Origin: Halococcus saccharolyticus DSM 5350
GTDB lineage: Archaea; Halobacteriota; Halobacteria; Halobacteriales; Halococcaceae
Assembly: GCF_000336915.1 (NCBI RefSeq)
Contig: NZ_AOMD01000018.1
Span: 130,180-194,179 of the forward strand
DNA length: 64,000 nucleotides
Direction of reading: 5' to 3'
Position numbers and translations under genes: made by a program. A model generated the notes under the pieces. It had not been told where the DNA came from. It saw only the letters and a list, made by a program, of their open reading frames with translations, and searched no databases. Each line of letters starts with the position of its first letter. Position 1 is the stretch's first letter. This document shows positions 1 through 64,000 of this stretch, piece by piece.

Positions 1-203
1 CACTCGGGGCCACGATCGATCTCGTCGGCCTCAACCACCAGTCCGCAGTCGGTACACACCGTCTCGCCGTGCTCGGTGTCGCTGACCAGCCGGCCGCCAC
101 ACTCCGGGCACACCAGCTCGTCCTCGGGGGCCTCCTCTTCCTGTTCGGTCTCGTTCTCTCGAGTCTCTTCCTCGCGGTTGATTCGGGTCGTTGTGTCGCT
201 CAT
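1..203 (-). CDS. tfb: Transcription initiation factor IIB (TFB), N-terminal part only
   Basis: The gene runs off the left edge, so only the first 67 codons are visible. TFB binds the TATA-box/TBP complex and recruits archaeal RNA polymerase. The visible part has an acidic leader of about 30 residues, then the TFB zinc ribbon: a Cys-x2-Cys pair (CPECGG) followed by a second pair (CTDCG) and the conserved [13 protein letters not shown]-type B-finger start. The start is the ATG at 201-203. Haloarchaea usually carry several TFB paralogues and the missing cyclin repeats would be needed to say which one this is. Confidence 0.93.
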
Positions 204-534
204 GATTGAGTTAGTGGGGTCTGAAGCGGTCGGCTGCTGGGGATGGTTCGTGGACGGTCCCAGAACTCGGTGCTTAACCAATCGTTAGTCCGTAAAGGAC
301 TTAAATCTGTCGGAGATTGGTGGTTGAGAACGGCCGTCTCAAAGCCTCATGAGGGCGTAATCAGGCACCTCAAAAACCTTGGCATATCGATGGTTTTTGG
401 TGGTCTGATCGGCCCTGAGCGTTCGGGACTCGGGCCGGTTGTGCTACGCTTTCGGATAGTTCGTGCCAGTCTTCGACCGCCGACGCTGACTCATGTTGTT
501 CACGTTCAAAATCGATCGCTACGGCGTTTCGCAG
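204..534. other. Intergenic region with probable tfb promoter
   Basis: No convincing gene is present. On the minus strand a TTTAAG TATA-like box lies near 297-306, which would serve tfb and imply a leader of roughly 70 nt. A perfect 8-bp inverted repeat, CAAAAACC at 371-378 and GGTTTTTG at 392-399, could form a terminator hairpin with a T-rich arm. Its position suits termination of the minus-strand gene ending at 535. These readings are from pattern alone. Confidence 0.4.
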
Positions 535-846
535 TCAATCCCACGTCACCCATGTGAGAAAGACGATACCGGCGAACTCCAGGGCGCGAAGCGCCAGCAT
601 CGCCCGCTGAGCGATGGGTGGGACGAGACTCGCTGTGTTGATCCACACCGTGAGGTCGGGATTGAAGACGAAGAGGTATATCGCTAGTGCGTTCTCCGCG
701 AGGAGCAACACGGCGAACACCAGCAGTCCGAGCGTGTGCTTCGAGCGGAATCGATAGAAGTTCCGTCCCCATACGTACCCGAGGCCGGCGAGGAGGAGTA
801 CGTTGAGCACGCTCAATGCGTGCATCGCGTCGATCAGGACGGCCAT
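535..846 (-). CDS. Small haloarchaeal membrane protein (DUF7521-like)
   Basis: A 103-residue protein with about three hydrophobic helices (residues 8-26, 37-60 and 84-101) and no catalytic motif. It is preceded on the same strand by an ArsR-type winged-helix gene (902-1177) with a gap of 55 nt. This pairing of a small membrane protein with a winged-helix regulator is common in haloarchaea, so it may be a membrane partner or target of that regulator. The DUF number is from memory. The function is unknown. Confidence 0.7.
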   Translation of the reverse strand: MAVLIDAMHALSVLNVLLLAGLGYVWGRNFYRFRSKHTLGLLVFAVLLLAENALAIYLFVFNPDLTVWINTASLVPPIAQRAMLALRALEFAGIVFLTWVTWD

Positions 847-901
847 CTACCTCCTCCTACCCTGTACGGCCGCATATACTCTTTCCCAATTCGTACCATA
901 C

Positions 902-1177
902 TCACTCCACCTGTTCGATGATTTCCTCGACGGTGTCCCAGTGGTGGCGCGCTTGATCTGTCGGCAGATAAATCGCGCCGTAGTCGTCGCCGCTGTCCTG
1001 CAACACGCCGTTGTCTTCGAGCACGTCGAGGTGATGTCGGACGGTTTTGTAGTCGAGTTCGAGGTCTTCGGCGAGCTGGTTCGCGTTTCGCGGTCGCTCG
1101 TCGAGGGCCCGGAGGATACGCACGCGGTTCGTGCCGCCGCGAGTACCCGTCAGCACGTACCACAGGACGGCCTCCAT
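902..1177 (-). CDS. ArsR-type winged-helix transcriptional regulator
   Basis: A 91-residue DNA-binding protein. The recognition region reads NRVRILRALDERPRNANQL followed by LDYKTVRHHLDVLEDNGVL, the classic helix-turn-helix plus wing arrangement of small archaeal ArsR-type regulators. The ATG at 1175-1177 is preferred over a start 16 codons upstream because the family begins just before the first helix (MEAVLWYVLTGTRGG). No metal-binding cysteines are present, so it is unlikely to be a metal sensor. It is followed by the membrane protein gene at 535-846 and is probably co-transcribed with it. Confidence 0.85.
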   Translation of the reverse strand: MEAVLWYVLTGTRGGTNRVRILRALDERPRNANQLAEDLELDYKTVRHHLDVLEDNGVLQDSGDDYGAIYLPTDQARHHWDTVEEIIEQVE

Positions 1178-1231
1178 CGAGCGAAACTGACACACCCACC
1201 CCTTGTAAGCGCACCGACCGCGCACCGCGTT

Positions 1232-1516
1232 TCACACGGTGAACAGGTCATCCTCTGTGGGCACCGCGAACAGCCCGATCCGTGCACCCGCATCGAGCCA
1301 CGCATGTCCGTACGAAAACGCCGCGAGCGCGTTCACTGGGTCGTCTGTTTCGCGGAAGTGCCGGCCGTCGTCGAGGTAGGACTGTGCCATCTCGCGGTAC
1401 TCGGTCGCGGATTCGGCCAGTGGAGTTCCGTCCGGCGGCACGACGCTTGCCGCATCGAGTGCGTCGGCGAGCAGCCGTTCGTAGCGATCGGTCTTCTCGT
1501 CGAGATCGGCGGACAT
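1232..1516 (-). CDS. DUF357 family protein
   Basis: A 94-residue, mostly helical acidic protein. The segment with DGRHFRETDDPVNALAAFSYGHAWLDAGARIG matches the archaeal DUF357 family, a helical-hairpin domain of unknown role found across Euryarchaeota (established family; recognition is from memory). The start is the ATG at 1514-1516. The gene stands alone between the ArsR-type regulator and a membrane protein on the same strand. Confidence 0.8.
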   Translation of the reverse strand: MSADLDEKTDRYERLLADALDAASVVPPDGTPLAESATEYREMAQSYLDDGRHFRETDDPVNALAAFSYGHAWLDAGARIGLFAVPTEDDLFTV

Positions 1517-1584
1517 ACCGACGGAAGCGGCGGCCGTGACCTAAGCGCTTCCGTCGCCGATCACCGCTTTCCCTCGAACGGGTA

Positions 1585-2301
1585 TCAATCGCTCTCCTTC
1601 CACTCCCCGCGCTCGACCGTCCCGAACTCGCCCTTGGAGTGACGTTCGCGCGGCCAGAACGCGATCGCGACGACGATGGCGTAGAACGTTCCCACGATAC
1701 CAAACACGACGAACCCCGGCACCGATCCCACTCTAGCCGCTTCGATCACCGGTCGAGTCGAGAAGGCCGTGAGTTTGAACAGCCACGCGGCGAGCATGAG
1801 GAGCAAGAACGGAAGATAGATGCGACGGAGCCGACGCGCGAGTGCTTCGGTGTAGGGCGTTTTGATCGTCGGATTCCGGTAGTCCTCGCTGAGTTCGCGT
1901 CGCCAGTTGCGGTGCTCGACGCCTTGGGAGGGATCGAGCGTGTTCGCGAAGAGGTTCTCCTGTAGCAGCCGTGCCCGGGCTCGATACACGTCGTAGGCCT
2001 GGTAGCGCCGTGCTTCGATCGCCAGGAACATCGTGATTACCACCATCCCGGTGAGGAGGATCACGTGATTGCCCTCGGTCGAGAAGGCGTACACCAGAAC
2101 AGCGGCAATGATCGTCACAGCCCAGTTGATCGTCTCGTCGAGACGACCGCGCCACGTCGTGACCACGCTCATCTCGCCGCGATAGAAGTGTGCCACGACT
2201 GACCCCAGCCCCGTGCTCTTCGAGACCATCTCGCGCCCGATCTCGCGTTCCTCACGCTCCTCCGGATCGAACTCGTCCCAGTCTCTGTCACTTTCTCCCA
2301 T
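1585..2301 (-). CDS. DUF2270 family integral membrane protein
   Basis: A 238-residue protein with a charged N-terminus (about 35 residues) and about four hydrophobic segments. The RRYQAYDVYRARARLLQENLFAN region between the second and third helices is typical of DUF2270 membrane proteins. The ATG at 2299-2301 is chosen because the 30 codons upstream look unlike the family. It is divergent from trxB and shares a short promoter region with it. The function is unknown. Confidence 0.8.
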   Translation of the reverse strand: MGESDRDWDEFDPEEREEREIGREMVSKSTGLGSVVAHFYRGEMSVVTTWRGRLDETINWAVTIIAAVLVYAFSTEGNHVILLTGMVVITMFLAIEARRYQAYDVYRARARLLQENLFANTLDPSQGVEHRNWRRELSEDYRNPTIKTPYTEALARRLRRIYLPFLLLMLAAWLFKLTAFSTRPVIEAARVGSVPGFVVFGIVGTFYAIVVAIAFWPRERHSKGEFGTVERGEWKESD

Positions 2302-2362
2302 GATTGTCGGAGATTCGCTGTGCGTTCGTAAAACCACGCCGCCTGCGTGCACGCGGGAGCAC

Positions 2363-2374
2363 AACTTAGTTACC
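2363..2374 (+). promoter_or_regulatory. TATA-like box for trxB
   Basis: AACTTAGTTACC lies about 28 nt before the trxB ATG, the spacing expected when transcription starts at or next to the start codon. Confidence 0.5.
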
Positions 2375-2396
2375 CGCCGGTCGCCAATCACGAACC

Positions 2397-3452
2397 ATGA
2401 CCGAGAACCCGGAGCCGGAGCACCACCGACTCGTCGTCGCAGGGTCGGGGATCGCGGGACTGACGGCGGCGATCTACGCCGCGCGCTCGAACAACGAGCC
2501 CCTCGTGCTCGAAGGGCGCGAACCGGGGGGCCAGCTTACCTTGACGACCGACGTCGCTAACTACCCGGGCTTTCCCGAGGGGATCGGTGGCCCCGAGCTG
2601 GTGAACGACATGCAGGCCCAGGCCGAGCGTTTCGGCGCGGAGATCCGTCACGGCGTGATCGAGCACGTCGACGATTCGGACCGCCCCTTCGAGATCGAAC
2701 TCGCCGACGGCACGCGCCTCACCGCCGACGCCGTGATCGCCGCGAGCGGCGCGAGCGCGCGGACCCTTGGAATTCCGGGCGAGGACGAGCTGATGGGCTA
2801 CGGTGTCTCGACGTGTGCGACCTGCGACGGAGCCTTCTTCCGCGACGAGGAGATGATCGTGGTCGGTGGCGGCGACGCCGCGATGGAGGAGGCCACCTTC
2901 CTCACGAAGTTCGCCTCCAAAGTGTACGTGATCCACCGCCGCGAGGCGTTCCGGGCGGAGGACTACTGGATCGACCGGCTCGAAGAGCACGTCGAGGCCG
3001 GCGATATCGAGGTCGTCCGAAACGCTGAACTCACCGAGATCCGTGGCTCACCCGACGGGGGCATCGAGGGTGCGTCGCTCGTTCGTCATCCCGAGGGTCA
3101 CCCCACGGAGCGACTCGACGACTCCGAGACCGAGCGCTTCGAAATGGACGTCGGTGCGGTCTTCCTCGCCATCGGCCACACGCCGAACACCGACTATCTC
3201 GAAGATACGGGGGTCGAAATGGACGACGCAGGCTACCTCGACACCCGGGGTGGCGCTGGCGGCGGTCAGACCAGAACCGGAGTGCCGGGGATCTTCGGCG
3301 CGGGCGACGTCGTCGACTACCACTACCAGCAGGCCGTGACCGCTGGCGGGATGGGCTGTAAGGCCGCGATCGACGCCGACGACTACCTCGAAACCCTCGA
3401 CGAGGAGCCCGCGACCGACGCCGAGGCGGCGCTCGCCGAATCCGACGACTGA
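2397..3452 (+). CDS. trxB: Thioredoxin-disulfide reductase-type flavoprotein
   Basis: A 351-residue FAD/NAD(P)H enzyme that would reduce thioredoxin or a related cytoplasmic disulfide. An N-terminal FAD-binding GSGIAG lies near residues 16-21, the redox-active CATC is at residues 140-143, a second dinucleotide-binding GGGDAAMEEA follows, and the C-terminal GDVVDYHYQQAVTAGGMG segment is typical of the family. The ATG at 2397 is supported by a TATA-like box about 28 nt upstream. The alanine-rich acidic C-terminal tail is usual for haloarchaea. It ends four bases from the convergent epimerase gene. Confidence 0.95.
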   Translation: MTENPEPEHHRLVVAGSGIAGLTAAIYAARSNNEPLVLEGREPGGQLTLTTDVANYPGFPEGIGGPELVNDMQAQAERFGAEIRHGVIEHVDDSDRPFEIELADGTRLTADAVIAASGASARTLGIPGEDELMGYGVSTCATCDGAFFRDEEMIVVGGGDAAMEEATFLTKFASKVYVIHRREAFRAEDYWIDRLEEHVEAGDIEVVRNAELTEIRGSPDGGIEGASLVRHPEGHPTERLDDSETERFEMDVGAVFLAIGHTPNTDYLEDTGVEMDDAGYLDTRGGAGGGQTRTGVPGIFGAGDVVDYHYQQAVTAGGMGCKAAIDADDYLETLDEEPATDAEAALAESDD

Positions 3453-3455
3453 TTC

Positions 3456-4846
3456 TCAGAGGTAGTCGAAAGCACCGTCGCCGACGTCGAACGCGGCGCG
3501 GTCGTGAGACCACTCGAAGGTGGCCGGATCGTCGAGCTCCTCGAAGTAGCGCACGATCTCCGTGCCGACGTCCTCACCGTAGAGGCGTGGCCCCGACCCG
3601 AGGCGGTCGCGGGTGGTGTCGTCGGTGAACGCGTACTCGACGAGCGTGGCCATCGATTCGCCGGACACGGGCGGGACCAGCAGGTTCGTGTTGGCGTCCA
3701 TCACCGTCTCGGGGCGGTCGGTGTTGAACCGGGCGGTGAGACACCGCGTCTCCCGGATGTGGTTGAGTTCCTCCTGGACGCTGCCGGAGTCGGTGAGCGC
3801 CGCGAAACACTGCCCGGAGCGGAAGAACTCGTAGACGTGGGCGTGCTTCTTCCAGAGACCAGTGAAGAGGAAGTTGTCGTTGTCGGCGGCGAGGCGTTCG
3901 AGGGTCTCGCGGAGCCCGTACTCGTCGAGCGCGGTGCCTGTCGCGTGCAGTTCCACGAAGTTGACGTTGTAGCCCGCTTCCACCAGGCGGATCACACAGT
4001 CCACGATCGCGCGGAACCGATCGGGGAGGAGGTTCGCGCGGCGGTGGATGTCAACTCGGATCCAGTCGTCGCGCTCTTCCAGTTCGGGGTAGACGTCGAA
4101 GACCGACTCCCCGCCTCCAGTATCGGCCTTTAGCTCGATGGCATCCACGACCGAATTTCCGACCACCGGGATGCGTTCCTCGTCGCCGACAGCAGCAGGA
4201 TACCCCTCGCGCACGAGGTGGTCGCGGTTCAGCTCGACCGGTGCGAGGTGGTAGAGACAGGCCGCCGAGCCGACGAACGTGTCGTACTGCTCGGGGAACG
4301 GCTCGGCACGATCGAGGGACCACTCGCCCCCCATTGATCGCGGACGAACGCGGCGGCGTCCACATCGTTGCCGGCGTAGGCGTCGAACGACGGAGCCATC
4401 CCCCGCAGCCCCGCCTCGTTGTGGGCGGCGTACTGGTTGGTGGCGAACGCCCACGCCTGGGGGACGATGCCGGCGGCGTGCGTATCGCCGTGAACGAGAG
4501 GGAGCACCGTCGTCTCGGGGTAGTGTTCGTCGAGATGGGCGGCGATGTCGGCGACCCGAGTCGTGACCTGGGCCGTCTTCTCCGAGAGGCCGCCGCGCAC
4601 GCCGAGATCCACCGCGATCGCGTCGTCGATGCCGTACTCCACGAGGCCGTGTCCGAGGACGTCGTCGTAGTGTTGCCCGGTGTGAAGGGCGAAACACGGG
4701 AACCCGCGGTCACGGGCGGCGGCGACGACGGGTGCCTGCTTGTAGAAGTCGGGTTTGGTCGCCGTCACCACCGCGAGGGCGAGATCGGCGTCACCCCCGT
4801 CGAGTGCTGCATCGAGTCGATCCTCGTGGATCCGAAGACCAGCCAT
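3456..4846 (-). pseudogene. UDP-N-acetylglucosamine 2-epimerase family gene with a frameshift
   Basis: This gene reads as two pieces in different frames. The N-terminal part starts at the ATG 4844-4846 and has the epimerase motif HTGQHYDDV. The C-terminal part has VDIHRRANL, the LTDSGSVQEE UDP-sugar signature and FNTDRPETV. The frames meet at a run of six C at 4327-4332; adding one base restores a 463-residue protein across DQWGGEWS. The enzyme would interconvert UDP-GlcNAc and UDP-ManNAc for surface glycans. No sugar-transfer genes are adjacent. A homopolymer sequencing error is as likely as a real mutation, and both halves look well conserved. Confidence 0.85.
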
Positions 4847-4938
4847 TCCGTGGCCGTTTCCGCGTCGCCAGCTTATAGGCTTCTCTTCGATCCCGACGGC
4901 TCCATCGCCGCTTTCGGCTGCGGACGCGGGTGGAACGC

Positions 4939-5604
4939 TCACCCCTCGACGGCGTAGGAGAGAACGACGCCGTCGTCGAGTCGTTCGACGTCGGCCAGTG
5001 TGAGTTCGGGGAACGCCTCGACGAACCCCTCGCCGTCGGCGAGCGTCGGTGCGTCGCGCCCGCCGATGATAAGCGAGCCGACGTACACCGAGAGATCGTC
5101 GACCACGCCCGCCGTGAACGCCGAAAAGAGGAGTTCGCCACCGCCCTCGATCAGCAGTCGGTCGATACCTTCCGATTCGAGTTCGTCGAGTCCCGCGGCG
5201 AGATCGACGCGCTCCGTGCCGGCCTCGACGAGGTGTGCGCCAGCATCGCGGAGCGCGGCACGTCGGTCGTCGGGGGCGTCCTCGCCCACTAGAAGATGGG
5301 TCTCAGCCGCGTCGTCAAGCACGCGGGCGTCGGTCGGCGTTCTCGCACGGGTGTCGATCACCACCCGTGCGGGGTGCTCGGGATCGCCGCGCTCGCGCCG
5401 CTCGGCACGCAGGTCGGGGTCCTCGACGGTGAGGTGGGGATCGTCGGCGAGAACGGTGCCGATCCCGACGGCGACCCCGTCGCAGTCCGCTCGAATCGCG
5501 TCGACCCGCGCGAAGTCCTTGGGACCGCTGATCCGCACCCGGTCGCGCCGGCGCGAGGAGAGTTTACCGTCGGCGCTCATCGCCGCATTGACCACGACGT
5601 TCAT
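4939..5604 (-). CDS. 2,5-diamino-6-(ribosylamino)pyrimidinone 5'-phosphate reductase
   Basis: A 221-residue RibD C-terminal-type reductase for the archaeal riboflavin/F420 pathway; archaea reduce the ribosyl chain before deamination. Motifs seen are MNVVVNAAMSADGKLSS at the N-terminus, SGPKDFARVDAIRADCDGV, VGIGTVLADDPHLTV and LLIEGGGELL near the C-terminus, all characteristic of this NADPH-dependent family. The ATG at 5602-5604 fits the family start. It lies upstream of the epimerase gene on the same strand, with a 92-nt gap. Confidence 0.92.
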   Translation of the reverse strand: MNVVVNAAMSADGKLSSRRRDRVRISGPKDFARVDAIRADCDGVAVGIGTVLADDPHLTVEDPDLRAERRERGDPEHPARVVIDTRARTPTDARVLDDAAETHLLVGEDAPDDRRAALRDAGAHLVEAGTERVDLAAGLDELESEGIDRLLIEGGGELLFSAFTAGVVDDLSVYVGSLIIGGRDAPTLADGEGFVEAFPELTLADVERLDDGVVLSYAVEG

Positions 5605-5690
5605 GACGGGCCTCCCCGTTGCTCGGGAAAGCCGCTTTCGGTGGGATGACGGATGCGGTGCGGCCGGGAAGCGCTGCGGCTGGGCCACAG

Positions 5691-5700
5691 ACTTTTGCGC
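5691..5700 (+). promoter_or_regulatory. TATA-like box for the cupin gene
   Basis: ACTTTTGCGC lies about 26 nt before the cupin ATG at 5721, fitting leaderless initiation. Confidence 0.45.
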
Positions 5701-5720
5701 TATCCCGTCGTCGCGTGCGT

Positions 5721-6119
5721 ATGGACTCCGACGTGGTCCACACCGACGACGTCCCGGTAACCGACCTTGCCGAGATCGACGAGATCCCGCCCGACCTCGA
5801 CATCCGCTCGATCGACGACGCCCTCGGCACCGAGAAAACGAACTGCAAGCTCTGGTACTTCGATCCCGGCGAGGAGATCACCTATCACGCCCACTCCGAA
5901 CAGGAGGAGCTCTACTACATCATCGAGGGAGAGTTCTCGCTCAAGCTCGGTCGGTCGGGCGAGGAGGAGTATCACGAGGTCGGCCCGGGAACCTTCTACG
6001 CCGCGGGTCCCGAGGTCGGCCACGGCCACCGGTATCTCGGCGACGACCAGGGGATCGTCCTCGCGATCGGCGCGCCGGCGGTCGAGGACCCCGGACTCGA
6101 CCCACACGAGATCGACTGA
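5721..6119 (+). CDS. Cupin-domain protein
   Basis: A 132-residue single-domain cupin. The metal-binding motif 1 is visible as YHAHSEQEELYYIIEGEF (His, His, Glu), and motif 2 as GPGTFYAAGPEVGHGHRYLG. It could be a metal-dependent isomerase, dioxygenase or sugar/ligand-binding protein; the sequence does not decide. The ATG at 5721 is preceded by a TATA-like box. It is convergent with the amphi-Trp gene downstream. Confidence 0.88.
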   Translation: MDSDVVHTDDVPVTDLAEIDEIPPDLDIRSIDDALGTEKTNCKLWYFDPGEEITYHAHSEQEELYYIIEGEFSLKLGRSGEEEYHEVGPGTFYAAGPEVGHGHRYLGDDQGIVLAIGAPAVEDPGLDPHEID

Positions 6120-6150
6120 CGATCCTCGACGGCCGCCCGACACCACCGCG

Positions 6151-6660
6151 CTACTCGGTGTCGATCCTGGCACCCGGTGCGTTCCGGCGGACGCTCCGCA
6201 GTCCCTTCAGTGCGTTCTGCTTCGAGGCGTACCCCTCGCCGCCGTCCGCGATCACGTTGCCGTTGCGGTGGACGAGCCGCCACCGCCACTCGTCGGCCCG
6301 ATCACGGAAGACCTCGAACCGCGCGAGGCTCTCCGCTGCCGTCTCCTCACCGGTCACCGGCGGCGCGTCGGCCGTCTCGCCAGCACTGTCGCCCTCGTGC
6401 TGTACGACGCTTTCCTCGCTTGCGGGTTCCGACCACTCGATCTCGACTTCGAACTCCACGTCCGATCCCTCGTCGGTTCGCTCGCGTTCGAGTTCGATCT
6501 CGATCGTCGACTGGTCGGGCGGTCGCACGGTCACCGATCGGCCGTTGTCGGCGAGCGTCACCGTCCCGCCGTCGAACTGATCGGCCAGTGATCGGAATAT
6601 CGCGGCGATTTCGGCGCGGTCGCGGGTTCGCTCGGTCTCGAAGAGAGTCTCCTCGGCCAT
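6151..6660 (-). CDS. Two-domain protein: amphi-Trp domain plus YegP/DUF1508-like domain
   Basis: A 169-residue protein. The N-terminal half (residues 1-75) has the amphi-Trp pattern of alternating charged and hydrophobic residues including VTVRPPDQSTIEIELERE. The C-terminal part (about 112-169) has FEVFRDRADEWRWRLVHRNG followed by GGEGYASKQNALKGLRSVR, matching the YegP-like DUF1508 domain, known in haloarchaea as the HVO_2922 type. An acidic linker joins them. The function is unknown. The ATG at 6658-6660 gives a normal family start. Confidence 0.85.
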   Translation of the reverse strand: MAEETLFETERTRDRAEIAAIFRSLADQFDGGTVTLADNGRSVTVRPPDQSTIEIELERERTDEGSDVEFEVEIEWSEPASEESVVQHEGDSAGETADAPPVTGEETAAESLARFEVFRDRADEWRWRLVHRNGNVIADGGEGYASKQNALKGLRSVRRNAPGARIDTE

Positions 6661-6733
6661 ACCCCTCCGTTCGCTGGGCGAACATATGAATGCGACTCCC
6701 CTCCTCATCTCCGCCGACGAAGTGGTCCGTCGG

Positions 6734-6976
6734 TCAGGCCGCGTAGGTGGTGTCGAGGTATTCGACGATCCGCTCCGACTCGGCCATCGTGATCCCGCGC
6801 TCGTCGTCGACGAGCACCGGGACCGCACGCTGGCCCGACACCCGCTTGACCTCGTCGCGCTTCGAGTGGAGACCCTCGGTCCAGACGCTCTCGAACTCGA
6901 TGTCGAGTTCGTCGAGTCGATCGACAACGAGCTCGCAGTACGGACACCCTTCGAGCCGGTAGAGCGTGAGGCTCAT
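6734..6976 (-). CDS. Glutaredoxin-like protein (GST N-terminal thioredoxin fold)
   Basis: An 80-residue protein with the redox motif CPYC at residues 11-14 and the cis-proline loop RAVPVLVDDERG, followed by MAESERIVEYLDTTYA. This is the glutaredoxin/GST N-terminal fold used in thiol-disulfide exchange; in haloarchaea the thiol partner would probably be gamma-glutamylcysteine or protein thiols (inference). The ATG at 6974-6976 is preferred to a start 26 codons upstream because the family begins at the first beta strand. Confidence 0.9.
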   Translation of the reverse strand: MSLTLYRLEGCPYCELVVDRLDELDIEFESVWTEGLHSKRDEVKRVSGQRAVPVLVDDERGITMAESERIVEYLDTTYAA

Positions 6977-7109
6977 ACTCGAACACGGAGCGCCACGGGC
7001 AAAAGCGTGTTCCGCCGGAGGGACCGCGCATCCGTGCCGACTCTTGCCGTCCACACGCCCCAGCCTTGCCGACCGGAGACTTTTCGCCCACGGCGGTCGA
7101 TATCGGGGT

Positions 7110-7586
7110 ATGCCACCGAGCGAAGGCGAGCACGCGCCGGATTTCGAAGCGCTGCTGTGTGACGGCGAGACTTTTCGGCCGCGACGGCTCGCCGACGTAC
7201 TCGACGGCGGCTGTGTGGTCGTCTTCTACGGGTTCTCGTTCAGCGCCATCGCGGAGAACTGGTGGAAGCGCTACGATCGCGCTGGATGGGACGACTTCGA
7301 CGTCCCAGTGGTCGGCGTGAGTCGCGACGGGCCGTACGCCCAGAACGCCTTCCTCCGTGACCTCGACAGCCCGTTCCGCCTGTTCAGCGACGTCGAGGGC
7401 ACCGCCGCCGATGCGTACGACCTGCTGACTGAACGCGACGGGATGGATTCGACTCGGACCGCGCGCCGCTCCGTCTTCGTTCTCGACGCCGAGCGACAGG
7501 TCGTCGATCGCTGGCTCGCCGACGACTGGATCTCGCCGGTGCCTCGCGAGAAGATCGAGGCCGCGATCGCCGAGCGGACACGGTAA
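7110..7586 (+). CDS. Redoxin-fold protein lacking the peroxidatic cysteine
   Basis: A 158-residue AhpC/TSA-like protein. The fold is recognisable from HAPDFEALLCDG, the strand GGCVVVFYGF, VVGVSRDGPYAQNAFLRDL and SVFVLDAERQVVDRW. Where peroxiredoxins have their catalytic Cys (PxxxTxxC region, near residue 46) this protein reads FSFSAIAENWW and has no Cys. The only cysteines are at about 17 and 35, outside the active-site loop. It therefore probably has a binding or other role rather than classical peroxidase activity. A TATA-like TTTTCGCCC lies about 28 nt upstream. Confidence 0.75.
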   Translation: MPPSEGEHAPDFEALLCDGETFRPRRLADVLDGGCVVVFYGFSFSAIAENWWKRYDRAGWDDFDVPVVGVSRDGPYAQNAFLRDLDSPFRLFSDVEGTAADAYDLLTERDGMDSTRTARRSVFVLDAERQVVDRWLADDWISPVPREKIEAAIAERTR

Positions 7587-7617
7587 CGTTCGGGAAAACC
7601 GGATACTACCGACGCGT

Positions 7618-8421
7618 TCAGTCGTTCGTTTCTGCCTCGGCAGGCAGCAGCTCCGAGAGCTCGGAATGCTCGGAGAGGAGCGTCGACTCGTCGCGGTAGT
7701 CCGCGTACACGTCCTCGGCCCACTCGCGGGCAGCCGGGGAGGCGGTGTCGATGTACGTCTTCAGGAGTCCGGTTTCGTCGTCGTAGAGTCCGATCCCGAT
7801 CCGGTCGTCACACAGCGTGAGTCCGAACGGGAGATCGTCGTGGACTCGTAGCGTGAGATTACCGCTCTCGAAGGCCTCGCGGGCGCGATCCGGGTTCGAT
7901 CTGAGGAGCGATTCGACGACGCCGGGGAGGAAGATCGCGTCGGTCTCCATTCCATCGACGATGCGTGCGTGAAGCCCGTCGAGATGGAGCGGGTTGATCG
8001 CGGTCGGATCGACCCCGCGAAGCCGCTCGGAATCTTCGACTAGCGACATGAACCGACGCACTCCTCTGTACGGATCACCCGGCTCGGCGGTTGTCACGGT
8101 CGCGTTGCCGAACGCCTCGCGGACGAACGTCGGATCAGCGTCCGAAACGATCTCGAACACGGGTTCGACCCGCTGTGCCGTCTCGACAGTCTCTCGAAAT
8201 TCGGCGACGCTCTCGGCGATGACCGCTCCCATCGGCGTCAGCGATAGCTCTCCTGCCGATCGTTCGACGAGTCCCTGGTCCTCGAACGTTCGTGTGAATC
8301 GGTGAGCCGTCGGCCGGGATACCCCCAGACGTTCCTGGAGCTCCCGTCGGTCCAGCGCCCCGTCGCGCAGTACCGCAAGCGCCGACGCCCGTCTGGCGAG
8401 TTCGACCAACTCATCGGACAT
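7618..8421 (-). CDS. Helix-turn-helix transcriptional regulator, FilR1-like
   Basis: A 267-residue regulator. The N-terminal winged helix spans about residues 5-60 (RRELQERLGVSRPTAHRFTRTFEDQGLVERS). The C-terminal half, with DGMETDAIFLPGVVESLL and LTLRVHDDLPFGLTLCDDRIGIGLYDDETG, matches the methanogen FilR1 / DUF1724-type ligand domain that is common in haloarchaeal regulators. The ligand is unknown. It is transcribed divergently from the DUF4870 cluster, which is a possible target (inference). Confidence 0.85.
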   Translation of the reverse strand: MSDELVELARRASALAVLRDGALDRRELQERLGVSRPTAHRFTRTFEDQGLVERSAGELSLTPMGAVIAESVAEFRETVETAQRVEPVFEIVSDADPTFVREAFGNATVTTAEPGDPYRGVRRFMSLVEDSERLRGVDPTAINPLHLDGLHARIVDGMETDAIFLPGVVESLLRSNPDRAREAFESGNLTLRVHDDLPFGLTLCDDRIGIGLYDDETGLLKTYIDTASPAAREWAEDVYADYRDESTLLSEHSELSELLPAEAETND

Positions 8422-8767
8422 CGGTTATCGTGGCATATGCAGCCACAACACTTAAATTTCTACCAAAGATCCCGAAACGGACCTGTTCAGCGAGGATGTT
8501 CGGTTCGCTGTCGCGACGGAGCACCGATGGAAACGAGATCCCGTTCGTCTCCGTGAGGACGATCGATGACAACAGTCCGTCGGCAACCACTCCTGCAGTA
8601 ACTGATCGCCGTTCAGACGATGAACCGTGTTCGGGCCGTGAACAGTGCTCGTTGAGTGATTATAACCGGTTTCCTCCCCTCGATCAACAGTGTCGTCGTG
8701 TGATGAAGTGCCACGCGGGGCGATTCCGCCCGGACAGAACCGACCATACCGAAAACGGAGACGACTC
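8422..8767. other. Intergenic region with two opposed promoters
   Basis: No gene is supported here. A minus-strand TATA-like AATTTAAG lies at about 8452-8459, about 30 nt before the FilR1-like regulator start, fitting leaderless transcription of that gene. On the plus strand GATTATAACC at about 8657-8666 may be the promoter for the cluster starting at 8768, leaving a leader of about 80 nt. The rest shows no recognisable structure. Confidence 0.4.
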
Positions 8768-9205
8768 ATGGCAAGCAACACCCAAGACATCGACACCGAA
8801 AGCGAAACCGCGATCACAACCGGGGAAACCGAATCAGGACTCGACGAGAACGTGGCCGGGGCGCTGTCGTATCTGTTCGGTCTCGTCTCGGGACTGATCT
8901 TTTACTTGATCGAGCAGGACAACCCCTTCGTTCGCTTCCACGCAGCCCAGAGCATGGTACTCTCTGGACTGTTGTTCGTGGTGTACGTCGCGTTGAGCAT
9001 CGTCGGAACGGTCGTTTCGAGCGTTCTGTTCACGAGCACGAGCACCTTCTTCGTCGGGAGCATCATTTCGCTGGTGATCGGGTTGATCTGGCTGGTACTC
9101 ACGCTCGGCACGTTCGCGCTCTGGGTCTACCTGATGGTTCGCGCCTATCAGGGCAAGACCCAACGGGTGCCGATCGCGGCGGGCATCGCGGACAACCTCG
9201 TCTGA
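8768..9205 (+). CDS. DUF4870 family membrane protein
   Basis: A 145-residue protein with a polar N-terminus of about 30 residues and three to four hydrophobic helices. The segment NVAGALSYLFGLVSGLIFYL followed by EQDNPFVRFHAAQSMVL is the hallmark of DUF4870/Tic20-like small membrane proteins. The ATG at 8768 is chosen because 26 codons upstream are unlike the family. It heads a same-strand cluster with 9223-9843 and 9957-10832, all apparently envelope-associated. The role is unknown. Confidence 0.87.
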   Translation: MASNTQDIDTESETAITTGETESGLDENVAGALSYLFGLVSGLIFYLIEQDNPFVRFHAAQSMVLSGLLFVVYVALSIVGTVVSSVLFTSTSTFFVGSIISLVIGLIWLVLTLGTFALWVYLMVRAYQGKTQRVPIAAGIADNLV

Positions 9206-9222
9206 GACCGATGTGACCGCGC

Positions 9223-9843
9223 ATGACGAACGACTCCGATCGCTCACACGGTCACGCGCTGCCGACAGACGGTTCGAACGAACCACAGCAACCGGTCGGA
9301 ACCATCCGGAACCCATCCGAGCAGATCCGGTGGCGCGTCGGGACTGACGGCGGACTCACTGACAACGGCGGCACGAACGACATGCCGGAGATGGCCACGT
9401 ACACTGACGCGGAGCTCGGGTACAGCGTCGAGTACCCCGCCGGTTGGTCGGCAGACCCCGACCCGGACGGGGGAGTGACCTTCACGGACCCCAACTCGAC
9501 AGCAGCGGGCGCGGTCGTGTTCGTCGACGAAAGCGTCGAAAGCAGCCCGTCGGCGTACGCCGCCCGCTTCCGGGAGACGCTCGCCACGGACGAACACGTC
9601 CACGCCCTCGAACGTCTCGATCGACGGACGGTGTGGCTCCCCAGCGGCCACCGTGGGCGGGTCGTCGAGTATGCGTACGTCGGCGACGTTCCCGACGACC
9701 GCTGGCGGCTGACGTACCTCTTCGTCGTCGCCGGGACGACCGGATACACTGTCGGCGTCGACTGGGCCGCCGACACCAGGTTCGAGGCGGTCGCGCGGAC
9801 CATCGTCGAATCGTTCAGACTCATCACGAACAGCGCGGAGTGA
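9223..9843 (+). CDS. PsbP/DcrB-like single-domain protein
   Basis: A 206-residue protein without signal peptide or membrane helix. After a low-complexity N-terminal stretch (residues 1-55), residues 56-200 resemble the DcrB/PsbP-like fold: TYTDAELGYSVEYPAGWSAD, then VTFTDPNSTAAGAVVFVDES and YLFVVAGTTGYTVGVDWA. This fold often occurs in surface or lipoprotein contexts, consistent with the DUF4870 gene upstream and the lipoprotein downstream. The ATG at 9223 makes the whole reading frame; the internal ATG before PEMATYTD is an alternative start. Confidence 0.6.
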   Translation: MTNDSDRSHGHALPTDGSNEPQQPVGTIRNPSEQIRWRVGTDGGLTDNGGTNDMPEMATYTDAELGYSVEYPAGWSADPDPDGGVTFTDPNSTAAGAVVFVDESVESSPSAYAARFRETLATDEHVHALERLDRRTVWLPSGHRGRVVEYAYVGDVPDDRWRLTYLFVVAGTTGYTVGVDWAADTRFEAVARTIVESFRLITNSAE

Positions 9844-9956
9844 CTACGACGATACCGAAACTATGACACAGAAACCATGACGCAGAACCGATCCACAGAC
9901 ACGAGCGGAACGAACCGGCGGACGAATCGAGACGATCCGGAAATGGAGGCGCAACG

Positions 9957-10832
9957 ATGACGACACGGACCGTGCTTGCGATTGCGATGTGTGCGACCGT
10001 CGTTCTCGCGGGCTGTGCCGGTCTCGGTGGTGGTGGCGATAATGGGACCACAGCATCCGGAGCGGCCACGACCGAGGCGACAGCGATCGCCGAAGCGGAC
10101 ACCACGGCAGCCGGTGGCGAGGAAACGACGACAGCCGAGGACACAGCCACCACCGCAGCCGAAGATGAAGGGACAACCACGGCTGCAGCCGCTACGGCGA
10201 CGACTGCTGGAACGATGATGGGCGACGACACCACGATGGCGACGACGACCGCGATGCCAACCGCCGGTGAAAGCCCCACAATCACCACCGGCGACGTGGC
10301 CGGGAGCGAGGCCTTTCGCTTCCTCGCGTTCGAACAGCCGGGAACGTACACTTACGAGGTGACGACGGGCGGATCAGATGGTCAGGAGCAAAGCGGCGAG
10401 TACGTGATCGATGTCGTGCAAGCATCCGATGACCAGTACGAGGTGCAGGTATCGTTCTCGATGGGTGAGATGTCGAACCAGCAAACGTTCACCGGCACTC
10501 GCCAAGCGGTCCAACAGCAGATGCTGAGCAGCCAGGCCGGTGCCTTCCTTGCGCCACTCACGACGATGACAGGGTTCTACGGTGGTCGTCCGCTTCAGGT
10601 CGGCCAGAGCTGGTCGTCCTCGTCCCAGCAGGGAACGGTGGGCTTCGAGGTCACGGGCGAGGACTCCTACGCCGGCGTCGACTGTTTCGTCTCGCAGGCC
10701 AGTTTGAACGGCACCACCGTTCACGAAGCGTGCGTCTCGCCCGATAGGGGGCTGGCTCCCTACACCGTCTACTACGACGAGAGTGGCACCCTCACCTTCG
10801 AGATGGAGCTCACCAGCTACGAAGCCGGGTGA
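9957..10832 (+). CDS. Thr-rich surface lipoprotein
   Basis: A 291-residue protein with a signal peptide ending in the lipobox VLAGC (Cys 20), followed by glycines and a long Thr/Ala/Glu-rich spacer (residues 30-110) like an O-glycosylated stalk. The C-terminal part from about residue 120 is a globular beta-rich domain (FEQPGTYTYEVTTGGSDGQEQSGEY and TYTVYYDESGTLTFEMEL). It should be anchored outside the membrane. The stalk is repetitive (TTTAEDTATTAAEDEGTTTAA). It ends the envelope cluster. No enzymatic motif is visible. Confidence 0.85.
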   Translation: MTTRTVLAIAMCATVVLAGCAGLGGGGDNGTTASGAATTEATAIAEADTTAAGGEETTTAEDTATTAAEDEGTTTAAAATATTAGTMMGDDTTMATTTAMPTAGESPTITTGDVAGSEAFRFLAFEQPGTYTYEVTTGGSDGQEQSGEYVIDVVQASDDQYEVQVSFSMGEMSNQQTFTGTRQAVQQQMLSSQAGAFLAPLTTMTGFYGGRPLQVGQSWSSSSQQGTVGFEVTGEDSYAGVDCFVSQASLNGTTVHEACVSPDRGLAPYTVYYDESGTLTFEMELTSYEAG

Positions 10833-10979
10833 AGACAGCGGGAGCGACTATCCACTCGCTTTCCACCGACTTGCCGACGGAATCGGGAGTGACCAACCCG
10901 CTCGTGGTCGACGCCGACAATCGCCCGATCACCCCGAACCACGGCGAAGCGTTATCCTCACGCCGGGAGACGCACCGAC

Positions 10980-12155
10980 ATGCGACTCGACGGCGTTCGC
11001 GTGCTCGATCTCACGCGCTACCTCCCCGGTCCGTACGCCACCCAGCTCCTCGCCGACGCCGGCGCGGACGTGCTGAAAATCGAGGACACGGACGGCGGTG
11101 ATCCGGTTCGCGGGATGGCGCTCACCGACGCCGACGGAACCCTCTTCGACGCCGTGAACCACGGCAAACGAAGCGTCGCGCTCAATCTCAAGTCCGATGC
11201 GGGCCGCGAGGCGTTCTTCGCGCTCGCCGCCGACGCCGACGTGCTGATCGAGGGGTTCCGCCCCGGCGTGACCGGCCGCCTCGGGATCGACGACGATTCC
11301 GTGCGCGAGCACAGCCCCGAGATCGTCTACTGTTCGCTGTCGGGCTACGGCGCGACCGGGCCCCGGCGAGCACGCGCCGGTCACGACCTGAACTACGCCG
11401 CGTTCTCGGGTTTGCTCGACATGACGAGGCACGGTCCCGACTCGCGACCGTCGATCCCCGGCGTCCCCGTGGCCGACATGGCTGGCGGCCTCTTCGCGGC
11501 GTTTTCGATCGTCGGCGCGCTCTACTCACGCGAACTCGGCAACACCGGTGGCGAGTACATCGACGTCGCCATGACCGACGTGTTGCTCTCGTTCTCACAG
11601 GCGATCGCGCCCGACGCGTTCGCGGATCGAACGCCCAGTCCACGGCCCGGCGAGACCGCGCTGACCGGCGCGCTGCCGTGGTACGACGTCTACGAAACCG
11701 CCGACGGTGGCTACGTGACTCTCGCGGCGCTCGAACCCGCGTTCTGGCAGGCCTTCTGCGAGACAGTCGACCGGGAGGACCTCGTCGACAGTCACGGAAG
11801 CACCGACCCGGCGATCCGCAAAGCGCTGCGCGAGGACCTGTCAGATGTGTTCGCCACCAGGACCCGTGCGGAGTGGGACGAACAGTTCGAGGGTGTCGAT
11901 GCGACTGTCGAGCCCGTCCGCACCCTCTCGGAAGCGATCGATCACCCACAGACCGCCGCCCGTGACGTGATCGAACGATCCGCAGACGCACCGCCACGGA
12001 TCGGATTTCCGGTACAGTCGTCCGACCACGCCGACGCCGCCGAACGAGTGCCTGAGCACGGCGAGCACACTGCCGCGGTGCTCCGCGAGGCTGGCTACGA
12101 CGATACCGACCTCGAACGCCTTCGCGAGACTGGGGCCGCAGGATTCGGCAACTGA
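10980..12155 (+). CDS. Class III CoA transferase (CaiB/BaiF family)
   Basis: A 391-residue enzyme that moves CoA between carboxylic acids. Family signatures are MRLDGVRVLDLTRYLPGPYATQLLADAGADVLKIE at the N-terminus (given in part), DAVNHGKRSVALNLKS, CSLSGYGATGP and the catalytic-Asp region PGVPVADMAGG with Asp 166. The length fits the family. The acyl substrate cannot be told from the sequence. It ends at base 12155, directly against the stop of the convergent oxidase gene at 12156. Confidence 0.93.
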   Translation: MRLDGVRVLDLTRYLPGPYATQLLADAGADVLKIEDTDGGDPVRGMALTDADGTLFDAVNHGKRSVALNLKSDAGREAFFALAADADVLIEGFRPGVTGRLGIDDDSVREHSPEIVYCSLSGYGATGPRRARAGHDLNYAAFSGLLDMTRHGPDSRPSIPGVPVADMAGGLFAAFSIVGALYSRELGNTGGEYIDVAMTDVLLSFSQAIAPDAFADRTPSPRPGETALTGALPWYDVYETADGGYVTLAALEPAFWQAFCETVDREDLVDSHGSTDPAIRKALREDLSDVFATRTRAEWDEQFEGVDATVEPVRTLSEAIDHPQTAARDVIERSADAPPRIGFPVQSSDHADAAERVPEHGEHTAAVLREAGYDDTDLERLRETGAAGFGN

Positions 12156-13364
12156 TCAGGGACCATCCGAACCGGGTCCACGACGGTCGATCAGAACCGA
12201 CCGATCGAGATCGTCGAAGCTCGTGTGTCCCGAAAGCGCGAGCGTCAGGTCGAGATCCGCGAGGAAATCGTCGAGAACGCTCCCGACGCCCGCCTCGCCG
12301 TCGATCGCGAGGCCGTAAGCGTAGGGCCGTCCGAGCAGGACGCTATCGGCCCCGAGCGCGATCGCCTTCACGACGTCTGCGCCGCCCCGGATGCCGCTGT
12401 CGAACAGCACGGGAACGTCGACGGCCTCAACTACGCCGGAGAGCGCCGCGAGCGCGCCGATCGCGCCGTCGACCTGGCGGCCGCCGTGGTTCGAGACGAT
12501 CACGCCGTCCGCACCGCACTCGACCGCACGCTCGGCGTCCTCGGGGTGGAGCACGCCCTTGACGACGAGTGGCAGGTCGGTCTCCTCGCGGAGCGCGGCG
12601 AGGTCCTCCCACGTCAGCGACGGATCGCCGAAGATATCGATGAACTCCATCACTGCCGAGCCCTCGTTCTCCTCCGGTGGGACGTCGAGGCGGTCGCGGA
12701 AGGCCGGGTCCGAGAAGTAGTTCGCCACGCCCTCGCCGTCGAGGAAGGGGAGGTAGCCTTGCTCGATGTCGCGCTCGCGCCAGCCCAGCAGTGGGGTATC
12801 GAGCGTGACCACGATCCCGTCGTAGCCCGCTTTTTCGGCTCGGTCGATGAAGCTGTGAGCGATGTCTGGATCGGCCGACCAGTAGAGCTGGAACCACTTC
12901 GGCGTCTCGCCGAGTTCGTCGGCGACCTCCTCCATCGTATAGGACGACGCCGAGCTCAGCACCATCGGCACGTCGCGGTCGGCGGCGGCCCGCGCGACCG
13001 CGAGCTCGCCCTCGTCGTGGACGATCGAGAGCACGCCGAGCGGGGCCAGCAGGAGCGGAACTTCCAGCTCTTGATCGAGGAGGTCGACCCGGAGGTCGCG
13101 CTCGGCGACGTCTCTGAGCATCCGGGGGACGATCCGCCAGTCGTCGAACGCGCGGCGGTTCTCCGCGACCGTGCTCTCCGTGCCGGCCCCGCCGGCGACG
13201 TAGGCCGCGGCCTCCTCGCTCAGCGCTTCCTTGCCTTTGCGTTCGAGGTCGGCGTACCGAACCGGATGGTCGGGCGGGTCGTCGGCGAGCATTCCCGACG
13301 CGTAGACGTCGCGCTGGCGGTTTTCACCATAGGGTTCCGACGATTCCGATGGTTCGTCCGTCAT
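12156..13364 (-). CDS. FMN-dependent alpha-hydroxy-acid oxidase/dehydrogenase
   Basis: A 402-residue TIM-barrel flavoenzyme of the lactate/glycolate oxidase family. Visible are the FMN contact strand PLLLAPLGVLS, the LSSASSYTMEEVA segment, the base-region VVKGVLHPEDA with its FMN-binding Lys, and the catalytic SNHGGRQVDG with His and Arg. It would oxidise an L-2-hydroxy acid such as lactate (lactate 2-monooxygenase-like is the best guess). The convergent neighbour is the CoA transferase. Confidence 0.92.
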   Translation of the reverse strand: MTDEPSESSEPYGENRQRDVYASGMLADDPPDHPVRYADLERKGKEALSEEAAAYVAGGAGTESTVAENRRAFDDWRIVPRMLRDVAERDLRVDLLDQELEVPLLLAPLGVLSIVHDEGELAVARAAADRDVPMVLSSASSYTMEEVADELGETPKWFQLYWSADPDIAHSFIDRAEKAGYDGIVVTLDTPLLGWRERDIEQGYLPFLDGEGVANYFSDPAFRDRLDVPPEENEGSAVMEFIDIFGDPSLTWEDLAALREETDLPLVVKGVLHPEDAERAVECGADGVIVSNHGGRQVDGAIGALAALSGVVEAVDVPVLFDSGIRGGADVVKAIALGADSVLLGRPYAYGLAIDGEAGVGSVLDDFLADLDLTLALSGHTSFDDLDRSVLIDRRGPGSDGP

Positions 13365-13397
13365 CGTCTCCCATGCGCCCGGCCGACGGAAGTAGGT

Positions 13398-14120
13398 TTA
13401 CCCGTCTGGCTGCCACTCCTCGGCTTCGACGCCGACGAGAGCGAGCACGTCCCGGGGATCGTCGATCCGGTGGTCCACGACGGGATCGTCGGGCTCGGCG
13501 TCGGCCGCGCTCCCGCCGAACGCTGCAGTGTGAATCCCGGCTCGCGACGCGCCCACCATGTCGTTCTCGTAGCGATCGCCGACCATCAGCGTCCGCGCGG
13601 GCTCGACATCCGCCTTTTCGAGGGCGGTCGCGAACATCGCCCGATCGGGCTTGGTGTGACCGACCTCTTCCGAGGTCGTCACCGCATCGAGGTGAGCCAC
13701 GACGTCGAACTGTGCCAGCAGGCGCTCGGCCTCCCAGGTGTCGATGTCGCTGACGATTCCCTGGTGGACCCGTCCGTCGAGGGCGCGGATCGTTTCAACT
13801 GTCTCACTCACGGGTTCAAGCTGCTCGCGGGTCGCGCGCTCGAACGCCAGCAGCCAGTCGTCCTCGGCCACCTCGTGATTGACCATCGCCGCGACGGCGC
13901 GCTCGTAGCCCGCCCGCGCGCTCCGGAACACGTTGCCGTCACGTTCGCGGAAGTGGGTACCGAGCTCGTCGCGCCAGGTGTCGAGCGCCTGCTCTTCGTC
14001 GAGATCGTACTCGTCGGCGAGCGCCCCGACGAACGCGCGGTGGCCCGCTCGAACCGAGCCGAGATCGAGGAGTACGCCGCCGATGTCCCAGAACACCGCA
14101 TCGTACTGTGATTCGTCCAT
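13398..14120 (-). CDS. HAD-family hydrolase
   Basis: A 240-residue haloacid dehalogenase-superfamily phosphatase-like protein. Motif I is FWDIGGVLLDLG (nucleophile Asp 10; the usual second Asp of DxD is Gly, as in some epoxide-hydrolase-N-like members). Motif II is GIVSDIDTWEA, motif III falls at HTKPDRAMF, and motif IV at LMVGDRYENDMVGASRAG. The helical cap lies between residues 20 and 100. The substrate is unknown. A minus-strand TTTTTATGA about 90 nt upstream may be its promoter. Confidence 0.87.
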   Translation of the reverse strand: MDESQYDAVFWDIGGVLLDLGSVRAGHRAFVGALADEYDLDEEQALDTWRDELGTHFRERDGNVFRSARAGYERAVAAMVNHEVAEDDWLLAFERATREQLEPVSETVETIRALDGRVHQGIVSDIDTWEAERLLAQFDVVAHLDAVTTSEEVGHTKPDRAMFATALEKADVEPARTLMVGDRYENDMVGASRAGIHTAAFGGSAADAEPDDPVVDHRIDDPRDVLALVGVEAEEWQPDG

Positions 14121-14332
14121 ATCTTGTCTGGAACTGCTTTTTCACGCTCTGCTCAAGTCCTTTGGCAGACTCGTTTGTGATCTTGGCTCCCGAACTGATG
14201 ACTCAATCATAAAAATCTAGTATCGTCGACTCATCTGAGACGAATCACGATACAACTGAGAACCGCAAGCCACGTCCTCCCCAGCCGATTCCCTCACTCG
14301 CTGCGCTCGTTCCACTCGCTTTGCTCATCCAC

Positions 14333-14353
14333 CGTCAGAGCTTCGCTCTGACG
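14333..14353. repeat. Perfect hairpin, 9-bp stem and 3-nt loop (TTC)
   Basis: CGTCAGAGC is followed by TTC and its exact reverse complement GCTCTGACG. The geometry matches hairpins at 31620, 42809, 42836, 47126 and 47424. Confidence 0.85.
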
Positions 14354-14393
14354 AGCCTGTGCTCGCTCCGCTCGCACAGACCTCGCACGAGTC

Positions 14394-14410
14394 GCGCGTC
14401 TTCGACGCGC
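14394..14410. repeat. Perfect hairpin, 7-bp stem and 3-nt loop (TTC)
   Basis: GCGCGTC, TTC and GACGCGC form a perfect inverted repeat in the palindrome-rich gap before the SDR gene. Confidence 0.75.
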
Positions 14411-14534
14411 TCCCGCGCGCCACCGCCGAGAAAAACGAAATCTCGACCAACATAACACGGCCCGCGCCGGGATTTATTATCGTCCCGCCCGATTTGCCCG
14501 ACGCGATGACAACAACCACACCGAGGTGGATGCA

Positions 14535-15314
14535 GTGACGACCGACCAGTTCAGCGTCGACGGCGACACCGCGATCGTCACGGGTGCGTCGAGCGGGATC
14601 GGACGGACGATCGCCGAGCGGTTCGCCGCCGACGGCGCGGACGTCGTGATCTGCTCGCGCGAGCAGGACAACGTCGATCCGGTCGCCGAGGGGATCAACG
14701 ACGCCGACGGGGGCCGCGCGGTCGCGGTCGAGTGCGACGTGCGCGACCGCGAGTCGGTCGAGGCGCTGGTCGACGCCACAGTCGGGGAGTTCGACGGGCT
14801 CGACACGCTGGTGAGCAACGCGGGCGCGAGCTTCATGGCGAACTTCGAGGAGATCTCCGAGAACGGCTGGAAGACCATCGTGGACATCAATCTCCACGGG
14901 ACCTACCACTGCGCCCAGGCCGCAGGCGAAGTGATGCGCGAGGACGACGGCGGCACGATCGTCAACTTCGCGAGCGTCGCGGGCCAGCTCGGCGCGCCCT
15001 ACATGAGCCACTACGCCGCCGCGAAGGCGGGAATCGTCAACCTCACGTCGACGCTCGGATTCGAGTGGGCCGACGACGGCGTTCGGGTCAACTGCATCGC
15101 GCCAGGCTTCGTCGCCACGCCAGGCGTCGCCAGCCAGATGGGCGTCACCGCCGACGAGATCGATCGGAACGACGTCGACCGCCGGATCGGCACGAGCGAG
15201 GAGATCGCCGATATCACGCAGTTCCTCGCGAGCCCCGCCTCATCGTACATCGTGGGCGAGACGCTCACCGCACGCGGTGTGCCGGACATCATGGAGTCCA
15301 CCCCCGAGGCATGA
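14535..15314 (+). CDS. Short-chain dehydrogenase/reductase (SDR)
   Basis: A classical SDR of about 259 residues. Visible are the Rossmann motif TGASSGIGRTIAERF, the NNAG-equivalent SNAGASF, the catalytic Ser in FASVAGQLGAPYMSHYAAAKAG with Tyr and Lys of YxxxK, and PGFVATPG. It is probably NAD(P)H-dependent with an unknown alcohol or ketone substrate. Both GTG codons at 14526 and 14535 could start it; 14535 (MTTDQFSVDG) fits typical lengths. It overlaps the LLM oxidoreductase gene by 4 nt (ATGA), so the two are translationally coupled. Confidence 0.9.
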   Translation: MTTDQFSVDGDTAIVTGASSGIGRTIAERFAADGADVVICSREQDNVDPVAEGINDADGGRAVAVECDVRDRESVEALVDATVGEFDGLDTLVSNAGASFMANFEEISENGWKTIVDINLHGTYHCAQAAGEVMREDDGGTIVNFASVAGQLGAPYMSHYAAAKAGIVNLTSTLGFEWADDGVRVNCIAPGFVATPGVASQMGVTADEIDRNDVDRRIGTSEEIADITQFLASPASSYIVGETLTARGVPDIMESTPEA

Positions 15315-16321
15315 CCGACGCCGCCGCGGACCGCGAGGTGTTCTTGCCGGTGGCGGCCCAGCCGAGCGTCGACGCGCTCTGTGAGCAAGCCGTCCGGGCC
15401 GAGGAACGAGGCTACGACCGCGCGTGGCTCCCCGAAACGTGGGGTCGGGACGCCGTGACAGTACTAACGAGCATCGCCCACCGGACCGACGAGATCGGGA
15501 TCGGGACCTCGATCGCCCCGATCTACTCGCGTTCGCCCGCGCTGCTCGGCCAGACCGCCGCCACGCTCCAGGAGGTCTCAGGGGGGCGGTTCCGGCTCGG
15601 GCTCGGCCCGTCAGGTCCCGCAGTAATCGAGAACTGGCACGGCGTTGACTACGGCAACCCGCTCCGGTGCACGCGCGAGACGGTCGAGATCGTGAAGCAG
15701 GTCCTCTCGGGCGAACCCGTCGAGTACGACGGCGAGTACTTCGATCTCTCGGGCTTTCGCCTGCGGTGTGAGCCACCCTCGCCGCCGCCCGCGGTCGATG
15801 CGGCCGGGATGGGGCCCAAGGCCGTGGAGCTCGCCGGCCGGTTCGCCGACGGCTGGCACGCGCTGATGGTCACCAGAGAGGGCGTCCGCGATCGCCTGGC
15901 GGACCTCGAACGCGGGGCCGACCTCGCCGACCGAGATCCCGACGACGTGCGAACGACACTCTCGCTGACCTGCGCGGCGCTCGACGACCGCGAACGCGCC
16001 CGCGAGTCCGTCCGCCAGCACGTCGCCTTCTACGTTGGCGGGATGGGAACGTTCTACCGCGACAGCCTCTCCCGTGTCGGCCACGAGGAAACCGCCAACG
16101 AAATCTACGACAACTGGCAGGACGACGACCGCGCGGCGGCGCTCGCGGCTATCGACGACGACCTGCTCGATTCGCTCGCGGTCGCCGGGACGCCCGCGGA
16201 AGCCCGCGAGCGCTTCGAGAAATTCGCCACGATCGACGGCGTCGACGCGGTGTCCGTCTCGTTCCCGCGGGACGCGACGAGGGAGGAAATCGACGCGACC
16301 ATCGAAACGCTCGCTCCCTGA
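15311..16321 (+). CDS. LLM-class F420-dependent oxidoreductase (TIGR04024-like)
   Basis: A 336-residue TIM-barrel enzyme of the luciferase-like monooxygenase class. Signatures include AEERGYDRAWLPETWGRDAVTVLTSIA, IGTSIAPIYSRSPALLGQTAATLQEVSGGRFRLGLGPSGP (given in part) and EYFDLSGFRLR. In archaea such proteins usually use coenzyme F420. The assignment to TIGR04024 is from memory. It overlaps the SDR stop codon (ATGA), suggesting the two act on the same compound. Confidence 0.87.
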   Translation: MTDAAADREVFLPVAAQPSVDALCEQAVRAEERGYDRAWLPETWGRDAVTVLTSIAHRTDEIGIGTSIAPIYSRSPALLGQTAATLQEVSGGRFRLGLGPSGPAVIENWHGVDYGNPLRCTRETVEIVKQVLSGEPVEYDGEYFDLSGFRLRCEPPSPPPAVDAAGMGPKAVELAGRFADGWHALMVTREGVRDRLADLERGADLADRDPDDVRTTLSLTCAALDDRERARESVRQHVAFYVGGMGTFYRDSLSRVGHEETANEIYDNWQDDDRAAALAAIDDDLLDSLAVAGTPAEARERFEKFATIDGVDAVSVSFPRDATREEIDATIETLAP

Positions 16322-16698
16322 CACTCTCCCACGGTCGCATCGACTCGCACCGAGGGCGCATTTTCACGCCGGAACGAACGCCACATTCCGCACCGATCGG
16401 GACCGCGGGAACGGGCTGGATCTGTGCACGCCCGTCGGTGTGAATCGCCCACAATCGCCCCAATCGAGGTGTCTCTGTCCTGATTTTTCTTTCCGAGATC
16501 GTGGGGTTTACCCGTGCAACTGCGTTCATGCCGAGCACTGTTCGTGAGCGATCATCGACTGACATCGTCGACCGAACGGAATCGGTTGTGGCATCGAATC
16601 TATCGGAATCGTTTGCAATCGTGGCGGCGGGACGATCCCGGCCAGCGTTACCGACCGCTCCTTACCGACCGTGCGATGGCACAGTTCCATCTCTAACG
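16322..16698. other. Intergenic region upstream of the BCCT transporter
   Basis: Nothing convincing is encoded here. The frame of the transporter is open back to 16501, but that extension is Ser/Arg-rich and unlike BCCT N-termini, so it is treated as untranslated. A GGTTTACCC at about 16503-16511 is a weak TATA candidate. Confidence 0.4.
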
Positions 16699-18345
16699 AT
16701 GGGAGTGTGGCACGTACTCGGCCTCGACGAGGCCGATTGGGGCGAAACCGGGCTGTTCTTCGTGACGATCGGGGTGTTGGTGGCGCTCGTAACTGTGGGC
16801 CTCGTGAACCCGTCGCTGTTGACCAGCACGCTGAACGGCGCGTACGACTGGGTGTTGCACAACTTCGGGTGGTGGTTCATGCTGCTCGGCGGCGTCATGA
16901 TCGTCTTCGGCCTGTTCATGACGTTCTCGCGGTACGGCAAGATCCGCATCGGCGGCGAGGACGCCGAACCCGAGTTCGGACTCTACTCGTGGATCGCGAT
17001 GGTGTTCACCGTGGGCTTTGGCAGCTCTATCGTCGTCTGGGGCGTCGGCGAGCCGGTCCAGATCGTGAACAACCCGCCGCCGCAGCCGTTCCCGGTCGGC
17101 GGAGCCGCGCTCAAACCGCTCGCGCTCGCGTTCATGTTTCTCCACGAGTCGTTCCCGGGGATGGCGATGTGGTACATCCCCGTGACGCTCTCCTTCGCCC
17201 TGATGATCTACACCCAGTCGGTCTCGGAGTACAAGCTCAGTTCGATGCTCGACGTGGTGTTCGATCGAGAGGAGCACGGCTGGCTCTACTGGCTCGTCGA
17301 TCTCTCGGCGCTCGTGGCGATGGTCGGCGGCATCGCCACGTCGCTCGGTTTCACCGCCCAACAGCTCGCGACGATCCTCGATACCGTCTATGGGTTGCAG
17401 GCGACGACTCTGACCTACGGGCTGTTCGCTCTCATCGGGCTGGTCTTCCTCGGCGATGTCTGGCTCGGCCTCCGCAGCGGGATCCAGAACGCGGCCCGGC
17501 TGACGATGGTGTTCATGGCGCTCGCGGCCGCAATGCTCCTGGTCGTCGGCCCGACGCTGTTCACCCTCAACCTCACGCTCGATGCGACGGGAATCTGGCT
17601 CAACAACCTCCCGCGGCTGATGTTTTACGCCGCACCGACCAGCGGCGGGAGCTGGCCACAGCAGTGGACGAGCTTCTGGTGGGCGTGGTGGGTCGCGTGG
17701 GGGCTGTTCGTCGGGAGCTTCGTCGCCCGCGTCTCGAAGGGTCGCACCATCCGCGAGACGTTCGTCGCACTGGTCGTCGTTCCTTCGGGGCTGGTCTGGG
17801 CCCAACACGGTATCATCGGTGGCTGGGTGCTCTCACCGGAGTACTTCGGTCCCGTCAGCGACGCCCTCGCCGCGAACGACATCCCGGCGGCCGTCGCCAC
17901 CGCCATCAGTATCACGCCGTACGGCAACGTGCTCGGCGTCCTGCTCGTGCTCGTGATGGTGGGGTACATCCTCACGACGCTCGATTCGGCGGTGTTCATG
18001 CTGTCGGCGATCACGCTCGGTGACGAGAACCCGAACGCGCGCAACCGGGCGTGGTGGGGCGTGTTGCTCGCCTTCCTCGGCGTCATGACGCTTCGACTCC
18101 CGGCGTTCAGCGCGATGCAGTCGTTCTCGCCAGTGATGGCGCTGCCGTTCACGCTGTACTTCCTCGTCTTGGTGTACGGGAGCTACATCACCGCGCGGGA
18201 CTACTACCGCGAAGAGCTCGCCATGCCCGACGAGGAACCGTTCTTCAGTTTCACCACCCGAACGGAGTCCACGACCGGGGACGAACCGACCGGCGGCGAT
18301 GGCTATACTACCGACGGCGGCGTGGGAACAGAAAACGACGACTGA
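16699..18345 (+). CDS. BCCT-family transporter (glycine betaine/choline/carnitine type)
   Basis: A 548-residue membrane transporter with about 12 helices that would import a quaternary-ammonium compatible solute, important for osmoadaptation. The family signature is clear: TSFWWAWWVAWGLFVGSFVARVSKGRTIRE (given in part), the tryptophan-rich helix 8 that lines the betaine site. FGSSIVVWGVGEP lies near helix 3-4. The ATG at 16699 gives the usual short N-terminus; the hydrophilic tail after residue 510 is acidic. Substrate specificity within the family is not visible. Confidence 0.92.
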   Translation: MGVWHVLGLDEADWGETGLFFVTIGVLVALVTVGLVNPSLLTSTLNGAYDWVLHNFGWWFMLLGGVMIVFGLFMTFSRYGKIRIGGEDAEPEFGLYSWIAMVFTVGFGSSIVVWGVGEPVQIVNNPPPQPFPVGGAALKPLALAFMFLHESFPGMAMWYIPVTLSFALMIYTQSVSEYKLSSMLDVVFDREEHGWLYWLVDLSALVAMVGGIATSLGFTAQQLATILDTVYGLQATTLTYGLFALIGLVFLGDVWLGLRSGIQNAARLTMVFMALAAAMLLVVGPTLFTLNLTLDATGIWLNNLPRLMFYAAPTSGGSWPQQWTSFWWAWWVAWGLFVGSFVARVSKGRTIRETFVALVVVPSGLVWAQHGIIGGWVLSPEYFGPVSDALAANDIPAAVATAISITPYGNVLGVLLVLVMVGYILTTLDSAVFMLSAITLGDENPNARNRAWWGVLLAFLGVMTLRLPAFSAMQSFSPVMALPFTLYFLVLVYGSYITARDYYREELAMPDEEPFFSFTTRTESTTGDEPTGGDGYTTDGGVGTENDD

Positions 18346-18372
18346 TCGACGCGCTGACGGCGGCTTCGATCG

Positions 18373-18912
18373 TCAGGCGATCTTCTCGGTGAACTTCTCG
18401 CGGACCTTCTCGATTTTCGGCTGGGCGTGGAACGAACAGTAGGCGTCGTCGGGGTTCTTCTCGTAGTAGTTCTGGTGTTCCTCGCTCGCTTCGTAGAACA
18501 CCTCCAGTGATTCGATCTCGGTCACGACCGGATCGTCGTACCCGCCCTCGGCGTCGAGCGCGTCGATGTACGTCTCGGCCGTTTCGTGCTGTCCTTCGTC
18601 GTGGGTGAAGATCGCCGATCGGTACTGGGTGCCGACGTCCGGGCCCTGCCGATTCAGCTGTGTCGGGTCGTGGACGGTGAAGAACACGTCGAGCAGGTCC
18701 TCGTACGCGATACGCTCGGGATCGTACTCCACTTGGACGACCTCGGCGTGACCCGTGTCACCCGAGCAGACCTCCCGATACGTCGGATTTTCGGTGTGGC
18801 CGCCCGCGTAGCCCGAGGTCACGTCGAGCACGCCGTCGAGTTCCTCCATCGGGGCCTCGATACACCAGAAACAGCCGCCAGCGAGCGTGGCTCGCTCCGT
18901 TTCGTTTGCCAT
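18373..18912 (-). CDS. msrA: Peptide-methionine (S)-S-oxide reductase
   Basis: A 179-residue repair enzyme that reduces the S-epimer of methionine sulfoxide. The catalytic motif GCFWC spans residues 13-17, with Cys 14 as nucleophile. Also seen are SGYAGGHTENPTYREVCSGDTGHAEVVQVEYDP (given in part), FFTVHDPTQLNRQGPDVGTQYRS (given in part) and the C-terminal QNYYEKNP. Length and motifs are normal. It faces the AT-rich island to its right. Confidence 0.96.
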   Translation of the reverse strand: MANETERATLAGGCFWCIEAPMEELDGVLDVTSGYAGGHTENPTYREVCSGDTGHAEVVQVEYDPERIAYEDLLDVFFTVHDPTQLNRQGPDVGTQYRSAIFTHDEGQHETAETYIDALDAEGGYDDPVVTEIESLEVFYEASEEHQNYYEKNPDDAYCSFHAQPKIEKVREKFTEKIA

Positions 18913-19032
18913 AGTAGTAATTGACTGTGTGTGGGTGAAAAGCTATCGACCCAGAGACTTTCTGTGTCCGAGATTGGATGGATATAGTAGTTTGATAACA
19001 ATGATTATGTCTCGCCGTTCATTAGTCCGGCT

Positions 19033-19932
19033 ATGGCTTCGAGTTTAGAAGAAGCAAGTGCGGCAGATATTGCTTCACCAGCAAGCCATGAACGATTAGA
19101 GAATTATGGCGACAATCTAGACCACTATATTAGCAGCAATTTCACATACATACCAATACCTGCTGATAAAAAGTATTATGATAGAAATGAAGGTTGTTTG
19201 AAAACGATTGACTCAGATCAGTATATAAATGGTGAAGATAGTGTGATTGATGTGCTAGAAAAACTCACTTGTCATCCATTCCTCTTGATTGATAATTATC
19301 CCACTTCTCTGTTCAGTATTGACCCAACAGGGGCTACGGGTTCATTTACAGAAATATCACACTCCGGAATTGGCAGTAGCAACTTTGAACCAACTGACTT
19401 AGATTCGTTTGATGATAGTTCGACATGGCTGACTGCACAAGAACTGGAAGATCAATTCCCAGACCGCGCGGAGGAAGAACTGGAAAAGAGTGCTTATTCT
19501 ATCATAACTCTGTTCGATATGAACAAGAGACGAACGAAAGAGAAACTGTACCCAGCAATAGCAGAGTTGGCAGATATCCTCTCAGAAAAGATTGAGAGGG
19601 AACATGAAGAGGAGAAATCATTATATCCCCAATTGAGAGCATCTACAATCGGTAATTGGCAAAAAGATAAGGAAAGAGGTTTAGATGTACATATAGCGGA
19701 ATACATGACACTAACCGATATGATCCAGGTGATAACTTCTTCAGATAGCGAGTTTGTAGCGGAATGTGGGTTCAGTTCTAAGAACCAATGTCAAAAACAG
19801 TTAGGAAGTGTAAATGAACTGCGCAACAAGATCATGCATGCCAACCGTACCTTAGTGCATAATAGCGAAGATATTGATTCTGTTCTCAATAGGATACAAC
19901 GGGCATCGACTATTCTGAACAACATATCTTGA
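19033..19932 (+). CDS. Probable CBS-like sensor fused to HEPN ribonuclease domain, in an AT-rich island
   Basis: A 299-residue protein with codon use and A+T content unlike every neighbour, suggesting recent transfer. The N-terminal half has the look of a degenerate CBS pair (YIPIPADKKYYDRN, then VIDVLEKLTCHPFLLID and IITLFDMNKRR followed by KLYPAIAELADIL). The C-terminal helices carry NELRNKIMHANRTLV, an R-x4-H HEPN signature (Arg 264, His 269) typical of defence and toxin ribonucleases. No antitoxin gene is visible beside it. The domain calls are by eye and need a profile search. A TATA-like tatagtag lies upstream near 18985. Confidence 0.6.
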   Translation: MASSLEEASAADIASPASHERLENYGDNLDHYISSNFTYIPIPADKKYYDRNEGCLKTIDSDQYINGEDSVIDVLEKLTCHPFLLIDNYPTSLFSIDPTGATGSFTEISHSGIGSSNFEPTDLDSFDDSSTWLTAQELEDQFPDRAEEELEKSAYSIITLFDMNKRRTKEKLYPAIAELADILSEKIEREHEEEKSLYPQLRASTIGNWQKDKERGLDVHIAEYMTLTDMIQVITSSDSEFVAECGFSSKNQCQKQLGSVNELRNKIMHANRTLVHNSEDIDSVLNRIQRASTILNNIS

Positions 19933-20036
19933 CTTCCCTACCAGACATGAATTTCAATAATATAGAATCGAATTTTAGTAGATGATCTCTCTGAAATAGG
20001 ATGAACTATTTCACCGCAGCGCACGATCGAACGATG

Positions 20037-21725
20037 ATGACTGATTATACCGGCGCGGACCTGTTCGTGGATGCGCTCGCCGAGTACGGCGTGACCCATG
20101 TCTTCGGCAATCCCGGCACCACCGAACTCCCCGTGGTCCACGCGATCGCCGACAGCGAGATCGAGTACGTCCTCGGACTCCACGAGGACATCGCGGTGGG
20201 GATGGCCGGCGGCTACGCCCAGACTCGTCGGTATCACGCCCACCACGACGACTCGATCCTCCCGTTGGGGGTGGCGAACCTCCACACCACGCCCGGACTC
20301 GCCCACGGCCTCGGGAACCTCTACGCCGCGAAGATCGCCGGCGCGCCGCTGCTCGTGACCGCCGGCAATCACAGCACGGACTTCCGCCACGAGGAGCCGA
20401 TCCTCTCCGGTGACCTCCTCCGATTGACTCGCCAGTTCTGCAAGCAGAGTCACGAGGTGCTCGACGTGAGTTCGGTTCCGACGATGGTCCGCCGGGCGAT
20501 CCGAACCGCTCTCACACCGCCGACCGGTCCCGTCTTTCTGGGACTCCCGCTCGATACGATGCTCGCCGAGACCGACGCCGATCCCGAGCGACTCGGCCCG
20601 ATTCCCACCGCTGGCGGCGGCGACGTTGCGGCGATCGAGCGCGCGGCCGACCTGCTCGCTGAGGCCGACGCGCCGGTGTTGGTGGTCGGCGATCACATCG
20701 CGCGCGCCGGGGCGGACGCGGTCGCGGCCGCGGTCGACCTCGCGGAGGCCGCCGGCACGCGGGTCCACGGCGAGATTCTGTCGTGTGAGGTCGACTTCCC
20801 GATGGATCACGACCAGTGGATCTCGCCGATCCCGCCGGACGAGGATCTCGCGCGGACGCTGCTCGACGCTGACACGGTGGTGTTCGCAGGCTGTTCGACC
20901 AACACCACGCTGACGCGCCACGAGCGCGCGCTGGTGAGCGACGACACCACCTGCATCCACCTCAGCGACGCCGTCCGTGAGATCGGTAAGAACCAGCCCG
21001 CCGACGCCGCGGTGATCGGCGATCCGGGTATCGTACTGGGCGAGATCGCCGCTAGGGTTCGCAACCGGCTCGACCAATCGGAGCGCGAGGAGCGACTCGA
21101 AACGGTCGCGTCGGTGAAGGAGATGGTCGAGGCCCAGATGGCGGCGATCGGTGGGGGCGACAACGGCGACGATCCCCGCGCCTCGAAGGCCGAACTCGTC
21201 GACGCGCTCCACGAGGCCGCACTGGAGGCGTTCATCGTGGACGAGGGCGTGACCGCGAAGTACGCGATGCTCACGCGGTGGCCGCTCCAGCCCGAGCAGT
21301 ACATCTCGAACAAGGGTGGCGGTCTCGGCTACGGTCTCCCGGCGTCGGTCGGCGCGGCGTTCGCCGAGAGCCAGCGTGACGACCCACGCGATGTCCTCGG
21401 GTTCGTTGGAGACGGGTCGTATCTCTACTACCCACACAGCCTCTACACCGCCGCGCGCCACGATCTCGATCTCACGGTCGTGATCCCCGACAACCGAAAC
21501 TACCGCATCTTGAAGGACAACACCCTCGACCTCTTTGGCGGCAGCGAGGACGACTACGACTGGGTTGGAATGGAGTTCGAACCACCCGTCGACATCCCGA
21601 CGAACGCCGAAAGTCACGGCGCACGCGGCGAACTGATCGAATCACCCGACGAGATCGCGCCAACAGTCAGAGCTGCGCTCGATCGCGATGGCCCCGACGT
21701 CCTCGACGTCCTGGTTCACGACTGA
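20037..21725 (+). CDS. Thiamine diphosphate-dependent enzyme (acetolactate synthase/benzoylformate decarboxylase-like)
   Basis: A three-domain ThDP enzyme of about 562 residues. The N-terminal PYR domain has GVTHVFGNPGTTELPVVHA and the catalytic Glu region VLGLHEDIAVGMAGGYAQ. The PP domain has GGLGYGLPASVGAAFA and the cofactor/Mg motif VGDGSYLYYPHSLYTAARHDLDLTVVIPDNRNY (given in part), with GDG and the downstream Asn. It could be a 2-oxoacid decarboxylase or an acetolactate synthase-like enzyme; the regulatory subunit is absent nearby, favouring a decarboxylase. Starts at 20001, 20034 and 20037 are all in frame; 20037 (MTDYTGADLF) fits the family. Confidence 0.85.
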   Translation: MTDYTGADLFVDALAEYGVTHVFGNPGTTELPVVHAIADSEIEYVLGLHEDIAVGMAGGYAQTRRYHAHHDDSILPLGVANLHTTPGLAHGLGNLYAAKIAGAPLLVTAGNHSTDFRHEEPILSGDLLRLTRQFCKQSHEVLDVSSVPTMVRRAIRTALTPPTGPVFLGLPLDTMLAETDADPERLGPIPTAGGGDVAAIERAADLLAEADAPVLVVGDHIARAGADAVAAAVDLAEAAGTRVHGEILSCEVDFPMDHDQWISPIPPDEDLARTLLDADTVVFAGCSTNTTLTRHERALVSDDTTCIHLSDAVREIGKNQPADAAVIGDPGIVLGEIAARVRNRLDQSEREERLETVASVKEMVEAQMAAIGGGDNGDDPRASKAELVDALHEAALEAFIVDEGVTAKYAMLTRWPLQPEQYISNKGGGLGYGLPASVGAAFAESQRDDPRDVLGFVGDGSYLYYPHSLYTAARHDLDLTVVIPDNRNYRILKDNTLDLFGGSEDDYDWVGMEFEPPVDIPTNAESHGARGELIESPDEIAPTVRAALDRDGPDVLDVLVHD

Positions 21726-21770
21726 TCCGCGGCGGACGATTTATACACGCGATGTGCTAACGATCGACGG

Positions 21771-22805
21771 ATGGATCGTTCGGCTCGCGTCGCGGCGGTG
21801 CTCGTGCTGGCGGTCGTTCTCGCCGGCTGCAACGGCCTCGCGCTCGGCGGCGACGGGACACCCACGCGAACGGTCACGCCCGCGGCCGTTCCGACGGACG
21901 AGCCGACACCGACGCCCCGTCCGGAACTCGCGCCGGGGCTCACCGGCGATGGCGTCGTCGATCCGTTCGCGCTCGGAAACGCCCACGCCTCGATCCTCGA
22001 CGGATCGTCCTATACGCTCCACGAAAACAGCAGTGTAGTGTATCCGAGCGGGATGATATACAGCAACGGAACGGTCGAGGCCTGGCTCACGCCGGACGAG
22101 GATCGCTACGCTGTCGTTCGGTCCGGATCGCAAACGAGCGCCTCGTTCCCCGTGATCGAGGAGCGGTTCTGGTCGAACGGCAACCGAACCCTCTCCGTAC
22201 GGTCGACCACCGACGAAACGACGTACGAGATCATCGACGGCGACGACGGGCCACTCCCGGTTCGACGGGTGATGGACGGCGATCCGACCAACAGCGAACG
22301 GATCGCGACGGTGTTCGGCGCGATGGAAACCCGGGTCGTCGGGCAGGCAGTTCGGAACGGGACCCGGCTCTATCGCGTCCGCGGTTCCAATCTGACGAGC
22401 GCGTTCGCCCTCGACGACGAGTGGGACGCGCCTGGCAACGTCGCGCTGGTCGCCCTCGTCGATCGTTGGGGACTCGTCCACGAGTACCGCCTGAACTACA
22501 CTGCGTCGCTCGACGGCGATCCGGTTCGGGTCAGTCGCCGGGTGCGCTACACCGACCTGGGATCGACGACCGTCGAGCGTCCGTCGTGGTACGAGGCGGC
22601 CGTCCGGAACGCTACCACGACCACTCCGAACGTCACCACGACACCCTCGAACGGGACGGATGCACCGACTACCACAGCCACGGCCCCCGGTGTATCCATG
22701 ATCACCGCGGTGCCCGTCACAGCCGACGCCGGTTCCGCGACCTCCTCGAACACGTCGCCGACTCCGACGACGGGATCGTCGGCCACGGAACCGACGGCGA
22801 CGTAG
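21771..22805 (+). CDS. Lipoprotein with a Thr-rich, N-glycosylation-rich C-terminal tail
   Basis: A 344-residue exported protein. The signal peptide ends at the lipobox VLAGC (Cys about 21). A compact beta-rich domain follows (residues 50-275), then a Thr/Asn/Pro-rich tail with several N-x-S/T sequons (NATT, NVTT, NGTD), which would be glycosylated outside the cell. No enzymatic motif is seen. It resembles other haloarchaeal lipoproteins with DUF-type beta domains. The tail is like a wall-spanning or cell-surface stalk, and the sequence does not say what the globular part binds. Confidence 0.85.
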   Translation: MDRSARVAAVLVLAVVLAGCNGLALGGDGTPTRTVTPAAVPTDEPTPTPRPELAPGLTGDGVVDPFALGNAHASILDGSSYTLHENSSVVYPSGMIYSNGTVEAWLTPDEDRYAVVRSGSQTSASFPVIEERFWSNGNRTLSVRSTTDETTYEIIDGDDGPLPVRRVMDGDPTNSERIATVFGAMETRVVGQAVRNGTRLYRVRGSNLTSAFALDDEWDAPGNVALVALVDRWGLVHEYRLNYTASLDGDPVRVSRRVRYTDLGSTTVERPSWYEAAVRNATTTTPNVTTTPSNGTDAPTTTATAPGVSMITAVPVTADAGSATSSNTSPTPTTGSSATEPTAT

Positions 22806-22838
22806 CTCGTTGAATGAGCCTTGGTCGAGAGAATCGGC

Positions 22839-24236
22839 CTACAGTCGTTCGTCGTCGGCTGCGGGGAAGATTTTGCCGGGGTTCAGTGTGGCGTTCGGGT
22901 CGAGTGTCCGTTTGATCGCCCGCATCGCGTCGACCGTCCCTTCGCCGTGCTCGGCGATCATGTAACTCCGCTTGCCCCGGCCGACGCCGTGTTCGCCGGT
23001 CGAGGTCCCGCCCATCTCGATCGCCCGCTCGACCACGGCGTCCGAGATCTCTCGGCCCGCTTCGAGCTCTTCCGGGTCGTTCGGGTCCACGAGCACGTTG
23101 TAGTGGACGTTGCCGTCGCCGGCGTGGCCGAAACACGGCACGTCGAGGACGTGTTCCTCGCCGAGTGTTTTCGCGTACCGAACGAGATCGGGGTACTGAC
23201 TGATCGGGACGGTGACGTCGCCCGGTTTTGCGGGTCGGCGTGGCGGGTCGTAAGCCAACAGCGCGTTCGCGAGGTCGCGCCGAGCGGCCCAGAGCTCGTC
23301 CATCTCCGTGCCGGCCGCCATCTCGAAGCGTTCGACGCCGTGTTCGTCGAAGATCTCGCGACAGGCTTCGATCTCGGCGTCGATCCCATGATTGGCGTGG
23401 AACTCGAGGAACACCGTGGGTGCGTCGGGGAGATCGGTGCCGGAGTAGGCGTCCGCAATCTTCGTGCTCACCTGGTCGAGGAGCTCGATCGTGGCGACGT
23501 CGCATCCCGCCTGCATCGTCGCCGCGATCGCGGTCGCGGCGTCGTCGAGCGTCGCGAACACTGCGCGACCGCCGCGGATCTGCTCCGGCTGGCGTTCGAG
23601 TTCGAACGTCGCGCGCGTGACGACTCCGAGCGTGCCCTCGCTCCCCACGAGAACGTCTTTCAGATTGTAGCCACTTGATGTCTTCTTCGCTTTGCTGCCC
23701 GTTTCGATCACGGTGCCGTCGGCGAGGACTGCCTCGAGTTCGAGCACCCAGTCGTGGACCTCGCCGTATTTCACCGTCTTCGCACCGCTCGCGTCGGTAG
23801 CGATCATCCCGCCGATCGTCGAGATGTCGGCGGACTGCGGTAGTGGCGGCAGGAACAGGCCGTGCTCGGCGACTGCGTCGTTCAGGGTCCCACCGAGCAC
23901 ACCCGGTTCGACGTCGATCTGAAAGTCCTCCGGCCGAACGTCGAGCACGCGATCCATCCGCGTGAGATCCATGCTGACGCCGCCACGGGCGGGGAGTGCG
24001 TTGCCCTCGATCCCCGTGCCCGCCGCGTAGGGCGTGACCGGCACGTCTCGGTCGTTCGCAGCCGCGAGGACCGCCGACACGTCAGCCGTGGACTCGGGCC
24101 AGCAGACCGCATCGGGCCTAACGCGGTCTTCCTCCGGTGTCCCCCAGTCACCGGCGTGCGAATCGCGGTCGTCGTCGCCGAGCGAAACCTGCTCCTCGTC
24201 GAGAGTGTCGGCGAGAAACGTACAGTCGTGTGGCAT
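22839..24236 (-). CDS. FAD-linked oxidase, D-lactate/glycolate dehydrogenase type
   Basis: A 465-residue flavoenzyme of the GlcD/D-lactate dehydrogenase family. The FAD-binding domain has PVTPYAAGTGIEGNALP and IGGMIATDASGAKTVKYGEVHDWVLELEAVLADG (given in part). The C-terminal substrate domain carries the histidines of CFGHAGDGNVHYNVLVDP and GEHGVGRGKR. It would oxidise a D-2-hydroxy acid and pass electrons to quinone. It ends in a normal PGKIFP motif. Confidence 0.92.
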   Translation of the reverse strand: MPHDCTFLADTLDEEQVSLGDDDRDSHAGDWGTPEEDRVRPDAVCWPESTADVSAVLAAANDRDVPVTPYAAGTGIEGNALPARGGVSMDLTRMDRVLDVRPEDFQIDVEPGVLGGTLNDAVAEHGLFLPPLPQSADISTIGGMIATDASGAKTVKYGEVHDWVLELEAVLADGTVIETGSKAKKTSSGYNLKDVLVGSEGTLGVVTRATFELERQPEQIRGGRAVFATLDDAATAIAATMQAGCDVATIELLDQVSTKIADAYSGTDLPDAPTVFLEFHANHGIDAEIEACREIFDEHGVERFEMAAGTEMDELWAARRDLANALLAYDPPRRPAKPGDVTVPISQYPDLVRYAKTLGEEHVLDVPCFGHAGDGNVHYNVLVDPNDPEELEAGREISDAVVERAIEMGGTSTGEHGVGRGKRSYMIAEHGEGTVDAMRAIKRTLDPNATLNPGKIFPAADDERL

Positions 24237-24337
24237 ACGAAGTCATGGTTCGTATGGCGCATAAATCTCCGGTGCCTGATCGTTGGTCACTGGCGTCGAT
24301 CGCGGCCGTGGGTGGTCGCGCTGGTGTTCGGTCTCGG

Positions 24338-24577
24338 TTAGTCGGTCGAGTCCTCGTCGCCGAGCGAGCCCCAGCCGAGCCCGTTGCGGACGAAGTTCCG
24401 GTGGCCGCGCCGGAGGCGTTCGGACACCGACTGGTCGGAGATATCGAACTCGGCGGCGAGACCTTCCATGTCGATCTCCCGCGGGATCTCGTAGAACCCT
24501 TGCAACCGTTGGTCGACGGGTTCCTCGAAGCTATCCCGCCGATCGTCGGCGCTCTCGGAACCGCTAACCGCCTTCAT
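24338..24577 (-). pseudogene. Remnant of a bat-type helix-turn-helix regulator
   Basis: The C-terminal part (GFYEIPREIDMEGLAAEFDISDQSVSERLRRGHRNFVRNGL, given in part) is the helix-turn-helix of the haloarchaeal bat/HTH_10 family, normally the last 50-60 residues of a protein of 200 or more. Upstream of GFYEIP the homology stops and the codons become antisense to the membrane-helix gene that follows. The best reading is that the sensor part of the regulator was deleted. A small intact protein starting at the ATG 24575-24577 is possible but less likely. Confidence 0.55.
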
Positions 24578-24656
24578 CGGCCAGATCCCGCTGCTTCTCG
24601 GCGGCCTCGCCGTCCTCGTCGTCGGCATCTACGTCGCCGACCTCCTCGGCGACCTC

Positions 24657-25100
24657 GTGGCGAGCGCCGACAGGAGTCGGGCGGCCGACATCGCCGGTCT
24701 CGTCGTCCAGCTGTTCGTCTACTACATCGTCATCGTCTTCGCGCTCGACACGGCCGGGTTCGACACGTCCGTGCTCACGACGCTGTTCGCGTCGTTCGTC
24801 ATGGCTCTGTTCGGCGCGCTCGGGCTCGCAGCGGCCATCGCCATCGGCATCGGTCTCGGCTGGGGCAGCAAGGACTGCGTCGCCGACAACATCGACGGCT
24901 GGATGCGCCGGGCGAGACGCGGCGCGTCCGACATCGCAGAGGAAGACGGAAGCGGCCGCCGGAGTCGTGGAAGCGACGACACGCTCGGCGACAGCGATAC
25001 GTTCGACGACAGCGACTCCTTCGACGACGACAGCGGTCCGGGCGGCCCGAGCGGGACGGGCGGCTCCGGGACGGGTGGTTCCGGACCGAGCGACGACTGA
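24657..25100 (+). CDS. Conserved TM-helix (mechanosensitive-channel-like) membrane protein, probably N-terminally truncated
   Basis: The visible protein has a membrane segment (LVVQLFVYYIVIVFALDTAGF) and then a second one before GLGWGSKDCVADNIDGWMRRARRGA, the pattern of TM_helix repeats in small archaeal mechanosensitive-like proteins. A family-like first helix (PLLLGGLAVLVVGIYVADLLGDL) lies upstream in the same frame from about 24560, but that frame has no ATG or GTG before an upstream TAG. The start is therefore uncertain: GTG at 24657 or a lost upstream start. The Ser/Asp/Gly-rich tail is low complexity. Confidence 0.6.
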   Translation: MASADRSRAADIAGLVVQLFVYYIVIVFALDTAGFDTSVLTTLFASFVMALFGALGLAAAIAIGIGLGWGSKDCVADNIDGWMRRARRGASDIAEEDGSGRRSRGSDDTLGDSDTFDDSDSFDDDSGPGGPSGTGGSGTGGSGPSDD

Positions 25101-25126
25101 TCGTCGTCCTGTATTCACGCACAACG

Positions 25127-25136
25127 ACTTTTTACG
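25127..25136 (+). promoter_or_regulatory. TATA-like box for the AI-2E transporter
   Basis: ACTTTTTACG lies 24-31 nt before the ATG at 25158, the typical leaderless spacing. Confidence 0.5.
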
Positions 25137-25157
25137 CACACCAGCCCTCCCCGAGTC

Positions 25158-26450
25158 ATGGCCAGCCTGTTGGATGGCTACGACCGTTCGCGGATCCCGC
25201 TGTGGCTGGCGGCGATCGCCCTCGGGGCCGCGCTCGCGTTCGTCGTCTACCGGTACATCGGCACGTTCGTCCTCGGGCTGTTCGTCTACTATATCACGCG
25301 CCCGATCCACCGCCGGATCGCGGATTGGATCCCGACATCGAGTCTCGCTGCGGCGGTTTCGCTGCTGTCGATCACGCTGCCGATCATCCTGCTCGTCGCG
25401 TACACGGTCTCGGTGGCCGTCACCGAACTCCAGAGCCTCGCCGGCACCAACGCGGAGCAGCTCGACGCCCTCGTCCAGCCGATCCTTGCGGACGGCGGGC
25501 TCGGGATCGACAACCTGCGGGAGCTGGTGACCTCGGCGGTACAGAACCCCGAGCAGTATCTCGGGCCGGGCGGGCTCGAATCCCTCGGTGAGGCGCTCGG
25601 CACGACGACGGGATATCTCGGCGCGGCCGGCAACGCGCTTCTCCATCTGTTCATCGTGCTCGCGCTCGCGTTCTACCTCCTCCGCGACGATCACAAGCTC
25701 GCGGCGTGGTTCCGGACCGAACTCGCGGGCGAGCGGACGGCGGCGTACGCCTACCTCGATGCGGTCGATCGCAACCTCAAGACGATCTACTTCGGGAACA
25801 TCCTCAACGCCTTTGCGACCGCGGTCCTCGCCGCGATCTCGTACAACGCTCTCGACGTCGTCAGCCCCCCTGAAATCGGGGTCCCGTCGGCCACCCTGCT
25901 GGGACTGCTCACCGGCGTTGGCAGTCTCGTTCCGGTGGTGGGGATGAAGATCGTCTACATCCCTGTGGCGCTCGTCCTCGCCGGACAGGCCGCCCTCATC
26001 GACCCGACGCTGCTCTGGTTCCCGCTGGTGTTCGCGGCGGTCTCGCTCGTGATCGTCGACACCATTCCGGACCTCGTCCTCCGGCCGTACGTCTCGGGCC
26101 GTTCGCTCCACACTGGCTCGGTGATGATCGCGTACATCGTCGGCCCCCTCCTCTTTGGATGGTACGGCCTGTTTCTCGGGCCGCTCCTCCTCGTGTTGGT
26201 CGTCCACTTCGCACGGATCATCCTCCCAGAACTCGTCCGTGGGGAACCGGTGACGACGCGGGCGACCGCGGGCAACCCGCTCGATCCCGACGACGTCATC
26301 GACGTCCCGGAGCCCGAACCTGTCGAACCAACGGGCGAGACGGACCCGGAAACCGACGCCGAAGCGGACACCGATCTCGAAGCCGACGTCGACGAGCAGC
26401 CACAGCAGTCATCGCAGCCGTCGGACGACGGAACCGTCGAAGACGAGTAA
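25158..26450 (+). CDS. AI-2E family transporter
   Basis: A 430-residue membrane protein with about eight helices. The central helices include GTTTGYLGAAGNALLHLFIVLALAFYLLRDDH (given in part), and the conserved family region LLTGVGSLVPVVGMKIVYIPVAL and FVSAVSLVIVDTIPDLVLRPYVSG-type loop follows near residues 255-320. The family includes exporters and sodium/proton antiporters; the substrate here is not decided by the sequence. The C-terminal tail of about 60 residues is acidic and low complexity. The start has a TATA-like box 27 nt upstream. Confidence 0.87.
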   Translation: MASLLDGYDRSRIPLWLAAIALGAALAFVVYRYIGTFVLGLFVYYITRPIHRRIADWIPTSSLAAAVSLLSITLPIILLVAYTVSVAVTELQSLAGTNAEQLDALVQPILADGGLGIDNLRELVTSAVQNPEQYLGPGGLESLGEALGTTTGYLGAAGNALLHLFIVLALAFYLLRDDHKLAAWFRTELAGERTAAYAYLDAVDRNLKTIYFGNILNAFATAVLAAISYNALDVVSPPEIGVPSATLLGLLTGVGSLVPVVGMKIVYIPVALVLAGQAALIDPTLLWFPLVFAAVSLVIVDTIPDLVLRPYVSGRSLHTGSVMIAYIVGPLLFGWYGLFLGPLLLVLVVHFARIILPELVRGEPVTTRATAGNPLDPDDVIDVPEPEPVEPTGETDPETDAEADTDLEADVDEQPQQSSQPSDDGTVEDE

Positions 26451-26464
26451 ACCACGGCCGGATG

Positions 26465-26471
26465 GTTTATC
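26465..26471 (+). promoter_or_regulatory. TATA-like box for the quinone oxidoreductase
   Basis: GTTTATC lies about 28 nt before the ATG at 26496, supporting that start over the GTG at 26475. Confidence 0.5.
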
Positions 26472-26495
26472 CGGGTGGCGCGGGAAGAAACGGTG

Positions 26496-27464
26496 ATGCA
26501 GGCCATCGAAGTCACCGAATTCGGCGGGCGTGACGTCATCGAGACGACCGACCGCGACGTGCCCGACCCAGGACCGGGCGAGGTCCGGATCGACGTCGCG
26601 GCGGCGGGCGTCAACTTCGCGGATATCATGCAGCGCCGCGGCCACTATCAGGGCGGGCCGAGTCCGCCCTACGTCCCTGGAATGGAGGCTGCCGGCACGA
26701 TCGGCGCGGTCGGTGAGGGCGTCGATCGTGAGGTCGGCGAGCGCGTCGTCGCGATGACCGACGCGGGCTATGCCGAGTCCGTCACCGCCAGCGCTGCCGG
26801 ACTGTTCGACGTGCCCGAATCGATGGAGTTCACGGAAGCCGCGGGCTTTCCGGTCCAGTTCCTGACTGCCCACAACACCCTGTTCGAGTGGGGCGGGCTG
26901 GAGGAGGGCGAGCGGGTGCTGATCCACGCGGCGGCAGGCGGCGTCGGGACCGCGGCGACCCAGCTCGCGAGCGAGGCTGGAGCCGAAGTCTTCGGGACTG
27001 CGAGCACCCAAGAGAAGCTCGACCTCGCCGAACGCCTCGGCGCGGATCATCCGATCAACTACACCGAGACCGACTTCGCCGAGGAAGTCAACGATCTCAC
27101 CGACGGCGAGGGCGTCGATCTCGTGCTCGACGGCATCGGCGGCGACACCACCACGGAGAGCCTCGACTGTCTCACCCACTTCGGTCGGATGGTTTCATAT
27201 GGCGCAGCGAGCGGCGAACCGGGCTATCCCGATACCAGCACGCTGCTGTTCAACAACTACACCGTCTACGGCTACCATCTCGGCCAGTCGATGCAGCGCG
27301 ACCCCGAGCGCGTGCTGAGCGCCGTGCCGCGTCTCACCGAGTTGCTAACCGAGGGCGATCTCGAAGTGATCGTCGGCGAAACCTTCCCACTTGAAGACGC
27401 TGCCGCAGCACACGAGCATATCGAGAACCGCAAAAGCACCGGCAAGGTCGTTCTCGAACCCTAA
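26496..27464 (+). CDS. NADPH:quinone oxidoreductase (zinc-independent MDR family)
   Basis: A 322-residue enzyme of the quinone-reductase branch of medium-chain dehydrogenases. The GroES-like N-terminal domain has ADIMQRRGHYQGGPSPPYVPGMEAAGTI (given in part). The Rossmann domain has VLIHAAAGGVGTAATQLAS. The zinc ligands of alcohol dehydrogenases are missing, as expected for this branch. It would reduce quinones or enones with NADPH. The start at 26496 has a TATA-like box 28 nt upstream. Confidence 0.92.
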   Translation: MQAIEVTEFGGRDVIETTDRDVPDPGPGEVRIDVAAAGVNFADIMQRRGHYQGGPSPPYVPGMEAAGTIGAVGEGVDREVGERVVAMTDAGYAESVTASAAGLFDVPESMEFTEAAGFPVQFLTAHNTLFEWGGLEEGERVLIHAAAGGVGTAATQLASEAGAEVFGTASTQEKLDLAERLGADHPINYTETDFAEEVNDLTDGEGVDLVLDGIGGDTTTESLDCLTHFGRMVSYGAASGEPGYPDTSTLLFNNYTVYGYHLGQSMQRDPERVLSAVPRLTELLTEGDLEVIVGETFPLEDAAAAHEHIENRKSTGKVVLEP

Positions 27465-27478
27465 TCGCCGGTTCCTCG

Positions 27479-28180
27479 CTACTTGATCGGCAACGCTCCG
27501 ATGTCGATCTCCTCACGTCGCCCATCGAGCACGGTGAATCGTTCGTCACGGTGGCGTTCGAGCCAGTACAGCAGCCGTTCGGCCCACGTGAGTTTCTGCT
27601 GCTTCATCGACCCGACCGAGTCGTCGTCGAAATCCCATCCAACGAATTTCAAGCTTTTCGCCCCGCAGTGATCGGCGAGGAAGGCCGCACGGTCGCCGTC
27701 GGTGAACCCACCGAAATTTCGGACTGCGCCGACGGGTGCGGCTTGGGTCGTCGCGAGTACGTTCGTCGCGTTGAGCGTCGAGACGACCTCTCGGACCAGC
27801 GGTTCGTTGTCGCCGTGGGCGTGGACCGCGACCGGCGTGCCGTGCTCGGTGAGGTCGCGTACCGTGTCGGGGTTCTTATCGAGGTCTGTTACCATACAGT
27901 CGACCCCGATACCGGCTTCACGGAGGCGGTCGGCCGCGGTCGAGGCGGCGAACACGGCCCCCTCCGAGAGTAGTTCGTCCGACAACGAGTCGAGATCGGT
28001 TTCGAGCGAGGGGCCAGCGCCGGCGATCACGACTGACTCGCCCGTGAGGTCGAGCCGATCGAGATCGAACGGCTCGGTGAAGCCGACGAGGATGTCTCGC
28101 ACGCGCTCGTCGGCCGCGCGGTCGAACCCGAAGTCGTCGAGGATCGCTTCGTAGACCGGCTCCCACTCCTCGAACTGCAT
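27479..28180 (-). CDS. mptE: 6-hydroxymethylpterin diphosphokinase, MptE-like
   Basis: A 233-residue protein with the MptE pattern: VVIAGAGPSLETDLDSL, then IGVDCMVTDLDKNPDTV, VAVHAHGDNEPLVREVV and FGGFTDGDRAAFLADHCGA. MptE makes the pterin diphosphate precursor in methanogens and haloarchaea, replacing bacterial FolK. Its start codon lies one base after the stop of the dihydropteroate synthase gene upstream, so the two consecutive steps are co-transcribed and probably translationally coupled. Confidence 0.92.
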   Translation of the reverse strand: MQFEEWEPVYEAILDDFGFDRAADERVRDILVGFTEPFDLDRLDLTGESVVIAGAGPSLETDLDSLSDELLSEGAVFAASTAADRLREAGIGVDCMVTDLDKNPDTVRDLTEHGTPVAVHAHGDNEPLVREVVSTLNATNVLATTQAAPVGAVRNFGGFTDGDRAAFLADHCGAKSLKFVGWDFDDDSVGSMKQQKLTWAERLLYWLERHRDERFTVLDGRREEIDIGALPIK

Positions 28181-28181
28181 C

Positions 28182-29009
28182 TCAGGCCTCTGCCGGGACG
28201 CGTTCGCGCCGATCACCGAGCGCGTCGCCGATCAGGGCTGCATCCCGTGTTTCGGCCACATCGTGGGTCCGGATGACGTGTGCGCCGCGCTCGACTGCCA
28301 GCGCGGTCGCGGCGAGGCTGGCCGGGAGTCGGCCTTCCGTCTCACGATCGACGATCTCGCCGAGGAAGTTCTTCCGGTTGATCGAAACCAGCATCGGCCG
28401 GTCGAGATCGCGGAACTCGCCGAGTCGGCCGAATATCTCGCGGTCGTCCTCGAAGGTTTTCGCCTCGCTCCACCCGCCGAAGGCGGGATCGACGATCGTC
28501 TTCGCGGTGAGTTCGCGGTCGAGTGCGGCGTGGATCTCTTCAACGGTGGTGAGCGCGCCGGGACGTTCGAGGTCGGGTGGGCTCGCCATCTTCACCACCG
28601 CGGCGTCGCGCGCCTCGCAGACGCCGGCCATTTCGGGGTCGGCAAACCCGCAGACGTCGTTCACCATGTCGAAGCCCGCATCGAGCGCGGCCGCGGCGAC
28701 CTCGTGATAGCGGGTCTCGATCGAGAACACCGCGTCGTCGCGGGCGCGCTCGATCGTTTCGAGCGCGGTGTCGAGTCGGTCGCGTTCCTCGTCGGCCGAA
28801 AGCACATCGAAGCGCTTGTTCGCGGATTCGAGGCCGACGTCGACGATGTCCGCCCCGTCGGCGATGAGGTCGTCGACGTACGCGGCCGCTTCGTCGGGAT
28901 CGTCGAACACGCTCGGATCGTAGGGCGACTCGTCGCTGACGTTGAGCACGCCCATGATCCGTGGCGGGTGATCGTCGCCGATCGGGAGGCCGGCGGCGTC
29001 GACGGTCAT
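28182..29009 (-). CDS. folP: Dihydropteroate synthase-type protein
   Basis: A 275-residue TIM barrel of the pterin-binding family. The N-terminal pterin site is RIMGVLNVSDESPYDPSVF, and further DHPS elements are DGADIVDVGLESANKR and FDMVNDVCGFADPEMAGVC. It joins the pterin diphosphate to an arylamine. The serine-rich DxG loop of bacterial FolP is modified, as is usual in haloarchaea. The ATG at 29007-29009 is the only good start. It is upstream of mptE on the same strand and separated from it by a single base. Confidence 0.87.
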   Translation of the reverse strand: MTVDAAGLPIGDDHPPRIMGVLNVSDESPYDPSVFDDPDEAAAYVDDLIADGADIVDVGLESANKRFDVLSADEERDRLDTALETIERARDDAVFSIETRYHEVAAAALDAGFDMVNDVCGFADPEMAGVCEARDAAVVKMASPPDLERPGALTTVEEIHAALDRELTAKTIVDPAFGGWSEAKTFEDDREIFGRLGEFRDLDRPMLVSINRKNFLGEIVDRETEGRLPASLAATALAVERGAHVIRTHDVAETRDAALIGDALGDRRERVPAEA

Positions 29010-29099
29010 GTGGGTTGGACGGCTTCGTCGTACAAAGCCGGCCCGGTCTGTGGTTTTCGGAACGATGGATGTATTCCGTCGGCCGATGACCACCCGACG

Positions 29100-30125
29100 A
29101 TGGAGTGGACGAACGACTGGATGCTCCACGTTCGAATGGTCGTGGCCGTCGGGTCGCTCGCCGTCGTGGCAGCGGCGCTTGCCGGCGTGCTGTTCGTCGC
29201 GTTCTCGTGGCTGGCCGCCCTCGCCGCGCGGAACGGCTACCTTCCCGGTGGACTGACTGGGGTCGCCGGCGCGGGTGCGACGATCGTACTCGTCGTCGCT
29301 ATCGTCGTCATCGAAGGGCGCTACGGCGACTCGCTCGTCCTCCGGAGCGTCGACGCGCGTGAACCGTCCCCCGAGGAGTTCCCCGATCTCCACCGTCTCG
29401 TCAATCGCGTTGCCCGCCAGGCAGACCTCCCGGTTCCGACCGTACTGGTGGCCGAGACGACCGCGCCACGGGCCTTCACGACCGGTTGCACCCGAAATGG
29501 GGCGACGCTCGTCGTCTCGACTGGACTGCTTGACGTGCTCGACGGAGACGAGCTGTCGGCGGTCGTCGCTCACGAACTCGCCCACGTCAAGAACCGCGAT
29601 GTCGCGGTGATGATGGCGATGTCGTTGCCGCTGGTCGTCGCACAGACGCTGATGGACTGGGCGAGCAGCGGCTGGGAGGACCCGAATCACGAGAGCAGCT
29701 CGGTCGGTGGCATCGTCGGAGCCGTCATCTTCGCCGTCGCGGGGCTGTTCTGGGTTGTCGGCCGGGTGATGTTCCGTCTGCTCTCGCGATACCGTGAGCT
29801 CGCGGCCGACCGCGGCGCAGTCGCCATCACTGGCTCGCCGGCCGCGCTCGCGAGCGCGCTATCGACGCTCGACGAAGCGGCCACGGAAATCCCGACCACG
29901 GATGCCCGCACAAGCGCGAGTATCGCCGCCTTCTCGATCGTTCCGCCCGAACCGGTCGAAGCCGAGTCCCGAGAGCCGCTGATGCTCGGCCCGGAGGGCG
30001 ATCGTGCGCCGTACCTCTACCGCGAAACACAGCCGCTCAGGGAGATCGCCGCACGAATCCTGCGAACCCACCCGGACACCGACGATCGGATCGCCCGGCT
30101 ACAATCCCTCCAGCGGTCGTTGTAG
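29100..30125 (+). CDS. htpX: M48 family zinc metalloprotease (HtpX-like)
   Basis: A 341-residue membrane protease. Two helices sit near residues 12-30 and 52-75, then LPVPTVLVAETTAPRAFTTGC, the zinc motif VAHELAHVKNRD (HExxH), two further helices, and a third zinc ligand around YRELAADRGAV. HtpX-type proteases remove damaged membrane proteins. The ATG at 29100 follows a start-free stretch in the intergenic region. It is divergent from the DHPS gene. Confidence 0.92.
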   Translation: MEWTNDWMLHVRMVVAVGSLAVVAAALAGVLFVAFSWLAALAARNGYLPGGLTGVAGAGATIVLVVAIVVIEGRYGDSLVLRSVDAREPSPEEFPDLHRLVNRVARQADLPVPTVLVAETTAPRAFTTGCTRNGATLVVSTGLLDVLDGDELSAVVAHELAHVKNRDVAVMMAMSLPLVVAQTLMDWASSGWEDPNHESSSVGGIVGAVIFAVAGLFWVVGRVMFRLLSRYRELAADRGAVAITGSPAALASALSTLDEAATEIPTTDARTSASIAAFSIVPPEPVEAESREPLMLGPEGDRAPYLYRETQPLREIAARILRTHPDTDDRIARLQSLQRSL

Positions 30126-30152
30126 CTGTCAGGCGGGTCCGCGACACGCGCG

Positions 30153-30161
30153 ACTTTTAGG
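30153..30161 (+). promoter_or_regulatory. TATA-like box for the 30183 gene
   Basis: ACTTTTAGG lies 26 nt before the ATG at 30183, fitting leaderless transcription of the two-gene unit 30183-31414. Confidence 0.45.
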
Positions 30162-30182
30162 CGCGAGTCACTTTCTCGCGGT

Positions 30183-30680
30183 ATGGGCAAGGTAAGTATC
30201 GGGCTGCGGGGCTGGCGGTTCGACGAGTCGGCGGTGTTCACCGACGACGGCGAAATCAAGCCGATCGACGCGATGGAGTACGAAACCCGCCAGCGCGTCG
30301 TCCGGCTCCGTCAAGTGATCGACTCGCCGTGTCACGCGTGCTGGCTGCTCCACGGCGACGAGAACCTCGATGCGTGCAACGAGGCCGCAGCGGTCTACGG
30401 CGAACCCCTGAGCGAGGTCGTGGTCTGTGAGACTCACGAACCCGACTTCCTCTACTGGTATCGCGAGGAGGGTGGAAACGAGCACCGCGGTGAGCCGGAG
30501 CTCCAGGACGCTTTCCACGAGTGGTTCCTCGACGGTGGCCGCGCGCCGGATGGGTACGGCGGTGTCGAACACGTCGACACCGATCCGACTGTCGTGCCGC
30601 ACGTCTCGGGCACCACGTCGGCCGCCGAAGCCGAACGAGAGGCCAACGCGGTCGATCTCGACAGTCTCGACATCGACTGA
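30183..30680 (+). CDS. Haloarchaeal conserved hypothetical protein
   Basis: A 165-residue acidic protein. It carries three to four cysteines in a helical-looking region (SPCHACWLLHGDENLDACNEAAAVYG and VVVCETHEPDFLYWY, each given in part), with a CxxC that might bind a metal. No known enzyme motif is seen. Its stop overlaps the start of trmJ (TGATG), so it is translated with the tRNA methyltransferase and may act in RNA modification (inference from context only). Confidence 0.75.
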   Translation: MGKVSIGLRGWRFDESAVFTDDGEIKPIDAMEYETRQRVVRLRQVIDSPCHACWLLHGDENLDACNEAAAVYGEPLSEVVVCETHEPDFLYWYREEGGNEHRGEPELQDAFHEWFLDGGRAPDGYGGVEHVDTDPTVVPHVSGTTSAAEAEREANAVDLDSLDID

Positions 30681-31414
30681 TGGGCGAGGTTTCCGTCGCC
30701 GTCGTCGATCCCCAGACGCCTGGAAATGTCGGGACGATCGCGCGGGCGATGAAGAACTTCGGGTTCAGTGATTTGAAACTGGTCGATCCGCCTGAACTCG
30801 ACCCCGACGGCGAGGCGTACGGCTTCGCCGGCCACGCCCGCGAAGACGTCCTCCCGAACCACGACGTGGTGAGCTTCGAGTCGCTCGTCACCGATTTCTA
30901 CACCATCGGCTTCACGGCAACCACGAACCGTGACGGACGCAAACACGTCCGGTATCCGTTCAGAACCCCGACCGAACTCCGCGACCATCTCGCCGGCCTC
31001 GACGCTGACGTGGCGCTGGTGTTCGGTCGCGAGAGTACGGGATTATCGAACGAGGAGATCGTGCGGATCGACGAGGTGTGTTCGATCCCTGCGAGCCCCG
31101 AGTACCCGGTTCTCAATCTCGGTCAGGCCGCGACGGTCGCGCTCTACGAACTCCGTGATCTGCATCTCGACGGGAGCCAACATCCCGGCAATCGACACGA
31201 ACGCGCCGACGAGCGCGCGCTCGAAGGGCTCTACGACCAGTTCGACTCGTTTCTCGATGCGATCGACCACCCCGAGGAGAAGCACGCGAAGACCGGTCGC
31301 CTCATCCGGCGGCTGCTCGGTCGTGCCCACCCCACCGGCCGGGAGGTCACGACGCTTCGGGGTCTCTTCCGCCAGGCCGAAAGCCGGATCGAGCGCGCCC
31401 AAAACGACGACTGA
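30680..31414 (+). CDS. trmJ: tRNA (cytidine/uridine-2'-O-)-methyltransferase TrmJ-like (SPOUT family)
   Basis: A 244-residue SPOUT methyltransferase. Visible are VAVVDPQTPGNVGTIARAMKNFGF at the N-terminus (given in part), the knot motifs FGRESTGLSNEEI and SIPASPEYPVLNLGQAATVALYEL (given in part), which form the SAM site. TrmJ methylates the 2'-OH at position 32 of tRNA. The ATG overlaps the previous stop by one base. The C-terminal helical tail EKHAKTGRLIRRLLGRAHPTGREV is family-like. It runs into repeat copy A. Confidence 0.92.
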   Translation: MGEVSVAVVDPQTPGNVGTIARAMKNFGFSDLKLVDPPELDPDGEAYGFAGHAREDVLPNHDVVSFESLVTDFYTIGFTATTNRDGRKHVRYPFRTPTELRDHLAGLDADVALVFGRESTGLSNEEIVRIDEVCSIPASPEYPVLNLGQAATVALYELRDLHLDGSQHPGNRHERADERALEGLYDQFDSFLDAIDHPEEKHAKTGRLIRRLLGRAHPTGREVTTLRGLFRQAESRIERAQNDD

Positions 31415-31696
31415 GGTGGTTGCGGCTGCGGTGCGGTCGCGGTGCGTGCCTGGTGGATCGATGGCGAGGGTGCGAACGAAGTGAGCACCCGAGGGCTCGG
31501 GCGGTGCGGTTGCGGAGAGGATCAGTAGTCGTACCGCAAACGATCGCAAGGAGTGAGCGGGTGTTTTTGATCCACATTTTTGCGAGGGGTTGAGCGCGCC
31601 GGAGGCGCGCGATGTCGTTCGAGACGGCTTCGCCGTCTCGTGATGACGAAAAATCGCGTAGCGATTTCGAACCACCCCGAAGTAAAAAGGTGGTTC
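31415..31696. repeat. Intergenic repeat copy A, between trmJ and the PAC2-family gene
   Basis: One of five related repeats, written here in its + orientation. It starts with a GC-rich half (GGTGCGGTCGCGGT-like, then TGCCTGGTGGATCGATGGCGAG), has a middle GAGCGGGTGTTTTTGATCCA at about 31556-31575, and ends in GAAGTAAAAAGGTGG followed by the TAG of the PAC2 gene read on the other strand. A 24-nt stretch at 31541-31564 recurs exactly in copy B. Hairpins at 31594-31610, 31620-31640 and 31651-31667 are all perfect with 3-nt loops. The T-tracts suggest a terminator role. Confidence 0.75.
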
Positions 31697-32446
31697 CTAG
31701 CCGATGTACCGAAGGTTGTCGTCGGTGGCCTGCTGGCCGCCCTCCATCTGTTGGATCTTCTGGACGACCTCCTCCATCTCGTCGGCACGTTCTTCGAGCG
31801 AGTCGAATTCGACTTCGAACCCGATGGCTGCTTCGAGGACTTCGAGCACCGCGCGCGCGCTCTTGGGATCGACGAGATAGCCGCTGGTCTCTCCCATCAG
31901 ACAGGCTGCGTCGAGGTCGCGGCGCTCGCCGAGGCCGAGGAGCAGGCCGGAGACGCCGACGATGCCGCCGGCGGGCTGGTCCTCGCGGAACTCGACGCCT
32001 GCGGTTTCGAGCTCGTCGATGACGCCGTCGTCGGTCGCGGCTCCGATGACGTCGTACTCGTCGATCAGCTCGCCCGTCGGAACGCCGCCGAGCGCGAAGA
32101 CTCGATCGACCCCGAGTTCGGTCGCGATGTCGAGAACGCGGTCGGTCAGGCGGTAGTGGCCGGTGGATTCCTGGGGCTGGTGATCGCCCGTGAGGACGAG
32201 GAGATCTTGGTCATCGGCCTCCACTGCGTGGAGTTCGGCGCAGGCGAGTTTCGCGCGGCCGTCCTCGACGTTGACCTGGGGCGGAAAGTGCTCGGAGTAG
32301 AGCCGGCGAATCGGCTCGCTTTCGAACTCTTCGAGGAGGTGTTCGGCGGCGAGCTTGCCGACGTGGCCCACGCCCGGAAGTCCCTCGATTAACACCGGGT
32401 CGGAGAGCGACGGCTCCGCGAGCGTTTCGACGGCGAATTCGTCCAT
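31697..32446 (-). CDS. Proteasome assembly chaperone family protein (PAC2-like)
   Basis: A 249-residue PAC2-type protein: VLIEGLPGVGHVGKLAAEHLL at the N-terminus (given in part), GDHQPQESTGHYRLTDRVLDIATELGV (given in part), and ACLMGETSGYLVDPKSARAVLEVL (given in part). The C-terminal coiled stretch LEERADEMEEVVQKIQQ is typical of the archaeal members. It is the last gene of the L44e-S27e-aIF2alpha-Nop10 operon, a conserved archaeal order. The stop codon is TAG, immediately followed by repeat copy A. Confidence 0.9.
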   Translation of the reverse strand: MDEFAVETLAEPSLSDPVLIEGLPGVGHVGKLAAEHLLEEFESEPIRRLYSEHFPPQVNVEDGRAKLACAELHAVEADDQDLLVLTGDHQPQESTGHYRLTDRVLDIATELGVDRVFALGGVPTGELIDEYDVIGAATDDGVIDELETAGVEFREDQPAGGIVGVSGLLLGLGERRDLDAACLMGETSGYLVDPKSARAVLEVLEAAIGFEVEFDSLEERADEMEEVVQKIQQMEGGQQATDDNLRYIG

Positions 32447-32449
32447 GGA

Positions 32450-32632
32450 CTATTCCGACTCGCGGCGCTTAAGAGCACGTCGGTACTCGCCGTGAGGGTC
32501 CTCGGGGTTGTAGGGGGCTGGTGCGCTGTTGACCGCCGGGCCGCCACACTCGGGACAGGTTTCGGCGAACGTGTACACCGGGCGGTCGTGGGTCGAACGC
32601 CACGCCTCGCACACGAGAATAGCGGATTTCAT
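32450..32632 (-). CDS. nop10: Ribosome biogenesis/H/ACA RNP protein Nop10
   Basis: A 60-residue protein, the smallest part of the H/ACA particle that guides pseudouridylation of rRNA. The N-terminal MKSAILVCEAWRSTHDRPVYT and the zinc-binding CPECGGPAV followed by NSAPAPYNPEDPHGEYRR are diagnostic of archaeal Nop10. It sits 3 nt from the PAC2 gene and 16 nt from the aIF2-alpha gene on the same strand. Confidence 0.96.
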   Translation of the reverse strand: MKSAILVCEAWRSTHDRPVYTFAETCPECGGPAVNSAPAPYNPEDPHGEYRRALKRRESE

Positions 32633-32648
32633 GCGGTCGGTTGTCGCG

Positions 32649-33449
32649 TTATTCGTCGTCGCTGCGGCGTTCGCGGTGGAACTCCGCGGTGCCGCCGCGA
32701 TCGGTGATGGCAGTCGACGCGCGCTCGGCGCTGGCTTCGAGCTGGCTCTCGGCGGTCTTGTAGTCGGGAGCCTGCACCCGAATGCGGTACTCGGGCGCGC
32801 CGACGTAGGTCACCTCGAGTTCGATCTCCTCGGGTACCTCGCCGTTGCCCTCGGCGGCGTCGAGTGCCTCTCGGACGATGTCGACGCCGGCGCTCTCGGC
32901 GCAGGTGAGGTCGACGTAGCCGCTGACGGTCACGTACGGGACCGAGACGTTCTCGCGGGCGGTTTCGACGATGGCGTCGATCTCGTCGTCGTCGAGATCG
33001 GTTCCGTCGAGCGCTTCGGTGCCGTGGATGGCCGCCTCCTCGAAGCCTGCGTACAGCGAGCCGAACTCCGCGAGGAAGGCGTTCGCGACCGTGGCGTACT
33101 GCTCGTCGGCGATGTCCTCGCCGAACGCGATCGCCATCCAGTTGTCGGCCTTCCGTTCGGCCTTCCAGTCCTGGATCGTCTCCGAGCGCTGGTGGTCGTT
33201 GACGTCCTTGAGCGAGAGATCGATCTGCTGGGACGACTCGTCGACGTCGAGCACTTTCGCCACCACGGTCTGATCGAGGCTCACGTGGTCGCGGACGTTC
33301 TTGATCCAACCCGAGGCGACCTCCGAGACGTGGACGAGACCGCGTTTGTCCTCGTACTCCGAGAGGGTGACGAACACGCCGAAATCGGCGATCTCGTCGA
33401 CCTTTCCGACGACCAGATCACCCGGATCGGGCCACCCGCTGTAGTTCAT
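32649..33449 (-). CDS. Translation initiation factor 2 subunit alpha (aIF2-alpha)
   Basis: A 266-residue factor that binds initiator tRNA with the beta and gamma subunits. The N-terminal S1 domain has [36 protein letters not shown] (given in part). A helical domain follows, and the C-terminal alpha/beta domain has [24 protein letters not shown] (given in part). Its ATG overlaps the S27e stop by 4 nt. The full length and the neighbours match the archaeal operon. Confidence 0.96.
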
Positions 33450-33652
33450 GTCCCAGTGTCCGCGAGCTCGCCGTCGGCGTCGCGGCGCTCGACGGTCTCG
33501 ATCACCTCACCCTCGAAGGTCGCGTCGCCGCCGGTCGATCGGGCGAGCGTCGTGCCACAGACCGCACACGCCACCGTGCTCGCGGCCTTGCCGAAGACGA
33601 TCTGTTCGTTCTCACAGTCCGGACACTGGACGGCGTAGAAGTTCCCCGCCAT
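33446..33652 (-). CDS. rps27e: Small subunit ribosomal protein S27e (eS27)
   Basis: A 68-residue zinc-ribbon ribosomal protein. The ribbon has [20 protein letters not shown] and [17 protein letters not shown], with two Cys-x2-Cys pairs. The ATG at 33650-33652 is the correct family start ([13 protein letters not shown]). It overlaps aIF2-alpha by 4 nt. Confidence 0.96.
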
Positions 33653-33654
33653 GA

Positions 33655-33936
33655 TTACTCCTGGAACTCCACGCGGCCGGCGCGCCATCCTTCGCGGAGG
33701 TGAGCGTTGCCGCAGTCGCTGCACCGGTACTTGAGGTTGGTCTTCTTCGTGGGTTTGTCGCCACCGGGGACCTTCGAGAACTTCCCGGTGTTGCCGATGA
33801 CTGCGGTGGCGCGTTCGCGCTGGCGATCGGTCCACTTCATCCCGGTCTCGCGACCGCTGCGGACCTTCTCGACTTCGTGTTCGTGGTGGGCGTTGCAGTG
33901 CGGGCAGTACGTGTTGAACCGACGTGGTATCTGCAT
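33655..33936 (-). CDS. rpl44e: Large subunit ribosomal protein L44e (eL42)
   Basis: A 93-residue ribosomal protein. The N-terminus [26 protein letters not shown] (given in part) holds the first zinc pair and [23 protein letters not shown] the second. The GK-rich central loop ([23 protein letters not shown]) is basic, as usual. It is the first gene of the operon and ends 2 nt from the S27e start. Confidence 0.96.
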
Positions 33937-34053
33937 GGTTGCTGGATGGCGGTAGCGCGCCGGGGGGTAAAACCCGTTTGGTCTTCCGCGCACGGGCACG
34001 CCTTTCGATCGCAAGTGAAAACGGTTCCTCGCTCCCCGGCGGATCCCGGATCG

Positions 34054-34161
34054 ATGAGTTCGGATCTGCACGACTGCCGAGTCTGTTCGGCGACGTTCGA
34101 GACCGAAGAGGAGCTCAACGACCACATGGAGGCAGAGCACAGCGAACAGGGGATGGTCTGA
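34054..34161 (+). CDS. 35-residue C2H2-type zinc-finger microprotein
   Basis: A very small gene between the L44e operon and the HAH_0734 gene. The protein [21 protein letters not shown] continues to NDHMEAEH, giving a Cys-x2-Cys ... His-x4-His classical zinc-finger pattern. Haloarchaea have many such one-finger microproteins and several influence stress or adhesion. The ATG at 34054 and the TGA at 34159-34161 define a clean frame with haloarchaeal codon bias. Confidence 0.8.
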
Positions 34162-34221
34162 CTGCGCCACCCCGGCGACGCGCTCCGAAGCGCTTAGGTT
34201 CCCGTCGGGCGACCTCCCGGC

Positions 34222-34488
34222 ATGAAGCGGCTCATCATCGAGGGCGATCCCGGCGTCCGGAAGGGCGGGATCATCGAACACGACGGCGAGGAACTGGTCT
34301 GTTTCGGTATCTCCCGCCAGGGTGAGTGGCACGGCCCGAGCCAGGTTCAGCTGTGGTGTACGGTCGGTACCGAAGACGAGACCGAGGACTTCGAGCGCCG
34401 AAACTTCATCCCGATGCATCTCGACGTCGAGGCGGTCGACGCCAGCGACGTCACGGTCACACAGCGCAAGGGCGAACTCACCGTCTAG
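34222..34488 (+). CDS. HAH_0734 family protein
   Basis: An 88-residue haloarchaeal protein. The sequence [20 protein letters not shown] is followed by [33 protein letters not shown] (given in part). Two regularly spaced beta-hairpins suggest a small beta-barrel. The function is unknown; the family name is from memory. The stop is TAG and is followed at once by repeat copy B. A TATA-like CGCTTAGG lies about 27 nt before the ATG. Confidence 0.85.
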
Positions 34489-34770
34489 AGCCCACTTTTT
34501 TACTGCGGGGGGTCGCGCTCGCTTCGCTCGCTTGACCCCCACTTGCAAAAACCTGGACTAAAGACACCCGCTCACTCCTTGCGATCGTTCGCGGTGAACC
34601 GCGCTCGCTTCGCTCGCACGGATGCGACCCCTCACCGCGACCGCTCCACACCGCAACCGCACCGCAGAAGCCCTCGCTCCCTCACTTCGTTCGGTTGCTC
34701 GCCCTTCATCCGCCAGGTCTGCACCGCCACCGCCACCACACCGCTACCCCCTGCACCTCCACCTTCGATC
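34489..34770. repeat. Intergenic repeat copy B (reverse orientation of copy A)
   Basis: Starts directly after the TAG of the HAH_0734 gene with AGCCCACTTTTTTACTGCGG, the same docking sequence as in the other copies. A T-tract element CAAAAACCTGGACTA lies at 34546-34560 (shared with copy E), and the 24-nt block at 34564-34587 is the reverse complement of copy A's 31541-31564. The outer half has CCCTTCATCCGCCAGGTCTG. No exact hairpin of 7 bp or more was found; the GAGCGAAGCGAGC-type units are direct rather than inverted repeats. The remainder to 34820 is promoter DNA for the next gene. Confidence 0.75.
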
Positions 34771-34820
34771 TGCCGAGGCCGGACGATTTACCAGCGTTCG
34801 GGCCGAACCCACACCCGCTC

Positions 34821-35453
34821 ATGAACGTACTCGTCGCCGGCGCACACGGCAAGGTCGGCCAACAGATCATGGACGTTCTCGATCGAAGCGATCACGATGC
34901 CACAGCGATGGTCCGCACCGACTCCTACGCATCCGATCTGGAGGAATACGACGCCGAAACCGTCGTCGCGGACCTCACGGAGGACGTCTCCCACGCGGTC
35001 GAGGGCCACGATGCGATCGTCTTCGCCGCTGGATCGAGCGGCGAGGACGTCGAGGGCGTCGACCGGGACGGCGCAATCGGGATGATCGAAGCGGCCGAGG
35101 AGCACGGCGTCGGTCGGTTCGTGATGTTGAGCGCGATGAACGCCGACGACCCCGAATCGAGTCCCGACGCACTCGAAGACTACCTGATCGCCAAGCAGAA
35201 AGCCGACGAGCGGCTCCAGGCGAGCGACCTCACCTACACGATCGTCAGGCCCGGTGCGCTGACCGACGAGTCGGCCACCGGCGAGATCCGAGCGGCCACA
35301 AAACTCGATCGGGGCGAAATCACCCGTGCGGACGTCGCCCGAACGCTGGTGGCGGCGCTCGATATCGAAGAGACGTACGGGAAGACCTTCGAGATTCTCG
35401 CGGGCGACGAATCGATCGAGGCGGCGCTCGAACATCCCACGGAAAAGGAGTAG
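34821..35453 (+). CDS. NAD(P)-binding SDR-like protein (atypical, NmrA/HSCARG type)
   Basis: A 210-residue Rossmann protein. It starts MNVLVAGAHGKVGQQIMDVL with the glycine-rich GAHGKVG, and has GHDAIVFAAGSSG, VGRFVMLSAMNADDP and a cofactor region ending in YTIVRPGALTDE. The classical YxxxK is replaced by DYLIAKQKADE, as usual in atypical SDRs and NAD(P)H-sensing proteins. It is probably a sensor or reductase of unknown substrate. Confidence 0.87.
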   Translation: MNVLVAGAHGKVGQQIMDVLDRSDHDATAMVRTDSYASDLEEYDAETVVADLTEDVSHAVEGHDAIVFAAGSSGEDVEGVDRDGAIGMIEAAEEHGVGRFVMLSAMNADDPESSPDALEDYLIAKQKADERLQASDLTYTIVRPGALTDESATGEIRAATKLDRGEITRADVARTLVAALDIEETYGKTFEILAGDESIEAALEHPTEKE

Positions 35454-35486
35454 CGCGGTCTCGAACTCTCACCGATCCTCGCTGTC

Positions 35487-35936
35487 TCAGCCGCCGAACT
35501 CCTCGTTCGTGATCCGGACAACGAGCGTATCGTCGACCTCCTGGAGGTCGTACTCCGGGAGACCGTTCGTGCGGACGACGTACATCGGTTCGACGAGTTC
35601 GTCGTCGCTCACGCCGTAGATCTTACAGTTCTCTCCGGTTTCGTCGGGAGCGGTCCGTTCGTCCCGTACTGCCGTCGCGAGATCGCGCGAGAGCCACTCC
35701 GTCTCGCTGATCGAAGGTTCGAGCACGAGCGCATCGCTTGCGAAGCGGACAAGATACCAGTTGAGATCGTTGAGCAGCGACACCGCCGCGCCGAGGCTCA
35801 CTGTTCGGAGCGCGAGCGTGTTCGCGTAGGGTTCGTGCAGGTCGTACGTCGAAAGCGCCTCGCGAGCGGTCTCACGGGAGAGTAGTTCGTAGCGCACCGC
35901 CACATCCGGCGCACCGACGATACAGACCTGGGTCAC
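35487..35936 (-). CDS. DUF5804 family protein
   Basis: A 149-residue haloarchaeal protein. The pattern VCIVGAPDVAVRYELLSRETAREALSTYDLHEPYANTLALRTVSLGAAVSLLNDLNWYLVRF (given in part) is diagnostic of DUF5804 (from memory). The GTG at 35934-35936 is chosen as start because the upstream open frame is Arg-rich and not conserved-looking. The function is unknown. Confidence 0.75.
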   Translation of the reverse strand: MTQVCIVGAPDVAVRYELLSRETAREALSTYDLHEPYANTLALRTVSLGAAVSLLNDLNWYLVRFASDALVLEPSISETEWLSRDLATAVRDERTAPDETGENCKIYGVSDDELVEPMYVVRTNGLPEYDLQEVDDTLVVRITNEEFGG

Positions 35937-36177
35937 GCGAGAGCGCAGGTCCGGCCAGCCTAAAGCCGTTTCGTCGGCGGATTCGCGGCGTACTGGCCGT
36001 GCCCTTCCGATCGGGACGGTAGCCACACCCCGAATCACCGCTCGCCGAGGAACCGCTCGGCGGTGCGGCCGAACAGGTCGTGAAGCGTCGTCACTCGTCC
36101 ATACTATTCCATAGATGACAGTAGTCTAGGTGTCTAGCCCATTTTGTTACGTATCTCGACCTCGTTGTGGTATCTAC

Positions 36178-37014
36178 ATGAGCCTCACAACGGACGAGGA
36201 TCTGATCGAACAAAACGTATCGGCCGTCTGTCGAGCGGTGCTCGACGACGCGACGGAAACCGTTCTCGCGATGGGGTTCTCGGCTGATGGGGTCGAGGAA
36301 CTCCTCGACGTGCTCGGCGACCACGACGACCCACCGGCCGTCCGACTCCTCGTGACCGAACCGGTGCTCAAGACGGTCACGAGCGACTTCACCGTGGCGG
36401 GCACCGCAGCGGATCTCGTCACGGCGGACGTACTCTCCCTCCGCACGACCGAGGGCCGACTCGACGGCCCGCTGTTGTGTACTGACGAGGCGATCGTCTC
36501 CGTCGTTGCGGCCGACGGTCGAGCCGCCGGGCTCGTCACGCGCGACGAGGAGTTCGTCGCGACCGCGCGGAGCCAGTACACCGAGCGGTGGGAGGCGGCC
36601 GACGCGTTCAGGCTCCGGACACCGCCGCTCGACCGCGTCCGCGAAACGCTCGACGACGAGTTCGGCCCCGATCTCCGGGCGGATTTCGAACGGATGCGCA
36701 CCGCACTCGGTGAGGAACGCGGGACGAGCGACGTCGACGAGGTGGTGATCAGTCTGCTCGCCGCGGCGAAAAACGAGCAACTCCTCTACGACATCAGCAC
36801 GTGGGGTGAGAACACTGGACTCGCCAGCCGGGCCACGTTCTCGCGCAAGAAGGCCACGCTCGAAGAGCACGGCCTGATCGATACCGAGAAGGTGCCGATC
36901 GATGTCGGACGGCCGCGTCTGCGCCTCCTTCTCGGCGACGAACGCCTCCACGAAGCCGATACCGACGAGCTCGTCGGCGTCGCTCAGAGCATGCTCTCGA
37001 CGGCCAGCTCGTAG
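36178..37014 (+). CDS. tbsP: TbsP-like transcriptional regulator
   Basis: A 278-residue haloarchaeal regulator. The N-terminal half resembles the DUF5821/TbsP sensor domain (VCRAVLDDATETVLAMGFSADGVEELLDVLGDHDDPPAVRLLVTEP, given in part), and the C-terminal winged helix covers STWGENTGLASRATFSRKKATLEEHGLIDTEKVPIDVGRPRLRLLL (given in part). TbsP is known to act with TrmB on gluconeogenic gene expression in Haloferax. The ATG at 36178 gives the usual N-terminus MSLTTDEDL. Confidence 0.85.
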   Translation: MSLTTDEDLIEQNVSAVCRAVLDDATETVLAMGFSADGVEELLDVLGDHDDPPAVRLLVTEPVLKTVTSDFTVAGTAADLVTADVLSLRTTEGRLDGPLLCTDEAIVSVVAADGRAAGLVTRDEEFVATARSQYTERWEAADAFRLRTPPLDRVRETLDDEFGPDLRADFERMRTALGEERGTSDVDEVVISLLAAAKNEQLLYDISTWGENTGLASRATFSRKKATLEEHGLIDTEKVPIDVGRPRLRLLLGDERLHEADTDELVGVAQSMLSTASS

Positions 37015-37119
37015 TCCGTTCGTCTCCCCTCGAATCGCTCCGATCGAGCGCACGAACGTCGGGATCGGACGACGCGAACGTACCGCCACGTCCGGGATCC
37101 GATCGGTTCGAACCGGATC

Positions 37120-37126
37120 ATTATAT
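37120..37126 (+). promoter_or_regulatory. TATA box for the MBF1-like gene
   Basis: ATTATAT lies 26 nt before the ATG at 37149. It is among the strongest TATA boxes in the window. Confidence 0.55.
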
Positions 37127-37148
37127 CCTCGGCGCGCCAAGTCGAGCT

Positions 37149-37664
37149 ATGGCCAAATACTCGACCGGAGACGATTCGGGCGGCGGGGGGAGCTGTGAGC
37201 TCTGTGGTGCGACCGATCCGGACCTGACGACCGCGACGGTCGCGGGCGCAGAGCTCGATCTCTGTCCGAACTGTCTCGATCACGGCGAGACCGACGATCG
37301 CGGCGGGGCGAAGCGCGATCCCGACCGCAGCACCGACCGCGATACCGAGCGCGACCGCCGGCAACGTGCGGCCCGGAACACGGCGAAACTCACCGATCGG
37401 AGCGGCGACTCCTCGCGGTGGGAGCGCGAGGGGACCAACTACGACCGCGATCAGCTCCCCTACCTCGTCTCGGGATACGGCGAGCGAGTGGAACGCGCAC
37501 GCGAGGACGCCGACCTCACCGTCGACGATCTCGCCGACGATCTCGATATCGCCACCGACGACCTCCAGGCGGTTGAGGAGGGTCGTGCGGCACGGGCCGA
37601 CGTCGGCGGATCGCTCATCAGCGCGCTCGAAGATCACCTCGACGTGACGCTCGCCGACGAGTGA
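37149..37664 (+). CDS. MBF1-like multiprotein-bridging factor
   Basis: A 171-residue protein with an N-terminal zinc ribbon (CELCGATDPDL and LCPNCLDHGE) and a C-terminal Cro/C1-type helix-turn-helix (ERVERAREDADLTVDDLADDLDIATDDLQAVEEGRA, given in part). MBF1 proteins bridge transcription or translation machinery. The linker is highly charged (RSTDRDTERDRR). The assignment rests on domain order; the middle region is not conserved with eukaryotic MBF1. Confidence 0.88.
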   Translation: MAKYSTGDDSGGGGSCELCGATDPDLTTATVAGAELDLCPNCLDHGETDDRGGAKRDPDRSTDRDTERDRRQRAARNTAKLTDRSGDSSRWEREGTNYDRDQLPYLVSGYGERVERAREDADLTVDDLADDLDIATDDLQAVEEGRAARADVGGSLISALEDHLDVTLADE

Positions 37665-37731
37665 ACCGGTAGCGGCGGCATCGACGAGCAGTTTCGACGG
37701 AACGCTGGCGAGCCAGTCACCACGGAGCGGG

Positions 37732-37740
37732 TAATTTTTG
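37732..37740 (+). promoter_or_regulatory. TATA-like box for the acyl-CoA dehydrogenase
   Basis: TAATTTTTG lies about 27 nt before the ATG at 37764. Confidence 0.45.
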
Positions 37741-37763
37741 CCTGTCGCCGCCGTCCAGCGGGC

Positions 37764-38891
37764 ATGGATCTCACCGACGAACAGCGCGCGATTCGGGACC
37801 TCGTCCGGGAGTTCGCCCGCGAGGAGATCAGGCCGGGGGCCGAGCGGGCCGACCGTGACGAAGAGTTCCCCGAGGACGCGTGGGACGGACTCGCCGACCT
37901 CGATCTGACCGGGCTCACCGTTCCGGAGGAGTACGGCGGGTTCGACGCCGACACCTTCACCTACAGTCTGGTGAACGAGGAGCTCGCGGGCGGGATGTTG
38001 GCGGTGGCGACTGCCCTCTCAGTTCACTGTCTCGCCACATCCTGCATCGCGGAGTTCGGCGACGAAGACCAGCGCGAGCGATGGCTCCCCGAGATGGTCG
38101 ATGGCCGACCCGTCGGCGCGTTCGCGCTCTCGGAGCCCCACGCCGGCTCGAACCCCGCCGCGATGACGACCGAAGCGCGTCGCGAGGGTGACGAATACGT
38201 GATCAACGGAACCAAGCAGTGGATCACGAACGGCGAGCGCGCTGGCGTGGTGATCCTGTTCGCACGGACCGACCGCGACGACCGCGGCTCGATCACGCAG
38301 TTCGTCGTCCCGAAAGACACTGAGGGTCTCTCGGTCGGCCCCACGGAGGACAAACTCGGCCTGCGCGCGAGCGACACCACCAGTCTCGAGTTCGACGACG
38401 CCCGGATTCCTGCCGAAAACCGACTGACTGAGGAGGGACGCGGTCTCTCGGCGGCGCTCTCGATCCTCACCGGTGGGCGGGTCGCGATCGCCTCGCAAGC
38501 CGTCGGCCTCGCCCAGCACGCCCTCGACGAATCGCTTTCGTACGCCGACGAACGCGAGCAGTTCGGCAGCGCGATCGGCGATATCCAGACGATCCAGCAC
38601 AAGCTCGCGGAGATGCGCACGAAGACTCAGGCTGCACGGCTCCTGACCCGCGACGCCGCACGGCGCGCGGACGCTGGCGAGAGCTATCGCGAGGCCGCGA
38701 GCATGGCGAAATATTTCGCGGGCGAGACCGCCGTCGAGGTCGCAAACGAGGCGATCCAGATCCACGGCGGCTACGGCTACACCACGGAGGGCGGCGTCGA
38801 GCGGCTCTACCGCGACGCCAAGATCACCACGATCTACGAGGGAACGAGCGAGATCCAGAAGAACGTGATCGCACGCGAACTCCGCGACTGA
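37764..38891 (+). CDS. Acyl-CoA dehydrogenase
   Basis: A 375-residue flavoenzyme of fatty or branched acyl-CoA oxidation. FAD-binding is seen in FALSEPHAGSNPAAMTTEARREGDEYVINGTKQWITNG (given in part). The dimer-interface region has REQFGSAIGDIQTIQHKLAEM. The catalytic-Glu segment is IHGGYGYTTEGGVERLYRDAKITTIYEGTSEIQ (given in part), Glu in the EGTSEIQ turn. It is full length. A second, partial copy of the family starts at the right edge of the window. Confidence 0.95.
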   Translation: MDLTDEQRAIRDLVREFAREEIRPGAERADRDEEFPEDAWDGLADLDLTGLTVPEEYGGFDADTFTYSLVNEELAGGMLAVATALSVHCLATSCIAEFGDEDQRERWLPEMVDGRPVGAFALSEPHAGSNPAAMTTEARREGDEYVINGTKQWITNGERAGVVILFARTDRDDRGSITQFVVPKDTEGLSVGPTEDKLGLRASDTTSLEFDDARIPAENRLTEEGRGLSAALSILTGGRVAIASQAVGLAQHALDESLSYADEREQFGSAIGDIQTIQHKLAEMRTKTQAARLLTRDAARRADAGESYREAASMAKYFAGETAVEVANEAIQIHGGYGYTTEGGVERLYRDAKITTIYEGTSEIQKNVIARELRD

Positions 38892-38942
38892 TCCATCCAT
38901 GTGGATCGAAGCCGACTTCTCCCGGTCGCTGTTTTTCCGGGT

Positions 38943-39494
38943 ATGACTGTCACTATCCCTGACGATGTGGAGGCCGTCGTCTACGATCTCGACGGGACGC
39001 TCGTGCGTCTCGCGGTCGACTGGGACGCTGCTGCGGCGGACGCCGCCGCCGCGCTCGACGGCCGAGGGATCGACACCGACGGGATGGACCTCTGGCGGAT
39101 GCTCGAACGTGCCGACGACCTCGGCCACCGCGACGCGATCGAGGACGCGATCGCCGCCCACGAGCGCGAGGGCGCACGTCGCTCGGAGCGACTGGCGTTC
39201 GCCGACGAGATGGTGACCGACCGCCCCGTAGGAATCTGCTCGCTGAACTGCGAGGCCGCCTGCCGGATCGCACTCGATACTCATGGACTCGCCGAGCACG
39301 TCGCCTGCGTCGTCGGCCGGGACACCGTCGCAACGTTCAAACCCGACCCCGAATCATTGCTCGCCGCGGTCGAGCGGCTCGATGCGACACCCGAGCGGAC
39401 GCTATTTATCGGTGATTCCGAAGGTGACGCCGAAACCGCCGATCGGGCGGGAACGCGATTTTCGTACGTCGGCGACGGACCGACGACCTACTGA
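38943..39494 (+). CDS. HAD-family hydrolase (phosphatase-like)
   Basis: A 183-residue protein with motif I VYDLDGTLVRLAVDWD (DxD), motif II GICSLNCEAAC, Lys motif ATFKPDPESLL and motif IV FIGDSEGDAETADRAGTRF. Cap helices cover residues 25-75. It is a member of the phosphoglycolate phosphatase-like group; the substrate is unknown. Its end overlaps the convergent DUF5822 gene by 7 nt. Confidence 0.87.
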   Translation: MTVTIPDDVEAVVYDLDGTLVRLAVDWDAAAADAAAALDGRGIDTDGMDLWRMLERADDLGHRDAIEDAIAAHEREGARRSERLAFADEMVTDRPVGICSLNCEAACRIALDTHGLAEHVACVVGRDTVATFKPDPESLLAAVERLDATPERTLFIGDSEGDAETADRAGTRFSYVGDGPTTY

Positions 39495-39736
39495 TCCGCC
39501 GGCTCCTCGGTCGTCCGACGTGCGTAGCCGTAGACCGCTACTGCGACGAGCACCCAGACGACCGCACCGACCCGGACCGCAAAAGAGAGACGCGCGTTCC
39601 ACGTGTCGAGCGGCGTGCCGAATGAGAGGACGGCCACGACGGGCGCGCCCACCGCGATCGTGAGCACGAACGTGGTCTGCATGACCCAGCCGTAATCCAC
39701 CCCCTCGGGGTCGGTGGTCTCGACGAGCTCCGGCAC
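39488..39736 (-). CDS. DUF5822 family small membrane protein
   Basis: An 82-residue protein with two hydrophobic helices: VMQTTFVLTIAVGAPVVAVLS (given in part) and FAVRVGAVVWVLVAVAVYGYARR (given in part). A short acidic stretch (ETTDPEGVDYGW) precedes the first helix, as in the haloarchaeal DUF5822 family (from memory). The start is a GTG at 39734-39736. The function is unknown. Confidence 0.8.
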   Translation of the reverse strand: MPELVETTDPEGVDYGWVMQTTFVLTIAVGAPVVAVLSFGTPLDTWNARLSFAVRVGAVVWVLVAVAVYGYARRTTEEPADQ

Positions 39737-39849
39737 GAATCGACGTTCGCACGCGCGGCGATAAGCCTTTCTCGCCAGATCGCCGATTCGTCGGTCTGAT
39801 AGTGCTGCACGCGCAGCCTCTGTCCCTCGGGAACGAGCGGTGTGAACCG

Positions 39850-40884
39850 CTATCGTGGAGTGAGATCGAACGCGTCGGCGAGCAGGTCGTGTGATTCCAG
39901 GACGTTGTCGGGGTCGGCGATCTGGTTCTGGATCACGACCTCGTCGACACCGACCTGGTCGGTCATCGTCTCCAGCAGTTCCCGCACCGTCGACGGACTG
40001 CCCGAGATCTGGCGGGGCCACTCGCCGGGTTCGATCGGGGTCGGCGTCGGCTCGGGCACCCGCCCGAGTTCTTCAATCGCCTTGTCGGCCGACCGGATCG
40101 GCGGCTTGTCGAGCTCGCCGCGCTGGAGTCGCTGTCGGGACGCTTCGGCGGTCGCGCGTCGCCGGGCTGCTTCCTCGTCCGTTGCGGCACAGGTGACGTT
40201 CACCGCGAGCGCTCCCGTCGGTTCCTCCGGCCCGGCTCCATACTGGGAGGGTTCGAACCGGTCGCGATAGGTCTCGAACGCGCTGACCGCGGGGCCGGGT
40301 CTGATGAACGACGCGAAACAGTACCGCAGTCCCAACTCGCCCGCGATGGCGGCACTCGACGGGCTCGATCCCAGCACCCACACGTCGGGAACGCTGTCAC
40401 GCGAACGGGCGATCGAGAGGTCGTCGAACGGATGCTCGTCGTCGAACCCGTCGTAGAGGTGGGCCGCGACCTCGTCGATCTTCTCGGCGTGGTCGTCGCT
40501 CCGGCGCTGCTGGCTCCGATCTTCCTGCAACGCGCGATCGCTGACGGGGTTCCCCGTTGCTCGCCCGAGTCCCAGATCGATACGGTCGGGTGCGAGCGCG
40601 TCGAGCACGCCGAACGATTCCGCTACCTTGTACGGGCTGTAATGGTTGAGCAGCACCGTTCCGGAGCCCACCCGGATCTCGTCGGTTTTCGCGGCGATGT
40701 GGGGAATGAGCACCTCGGGCGTGGTGCTCGCGAGCCGGTCGGTGAAATCGTGGTGTTCGGCCACCCAGAAGCGCGAGTAGCCGAGTGCTTCGGCGTGCTG
40801 GGCGCGCTCGACGGTGTTCACGAACGCCTCGGTTGCCGTGCCATCCTCCGGTATCGGTGCGAGATCGACGATCGAGAGATCCAT
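39850..40884 (-). CDS. LLM-class flavin-dependent oxidoreductase (MsnO8-like)
   Basis: A 344-residue TIM-barrel enzyme. It begins MDLSIVDLAPIPEDGTATEA, typical of the luciferase-like monooxygenase subgroup. Further family parts are GYSRFWVAEHHDFTDRLASTTPEVLI (given in part), VGSGTVLLNHYSPYKVAE and DRIDLGLGRATGNP. It would use reduced flavin or F420; the substrate is unknown. Confidence 0.88.
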   Translation of the reverse strand: MDLSIVDLAPIPEDGTATEAFVNTVERAQHAEALGYSRFWVAEHHDFTDRLASTTPEVLIPHIAAKTDEIRVGSGTVLLNHYSPYKVAESFGVLDALAPDRIDLGLGRATGNPVSDRALQEDRSQQRRSDDHAEKIDEVAAHLYDGFDDEHPFDDLSIARSRDSVPDVWVLGSSPSSAAIAGELGLRYCFASFIRPGPAVSAFETYRDRFEPSQYGAGPEEPTGALAVNVTCAATDEEAARRRATAEASRQRLQRGELDKPPIRSADKAIEELGRVPEPTPTPIEPGEWPRQISGSPSTVRELLETMTDQVGVDEVVIQNQIADPDNVLESHDLLADAFDLTPR

Positions 40885-40964
40885 TCGTGGTGGTCACTCC
40901 GGTGTCGGACGGTCGGTTTCGTCACAGGATCCTGCGAGCGCGACGATCGTAAACGACGGGACGA

Positions 40965-41663
40965 TCACAGGGCGCTTTCGACGCTCTCGTAGGTGTCGAT
41001 CGTGACACCATCGGCGGTGATCGTCGCGAGCGTGAGTCCGTTGCCGCTGGCGGTATCGCGCTCGGTCGCGCTCTGGACGGCACGGGCTGCGATGGTTTCG
41101 GCGTCGTCGACGCTCATCCCCTCGTCGTACTCCTGTTCGAGTACCCCGAGAGCGAACGGCGATCCCGACCCGCTCACGGCGTAGTCCTCCGCCATCACGC
41201 TGCCGCCGGGGCCGATGCTATAGACGTGGCTGCCGTCGTCGTCGACGCCGCCGAGCACCGGTTGGACGATGTGAAAGTTCCCGCTCCGCAGGAGGTTCGC
41301 AGTGAGGTTCGCGAGCGCTTCCAGACTCATTCCCGTATCGCGACGGGTTTCGTAGAGGCGAACCTCTGCTTGCAGCGAGTTCACGAGCGACTGGGCCGCG
41401 CTCACGCTGCCGGCGATGGTGAGCGCCGCCGTCGGATGGACTTCGAGAACTTTCCGGGCATCTTTGCTTGCCACCATGTTCCCGGCGCTCGCGCGCATGT
41501 CTGCGGCGAGAACGACGCCGCCCTCGGCCGTCAGGCCGACGGTCGTCGTTCCCGTTTTGAGCTCTTCCCCGTTGCCCGTTCCCTTGGACGGAACGCCAAA
41601 CTCGGAGGCAGTGGCGTTCGCCTCGATATCGGTCCCCCGTACTGGGTGACTGTCGTCATTCAT
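40965..41663 (-). CDS. psmB: Archaeal proteasome beta subunit
   Basis: A 232-residue Ntn-hydrolase made as a precursor. Processing between Gly 38 and Thr 39 in KTGTTTVGLTA would free the catalytic Thr. Other family parts are GGVVLAADMRASAGNMVASKDARKV (given in part), the Lys of ARKVLEV and YAVSGSGSPFALGVLE. It overlaps psmA by 8 nt, so both subunits come from one message. Confidence 0.95.
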   Translation of the reverse strand: MNDDSHPVRGTDIEANATASEFGVPSKGTGNGEELKTGTTTVGLTAEGGVVLAADMRASAGNMVASKDARKVLEVHPTAALTIAGSVSAAQSLVNSLQAEVRLYETRRDTGMSLEALANLTANLLRSGNFHIVQPVLGGVDDDGSHVYSIGPGGSVMAEDYAVSGSGSPFALGVLEQEYDEGMSVDDAETIAARAVQSATERDTASGNGLTLATITADGVTIDTYESVESAL

Positions 41664-42393
41664 CGTCGTCCTCGAAATCGATTTCGTCGAGATGCGCTTC
41701 GATCTCGTCGTCGTCGAGCGTTCGGTACTGCTCGGTTTCGACGTCGATCGTCGCAATCGTCACCTCGCTCGGCTCGAACGCGTCCCGCACCGACGCGAGC
41801 GCCCGGAGCGCCGTGTCGATGCCCCCGTCGAGGTCCGCATCCGCACGGTAGTTCGTTTCGAGGCTGTCGTGGATCGCCTCGCGGTCGGCACCGACGGCGC
41901 TCGCCGCCCACTCGGTCGCGGTGCCGGACGGGTCGGTCTCGAAGAGCCGTGGTTCGCCGTCCTCGACGCCCGCGATGAGCAACGAGACGCCGAACGGCCG
42001 CGCGCCCCCAGTTTGGGTGTACTCCTGGATGTGATCGGTGACGGCTCCCGCGAGCGTTTCGACGCCGATCGGTTCGCCGTAGCGTAGCCGGTCGACCTGT
42101 GCTTGCTGGCGGGCGAAGTCGGTCAACTGTCTCGCGTCGGCGACGTGGCCCGCCGAGCCGACGGCAATGTGATCGTCGACCTTGTGCAGTTTCTCGATGC
42201 TCGATTGCTCCATCAGCGGCGACCGAACCCGTTGCTCGGCGACGAGAACGACGCCGTCTTCGGTTCGAACCCCGAGGCTCGGACTGCCCCGCTCGACTGC
42301 CTCGCGGGCGTACTCGACCTGATACAGCCGGCCGTCCGGCGAGAAGATCGTGGTTCCGCGGTCGTAGGCTTGCTGCTGGTTTTGTCCTTGCAT
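41656..42393 (-). CDS. psmA: Archaeal proteasome alpha subunit
   Basis: A 245-residue subunit of the 20S core. The N-terminal gate helix MQGQNQQQAYDRGTTIFSPDGRLYQVEYAREAV (given in part) is diagnostic. GRLYQVEYA, VLVAEQRVRSPL and DHIQEYTQTGGARPFGVSLLIAG (given in part) follow. The C-terminal acidic tail ends DDDE. A strong TATA box lies upstream of the start at about 42440-42448. It forms an operon with psmB. Confidence 0.96.
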   Translation of the reverse strand: MQGQNQQQAYDRGTTIFSPDGRLYQVEYAREAVERGSPSLGVRTEDGVVLVAEQRVRSPLMEQSSIEKLHKVDDHIAVGSAGHVADARQLTDFARQQAQVDRLRYGEPIGVETLAGAVTDHIQEYTQTGGARPFGVSLLIAGVEDGEPRLFETDPSGTATEWAASAVGADREAIHDSLETNYRADADLDGGIDTALRALASVRDAFEPSEVTIATIDVETEQYRTLDDDEIEAHLDEIDFEDDDE

Positions 42394-42435
42394 GACGTGA
42401 TAGCGCTCCGCTCGAATTCACCAGAGGTTAGTGAT

Positions 42436-42450
42436 TTCTATATATAAATG
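42436..42450 (-). promoter_or_regulatory. TATA box for psmA-psmB
   Basis: On the minus strand the sequence contains TTTATATATAG, the strongest TATA box in the window, about 47-55 nt upstream of the psmA ATG, leaving a short leader of about 20-25 nt. Confidence 0.6.
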
Positions 42451-42634
42451 AACCGGTCGAGGCGGATCTGTCGATACGGTCGTCTGTGACCACAGAAGTG
42501 GCCGTTCAACGGTTCTTGCGCCGTCGATTGGATGGTTCGGGTGGAGACTCGAAACCAGCTACATAGCGACTCGGCTTCAGGCAAATACCGAGCGTGGTTC
42601 AGCGAGTATCCGACCGGCCGTCGTAGCGGTCGGG

Positions 42635-43663
42635 GTGGAGTACACGACACTCGGCGATACGGGGATGACCGTGAGCAAGATCTGCCTCGGCTGTATGAGC
42701 TTCGGCGGCTCCGGCGGCGGCGAGATGTTCGACTGGACCGTCGACGAGGAGCAAGCCACCGAGGTCATCGATCGTGCGATCGAACTCGGGATCAACTTCT
42801 TCGACATCATCAGAACGCGAAGCGTTCTGATTAGCTGTCAGACGTAGTCTGACAACACCGCGAACGTCTACTCCGACGGGGAATCCGAGCGCATCCTCGG
42901 CAACGCCCTCGGAGAGTACGACCGTGACGAACAAGTGGTCGCCACGAAGGTCTGGGGCCAGATGCGCGACGACGACCCGAACTCGGGTGGTCTCTCGCGG
43001 AAGACGATCGATCAAGAGCTAGAGAACAGCCTTGATAGATTGGGAATGGACACAGTAGACCTCTATCAGATTCATCGCTGGGATCCCGAGACGCCGATCG
43101 AGAGGACTCTCGAAGCGCTCGACGACGCCGTTCGGCGGGGAAAGACTCGATATTTGGGCGCGAGTTCGATGTGGGCCCACCAGTTCGCCGAGGCGCTGCA
43201 CACGAGCGATCGGTTGGGACTCGATCGGTTCGTGACGATGCAGAATCACTACAACCTCGTTTATCGCGAGGAAGAGCGAGAGATGCTGCCACTCTCTCGA
43301 ACGGAGAACGTCGGCGTCATCCCGTGGTCGCCGTTCGCGGGTGGCTATCTCGCCCGCCCCCACGAGGAGGCCGACGAGATGCGCGAGATGACTGCGGATC
43401 GATACGACACCCTACAGAGCAGAGAAATCAACGAGCGCGTCCAGGAGATCGCCGACGAGAAGGGTGCCAGCATGAGCCAGATCGGGCTGGCGTGGTTGCT
43501 CCACAAAGACGGCGTGACCGCACCGATCTACGGCACGTCGAGCGTCGAGCACTTAGAGGACGCGGTCGAGGCGGTCGAGGCGGTCGAGCTCGATCTCTCG
43601 GATAGCGACATCGAGTACCTCGAAGAGCCGTACGAGCCGATGGCCGTTCTCGGCCACGAGTAG
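42635..43663 (+). pseudogene. Aldo/keto reductase interrupted in frame by a 51-bp hairpin insertion
   Basis: An intact reading frame for a 325-residue aldo/keto reductase except for 51 extra bases at 42806-42856. Before the insert the protein is EYTTLGDTGMTVSKICLGCM up to ELGINFFD; after it, TANVYSDGESERILGNALGEYDRDEQVVATKVWGQMR (given in part), the normal family sequence with catalytic Tyr and Lys regions. Removing the 51 bases joins FFD directly to TANVYSDG. The insert keeps frame but brings a TAG at 42845-42847. The GTG at 42635 is the start. Downstream coding looks healthy, so the event is recent or the allele is a sequencing/assembly artefact. Confidence 0.85.
42806..42856. repeat. 51-bp insertion of two perfect hairpins inside the aldo/keto reductase gene
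   Basis: The first hairpin (42809-42831) has 10-bp arms starting ATCAGAACGC around a GAA loop. The second (42836-42854) has 8-bp arms starting TGTCAGAC around a GTA loop. The stop TAG straddles the loop-stem boundary of the second. Flanking GAC|ACC codons join cleanly if it is removed. The two stems are unrelated in sequence but share the geometry of the other hairpins in the window. Confidence 0.9.
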
Positions 43664-43750
43664 CGGGCTGCCACGGCGAGACCGTCCCGAGAGACGGCAC
43701 CCTCCACAGAAACGCCGATTCTCGGCTGCTCGCGGTGCGGATTCGGAGCC

Positions 43751-43760
43751 GTTTACTCCC
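43751..43760 (+). promoter_or_regulatory. TATA-like box for panB
   Basis: GTTTACTCCC lies about 26 nt before the panB ATG at 43781. Confidence 0.45.
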
Positions 43761-43780
43761 GTCACGTGTGACGGTCGCCC

Positions 43781-44596
43781 ATGCCGACGACTGTGCGGGA
43801 GTTCCGCGTGCGGGCCGATGGTGAGGCACCACTCACGATGTTGACTGCCTACGACGCGCCGACGGCGGCGGCCTGCGAGGCTGCGGGTGTCGACGCGATC
43901 CTCGTCGGCGACAGCATGGGCAACGCCGCGCTCGGGTACGACTCGACGCTGCCCGTCACCGTCGAGGAGGTCGCGAGCCGGACCGGCGCGGTCGCGCGTG
44001 CCACCGACGAACCGCTCGTGATCGCCGACATGCCCTTTCTCAGTTTCGGTGTCAACGAAGCGGAGAGCCTCAAGAACGCCGGCCGAATGCTGAAAGAGGA
44101 GGGCGCACACGCGGTCAAAATCGAGAGCGGGTCGCATACTGTGGGGTTGACCGAACGGCTCGCTGCGGTCGGGATTCCGGTGATGGCTCATCTCGGTCTC
44201 ACTCCGCAGAAGGTCAACCAGCTTGGATACAGTCGCCAGGGTACGTCTCGGGAGGCCGCGAACGAGATCGCCGCGCTCGCACGCGAGCACGAGGACGCGG
44301 GTGCGTTCGCGCTCGTACTCGAACACGTCCCGGCGAACCTTGCGACTCAGGTCACGGAGGACCTCTCGATCCCCACCATCGGGATCGGGGCCGGGCCCGA
44401 CTGTGACGGCCAGGTGCTCGTCGCCAACGACGTGCTCGGATTGGACGATCAACAGCCGCCCTTCGCCGAGGCGTTTGGCGACGTCCGTGGCGAGATGGAA
44501 AAAGCGGTGTCGGGTTACGTCGAAGCGGTCGAGGACGGTGAGTTCCCGGCCGAGGAACACAGTCACGTCGAGTCGGATTTGGACGACCTCTACTGA
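43781..44596 (+). CDS. panB: 3-methyl-2-oxobutanoate hydroxymethyltransferase (ketopantoate hydroxymethyltransferase)
   Basis: A 271-residue enzyme of pantothenate/CoA synthesis: it adds a hydroxymethyl group to 2-oxoisovalerate. The sequence has MLTAYDAPTAAACEAAGVDAILVGDSMGNAALGYDSTLPVT (given in part), GAHAVKIESG, MAHLGLTPQKVNQLGYSRQG (given in part) and IPTIGIGAGPDCDGQVLVANDVLGL (given in part), all diagnostic of PanB. The length is normal. Its TGA is the left edge of repeat copy C. Confidence 0.96.
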   Translation: MPTTVREFRVRADGEAPLTMLTAYDAPTAAACEAAGVDAILVGDSMGNAALGYDSTLPVTVEEVASRTGAVARATDEPLVIADMPFLSFGVNEAESLKNAGRMLKEEGAHAVKIESGSHTVGLTERLAAVGIPVMAHLGLTPQKVNQLGYSRQGTSREAANEIAALAREHEDAGAFALVLEHVPANLATQVTEDLSIPTIGIGAGPDCDGQVLVANDVLGLDDQQPPFAEAFGDVRGEMEKAVSGYVEAVEDGEFPAEEHSHVESDLDDLY

Positions 44597-44839
44597 GGCG
44601 GCCAGCGGCGGCCGCCGAGCGGTTGCGGTGCTGTGCCTGGCGGATGAAGGGCGAACGAGCGAAGCGAGTGAGGGCTTCGGCGGTGCTGTGCGGTTGTGGA
44701 AAGCGCCAGTGGTCGTATCGCGAGCGAACGAGTAAAGCGAGTGAGCGAGCGGGTCGAGGAGTGACCGTAGGGAACGACGAGACTTTTGGTGGAGATTTTG
44801 CAAGCGAGCGGTCGAAGGCCGCGAGCGTAGCAAAAGGTC
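44597..44839. repeat. Intergenic repeat copy C, between panB and the PAPS reductase-type gene
   Basis: Shares the GC-rich half with the other copies (CTGGCGGATGAAGGGCGA, then TGAGGGCTTCGGCGGTGCTG and GCGAGCGAACGAG-type units). The right part is divergent; the end next to the TAG of the minus-strand gene reads GGTCC preceded by CAAAA, a shortened docking sequence. The core GGGTGTTTTTGATCCA is absent, so this is the most degenerate member. Confidence 0.6.
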
Positions 44840-45811
44840 CTACATGTAGCCGAGGTCGCGCAGGCGCTCCATCAGGTCCTCTTTGTCCTGGGCGCGGCCT
44901 GCGCGCTCGGTCGTGCCTTCGAGGTCCTGGAGCCACGCCGGATCCTCGTCGGACTTTTCGGTACTCACTTCGCTACCGAGCGACCGGAAGCCAGCGAAGT
45001 ACTTCGGGCTGATCGGGATATCCTCGTTGGTGAGGCCGTTCGGAAGGTCGTCGGCGCTCTGGGGGACGTAGCCCTCGTCGGGGTACTCCGCAACGGTCTC
45101 GGGCACCGCGAAGTTCCAGAAGGCGTCCCAGACGTCGCGCTCGGCGAAGTGGAGGATCGGCTGGATGCGGTCGTGGGGCGGGAAGAGGTCGGGATCGTGG
45201 CGCGGGCTGAAGAAGGTCTCGTCGGCGCGGGCCTCCTGTTCGTCCCAGCGAACGCCCGAGATGACGCCGTCGACACCGTACTCCTCGAGGGCGTCGTTGA
45301 GCGCCACGGTTTTCAGGAGGTGATTGCCGACGTAGGTGTCGAGCAGGAACGGGAACGTGTCTTCCTCGTATTCGAGGATGTTCCGGACGTGGTGCTGGTT
45401 GTGCTCGGAGAGGTCCTCGATGGGGATGTCGTCACCAGGTTCGAGTCCGTGCTCGTCGACGTACTCGCCGACGTCCTCGTTGCGCGCGTAGCGCACCTCG
45501 AGGTCCCACTCGTCGGCCCACTTCTCGACGAAGTCGTGGATCTCGTCGAAGTGCTGGTAGTGGTCGATGAAGATCGCGGGCGGCACGTCGAGATCGAAGC
45601 GCTCGGCGACCTCCTTGATGAAGTACAGCGTGAGCGTCGAGTCCTTCCCGCCGGTCCACATCACCGCGGGGTTCTCGTACTGTTCGAGGCCGCGCTTGGT
45701 GACCTCGATCGCCTTCTCGAGTTTGTCTTCGATACTCGGGTAATCCTCGGGGTCTTCGCCCTCGCCGTCGGTGTAGTCGACGTCGAGGTAGTCGGGAAAC
45801 TCGTCGGACAT
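44840..45811 (-). CDS. PAPS reductase/ATP sulfurylase-type PP-loop protein
   Basis: A 323-residue PP-loop protein of the phosphoadenosine phosphosulfate reductase family. The nucleotide site is VMWTGGKDSTLTLYFIKEVA. FIDHYQHFDEIHDFVEKWADEWDLEVRYARN (given in part), ISGVRWDEQEAR and the SPRHDPDLFPPHDRIQPILHFAERDVWDAFWNF region (given in part) follow the sulfotransferase family pattern. Some archaeal members serve in sulfur assimilation and others in tRNA thiolation; the sequence does not decide. It ends in TAG, followed at once by repeat copy C. A TATA-like box (CTTTTACG on the minus strand, 45836-45843) lies 28 nt upstream. Confidence 0.9.
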   Translation of the reverse strand: MSDEFPDYLDVDYTDGEGEDPEDYPSIEDKLEKAIEVTKRGLEQYENPAVMWTGGKDSTLTLYFIKEVAERFDLDVPPAIFIDHYQHFDEIHDFVEKWADEWDLEVRYARNEDVGEYVDEHGLEPGDDIPIEDLSEHNQHHVRNILEYEEDTFPFLLDTYVGNHLLKTVALNDALEEYGVDGVISGVRWDEQEARADETFFSPRHDPDLFPPHDRIQPILHFAERDVWDAFWNFAVPETVAEYPDEGYVPQSADDLPNGLTNEDIPISPKYFAGFRSLGSEVSTEKSDEDPAWLQDLEGTTERAGRAQDKEDLMERLRDLGYM

Positions 45812-45835
45812 TTCGTAATGAGATATAATTACCGG

Positions 45836-45843
45836 CGTAAAAG
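45836..45843 (-). promoter_or_regulatory. TATA-like box for the PAPS reductase-type gene
   Basis: CTTTTACG on the minus strand lies about 28 nt before the start codon, typical leaderless spacing. Confidence 0.5.
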
Positions 45844-45897
45844 TCCTTGTGGCTTCGGTTCGGTGTGCTGCGTGCGCTCACACCGCGCGCCCGTCCG

Positions 45898-46086
45898 CTA
45901 GCGGTTCATCGCTCGGTACTTACCGTGCTGGACCCCGACGAACAGCGTCAGGAGGCCGAACACGAACAGGCCGCCGAGCACCATCATGATCGTACTCGTC
46001 GTCATCGGGCTCATGAACGTCCCGATGGCGATGACGGCGAACAGCACGACGAAGACGCCAGCGGTCTTCGGGAGATCGAACTCCAT
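45898..46086 (-). CDS. Small membrane protein (DUF7333-like)
   Basis: A 62-residue protein with two helices (TAGVFVVLFAVIAIGTFMS and STIMMVLGGLFVFGLLTLFVGV, given in part) and short polar ends (MEFDLPK, QHGKYRAMNR). It resembles a haloarchaeal family recalled as DUF7333. There is no catalytic motif and the function is unknown. Confidence 0.7.
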   Translation of the reverse strand: MEFDLPKTAGVFVVLFAVIAIGTFMSPMTTSTIMMVLGGLFVFGLLTLFVGVQHGKYRAMNR

Positions 46087-46152
46087 GTCCTTCCTTCGAG
46101 TGCCGCGAGAATAAGCGTTCGTAAACCGGTCGCCCGCCGCCGATCGTGGGTG

Positions 46153-46983
46153 TTACCAGGGCGCGAAGTCGGGGTCGACCTGCCGTTCTTTCCTGTCGAT
46201 CCCGTCGATCGTTGCGATGTCCTCGTCGTCGAGGTCGACCGCGAGCGAGTTCCAGTTGTCCTCGATGTGGTCTTTCCCTGTGGCTTTCGGGATCGTCGTC
46301 ACGCCCTTCTCGCGAAGCCACGCGAGGCTGATCTGGGCCGCGCTGGCGTCGTGTTTCTCGGCGATGTCGGTGAGTTCGTCGACCTCGAAGACTTCGCCGC
46401 GTGCGAGCGGCGAGTATGCCACGAGTTCGATGTCGTGGTCGTCGCAGTAGCTTCGGAGCTCGTCCTGTGGGAGCAGCGGATGGCACTCGACCTGGTTCGC
46501 GAAGATCGGCTCGTCGAGCACCTCGCTAGCGGTGTCGAGATGCTCGGGCTCGAAGTTCGAGACGCCGATCCGGTCGATCGCACCGCGGTCTTTCAGCTCG
46601 GCGAACGCCGGCAGGGTGTCCTCGGCGTCGTATTCGTCGGCCGGCCAGTGGGCGTAGAGCAGGTCGACAGACTCCACGTCGAGCTCGTCGAGGCTCTCGG
46701 TCGTGCTGTGGATCACGTCGTCGTAGCTCAGGTTCTCGGTCCAGACCTTCGTCGCGAGGAAGACATCCTTACGCGGGACATCCGCCCCCTCGATCCCCTC
46801 GCCGACGCTCTCCTCGTTGCCGTACGCCTGGGCGGTGTCGATGTGTCGATACCCCATCTCCAGGGCGGTTCGGACGCTTTCGACGCACTGTTCGGGGTCC
46901 TCGTTCTGCCACGTGCCGAGGCCCAGCATCGGCATCTCGTCGGCGCGCGGGACGCTCTCGGGACGAAGTTGCTCTTGAGACAT
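46153..46983 (-). CDS. Aldo/keto reductase
   Basis: A 276-residue NADPH-dependent AKR. It has MLGLGTWQNEDPEQCVESVRTALEMGYRHIDTAQAYGNEESVGEGI (given in part) with the catalytic Asp and Tyr, ATKVWTENLSYDDVI with Lys, VDLLYAHWP, IGVSNFEPEHLD and AQISLAWLREKGVTTIPKATGKDHIEDN (given in part). It is intact, unlike the second, unrelated-length AKR at 42635. It is the neighbour of repeat copy D. Confidence 0.93.
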   Translation of the reverse strand: MSQEQLRPESVPRADEMPMLGLGTWQNEDPEQCVESVRTALEMGYRHIDTAQAYGNEESVGEGIEGADVPRKDVFLATKVWTENLSYDDVIHSTTESLDELDVESVDLLYAHWPADEYDAEDTLPAFAELKDRGAIDRIGVSNFEPEHLDTASEVLDEPIFANQVECHPLLPQDELRSYCDDHDIELVAYSPLARGEVFEVDELTDIAEKHDASAAQISLAWLREKGVTTIPKATGKDHIEDNWNSLAVDLDDEDIATIDGIDRKERQVDPDFAPW

Positions 46984-47040
46984 ACACCGAGTGAAAGGGC
47001 TGGCGACCGAAAAGCCGTTCGGGAACCGGAGAAACGGGCT

Positions 47041-47518
47041 GACTTTGTGGCGGTTGCGGGACGGCGGCGGTGGCGGTGCGGTAGCGGTTCCTGGCGTCCT
47101 GCGGTCGCGGAGCGACCGCAGGGCTCAGGAGAGCGTCGCTCTCCTGGCGGATGACGGGCGAGGACGCGAGCGTCGGGCGGCGCTTACTACGTTCACGCCG
47201 CCAAGCGAACGAGGAGCGAAGCGACCCGTGAGTTGTGAGCGAGCGCCTGAGGGCTTTGGCGGCGCTGTGCGGTCCTGGTGGATCGAGGGCGAGGCCCGCT
47301 CTGCGGGCCGAGGGCTCGGGCGGTGCTGTGCGGTTGTGGGGGTAACTAGTGGTTGTACCGCGAGCGAACGAAGTGAGCGAGCGGGTGTTTTTGATCCACA
47401 TTTTCGCGAGGGGTTGAGCGCCGCGAGGCGGCGGAGCCGCCTCGGCCCGTGCGAGCGGGCGAAGCCCGCGAGCAGACGACCGAAGGGAGCGCGAACCCCC
47501 GAAGTAAAAAGGTGGGTC
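47041..47518. repeat. Intergenic repeat copy D with internal duplication, before dnaJ's stop
   Basis: The longest copy. The GC-rich half occurs twice: first at about 47144-47273 (CTGGCGGATGACGGGCGAG ... GAGGGCTTTGGCGGCGCTG) and again at about 47274-47339 (CTGGTGGATCGAGGGCGAG ... GAGGGCTCGGGCGGTGCTG). The middle GAGCGGGTGTTTTTGATCCA, identical to copy A, lies near 47379-47398. It ends CCGAAGTAAAAAGGTGGGTC beside the TAG of dnaJ. Perfect hairpins with 3-nt loops lie at 47098-47122, 47126-47146, 47293-47309, 47424-47444 and 47455-47469. Confidence 0.8.
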
Positions 47519-48709
47519 CTAGAGCGAACTCTTGATCTTCTCGAAGAACCCTTCTGAAACCTCGACTTCCTCGCCGCCGGCCTCGGCGAACGCTTCGAGC
47601 GCCTCGCGCTGTTCGTCGTTCATCTCCTCGGGCGTCACGATCTGTACCTCCACGAAGAGGTCGCCGTTGCCACGTCGGCGCAGCCGGGGCATCCCCTTTC
47701 CTTCGAGCCGGAACGTCTCGCCGCTTTGGGTGGCCGACGGGATGTCCATTTCGACGCTGCCATCGAGAGTGGGTACCTCGACGGTGGTGCCGAAAGTTGC
47801 CTGTGGGAACGAGATCGCGGCCCGGTGGGCGAGATCGTCGCCGTCGCGGTCGAAGTCGGGATGCTTGCGGATACTGATCTCGATCAGGAGATCGCCGTTG
47901 GGGCCACCGTTCTCGCCGGGTGCACCCTCACGCTCCATCCGGAGGCTCTGACCGTCTCGAATCCCAGGCGGAACTTCGACAGACAGGGTGGCCTCGTTGC
48001 GAATCTGGCCGTCGCCGGTACACGTCGAACAGGTTTCGCTGTAGAGGGTCCCCTCGCCCTCACATCGGCGACAGGTCTGGGTTTGCTGGACCCGTCCGAG
48101 GGGAGTTTGCTGGACCTGCGTGGTCTGGCCGCGCCCCTCACACTCGGGACAGGTCTCGGTGTCGGCGCTGTCGGGGTGGCCCGATCCACCGCAGTCGTGG
48201 CAGGTCTCGGGTCGCGCGACCGTGAACTGCTTTTCGACACCCTCGTAGGCCTCTTCGAGTTCGATCGCGAGATCGGTCCGGAGGTCGGGGCCCTGGCGCG
48301 GACCGCTTCGGCCGCCCCCGCCGCCCGCACCACCGCCGAAGAACTGCTCGAAGATGTCGCCGAGACCGCCGCCTCCGCCACCCATCCCACCCGCGCCGCC
48401 CATGCCGCCGAACGGATCGCCACCCATGCCGCCCATCCCGCCCGCGCCACCCGCACCGCCGCCGTCGAACCCGCCGCGCTTTTCCGCCTGCTCGAAGCGC
48501 TCGTGCCCCATCTGGTCGTAGGCCTGGCGCTTCTGGTCGTCGGTCAACACTTCTTTTGCCTGCTTTGCCTGCTTGAACTTCTCGTCGGCGTTCGGGTCGT
48601 CGGAGACGTCGGGATGGTACTCGGCGGCTTTCTTCCGATAGGCCTGCTTGATCTCGTCGTCGCTCGCGTCGCGGGAGACGCCGAGCACCGAATAGAAGTC
48701 CTCGCTCAT
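47519..48709 (-). CDS. dnaJ: Chaperone DnaJ (Hsp40)
   Basis: A 396-residue type I J-protein. The J domain has YHPD (HPD at residues 32-34). A Gly/Met/Phe-rich linker (GGAGGMGGMGGDPFGG-type) spans about residues 78-135. Four zinc-binding CxxCxGxG repeats follow (CHDCGGSG, CPECEGRG, CRRCEGEG, CSTCTGDG), then two substrate-binding beta domains. It stimulates DnaK ATPase. No dnaK or grpE gene lies in this window. The ATG at 48707-48709 starts MSEDFYSVLGV. The stop is TAG and is followed at once by repeat copy D. Confidence 0.96.
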   Translation of the reverse strand: MSEDFYSVLGVSRDASDDEIKQAYRKKAAEYHPDVSDDPNADEKFKQAKQAKEVLTDDQKRQAYDQMGHERFEQAEKRGGFDGGGAGGAGGMGGMGGDPFGGMGGAGGMGGGGGGLGDIFEQFFGGGAGGGGGRSGPRQGPDLRTDLAIELEEAYEGVEKQFTVARPETCHDCGGSGHPDSADTETCPECEGRGQTTQVQQTPLGRVQQTQTCRRCEGEGTLYSETCSTCTGDGQIRNEATLSVEVPPGIRDGQSLRMEREGAPGENGGPNGDLLIEISIRKHPDFDRDGDDLAHRAAISFPQATFGTTVEVPTLDGSVEMDIPSATQSGETFRLEGKGMPRLRRRGNGDLFVEVQIVTPEEMNDEQREALEAFAEAGGEEVEVSEGFFEKIKSSL

Positions 48710-48829
48710 TGGGTTGAACAGGAGTAATGGATTGAGACACTTGAAAAGAACGGGTTCGGCCGGTGCCACGAATCGGACGGACGACCCACCCGAACAGCTA
48801 TTGCAAGCCGTGTACTTATGATTTCACGA

Positions 48830-49513
48830 ATGAGTACCATCTCCGAACTCTCGATCGGGGCGTCCGCGTTCGCGCTCGGCGAGACCCTCGAAGCGATCCC
48901 CGAGGCGACGTTCGACATCGAGCGCGTCGTCGCCCACGAAGCCGAGCGCGTCATGCCGTTCGTGTGGGCGACCGCCCCCGATCGCGACGCACTCGAAGCT
49001 GCTTTCGCCGACGATTCGAGTGTAGCCAACGTCGAACGCCTCTCGGATCTCGACGACGAGTGGCTCTATCGAATGGAGTGGGTCTCGCAAGTCCAGTTCG
49101 TCGTCCACGCGATCACCGAGGAGGGCGCGACGATCCTGAATGCACAGACAGAGACCGGGCGCTGGCAGCTCCGCGTGCTGTTTCCCGACCGTGACGCACT
49201 CTCACGAACCTACTCCTTCTGCGAGGAGCACGATCTCGACATCGACATCGAGACGATCTACGAGATGGACAACGAGCGCCACGGACGGTTCGGGCTGACC
49301 GACGACCAATCCGCGACGCTGACCGAGGCGTTCGAGCACGGGTTCTACGAGGTACCTCGGGGAATCTCGGTCGCTGATCTCGCCGACGAACTCGATATCT
49401 CCCATCAGGCGCTCTCCGAACGGTTCCGCCGTGCGCACGGCACGCTCATCGAGAACTCCCTCGTCATCGGTCGCGAGCGCGACGACGAATCGCGGGCTGC
49501 GCCCGAGATGTAG
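48830..49513 (+). CDS. Bat-type helix-turn-helix transcriptional regulator
   Basis: A 227-residue haloarchaeal regulator. The N-terminal bat/GAF-like domain covers residues 1-155 and the C-terminal HTH_10 domain is LTDDQSATLTEAFEHGFYEVPRGISVADLADELDISHQALSERFRRAHGTLIENSL (given in part). The ATG at 48818 would add four residues; 48830 (MSTISELSIG) is the likely start. The ligand and targets are unknown. It shows the complete form of the domain whose remnant lies at 24338. Confidence 0.88.
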   Translation: MSTISELSIGASAFALGETLEAIPEATFDIERVVAHEAERVMPFVWATAPDRDALEAAFADDSSVANVERLSDLDDEWLYRMEWVSQVQFVVHAITEEGATILNAQTETGRWQLRVLFPDRDALSRTYSFCEEHDLDIDIETIYEMDNERHGRFGLTDDQSATLTEAFEHGFYEVPRGISVADLADELDISHQALSERFRRAHGTLIENSLVIGRERDDESRAAPEM

Positions 49514-49563
49514 CCCTCATCTCCCGAGCCACGTTGGCGACGAGTGCCGCGAGAGACGACCGT

Positions 49564-49574
49564 TTTTTATAATC
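49564..49574 (+). promoter_or_regulatory. TATA box for the geranylgeranyl reductase gene
   Basis: TTTTTATAATC lies about 27 nt before the ATG at 49596. Confidence 0.55.
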
Positions 49575-49595
49575 CGACGGATAACGGAAGGGACA

Positions 49596-50966
49596 ATGAC
49601 AGCCGAACAGTACGACGTCGTGGTCGTCGGGGCCGGGACCGCCGGCGCGTTCGCCGCTGCGACCGCTGCACGAGAGGGGGTCTCGACCGTGATCGTCGAG
49701 CGCAAGTCCGCGGACGACGTCGGCGACATCGCCTGCGGCGACGCGATCAAGGGGACCAGCACGTTTCCCGATGTGATGGATCTCGACTATCTCCGCGAGG
49801 AATCGTTCACCAACGACCAGGTCACGAAAGCTCGTTTCGAGAACCCACAGACCGACGACCATATCGACGTCCCGCTTCCCGGCAACGGCGCGGTCGTCGA
49901 TCGGAAACGCTACGGCGAGGTGATCGTCGAGGAGACCGAACGCGCCGGTGCAGAGCTCCACTGCGACACCGTCGTCAAGGACGTCATTCAGGAAGACGGC
50001 CGTGTGAGAGGCGTCGAGACGGTCCGGAAGGGCAACTCGACGACCTACGAGGCCGACGTGGTGATCGACGCTGCGGGCTCGCTCTCCCTCCTCCAAGACA
50101 AAGTGGACTTCGAGGGAACGACGTTCGACACCAACGTCAACTACTCGCAGTTCTGTTCTGCCTACCGCGAGGTCGTCGAGGTCGATTCACCTGTGGACTG
50201 GGACGACTCGCTCGTGTTCAAACCCACCGAGGAGCTCGGCTATCTCTGGTACTTCCCCCGAACCAGCACCGAGATCAACGCCGGGCTGGGGTTCCAGATG
50301 AACAAATCGCCGATGGAACTGGTCGAGGTCCTGAAAGACGATCTTCGACAGCGCCCGGAGTTCGAGAACGCGACGGTCAAGAGCAAGCTCGGGGCCGCGC
50401 TCCCGACCCGTCGGCCGTACGATTCGGCGGTCGCGCCGGGGTTCATGGCGGTCGGCGACGCCGCAGCCCACGTCAACCCCACCACCGGTGGCGGGATTCC
50501 CGGTGCGGCGAAGGCCGGCCATTGGGCCGCGAAGAAGGCTGTCGAGGCCGTCTCGTCGGGTGACGCGAGCGAACAGCAGCTCTGGGAGTACAACTACAAG
50601 GTGATGCGCGACTTCGGCAAGCGCTTCGCTGCGATGGACATCTACAACATCTTCGGCGGCGCGAACGACGTCGACGATCTCGTGAGCATTCTGACCTCGA
50701 TGCCGAGCCAGCAGATCATCGACGCGCTCGGCAAGGAGGGTACCGCCTCGATGGGGATCGGTCTCAAACTCAAGACCATCCTCAAGACCCACGGCCACTG
50801 GGAGACGCTGTACGATCTCTACAAGGCCCAGGGCAAGGCCGCCGAGGTCAAGGAACTCTACGACGACTACCCCTCCTCGCCGAGCGAGTTCGACGCGTGG
50901 CAGACAGCCCGTGACAGCCTCATGGACGAGGTGTACGAGCTTACCGGCGCTGACCCCAAGTACTAA
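49596..50966 (+). CDS. Geranylgeranyl reductase family flavoprotein
   Basis: A 456-residue FAD enzyme that reduces double bonds of isoprenoid chains, in archaea probably those of membrane lipids. The dinucleotide site is VVVVGAGTAGAFAAATAA, followed by IACGDAIKG, the YxWxFP lipid-pocket motif in LGYLWYFPRTSTEINAGLGF, and GDAAAHVNPTTGGGIPGAAKAG with the second FAD contact. A TATA box lies 27 nt upstream. Its stop TAA is followed at once by repeat copy E. Confidence 0.93.
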   Translation: MTAEQYDVVVVGAGTAGAFAAATAAREGVSTVIVERKSADDVGDIACGDAIKGTSTFPDVMDLDYLREESFTNDQVTKARFENPQTDDHIDVPLPGNGAVVDRKRYGEVIVEETERAGAELHCDTVVKDVIQEDGRVRGVETVRKGNSTTYEADVVIDAAGSLSLLQDKVDFEGTTFDTNVNYSQFCSAYREVVEVDSPVDWDDSLVFKPTEELGYLWYFPRTSTEINAGLGFQMNKSPMELVEVLKDDLRQRPEFENATVKSKLGAALPTRRPYDSAVAPGFMAVGDAAAHVNPTTGGGIPGAAKAGHWAAKKAVEAVSSGDASEQQLWEYNYKVMRDFGKRFAAMDIYNIFGGANDVDDLVSILTSMPSQQIIDALGKEGTASMGIGLKLKTILKTHGHWETLYDLYKAQGKAAEVKELYDDYPSSPSEFDAWQTARDSLMDEVYELTGADPKY

Positions 50967-51245
50967 CCTCCCACTTTTTTACAGAGGGTCCTCCCTCGCG
51001 CCTCCGGCGCTCGGTCGAACCCCCTCCAAAAACCTGGACTAAAAATACCCGCTCGCTCACTTCGTTCACTCGCGGTGGAACTGCTGGTACGTTCCGCGAC
51101 TGCACCGCTCTGCAACCGCGCAGCACCGCCCGAGCCCTCGGCACTCCCTGCGGTCGTGCCTTCGCCCTCGATCCACCGAGGCCCGCACCGCCACCGCTCC
51201 GCAACCGCTACCGCAGCCGCTGCCGCACTCGCCGGCGACAAGCAG
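50967..51245. repeat. Intergenic repeat copy E (reverse orientation)
   Basis: Begins right after the geranylgeranyl reductase stop with CCTCCCACTTTTTTACAGAG, the docking sequence. CCAAAAACCTGGACTA at 51026-51041 is shared with copy B. TACCCGCTCGCTCACTTCG follows (middle element). The outer GC-rich half has CCTTCGCCCTCGATCCACCG. It contains the short hairpin GCGCC-TCC-GGCGC near 50999. It is the only copy whose neighbouring gene stops with TAA rather than TAG. Confidence 0.72.
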
Positions 51246-51275
51246 ACACAAGTATCGCAGGAAGCTACCGTGTCC

Positions 51276-51422
51276 ATGACCGATACGGATGACGCCGTCG
51301 AGACGTTCCTGGACCAGGCTGACTCGGTGTTCGAGGACTACGAGAACGGCTACGTCGACCCCGACGCCGCCCTTTCGACGCTCGAACACCACGTCGAGAC
51401 GCTCCGCGAGGAAACCGACTGA
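51276..51422 (+). CDS. 48-residue acidic helical microprotein
   Basis: A short gene with a clean ATG and TGA and haloarchaeal codon usage. The product MTDTDDAVETFLDQADSVFED continues to ENGYVDPDAALSTLEHHVETLREETD (given in part). It looks like two amphipathic helices joined by a turn (GYVDPDA). No domain is recognised. It sits between repeat copy E and an aminotransferase gene. Confidence 0.7.
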   Translation: MTDTDDAVETFLDQADSVFEDYENGYVDPDAALSTLEHHVETLREETD

Positions 51423-51472
51423 CCTCACGCGAAACACGAACAGTTATCGGACTCGACGCCGCGCGTCGAATC

Positions 51473-52594
51473 ATGGCGAACTTTTCCGACCGAGTGGATC
51501 GGATCTCGATCAGCGGGATCCGCGAGGTGTTCGAGGCGGCGGGCGGCGACGCGATCAATCTCGGCCTCGGCCAGCCCGACTTCCCGACGCCCGAGCACGT
51601 CCGCCAGGCGGCGGTCGACGCCATCGAGAGCGGCGCGACCGACGGTTACACCTCGAACGCGGGGACTGACGGCCTCTGCGAGGCGATCAGCGAGAAACAC
51701 GCCCGCGACAACGCCTTCGACGTCGGCCCCGATCAGGTGATCGCGACTGCGGGTGGGAGCGAGGCGCTCCACCTCGCGATGGAGGCCCACGTGAGCGCTG
51801 GCGAGGAGGTCATCTTCCCCGACCCCGGGTTCGTCGCCTACAATGCCCTCACCCACCTCGCTGGCGGGGTCCCGAACCCGATCGAACTCCGCGACGACCT
51901 CACGATGAGTCCCGAGACAGTGGAAGCGGCCATCACCGACGACACCGCGGCGTTCGTGGTGAACAGTCCCGCGAACCCGACTGGTGCGGTCCAGAGCGAA
52001 GAAGACATGCGGGAGTTCGCACGAATCGCCGACGAGCACGACGTGCTCTGTATCTCCGACGAGGTGTACGAACACATCGTCTTCGACGGCAGCCACTACT
52101 CGCCGATGGACTTCGCCGAGTCGGACAACGTCGTGGTGGTGAACGCGTGTTCGAAGGCGTACTCGATGACGGGCTGGCGGCTCGGCTGGATCGCCGGCTC
52201 CGACCGCCGGATCGACCGAATGCTCCGAGTCCACCAGTACGTCCAGGCCTGCGCGAGCGCGCCCGCCCAGTACGCCGCCGAGGCCGCCCTTTCCGGCCCG
52301 CAGGATCGCGTCCACGAGATGGTCGACGCCTTCGAGGAGCGCCGCGACGTGCTGCTCGACGGTCTCGCCGACGCCGGCCTCGACACCCCGACTCCGCAGG
52401 GCGCGTTCTACGCCATGCCCGAGGCCCCCGAGGGCTGGGTCGACGAGTGTCTCGATCGCGGGGTGGTCGTCGTGCCCGGCGAAGCGTTCGGCGACGGCGG
52501 CGATGGCTACGCCCGGATCTCCTACGCCGCCGGTATCGAGGACTTGAAAGACGCACTCGAAATCATGAACGACGCCGCAAGCGCGGTTCGCTGA
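51473..52594 (+). CDS. Class I/II pyridoxal-phosphate aminotransferase
   Basis: A 373-residue enzyme of the aspartate aminotransferase fold. Visible are INLGLGQPDFPTPEHV, ATAGGSEALHLAMEA, VVNSPANPTGAVQSEEDM, the DEVYEHIVFDG Asp/Tyr pair, and the PLP Lys in VVVNACSKAYSMTGWRLGWIAG (given in part). It probably transfers amino groups between aspartate, aromatic or branched amino acids. Substrate specificity is not visible. Confidence 0.93.
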   Translation: MANFSDRVDRISISGIREVFEAAGGDAINLGLGQPDFPTPEHVRQAAVDAIESGATDGYTSNAGTDGLCEAISEKHARDNAFDVGPDQVIATAGGSEALHLAMEAHVSAGEEVIFPDPGFVAYNALTHLAGGVPNPIELRDDLTMSPETVEAAITDDTAAFVVNSPANPTGAVQSEEDMREFARIADEHDVLCISDEVYEHIVFDGSHYSPMDFAESDNVVVVNACSKAYSMTGWRLGWIAGSDRRIDRMLRVHQYVQACASAPAQYAAEAALSGPQDRVHEMVDAFEERRDVLLDGLADAGLDTPTPQGAFYAMPEAPEGWVDECLDRGVVVVPGEAFGDGGDGYARISYAAGIEDLKDALEIMNDAASAVR

Positions 52595-52662
52595 CGTCGC
52601 TAACGCCTCTTTCGCGAGCGCTGCTTTCCACGAAATATCGTAATCGATAGTGGTTGATACAT

Positions 52663-52674
52663 CATAATATATTC
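52663..52674 (+). promoter_or_regulatory. AT-rich promoter region upstream of the sugar porter
   Basis: CATAATATATTC is the best TATA candidate in an AT-rich stretch (about 52630-52690). It would leave a leader of about 100 nt before the ATG at 52803. Confidence 0.4.
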
Positions 52675-52802
52675 ATTCACATTCGGGTTATTCTCTGTGT
52701 GATTGTTGGTCGAGCGGACCGAACGACGACGGACCGGAGCGACCGAGACCGATTGTGGATCGAAAACATCGGAAATGTGATGAGTATCTGCGGTGGTGGA
52801 CG

Positions 52803-54233
52803 ATGGGGATAGCCGACCGGTTGGTGAACGCCGAGCACGAGCACAGCACCTTCGTCTACGTCATGGCGGGGATCGCCGCGCTCAACGGGTTGCTGTTCGG
52901 CTTCGATGTCGGCGTCATTTCGGGGGCGCTGTTGTACATCGACCAGACGTTCACACTGTCGCCGTTTCTGGAGGGGGTCGTCACCAGCAGCGTGCTCGTG
53001 GGGGCGATGATCGGTGCGGCGACCGGCGGAACGTTGGCCGACCGGTTCGGTCGTCGCCGGCTGACGCTCGCGGGCGCGATCGTGTTCTTCGTCGGCTCGT
53101 TCGGGATGGCGCTGTCGCCGACCGTCGCGTGGCTCATCGTCTGGCGGGTCATCGAGGGCGTCGCCGTCGGCGTCGCGTCGATCGTCGGCCCGCTGTTGAT
53201 CTCCGAGACGGCTCCCTCCGACATCCGGGGCGCGCTCGGCTTCCTCCAGCAGCTGATGATCACGATCGGGATCTTGTTGGCGTACGTCGTCAACTACGCC
53301 TTCGCGCCCGAGTTCCTCGGGATCATCGGCTGGCGCTGGATGCTGTGGTTCGGCGCAGTGCCTGCGGCAGTGTTGGCAGTCGGGACGTACTTCCTCCCCG
53401 AGAGCCCACGCTGGCTCGTCGAAAACGACCGACTCGACGAGGCGAGAGGCGTGCTCGCTCGGGTCCGCGGCACCGACGATATCGACGAGGAGATCGAGCA
53501 CATCCGCGAGGTCAGCGAAACCGAGGCGGAAGGCGATCTCTCGGACCTGCTCGAACCGTGGGTTCGTCCGGCGCTCATCGTCGGCGTCGGCCTCGCGATC
53601 ATCCAGCAGGTGAGCGGCATCAACACCATCATCTACTACGCGCCGACGATCCTCAACAATATCGGGTTCAACGACATCGCCTCGATCGTCGGCACTGTCG
53701 GCGTCGGCACGGTCAACGTCCTCTTGACTGTTGTCGCCATCCTCTTCGTGGATCGCGTGGGTCGGCGACCGCTGTTGCTCGTCGGCACCGGCGGGATGAC
53801 GGTAATGCTCGGCATTTTGGGACTCGGCTTCTTCCTGCCGGGACTGTCGGGGGTCGTCGGCTACGTGACGCTTGCGAGCATGATCGGCTACGTTGCGTTC
53901 TACGCGATCAGTCTCGGGCCGGTGTTCTGGCTGCTCATCTCGGAGATCTACCCGCTCCGTATCCGCGGGACCGCCGAGGGCGTCGCCAGCGTCTTCAACT
54001 GGGGAGCGAACTTCCTCGTCGCGTTGACCTTCCTCCCGCTGATCAACCGGCTCGGCGAGGGCCCTTCGTTCTGGCTGCTCGGTGGGTTCTGCCTCCTCGC
54101 GTTCGTGTTCGTCTACTCGCGCGTCCCCGAGACGATGGGCCGCTCGCTCGAAGACATCGAGGCCGACCTCCGCGAGAACGCGATGGTGGGCCCGGATCGG
54201 GAGCGATCGCCCGACCCCGCGTCCAACGACTGA
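52803..54233 (+). CDS. Sugar porter family MFS transporter
   Basis: A 476-residue transporter with 12 helices. Sugar-porter signatures are GLLFGFDVGVISGALLYI, ADRFGRRRLTLAGA, PESPRWLVENDRLDEARGVL, IQQVSGINTIIYYAPTIL, VDRVGRRPLLLVGTGGM, ISEIYPLRIRGTAEGVASVFNWGANFLV (given in part) and VPETMGRSLEDIE. It would import a monosaccharide by proton symport. The ATG at 52803 is preferred to the GTG at 52755. The tail is polar and acidic. Confidence 0.94.
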   Translation: MGIADRLVNAEHEHSTFVYVMAGIAALNGLLFGFDVGVISGALLYIDQTFTLSPFLEGVVTSSVLVGAMIGAATGGTLADRFGRRRLTLAGAIVFFVGSFGMALSPTVAWLIVWRVIEGVAVGVASIVGPLLISETAPSDIRGALGFLQQLMITIGILLAYVVNYAFAPEFLGIIGWRWMLWFGAVPAAVLAVGTYFLPESPRWLVENDRLDEARGVLARVRGTDDIDEEIEHIREVSETEAEGDLSDLLEPWVRPALIVGVGLAIIQQVSGINTIIYYAPTILNNIGFNDIASIVGTVGVGTVNVLLTVVAILFVDRVGRRPLLLVGTGGMTVMLGILGLGFFLPGLSGVVGYVTLASMIGYVAFYAISLGPVFWLLISEIYPLRIRGTAEGVASVFNWGANFLVALTFLPLINRLGEGPSFWLLGGFCLLAFVFVYSRVPETMGRSLEDIEADLRENAMVGPDRERSPDPASND

Positions 54234-54246
54234 TGCGCCGGCAGTA

Positions 54247-54273
54247 ACGCGCGTTTCAAGAATCGACGCGCGT
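54247..54273. terminator. Possible hairpin downstream of the sugar porter
   Basis: ACGCGCGT at 54247-54254 is repeated at 54266-54273. Since the octamer is self-complementary the two can pair with an 11-nt loop. No T-tract follows, so it may be a terminator or an operator-like site. Confidence 0.3.
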
Positions 54274-54351
54274 TCGCACACCGACTGCTGTGGCGTCGAA
54301 ACGCCACACTCTGGCCGCACAACTATGTGACGGGGACTCGAACGTGGGTGT

Positions 54352-55206
54352 ATGGCTATCGCCCGCCACGAGCAGGGAACGCGAGCCGATCTCGCCGCAC
54401 TCGCGTCGCAGGTTCATCCGGTCTTCATGCTCCCACCGCTCGCGGCGTCGTGGTTCGGCGCGGCACTCGCTCCCAGTCTCTCGCTGGCCGCCGGTGTCGT
54501 CCACATGGTGGCGATGTTCTGTGCGGTCTACACCGCCCACGTCAAGGACGGCTACGTCGACTTCTACGTCCGGAACGAGGACGACGACCACCCGCTCACG
54601 ATGGGAGGTTGTCGGCTGGGACTCGCGCTTGCGACGACCGGGTTTGCGGCGTGTCTCGGCTGGCTCTGGCTCGCGATCGGGCTCGGTGCGATGCTCGTCA
54701 CGCTGCCAGCGTGGTTCGTCGGCTACCTCCATGCGCCTCAACTCGACATGCACCCCGTGGGTGCGACCGCGGGCTATCCAGCCGGGATCGCGCTCTCGAT
54801 CCTCGGTGGGTACTACGTTCAAACGGGCACGCTCTCGGTGCCAGCGATTGCGTTCGCGGTGGTGTTCCTCATCCTCCTCTCGGGGATCAAGGTTATCGAC
54901 GACGCGAAGGACCAATCCTACGATCGTTCGATCGACAAGCGGACCGTCGCCGTGATGCTCGGTCGGGCGCGCGCTCGCCGGGTCGCATACGGCCTCGTCA
55001 TACTTGCGCTCGTGGGTGTGCTCGTGGGTGCGACCGCTGGCGTGTTTCCGCCGAGCACTGCCCTCGCAGCCGTCGCGTTCGCCGGTGTCGCTGTGACAAC
55101 CCGCCGGCTCGAACCGCGACGTGCGACCGAGGTGTTGATGCGCGGTTCCTACGTGTTTCTCGGGCTGCTCTTCCTCGCCGTGTGGTTCCGGCCGCTTCAC
55201 GGTTAG
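54352..55206 (+). CDS. UbiA-family prenyltransferase (haloarchaeal subgroup)
   Basis: A 284-residue membrane protein with about eight to nine helices. The Asp-rich region VKDGYVDFYVRNEDDDHPLTMG sits in the first cytoplasmic loop and VIDDAKDQSYDRSIDKRTVAVMLGRARAR (given in part) holds the second DxxxD site. These bind the prenyl diphosphate through Mg. The acceptor may be a quinone precursor or a lipid; the sequence does not decide. The first loop is shorter and differently spaced than the NDxxDxxxD motif of typical UbiA. Confidence 0.82.
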   Translation: MAIARHEQGTRADLAALASQVHPVFMLPPLAASWFGAALAPSLSLAAGVVHMVAMFCAVYTAHVKDGYVDFYVRNEDDDHPLTMGGCRLGLALATTGFAACLGWLWLAIGLGAMLVTLPAWFVGYLHAPQLDMHPVGATAGYPAGIALSILGGYYVQTGTLSVPAIAFAVVFLILLSGIKVIDDAKDQSYDRSIDKRTVAVMLGRARARRVAYGLVILALVGVLVGATAGVFPPSTALAAVAFAGVAVTTRRLEPRRATEVLMRGSYVFLGLLFLAVWFRPLHG

Positions 55207-55277
55207 ATCGGGCCGTTCTTCCCACCCGTACTAGGCAACCACAACACCGAAACATGCCCCCCGTGAACCGGGTGTGG

Positions 55278-55709
55278 ATGACCGACACTCGCTCCAACGA
55301 CGACCCAAACGACACCGACCGAGCAGCCACCGACGGTGGCACGGACGAAACAGCTGAGACACCGATCGAGGCCGACGTCGTCGACGACGTTGCTGAAGAC
55401 GAAACCGTTCCCCGAGATGGACTCGTCGACGCGCTCGTGGTGCTCAACGCCTCACTCATCGGTTCACACTCGACCTACGAGCGCGAATACGAGTACGTCA
55501 CCGTCGACGGCGTTCGCGGCTACGTCGTTGATGCGGATGTGTGGGGACGGCTCCGCGAAGAGCACGATCTCGATTCGCGGCTCGCGGCGGCCGCACAGCG
55601 CGCCCACACCGCCCAGACCGAGCGACTGCTCGCGGCGGCCGACGACGACCGTACGACCATCGATGCGGGGATCGTCGTCGGGATCGACACGGCCGAAGTG
55701 ATGAACTGA
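55278..55709 (+). CDS. Haloarchaeal hypothetical acidic protein
   Basis: A 143-residue protein. The N-terminal third is disordered-looking (DDPNDTDRAATDGGTDETAE). Residues 50-143 form a compact domain with LVDALVVLNASLIGSHSTYEREYEYVTVDGVRGYVVDADVWGRL (given in part) and helical DSRLAAAAQRAHTAQTERLLAAADDD (given in part). No known family was recognised. The ATG at 55278 is the likely start. Confidence 0.6.
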   Translation: MTDTRSNDDPNDTDRAATDGGTDETAETPIEADVVDDVAEDETVPRDGLVDALVVLNASLIGSHSTYEREYEYVTVDGVRGYVVDADVWGRLREEHDLDSRLAAAAQRAHTAQTERLLAAADDDRTTIDAGIVVGIDTAEVMN

Positions 55710-55731
55710 CTGGCCGACGCCCCTGGCGCAC

Positions 55732-56142
55732 TCACTCGGCGAGGGCGCTCGCCACGCGGTGACACCGATCGATCCATCGCCGCTGGTGGGTCTCGTGACT
55801 CACGACCCGGCCGGCGAAATCGGCCAGCGACGTGATTCCCTTTCGTTCGCACCACGCGACGCAGTCGGCGTACAGTTCTAGTGGATGATCCTCGTCGGTT
55901 ACATCGTGGACCCAGAGTTCGTTCGCGCCGGCGAGATGAGCGAGGAAGGCACGAGTATGACCGTCGATGAGAACGGGTTCATCGCGGTCCGGAAACGCCG
56001 ATGCGCCGCACAGAACGGGCAGCGGGTCGTACTGAGGTTCGTCGAAATCGAACCAGGCGGTCGCGGTGTGGAGCTTCCGATCCGAGAGGCAAAGTTGAGT
56101 CGGCTGTGGGTCGCCGATCGGCACCCGGAACGTCCTCGTCAT
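55732..56142 (-). CDS. ParB/sulfiredoxin-like single-domain protein
   Basis: A 136-residue protein. The central segment PVLIDGHTRAFLAHLAGANELWVHDVTDEDHPLELYADCV (given in part) resembles the ParB/sulfiredoxin signature (a [IVL]DGH-x-R-x-A motif). The C-terminal part ends in helices with CERKGITSLADFAGRVVSHE. If correct it may bind a nucleotide. There is no DNA-binding domain as in ParB proper. The gene stands 12 nt from the GTPase gene on the same strand. Confidence 0.55.
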   Translation of the reverse strand: MTRTFRVPIGDPQPTQLCLSDRKLHTATAWFDFDEPQYDPLPVLCGASAFPDRDEPVLIDGHTRAFLAHLAGANELWVHDVTDEDHPLELYADCVAWCERKGITSLADFAGRVVSHETHQRRWIDRCHRVASALAE

Positions 56143-56154
56143 CCTACCGCCATA

Positions 56155-57336
56155 CTATTTCGCGGTGCTCACGATCTTCACCACGTCACCCTCCGCGAGT
56201 TCGTGGTCGTCGCCGATCTCCCGGTTCGAGCGTGCGTCCACCGCGTGAAGGTATCCCTCACCGATGTCCGAATGCACCGCAAAGGCGAGGTCGCGCGGCG
56301 TCGACCCACGGGGGACGAGGAAGGCGTCGGGGAGGGTGTTCTCCTGGCCGTCGGTCCACTTCGACTCGTTCTGGACCGGGTAGACGGTGATGAAGTCGAG
56401 CAGGTCGTACACCGCCTCGTTTAGCGCGCGCTGGACGCCGGTCCCGCCGTACGCCTCGACGACGTCTTCGACTGTTTCGAGCCCCGCACGCTGGCCCGCC
56501 GAGAGATCGCCCACGACCGCGAACTCGCTATCGCCGGGGTCGTACTCGATTACGCCCGCCTCGGCCCCGCGCCGGAGCGCGAGTTCGCCGTCCGCGGTCG
56601 CCGGGATCGCGCGTTCGGCGGCCGCGGCCAAGCGATCGAGGTTATCCGCGGGCGCGACATCGGCCTTGTTCGCCACGACGACGAGCGGTTTGGTCCGCGC
56701 GCGGATCTCGCGGGCGAGCGCGAGCCGGTCGTCGTCGGTCCACTCGCGTGGATCGGGCGGGTAGTCGAGTGTGCGCAGCGTCGCCGCGATCGCGGGCTCG
56801 CTCGCACCCACGCCGGACAGCAGCTCCGCGAGGTGGTCGTCGATCGCGAACCCGGGCGAGCGAGATCCGCGCTCGACGGTCTCCCAGTTGCGCTCGACGA
56901 TCCCTGCGAGCCAGCGCTCGATCTCGCTCGCGATGAAATCCACGTCCTCGACGGGATCGTGATCGCCGACTTCGACCGGCTCGCCCTCGGCGTTCGTCCC
57001 GCCCGAGGCGTCGACGACGTTCAGGATGACGTCCGCAGTCGTCAACTCGTCGAGGAACTGATTGCCCAGCCCTCGTCCCTCGTGTGCGCCCGGGACGAGG
57101 CCCGCGACATCCAGGAGTTCGACCGGGACGTACCGCTTGCCGTCACGGCAGTGCTCGCTGTCGCAGCGTTCCTCACGATCGAGACAGGGACAGTCGGTCC
57201 GCACATACGAGACGCCACGATTCGCGTCGATCGTCGTGAACGGATAGTTGGCGACGTCGACCTCGGTCATGGTCGCCGCTTTGAAGAAGGTAGATTTGCC
57301 GGCGTTTGGCTTGCCGGCGAGCGCGAGCGAGAGCAT
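56155..57336 (-). CDS. YchF/OBG-related GTPase with TGS domain
   Basis: A 393-residue P-loop GTPase. The G1 motif is GKPNAGKSTFFKAATM at residues 7-22, the G3 region DVAGLVPGAHEGRGLGNQFLDELTTADVILNVVDASGG (given in part) and the G4 motif VVANKADVAPADN, an NKxD, so it should use GTP. The C-terminal TGS domain is seen in LVPRGSTPRDLAFAVHSDIGEGYLHAVDARSNREIGDDH (given in part). It acts with the ribosome in the family. The ATG at 57334-57336 lies 7 nt after the stop of the bactofilin-like gene. Confidence 0.9.
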   Translation of the reverse strand: MLSLALAGKPNAGKSTFFKAATMTEVDVANYPFTTIDANRGVSYVRTDCPCLDREERCDSEHCRDGKRYVPVELLDVAGLVPGAHEGRGLGNQFLDELTTADVILNVVDASGGTNAEGEPVEVGDHDPVEDVDFIASEIERWLAGIVERNWETVERGSRSPGFAIDDHLAELLSGVGASEPAIAATLRTLDYPPDPREWTDDDRLALAREIRARTKPLVVVANKADVAPADNLDRLAAAAERAIPATADGELALRRGAEAGVIEYDPGDSEFAVVGDLSAGQRAGLETVEDVVEAYGGTGVQRALNEAVYDLLDFITVYPVQNESKWTDGQENTLPDAFLVPRGSTPRDLAFAVHSDIGEGYLHAVDARSNREIGDDHELAEGDVVKIVSTAK

Positions 57337-57343
57337 GGCGCGC

Positions 57344-58645
57344 CTACTCGGGCGGTGTGAAACTGCCTTTCGGTTCTTCGGATTCCTCCGGATCGCGCGT
57401 TTCCGACTCCTCTGCACCCTCGGGATCGTCCACCGCCGGTTCCGCAGGCTCGCTCGCCTCCGGCTCGGCCTCCCGAATCACCGGTTCCGGAGGCTCCTCG
57501 TCGGCCGCGTCCGCTTCCCCGTTGTCTGCCGCCACCGATTTGCCTTCCGTCGACGATTCCGACCCGTCTTCGTCGGCGATGTTTTCCGTGTTCGCTCTGG
57601 TATCGATGGCTTCGATCGCCGGGATCGGCTCGGTTCGATCCACGTCCTCCGTCGGCTCGTCGGAGTCCTCGGAGTCGTCGGGATCGCTTGCCTCCATTCC
57701 GGCGTCTTCGCTCGGGCCGTCCTCTCCGATGCGCTCTCCACGGTCGTTCTCGGCGGGGTCGGGGACTTCATCGTTCGCCTCGGCGGCCGATCCGGGAGCG
57801 GTCGTGAGTGGGTTCCCTTCGCGGACGATCGTCATCTCGCCGCGAGCCCGCATCGCGCCCTCGACCACCGCACCCTCGTGGAGACGGAGCTGTTCGCACG
57901 CGATGTCGCCGCGAACCTGCGCGTCGGCGGCGACCTCGACCGCGCCACCGCGGGTCGTGACGTCGCCGTGGACCGTCGTCCCGCTCTCGATCGTGATCGA
58001 TTCGCGCGCCCGGAGACTGCCGAATATCTCGGTACGCTCGCCGACCGTGATCGATGCCGCGCGGAGGTTGCCGTGGAGCCGACAGTCGGTCCCGACCTCG
58101 GCGGGTGTCGAGACCCGCCACGCGTCGTCGGTCACGTCGGCGTTCCGCGGGATCACGAGCGGCTCTCCGTCCCCTTCGTCGAACACCTCGGAAACGACGT
58201 CCTCCGCCATGTCCTCCTCGCCGATGTGGAGGAGATGGGTAAGGTAGGTGAAGAGGAACACGAGCGTCGGCACCGGGTTCCGAATCACGATCCAGCCGTT
58301 GGCGTCGAACCCCTCCTCGATCGTGACGTCGTCACCGATATCGAGATCGCCCGCGACTACGAGCTGGCCGTCGATGGTGACACGTTCGCCGATGTAGGCG
58401 TCCGCGCCCGCGAGTACGTTCCCCCCGATCTCACACCACGTGTCGAGCCGGCAGTCCGCGTCCGCCTCGACGTCACCGGCGATCGTCACGCGCTCGCCGG
58501 CGATCACGTTCCGGCCGCGGACGCCGAGCGCGATCTCGCTCTGTGTACCGACGATCACGTCCCGGTCGGTCACGATGGCGTGCTCTTCGACGGTGGTTCC
58601 ATCGGGGACGACGAGCGCGGCGAGCGGGTCCGAGCGGAGCGACAC
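57344..58645 (-). CDS. Bactofilin-like polymer-forming protein with membrane-like segment and acidic tail
   Basis: A 433-residue protein. Residues 15-120 and 185-280 are made of the short repeating beta strands of bactofilin/polymer-forming cytoskeletal proteins (CEIGGNVLAGADAYIGERVTIDGQLVVAGDLDIGDDVTIEEG and GNLRAASITVGERTEIFGSLRARESITIESGTTVHGDVTTRGGAVEVAADAQVRGDI, each given in part). A hydrophobic segment (VPTLVFLFTYLTHLLHIG, about 124-142) interrupts them. From about 280 to 433 lies a very acidic, low-complexity tail. Haloarchaeal bactofilins (halofilins) influence cell shape; that link is inference. The GTG at 58643-58645 is the start. Confidence 0.75.
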   Translation of the reverse strand: MSLRSDPLAALVVPDGTTVEEHAIVTDRDVIVGTQSEIALGVRGRNVIAGERVTIAGDVEADADCRLDTWCEIGGNVLAGADAYIGERVTIDGQLVVAGDLDIGDDVTIEEGFDANGWIVIRNPVPTLVFLFTYLTHLLHIGEEDMAEDVVSEVFDEGDGEPLVIPRNADVTDDAWRVSTPAEVGTDCRLHGNLRAASITVGERTEIFGSLRARESITIESGTTVHGDVTTRGGAVEVAADAQVRGDIACEQLRLHEGAVVEGAMRARGEMTIVREGNPLTTAPGSAAEANDEVPDPAENDRGERIGEDGPSEDAGMEASDPDDSEDSDEPTEDVDRTEPIPAIEAIDTRANTENIADEDGSESSTEGKSVAADNGEADAADEEPPEPVIREAEPEASEPAEPAVDDPEGAEESETRDPEESEEPKGSFTPPE

Positions 58646-58735
58646 ACCGACGGTTCGGTGGGGGTGCGTAATAAATCCAATCCGTCTGTCGGCCACGGCC
58701 CGCCGCTCGCCCGCGAGCAACCAGAGAGGACGAGC

Positions 58736-58745
58736 GATTTTTACC
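58736..58745 (+). promoter_or_regulatory. TATA-like box for the DUF5800 gene
   Basis: GATTTTTACC lies about 26 nt before the ATG at 58767. Confidence 0.45.
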
Positions 58746-58766
58746 GGCGAGCGACGAACCTCGGCT

Positions 58767-58964
58767 ATGACTGTTCTATCGTTCGACGAGGAGGGTGTCG
58801 ACGTGATCTACGAGGGCACCGAGTTCCGGCTCGAACGCACACTCGTCGAGGACGCCGTCGACAAGCCGTATCCCGAGATCACCGACCACGAGGTGCTCCA
58901 GATCGTCGAACCCGATCCGGTGTTGTCGGGGGAGCCACGCCGCATCGGCGACATCACTGCGTGA
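58767..58964 (+). CDS. DUF5800 family protein
   Basis: A 65-residue haloarchaeal protein: MTVLSFDEEGVDVIYEGTEF followed by ITDHEVLQIVEPDPVLSGEPRRIGDI (given in part). The family name is from memory and the function is unknown. A TATA-like box lies 26 nt upstream. It is convergent with the peptidase gene. Confidence 0.85.
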   Translation: MTVLSFDEEGVDVIYEGTEFRLERTLVEDAVDKPYPEITDHEVLQIVEPDPVLSGEPRRIGDITA

Positions 58965-59004
58965 GGCCGAGACGTCCCCTGGCGATCGCGTTTCGGGCCG
59001 GCGA

Positions 59005-61019
59005 TCACTCTTCTTCGTCGTCGGTGGTCGAGAGCCCCTCGTCACCGCGGTTGAGTGCGCGGGGAGCGTCGACGCGTGTGGAGTAGCCGTCGAACCAGCG
59101 GGCGATCCGCTCGATCCGATCGACGACGTGGGCGGGTTCGCCTGAGCGTGACAGTTCGTGGCCCTCGCGCGGGTAGCGCACCAGCCGGGTGTCGACGCCG
59201 TTTTTCTTGAGGAAGAGGTAGAACATCTCGCCGTTGTTGACCGGCACACGATAGTCGTCCTCGGCGTGAATCAAGAGCGTCGGGGTGTCGACTGCATCGA
59301 CGTGGGCGACGGGTGAGTGCTCCCAGAGGAACGTGGGCTCTTCCCACGGTCTGGTGTCGAAATCCCACTCGACCAGCTTGAACGCGTCCGTCGATCCGTA
59401 AAACGAGAGCAGGTCGTACACGCCGCGCTGAGCGACCGCAGCCTGGAACCGATCGGTATGGCCCACGATCCAACCGGTCATGAACCCGCCGAACGAGCCG
59501 CCGGTGACGTAACACTCCTCGCCGTCGATGTCCTCGCGATCCGTGACCCGCTCCACGCCGGCGAGAACGTCCCCCATCGTCACCGCTCCCCAGTCGCGCT
59601 CGATAGCGGCGGTGAACGCCTGCCCATATCCTGTCGATCCTCTCGGGTTCGACCAGAACACGGCGTACCCGCGGGCGGCGAGCGTCTGGAACTCGTGCCA
59701 CATCGTCCCCGCCGCCGTCCACATCGCGTGTGGCCCGCCGTGAATCTGGGTTATGAGTGGGTACGGTTCGTCGGCGTCGGATGATCGGTCGGCCTCTTGA
59801 TCGGCGACGTCGGGCGGTGTCAGCACCCACCCCTCGATCGTCGGCCCGTCGTCGGCCGTAAATCTGATCAGCTCGGGTTCGCCGACGGCGTGATCCGCGA
59901 GATACGCCTCGTTCACCCGCGTCAGCCGGGTCGTGGTCGCTCCTTCGTGAACGAACACGTCGCCGGGGTGATCCCATTCGCTCCGGACGAACGCGACCCG
60001 CCCGCCGTCACGCCCGTGACGTGCCCGTCCGTGACGACCGTCTCGACGTCGCCGCTGCCGTCGCCGTTCGCGCGGCGGACGGCGAACGTGCCCTCGTCGG
60101 GCGTGACGAAGTAGACGGACTCCGCCTCGCGGTCCCACATGATCGTCGGCGTTTCGACCGTGCGATCGAGGTTCTCGGTGAGCGTCGCCGTCGTCTCGCT
60201 CTCGCGGTCGTACACCAGCAGATCGGTCTGACCCATCGCCCCCATTTCGGCCGGCGTGTGGGTGTAGGCGATCCGATCGTCGCCGGTGACGGCGATGGTC
60301 GGCATCCACTCGTTGGTCTGGAACACCGTCTCGACCTCGTCCGTAGCGAGGTCGTGGGCGAGTACGTCCACGACTGTGTTGTCGTCGGGATCGTCCGTCC
60401 GCTTCGCGGTGACGTAGAGCGTTTCGTCGCTCCACGCCGGTGAACCGTAGTCGTACTCTCCGTCGGTGACGCGTTCGATGTCCCCATCGAGATCGGCGAC
60501 GTAGACGTGACTCCGGGTCCCGTCGAAGTAGCGCTCGTCGGCCCGGTACACCAGCCGATCGAGCACTCTCGGGTCCGGGACGGTGCGTTCGTCGCCGTGT
60601 AGGTCGCGCCCCTCCTCACGCTCGTCGACGGTCACCGACTGAACGAACGCGATCCGCTCACCGTCGCGGTCCCACGAGAGGGCGGAAACGTCACCGGGGA
60701 CGTCGGTCACCTGCCGGGCCTCGCCACCGTCCACGGGGACGACCCAGAGCTGTGGCCGGTCGCTGTCGCCTCGTGTCGAGACGAACGCGAGGCGATCGCC
60801 CGACGGCGACCAGCGTGGTTCGGCGTCGACACCGTCCGTGAGGGTAAACTGTCGCGGATCACCCCCGCCGTCGGCGGGAACGACGTGGATCGTGGCCTCG
60901 ACGGACTCCTCGTCCTTCGGTACCCGCCGAACGAACGCGACCCGATCGCCGTCCGGCGAGAGTCGTGGCTCGCTCACTCGCACGATGTCGTGATGGTCGC
61001 TCCCCTCGATCGGCTCCAT
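59005..61019 (-). pseudogene. S9 family prolyl oligopeptidase-type peptidase with a frameshift
   Basis: A gene for about 671 residues that breaks frame near 59997-60007. Before the break lie several beta-propeller (WD40-like) repeats such as EPRLSPDGDRVAFVRRV and SPSGDRLAFVSTRGDSDRPQL. After it comes the alpha/beta hydrolase: nucleophile Ser in YVTGGSFGGFMTG, Asp in HAEDDYRVPV and His in PREGHEL. One missing base restores the frame at a GC-rich run (GCGGGCGGG on the minus strand). The S9C-type enzymes cleave acyl-amino acids or short peptides. A sequencing error is plausible. Confidence 0.87.
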
Positions 61020-61244
61020 GTCCGCTTCTCGATAGCGACTCTCATGCGCGTATCGATTGCCGTCGACCGCTCGATCGGGGCGGATCACTTGTAACAATTG
61101 GTCACCACGAAACCAGCGGTCGACGACGTGCTCCTCGCCATCGGCGTCGCTCTTCCGGTGGCGAACTGGTTCGTCGAGGAGAGACATCGAACGATACCCG
61201 TCGATCGCGCGTCCCGCGCGTGATCGAGATTCCGACGGCTGTGG

Positions 61245-61253
61245 GATTTAAGC
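61245..61253 (+). promoter_or_regulatory. TATA-like box for the 61276 microprotein
   Basis: GATTTAAGC lies about 27 nt before the ATG at 61276. Confidence 0.5.
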
Positions 61254-61275
61254 CCCAGCAGGCGCTCCATCGGAT

Positions 61276-61416
61276 ATGAACCAGTATCTTCCTGGTGGGG
61301 TCGACCACCCCTCGTGGCGGACCGTTCTCGGGACGTTCGTCGGTTACGGAGCCATCTTGCTCGTGATGACGCTCCTGCTGTTCGCCGTGCCGTATCTCGT
61401 CTTCATTGCGCTCTGA
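61276..61416 (+). CDS. 46-residue single-helix membrane microprotein
   Basis: The product MNQYLPGGVDHPSWRTVLGT is followed by a hydrophobic stretch FVGYGAILLVMTLLLFAVPY ending LVFIAL. The promoter spacing, clean codons and stop at 61414-61416 support a real gene. Similar short proteins are common in haloarchaea; the function is unknown. Confidence 0.72.
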   Translation: MNQYLPGGVDHPSWRTVLGTFVGYGAILLVMTLLLFAVPYLVFIAL

Positions 61417-61419
61417 GGG

Positions 61420-61695
61420 TCACATCCCCATGTCCGCGGCCGGATCGGGAACCGGGAGATCGTTCGGCGACATCCCCAGAAGTTCGGCCGCGTGGTCGAG
61501 CGCCATGTCGAAGCCGTAGTACCGTTCGAGTTCGTCGCTCTCTACTGTGGGTCGCACTTTAAGCATCGCGTACCCCTCGCGGTTCTGGGCGATCGCTGCG
61601 GTCGCCCCGCCGGACTCGAACGCGAGCACGCGCTCGGTTTCGGTTTCGGTGTAGCGGGCGGTGATGCCGTTCGCCTCGGCGGTCCCGTCGGTCAT
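61420..61695 (-). CDS. Haloarchaeal conserved protein (DUF7111-like)
   Basis: A 91-residue protein: MTDGTAEANGITARYTETET, then AFESGGATAAIAQNREGYAMLKVRPTVESDELERYYGFDMALDHAAELLGM (given in part). A compact beta-alpha fold seems likely. The family name is from memory. Its stop lies three bases from the end of the convergent microprotein gene. The function is unknown. Confidence 0.75.
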   Translation of the reverse strand: MTDGTAEANGITARYTETETERVLAFESGGATAAIAQNREGYAMLKVRPTVESDELERYYGFDMALDHAAELLGMSPNDLPVPDPAADMGM

Positions 61696-61820
61696 CGATC
61701 CGTGTTCGTCTGGCCGTAGCAAAAGTGCGTGGGTCCCGACCGACGACCGCGGTTCACAAAGCGGTTATCCACTGCGGTCGTGCAGCTTCACGATGATCGC
61801 CACCAGACGAGAGGAGCATC

Positions 61821-62600
61821 GTGGCTGAAACCGACCCGTCGACCGAGCGAGCGACGACCGACCGGGGTTCGAGGGACGGAGCGACGACGGGATCGACGGG
61901 TTCGAGCGAGGGACGGGACGTCACGTTCACGCTCGCGGGCGTCCGTGAAGGGTTCGTCACCGGGTTCCCGGTCGCGATCGGCGTCGCGGGCTACGGCATT
62001 GTTTTCGGCGTGCTCGCCGGTCGTGCCGGGCTGAGCGTCGCGGAGGCCGGGCTGATGAGTGCGACCGTGCTCGCGGGGGCCGCACAGCTCATCGCGGTCG
62101 AACTCTGGGCGGATTCGGTCCCGGCAGTCACCGTCATCGCCACGGTCGGGATCGTCAACCTCCGCTATCTCCTCCTGGGAGCCGCACTCCGGCCGTGGTT
62201 TCGCCACCTCTCGCCGCGCGCGGCCTACGGCAGCGTGTTCTTCACCGCCGACGAGAACTGGGCGCTCACGATCGCCCGGCTCCGCGAGGGCAGCCGACGG
62301 GGCGCGTTCCTCCTCGGCAGCGGACTCGTCCTCTGGCTGCTCTGGATCGCCGCGACCGTCCTCGGCGTGACCGCCGGCGATCTCGTCGGCGACCCCGCAC
62401 AGTACGGGCTCGATTTCGTGGTGATCGCGCTCTTTCTCACACTCGCCGCCGGGCTCTGGGAGGGCCGTGAGTCCGTCCAACCGTGGCTCGCCGCCGCAGG
62501 CGTCGCGCTCGCCGCGAACGCCGTCCTCCCGGGCGAGTGGTACGTCATCGTCGGCGCGTTCGCGGGTGCCGGGGTCAGGATGGTGACTCACGATGGGTAG
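61821..62600 (+). CDS. azlC: AzlC-type branched-chain amino acid permease subunit
   Basis: A 259-residue membrane protein with about seven helices. The family region GFPVAIGVAGYGIVFGVLAGRAGLSVAEAGLMSATVLAGAAQLIAVELW (given in part) and VNLRYLLLGAALRPWFRHLSPRAAYGSVFFTADENWALT (given in part) is diagnostic. The N-terminal 35 residues are Thr/Ser-rich and acidic. The start is a GTG at 61821. It overlaps azlD by 8 nt; AzlC and AzlD form a two-subunit branched-chain amino acid exporter. Confidence 0.92.
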   Translation: MAETDPSTERATTDRGSRDGATTGSTGSSEGRDVTFTLAGVREGFVTGFPVAIGVAGYGIVFGVLAGRAGLSVAEAGLMSATVLAGAAQLIAVELWADSVPAVTVIATVGIVNLRYLLLGAALRPWFRHLSPRAAYGSVFFTADENWALTIARLREGSRRGAFLLGSGLVLWLLWIAATVLGVTAGDLVGDPAQYGLDFVVIALFLTLAAGLWEGRESVQPWLAAAGVALAANAVLPGEWYVIVGAFAGAGVRMVTHDG

Positions 62601-62907
62601 CGCGCTCGCACTCGACCCGGCAGTGCTCACCCTCATCGCCGGAATGGCCGTCGTCACGTACGCCACCAAGGCCGGCGGACTCTGGCTGGTCGGCCGTGTC
62701 GACCTCTCAGAACGGGCCGAAGCCGGACTCGACGTCCTTCCGGGTGCGGTCGTCGTCGCGTTCGTCGCACCCGCACTCGCGAACGGCGGCGTTCCCGAAT
62801 GGGTCGCCGCGGCCGCCACCGTCGCTGTCGCCCGCAAGACTGGGAACCTGCTGCTGTCGCTCGCCGTCGGCGTCGGGACCGTGCTGGCGGTCAGGCAGGT
62901 CGTGTAG
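62593..62907 (+). CDS. azlD: AzlD-type branched-chain amino acid permease subunit
   Basis: A 104-residue partner with about three to four helices: TLIAGMAVVTYATKAGGLWLVG at the N-terminus (given in part), LPGAVVVAFVAPALANGGVPEW and RKTGNLLLSLAVGVGTVLAV. It completes the exporter with azlC, whose stop overlaps its start by 8 nt. It is convergent with the acyl-CoA dehydrogenase to the right. Confidence 0.92.
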   Translation: MGSALALDPAVLTLIAGMAVVTYATKAGGLWLVGRVDLSERAEAGLDVLPGAVVVAFVAPALANGGVPEWVAAAATVAVARKTGNLLLSLAVGVGTVLAVRQVV

Positions 62908-62940
62908 TTGCGTCCGGGTCGTGTAGCGGCGTTCCAGGCG

Positions 62941-64000
62941 TCAGTCGAGCAGCTGCTGGGCGATCGTGTTTCTGAGGACTTCGCTCGTCCCTTCGTAGAT
63001 CTCGTTGAGCTTGGCGTCCCGGTAGAACCGCTCGGCGGGGAAGTCCTTGGTGTAGCCGTAGCCGCCGTGGATCTGGATGCCCTCGTTCGCGACCTCTCTG
63101 CTGATCTCGCTGGCGTAGAGCTTCGCCTGGGCGGCCTCCTTTCTGTAGTCCTCGCCACGGATCTTCAGATCGGCCGCTTGGTGCATCAACAGCTTGGCGG
63201 CCTGGAGTTTGGTGTCCATGTCGGCGAGCTTGTGCTGAATCGTCTGAAAGTCGCTGATGGGCTGGTCGAACTGTTCGCGGTCCTGCGAATACTGGAGCGC
63301 CTCGTCGAGGGCGGCCTGGGCGATCCCGACCCCGCGGGCGGCGATCGTTATCCGGCCGCCGTTGAGTGTCTTGAGCGCGTGGACGAACCCGCGACCTTCC
63401 TCGCCGAGCCGCCGTTCCTCGGGAATGGCCATTCCGTCGAAGCGGAGTTCGGCGGTCGGACAGCCCTTGTCGCCGAGTTTGTCCTCGGTGCCCTCGACGT
63501 GGAACCCGTCGTCCTCGTCGGGGCGGACGACGAACGAGGAGATCCCCTTGTTGCCCGCGTCGGGATCGGTCTTCGCGAACAGGGTGACGGTGTCGGCGAC
63601 CGACCCATTGGAAATCCAGAGCTTGCCGCCGTCGATCACGTACTCGTCGCCCTCTTTCTCCGCCGTGGTCTCCATCGCGGGCACGTCGCTGCCCGCGCCC
63701 GCCTCCGAGAGCGCGAACGCGCCAACGTCTCGTCCCTCGGCGAGCGGCGTCAGGTACTCTTCTTTCTGGGCTTCAGACCCGAACTCGTAGAGCATGTTGC
63801 CAGCGAGACTGATGTGGGCGGCGACCACGGTACCGAGCCCGCCCGATCCCCGTGAAATCTCCGACAGGCCGATCGCGTAGGAGTGGTAGTCGAGTCCCGC
63901 TCCGCCGTACTCCTCGGGGAACGGCATCCCCATGAGTCCCAACTCTGCCATCTCGTCGACGAGGTCGTGCGGGAACTCGTCCTCGTGGTCGATCTCCGCC
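62941..64000 (-). CDS. Acyl-CoA dehydrogenase, C-terminal part (runs off right edge)
   Basis: The visible 353 codons cover most of an acyl-CoA dehydrogenase. The frame continues past the last base, with EIDHEDEFPHDLVDEMAELGLMGMPFPEEYGGAGLDYHSYAIGL (given in part), so the N-terminal helical bundle is cut off. FAD and catalytic regions are present: FALSEAGAGSDVPAMETTAEKEGDEYVIDGGKLWISNG (given in part), REQFDQPISDFQTIQHKLADMD (given in part) and IHGGYGYTKDFPAERFYRDAKLNEIYEGTSEVLRNT (given in part). It differs clearly from the acyl-CoA dehydrogenase at 37764. Confidence 0.94.
   Translation of the reverse strand, partial: AEIDHEDEFPHDLVDEMAELGLMGMPFPEEYGGAGLDYHSYAIGLSEISRGSGGLGTVVAAHISLAGNMLYEFGSEAQKEEYLTPLAEGRDVGAFALSEAGAGSDVPAMETTAEKEGDEYVIDGGKLWISNGSVADTVTLFAKTDPDAGNKGISSFVVRPDEDDGFHVEGTEDKLGDKGCPTAELRFDGMAIPEERRLGEEGRGFVHALKTLNGGRITIAARGVGIAQAALDEALQYSQDREQFDQPISDFQTIQHKLADMDTKLQAAKLLMHQAADLKIRGEDYRKEAAQAKLYASEISREVANEGIQIHGGYGYTKDFPAERFYRDAKLNEIYEGTSEVLRNTIAQQLLD

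Follow-up and report, generated by a model that had tools for sequence, protein, structure and literature searches.

The DNA analysed here, a window of 64,000 nt from Halococcus saccharolyticus DSM 5350 (NZ_AOMD01000018.1, assembly GCF_000336915.1; genome label G000, contig C18), carries an aldo/keto reductase (AKR) gene in which the codons for FFD and TANVYSDG are split by 51 extra bases. The features of the locus are as follows.

42635..43663, + strand: AKR gene with a GTG start, interrupted; a TAG truncates the product at codon 71
42806..42856, + strand: 51-bp insert in the limits of the sequence-only reading, placement ambiguous by -2 to +1; absent from six orthologs
42805..42806, + strand: left flanking dinucleotide CA; 115 of 125 distinct units have the same CR dinucleotide on both sides
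42807..42855, + strand: core of the mobile unit, TC..AA, 49 nt; assigned to a two-hairpin family by a held-out covariance model
42809..42831, + strand: hairpin 1, an inverted repeat, ATCAGAACGC (GAA) GCGTTCTGAT
42831..42835, + strand: linker TTAGC, in which the A covaries with that of the CA on either side
42836..42854, + strand: hairpin 2, TGTCAGAC (GTA) GTCTGACA; same stem and loop in other haloarchaea
42845..42847, + strand: in-frame TAG, arising from the GTA loop and the G that closes it
42856..42857, + strand: right flanking dinucleotide CA, from comparison with empty sites and other units

The sequence-only reading had described an insert of two perfect hairpins with 3-nt loops (10 and 8 bp) between FFD and TANVYSDG, an in-frame TAG and an otherwise intact gene, and the letters bear this description out. 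The arms of hairpin 1 (42809-42818 and 42822-42831) are 100% complementary over 10 bp around a GAA loop, those of hairpin 2 (42836-42843 and 42847-42854) are 100% complementary over 8 bp around a GTA loop, and the TAG at 42845-42847 stands in the translated frame, ending the product after 70 codons. With the insert set aside, the gene encodes a full Aldo_ket_red protein (PF00248, 5e-73). When the allele was compared in close relatives, as that reading had proposed, six AKR orthologs, 82-94% identical (94% in G002, 93% in G003; also G006, G008, G005 and G011), carried neither the insert nor a stop. The empty site reads TTCTTCGACACCGCG and the filled site TTCTTCGA-CA-[TCATCAG...GACAA]-CA-CCGCG, a net gain of 51 bp whose exact cut is ambiguous over four positions. 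We preferred the CA/CA placement (core 42807-42855) because it is consistent with all other insertions. The reading frame was probably kept by coincidence; other units mostly have 53 or 55 nt between their flanks.

To place the insert among its relatives, we used a two-hairpin covariance model trained on nine units that did not include the window insert (an earlier model, R1, folded one hairpin only and was discarded). The blind model scored the insert at 63.7 bits and E=3.8e-17 in the window, excluding chance, and it found the unit at at least six places at E<0.001 in the organism's own genome. A BLAST search with the insert matched 40 of 99 relatives, the loci being pairs of perfect hairpins with short linkers, and the covariance model matched 47 of 60 haloarchaeal genomes, with up to 83 rows per genome when both orientations are counted. 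A pattern scan of 84,980 genomes returned 114 stretches, and all 80 among the matches listed were haloarchaeal, as were all 38 plasmid records with a match, nearly all of which had no gene annotated under it. Phage records gave no match, and the sole Rfam match close to units was a tRNA. One unit of Halorubrum and its relatives forms part of a larger repeat with many copies per genome (..GCGGTGCTTACGT[unit]CCTGCG..GCCCCTTTGAGTCCCACC; L011, L017, L081, L090 and most of L272-L384), itself without an Rfam match. A published description of this two-hairpin haloarchaeal family was not found in the open-access literature; the family, widespread in haloarchaea, is apparently undescribed.

Hairpins of related appearance were also seen in other settings. 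The window holds further hairpins with C-NNN-G loops at 31620-31667, 47098-47146 and 14333-14353, two of them paired, with linkers TGATGA and GCT; these are probably related intergenic hairpin types. Long hairpin arrays whose linkers alternate between a CRTC type and a TTRGC type occur at L030, L014, L021 and L016, and one whole contig of 5044 bp (L204, G037:C36) carries one and the same unit at each end, which may reflect circularity of the molecule or a break of the assembly at repeats.

Each unit of the family comprises two hairpins in about 50-60 bp, with a TC..RA length mostly of 53 or 55 nt (range 45-58). Loops are 3 nt long both in BLAST-found units and in covariance-model matches, and in the 125 distinct units that were parsed all 250 have a closing C-G pair in which the C is 5'; most are three purines or three pyrimidines, the two orientations being about equally frequent. 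The stems vary yet remain paired in 98.7% of cells, and both partners have changed in 15 of 20 pairs, a level of covariation that no shuffle reached. Because these units had been selected for pairing, a less biased test was run on 110 loci chosen by hairpin 1 and linker only: a perfect second hairpin followed in 89 of them, many coming from one Halorubrum repeat and not independent, compared with 22 of 4,560 random stretches (0.5%). Across the units compared, stem sequences are thus shown to be able to change freely so long as pairing holds. The left tag is CGTCA in 98 of the 110 loci and CATC in the window type, and linkers are TTRGC, TGTGC or TGGGCTG.

The flanking bases are linked both to each other and to the linker. 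The same dinucleotide stands on both sides of 115 of the 125 units, against a mean of 93 and a maximum of 104 in 10,000 shuffled pairings, a count inflated by shared ancestry of units. With units oriented by their linker, CG flanks accompany TTGGC in 75 cases and A in one, and CA flanks accompany G in none and TTAGC in 13, four of these read from the other strand as TG (Fisher p=1e-14, again with counts inflated by ancestry); about 27 CG-flanked units have other linkers, such as TGTGC. Part of this covariation could be due to two subfamilies. In one unit (L210) a CG-type hairpin 2 is combined with CA flanks and a TTAGC linker, which argues against ancestry as the sole cause. The covarying base is identical rather than complementary in flank and linker, so there is no obvious guide pairing of the IS608 type; perfect inverted hairpins, being alike on both strands, reveal no strand choice.

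That a very small mobile palindrome had entered a coding gene, as first proposed, is borne out by empty sites in relatives, by clean insertions elsewhere and by the presence of the family in most haloarchaea. Ten filled/empty pairs were aligned (the window, L027, L073, L079, L082, L026, L019, L025, L035, and L110 versus L103); L033 and L085 were left out as too diverged, with ambiguous boundaries. Empty sites hold one CR (CG or CA; TG for L025), and the filled sites compared show no repeat beyond the 2-bp CR. The filled allele of the L073 pair needs one extra base, and L110 and L103 are different elements of one kind. As judged from these alignments, the unit is shown to insert at a single CR dinucleotide, which then stands on both sides. 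One unit occurs both inside a Halorubrum repeat and alone within a coding gene of G013. A candidate second insertion at the L033 site, in G117, turned out to be an unrelated indel.

Several units lie at gene ends. At L035 (G073) and L270 (G060) the unit occupies the 3' terminus of a conserved gene; the final residues, IEKLS, are encoded by the 5' arm of hairpin 1 and the stop codon comes from the loop, and at L035 the native gene end is repeated downstream of the unit. A gene with an acidic tail, similar in appearance to ribosomal protein L12/P1, has units close to its 3' end at L415 (G066:C7:193117) and L085 (G022:C4), apparently inserted at one and the same position, and at L415 a stem re-encodes an acidic tail DENDDK and a stop.

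The AKR junction is occupied in three genera. In Halosimplex salinum YPL4 (L385, NZ_QWGG01000001.1) the same codon junction holds an identical 51-mer, although elsewhere this gene and that of the window differ widely; the insert is flanked by 21 and 9 bases that are identical between the two. A Halorubrum (L395, G363:C22:106604-106692) carries a variant with compensated stem changes and the same loops, linker and TAG. In a comparison of the window and L395 with their congeners, the flanks of L395 agree with those of other Halorubrum as far as the junction, and the window flanks match their own genus. Of 392 genomes, 370 have an AKR homolog; none among the matches listed (roughly 150) contains a stop, and in this set a pattern search found no further insertions at the site, four of seven pattern matches being chance matches and one (L415) lying in a different gene. 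The concern that the insert might be a conserved in-frame loop shared with relatives therefore holds to the extent that two other genera have the insert at this position, but the closest orthologs are empty, indicating recurrent insertion rather than an inherited loop. The sequences suggest either that the unit prefers this site or that it spread between AKR genes by recombination over short conserved flanks. The AKR unit thus looks like a non-autonomous mobile element able to enter one site repeatedly.

The 51 bp probably represent one member of a family of non-autonomous two-hairpin mobile units of haloarchaea, recognised by shape and moved in trans. The unit would be recognised mainly through hairpins extruded on single-stranded DNA, together with linker and flank bases; an enzyme acting in trans would cut single strands beside the hairpins, as HUH enzymes do for IS200/IS605 elements and REPINs, lift or copy the unit and join it at a matching CR. 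In the AKR gene, the GTA loop would then spell TAG by chance and truncate the enzyme. We infer an HUH-type or other hairpin-reading mover from the design of the unit. A related reading, which we regard as doubtful, is that the linker-target base sets the site of a shape-recognised hairpin pair, and that one subfamily homes to the AKR junction across genera and is possibly skipped or read through there.

The search for a mobiliser tied no enzyme to the units. Y1_Tnp (PF01797) had no match in the organism's own genome and the Y1 gene was absent from the high-copy genomes G058, G044, G035 and G017. The resolvase (serine recombinase) family and the IS110 family were likewise missing, each from several of the high-copy genomes (G058, G044 and G027 among others). 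G058, which is 99% complete and has 21 match rows, lacks Y1, resolvase and IS110 alike. Among neighbour genes only two TnpB groups recurred, with TnpB encoded at 19 of the 95 loci that have a unit; the reason is that units are frequently found inside or next to the left ends of IS200/IS605 elements. The units at L110, L111, L115 and L118 fall within near-terminal palindromes of such elements, the window copy being in the AKR gene instead; over all units, the enrichment in palindromes is modest and the preference for their loops weak. Together with L094 and L117, these four lie in or beside the IS200/IS605 left-end hairpin, about 110-210 bp upstream of tnpA.

These observations bear first on a minimal IS200/IS605 derivative, in which hairpin 1 would be the left end and hairpin 2 the right end, mobilised in trans by a resident Y1 TnpA as for a terminal-only PATE. 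Terminal hairpins, a duplication of at most 2 bp, a right end resembling the target, the position of units beside or inside IS200/IS605 left ends and the 52-bp terminal-only PATEs described in Haloquadratum (PMC3119063) all fit such an origin; we nevertheless judge it unlikely, given the genomes that lack a Y1 gene, the left-end hairpins of 30 Y1 loci, which differ in sequence from those of the unit, and the IS605-related palindromes of PATE termini, which the unit stems lack. A site-specific recombinase with a 2-bp overlap (a serine recombinase, IS607- or IS110-like) could instead recombine a circular unit with a target that shares its dinucleotide, in keeping with the 2-bp match on both sides, the target specificity and the recurrent use of one AKR site, but the absence of resolvase and of IS110 from several high-copy genomes makes this improbable. 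We likewise give little credence to an ordinary DDE-type MITE with a 2-bp target duplication (CG or CA) and short inverted ends of the form TC..GA: a matching CR at either side and one CR in empty sites speak for it, yet the linker base covaries with CR, as would not be expected of a random target duplication, the ends differ among units, and no autonomous element with these ends was found. Fold-back copying, by which palindromes would be templated on the spot during replication or repair rather than transposed, would account for stems that vary yet stay perfect, for loops in both orientations and for stems that double as last codons and stop at two gene ends (L035 and L415); we regard it as very unlikely in view of identical units in unrelated contexts and different genera and of conserved tags and linkers.

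The window lineage shows 15 silent changes against only two replacements, placing the gene under selection for most of its history. With so few amino-acid changes the insertion is probably recent, and the low decay would mean either that or a gene that still works; an additional TGA in the Halosimplex copy favours loss of the AKR. A bulge-helix-bulge intron reading of the insert was unsupported on inspection by eye. It is most improbable that the insert is tolerated, with its TAG read through or its 51 nt skipped and the AKR still active: site, length and TAG are the same in three genera with compensated stems, the reading frame is otherwise intact in two of the three and the window lineage bears the mark of purifying selection, but the Halosimplex copy has its further TGA, the nearest orthologs lack the insert, most other units differ in length, no splice-type bulge pairing is evident by eye, and a recent insertion accounts for the low decay.

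The two-hairpin unit has counterparts among known gene-less repeats, so the earlier statement that it is unlike any known insertion sequence needs qualifying: it resembles SMRs, REPINs and CGTC-REPs, which share parts of its design. SMR-A and SMR-B are likewise haloarchaeal and gene-less and reach up to tens of copies; they make no long target duplication and often lie inside near-terminal palindromes of IS605-type elements, features that the unit may share (PMC3119063); SMR-A repeats of Haloquadratum walsbyi target the ends of such elements, and their mobilisation has been called enigmatic (Dyall-Smith et al. 2011, PMC3119063). SMR-A is about 110 bp long, highly conserved within type and bounded by inverted terminal repeats, whereas the unit has about 50-60 bp, two separate hairpins and variable stems, a distinction from the SMRs (HqIRS42/43/55) drawn from their description; REPINs and CGTC-REPs each differ in a tested feature. 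RAYT-moved REPINs/BIMEs are also mobile doublets of two inverted palindromes with compensatory changes and short tags (PMC3116915), but the unit is archaeal, has no linked RAYT, and combines perfect 3-nt-loop hairpins with 2-bp flank repeats and highly variable stems. CGTC-REPs, reported in five bacterial phyla only (Di Nocera et al. 2013, PMC3733652), share CGTC (or CATC) at the hairpin foot and stems of 8-10 bp that often begin with A-T, as well as dimers, the lack of a known transposase and some copies in genes; their loops are 4-5 nt with a CCA tail, against 3 nt and TTRGC here. PATEs, including 52-bp terminal-only forms, resemble the unit in size, palindromes and haloarchaeal hosts (PMC3119063) but have palindromes matching IS605 ends, of which terminal-only forms keep one. 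Rickettsia palindromic elements similarly place palindromes in frame within genes but are about 100-150 bp long and leave the gene open, whereas the unit adds a stop (general knowledge and review PMC10969869).

These results add a haloarchaea-wide family to the puzzle of what moves gene-less repeats such as SMRs and CGTC-REPs, and provide handles for finding the enzyme: clean filled/empty pairs, a one-base linker-target code and a repeatedly used site in one gene. Conserved genes can be disrupted by units of less than 60 bp, which almost all of the plasmid records examined leave unannotated.
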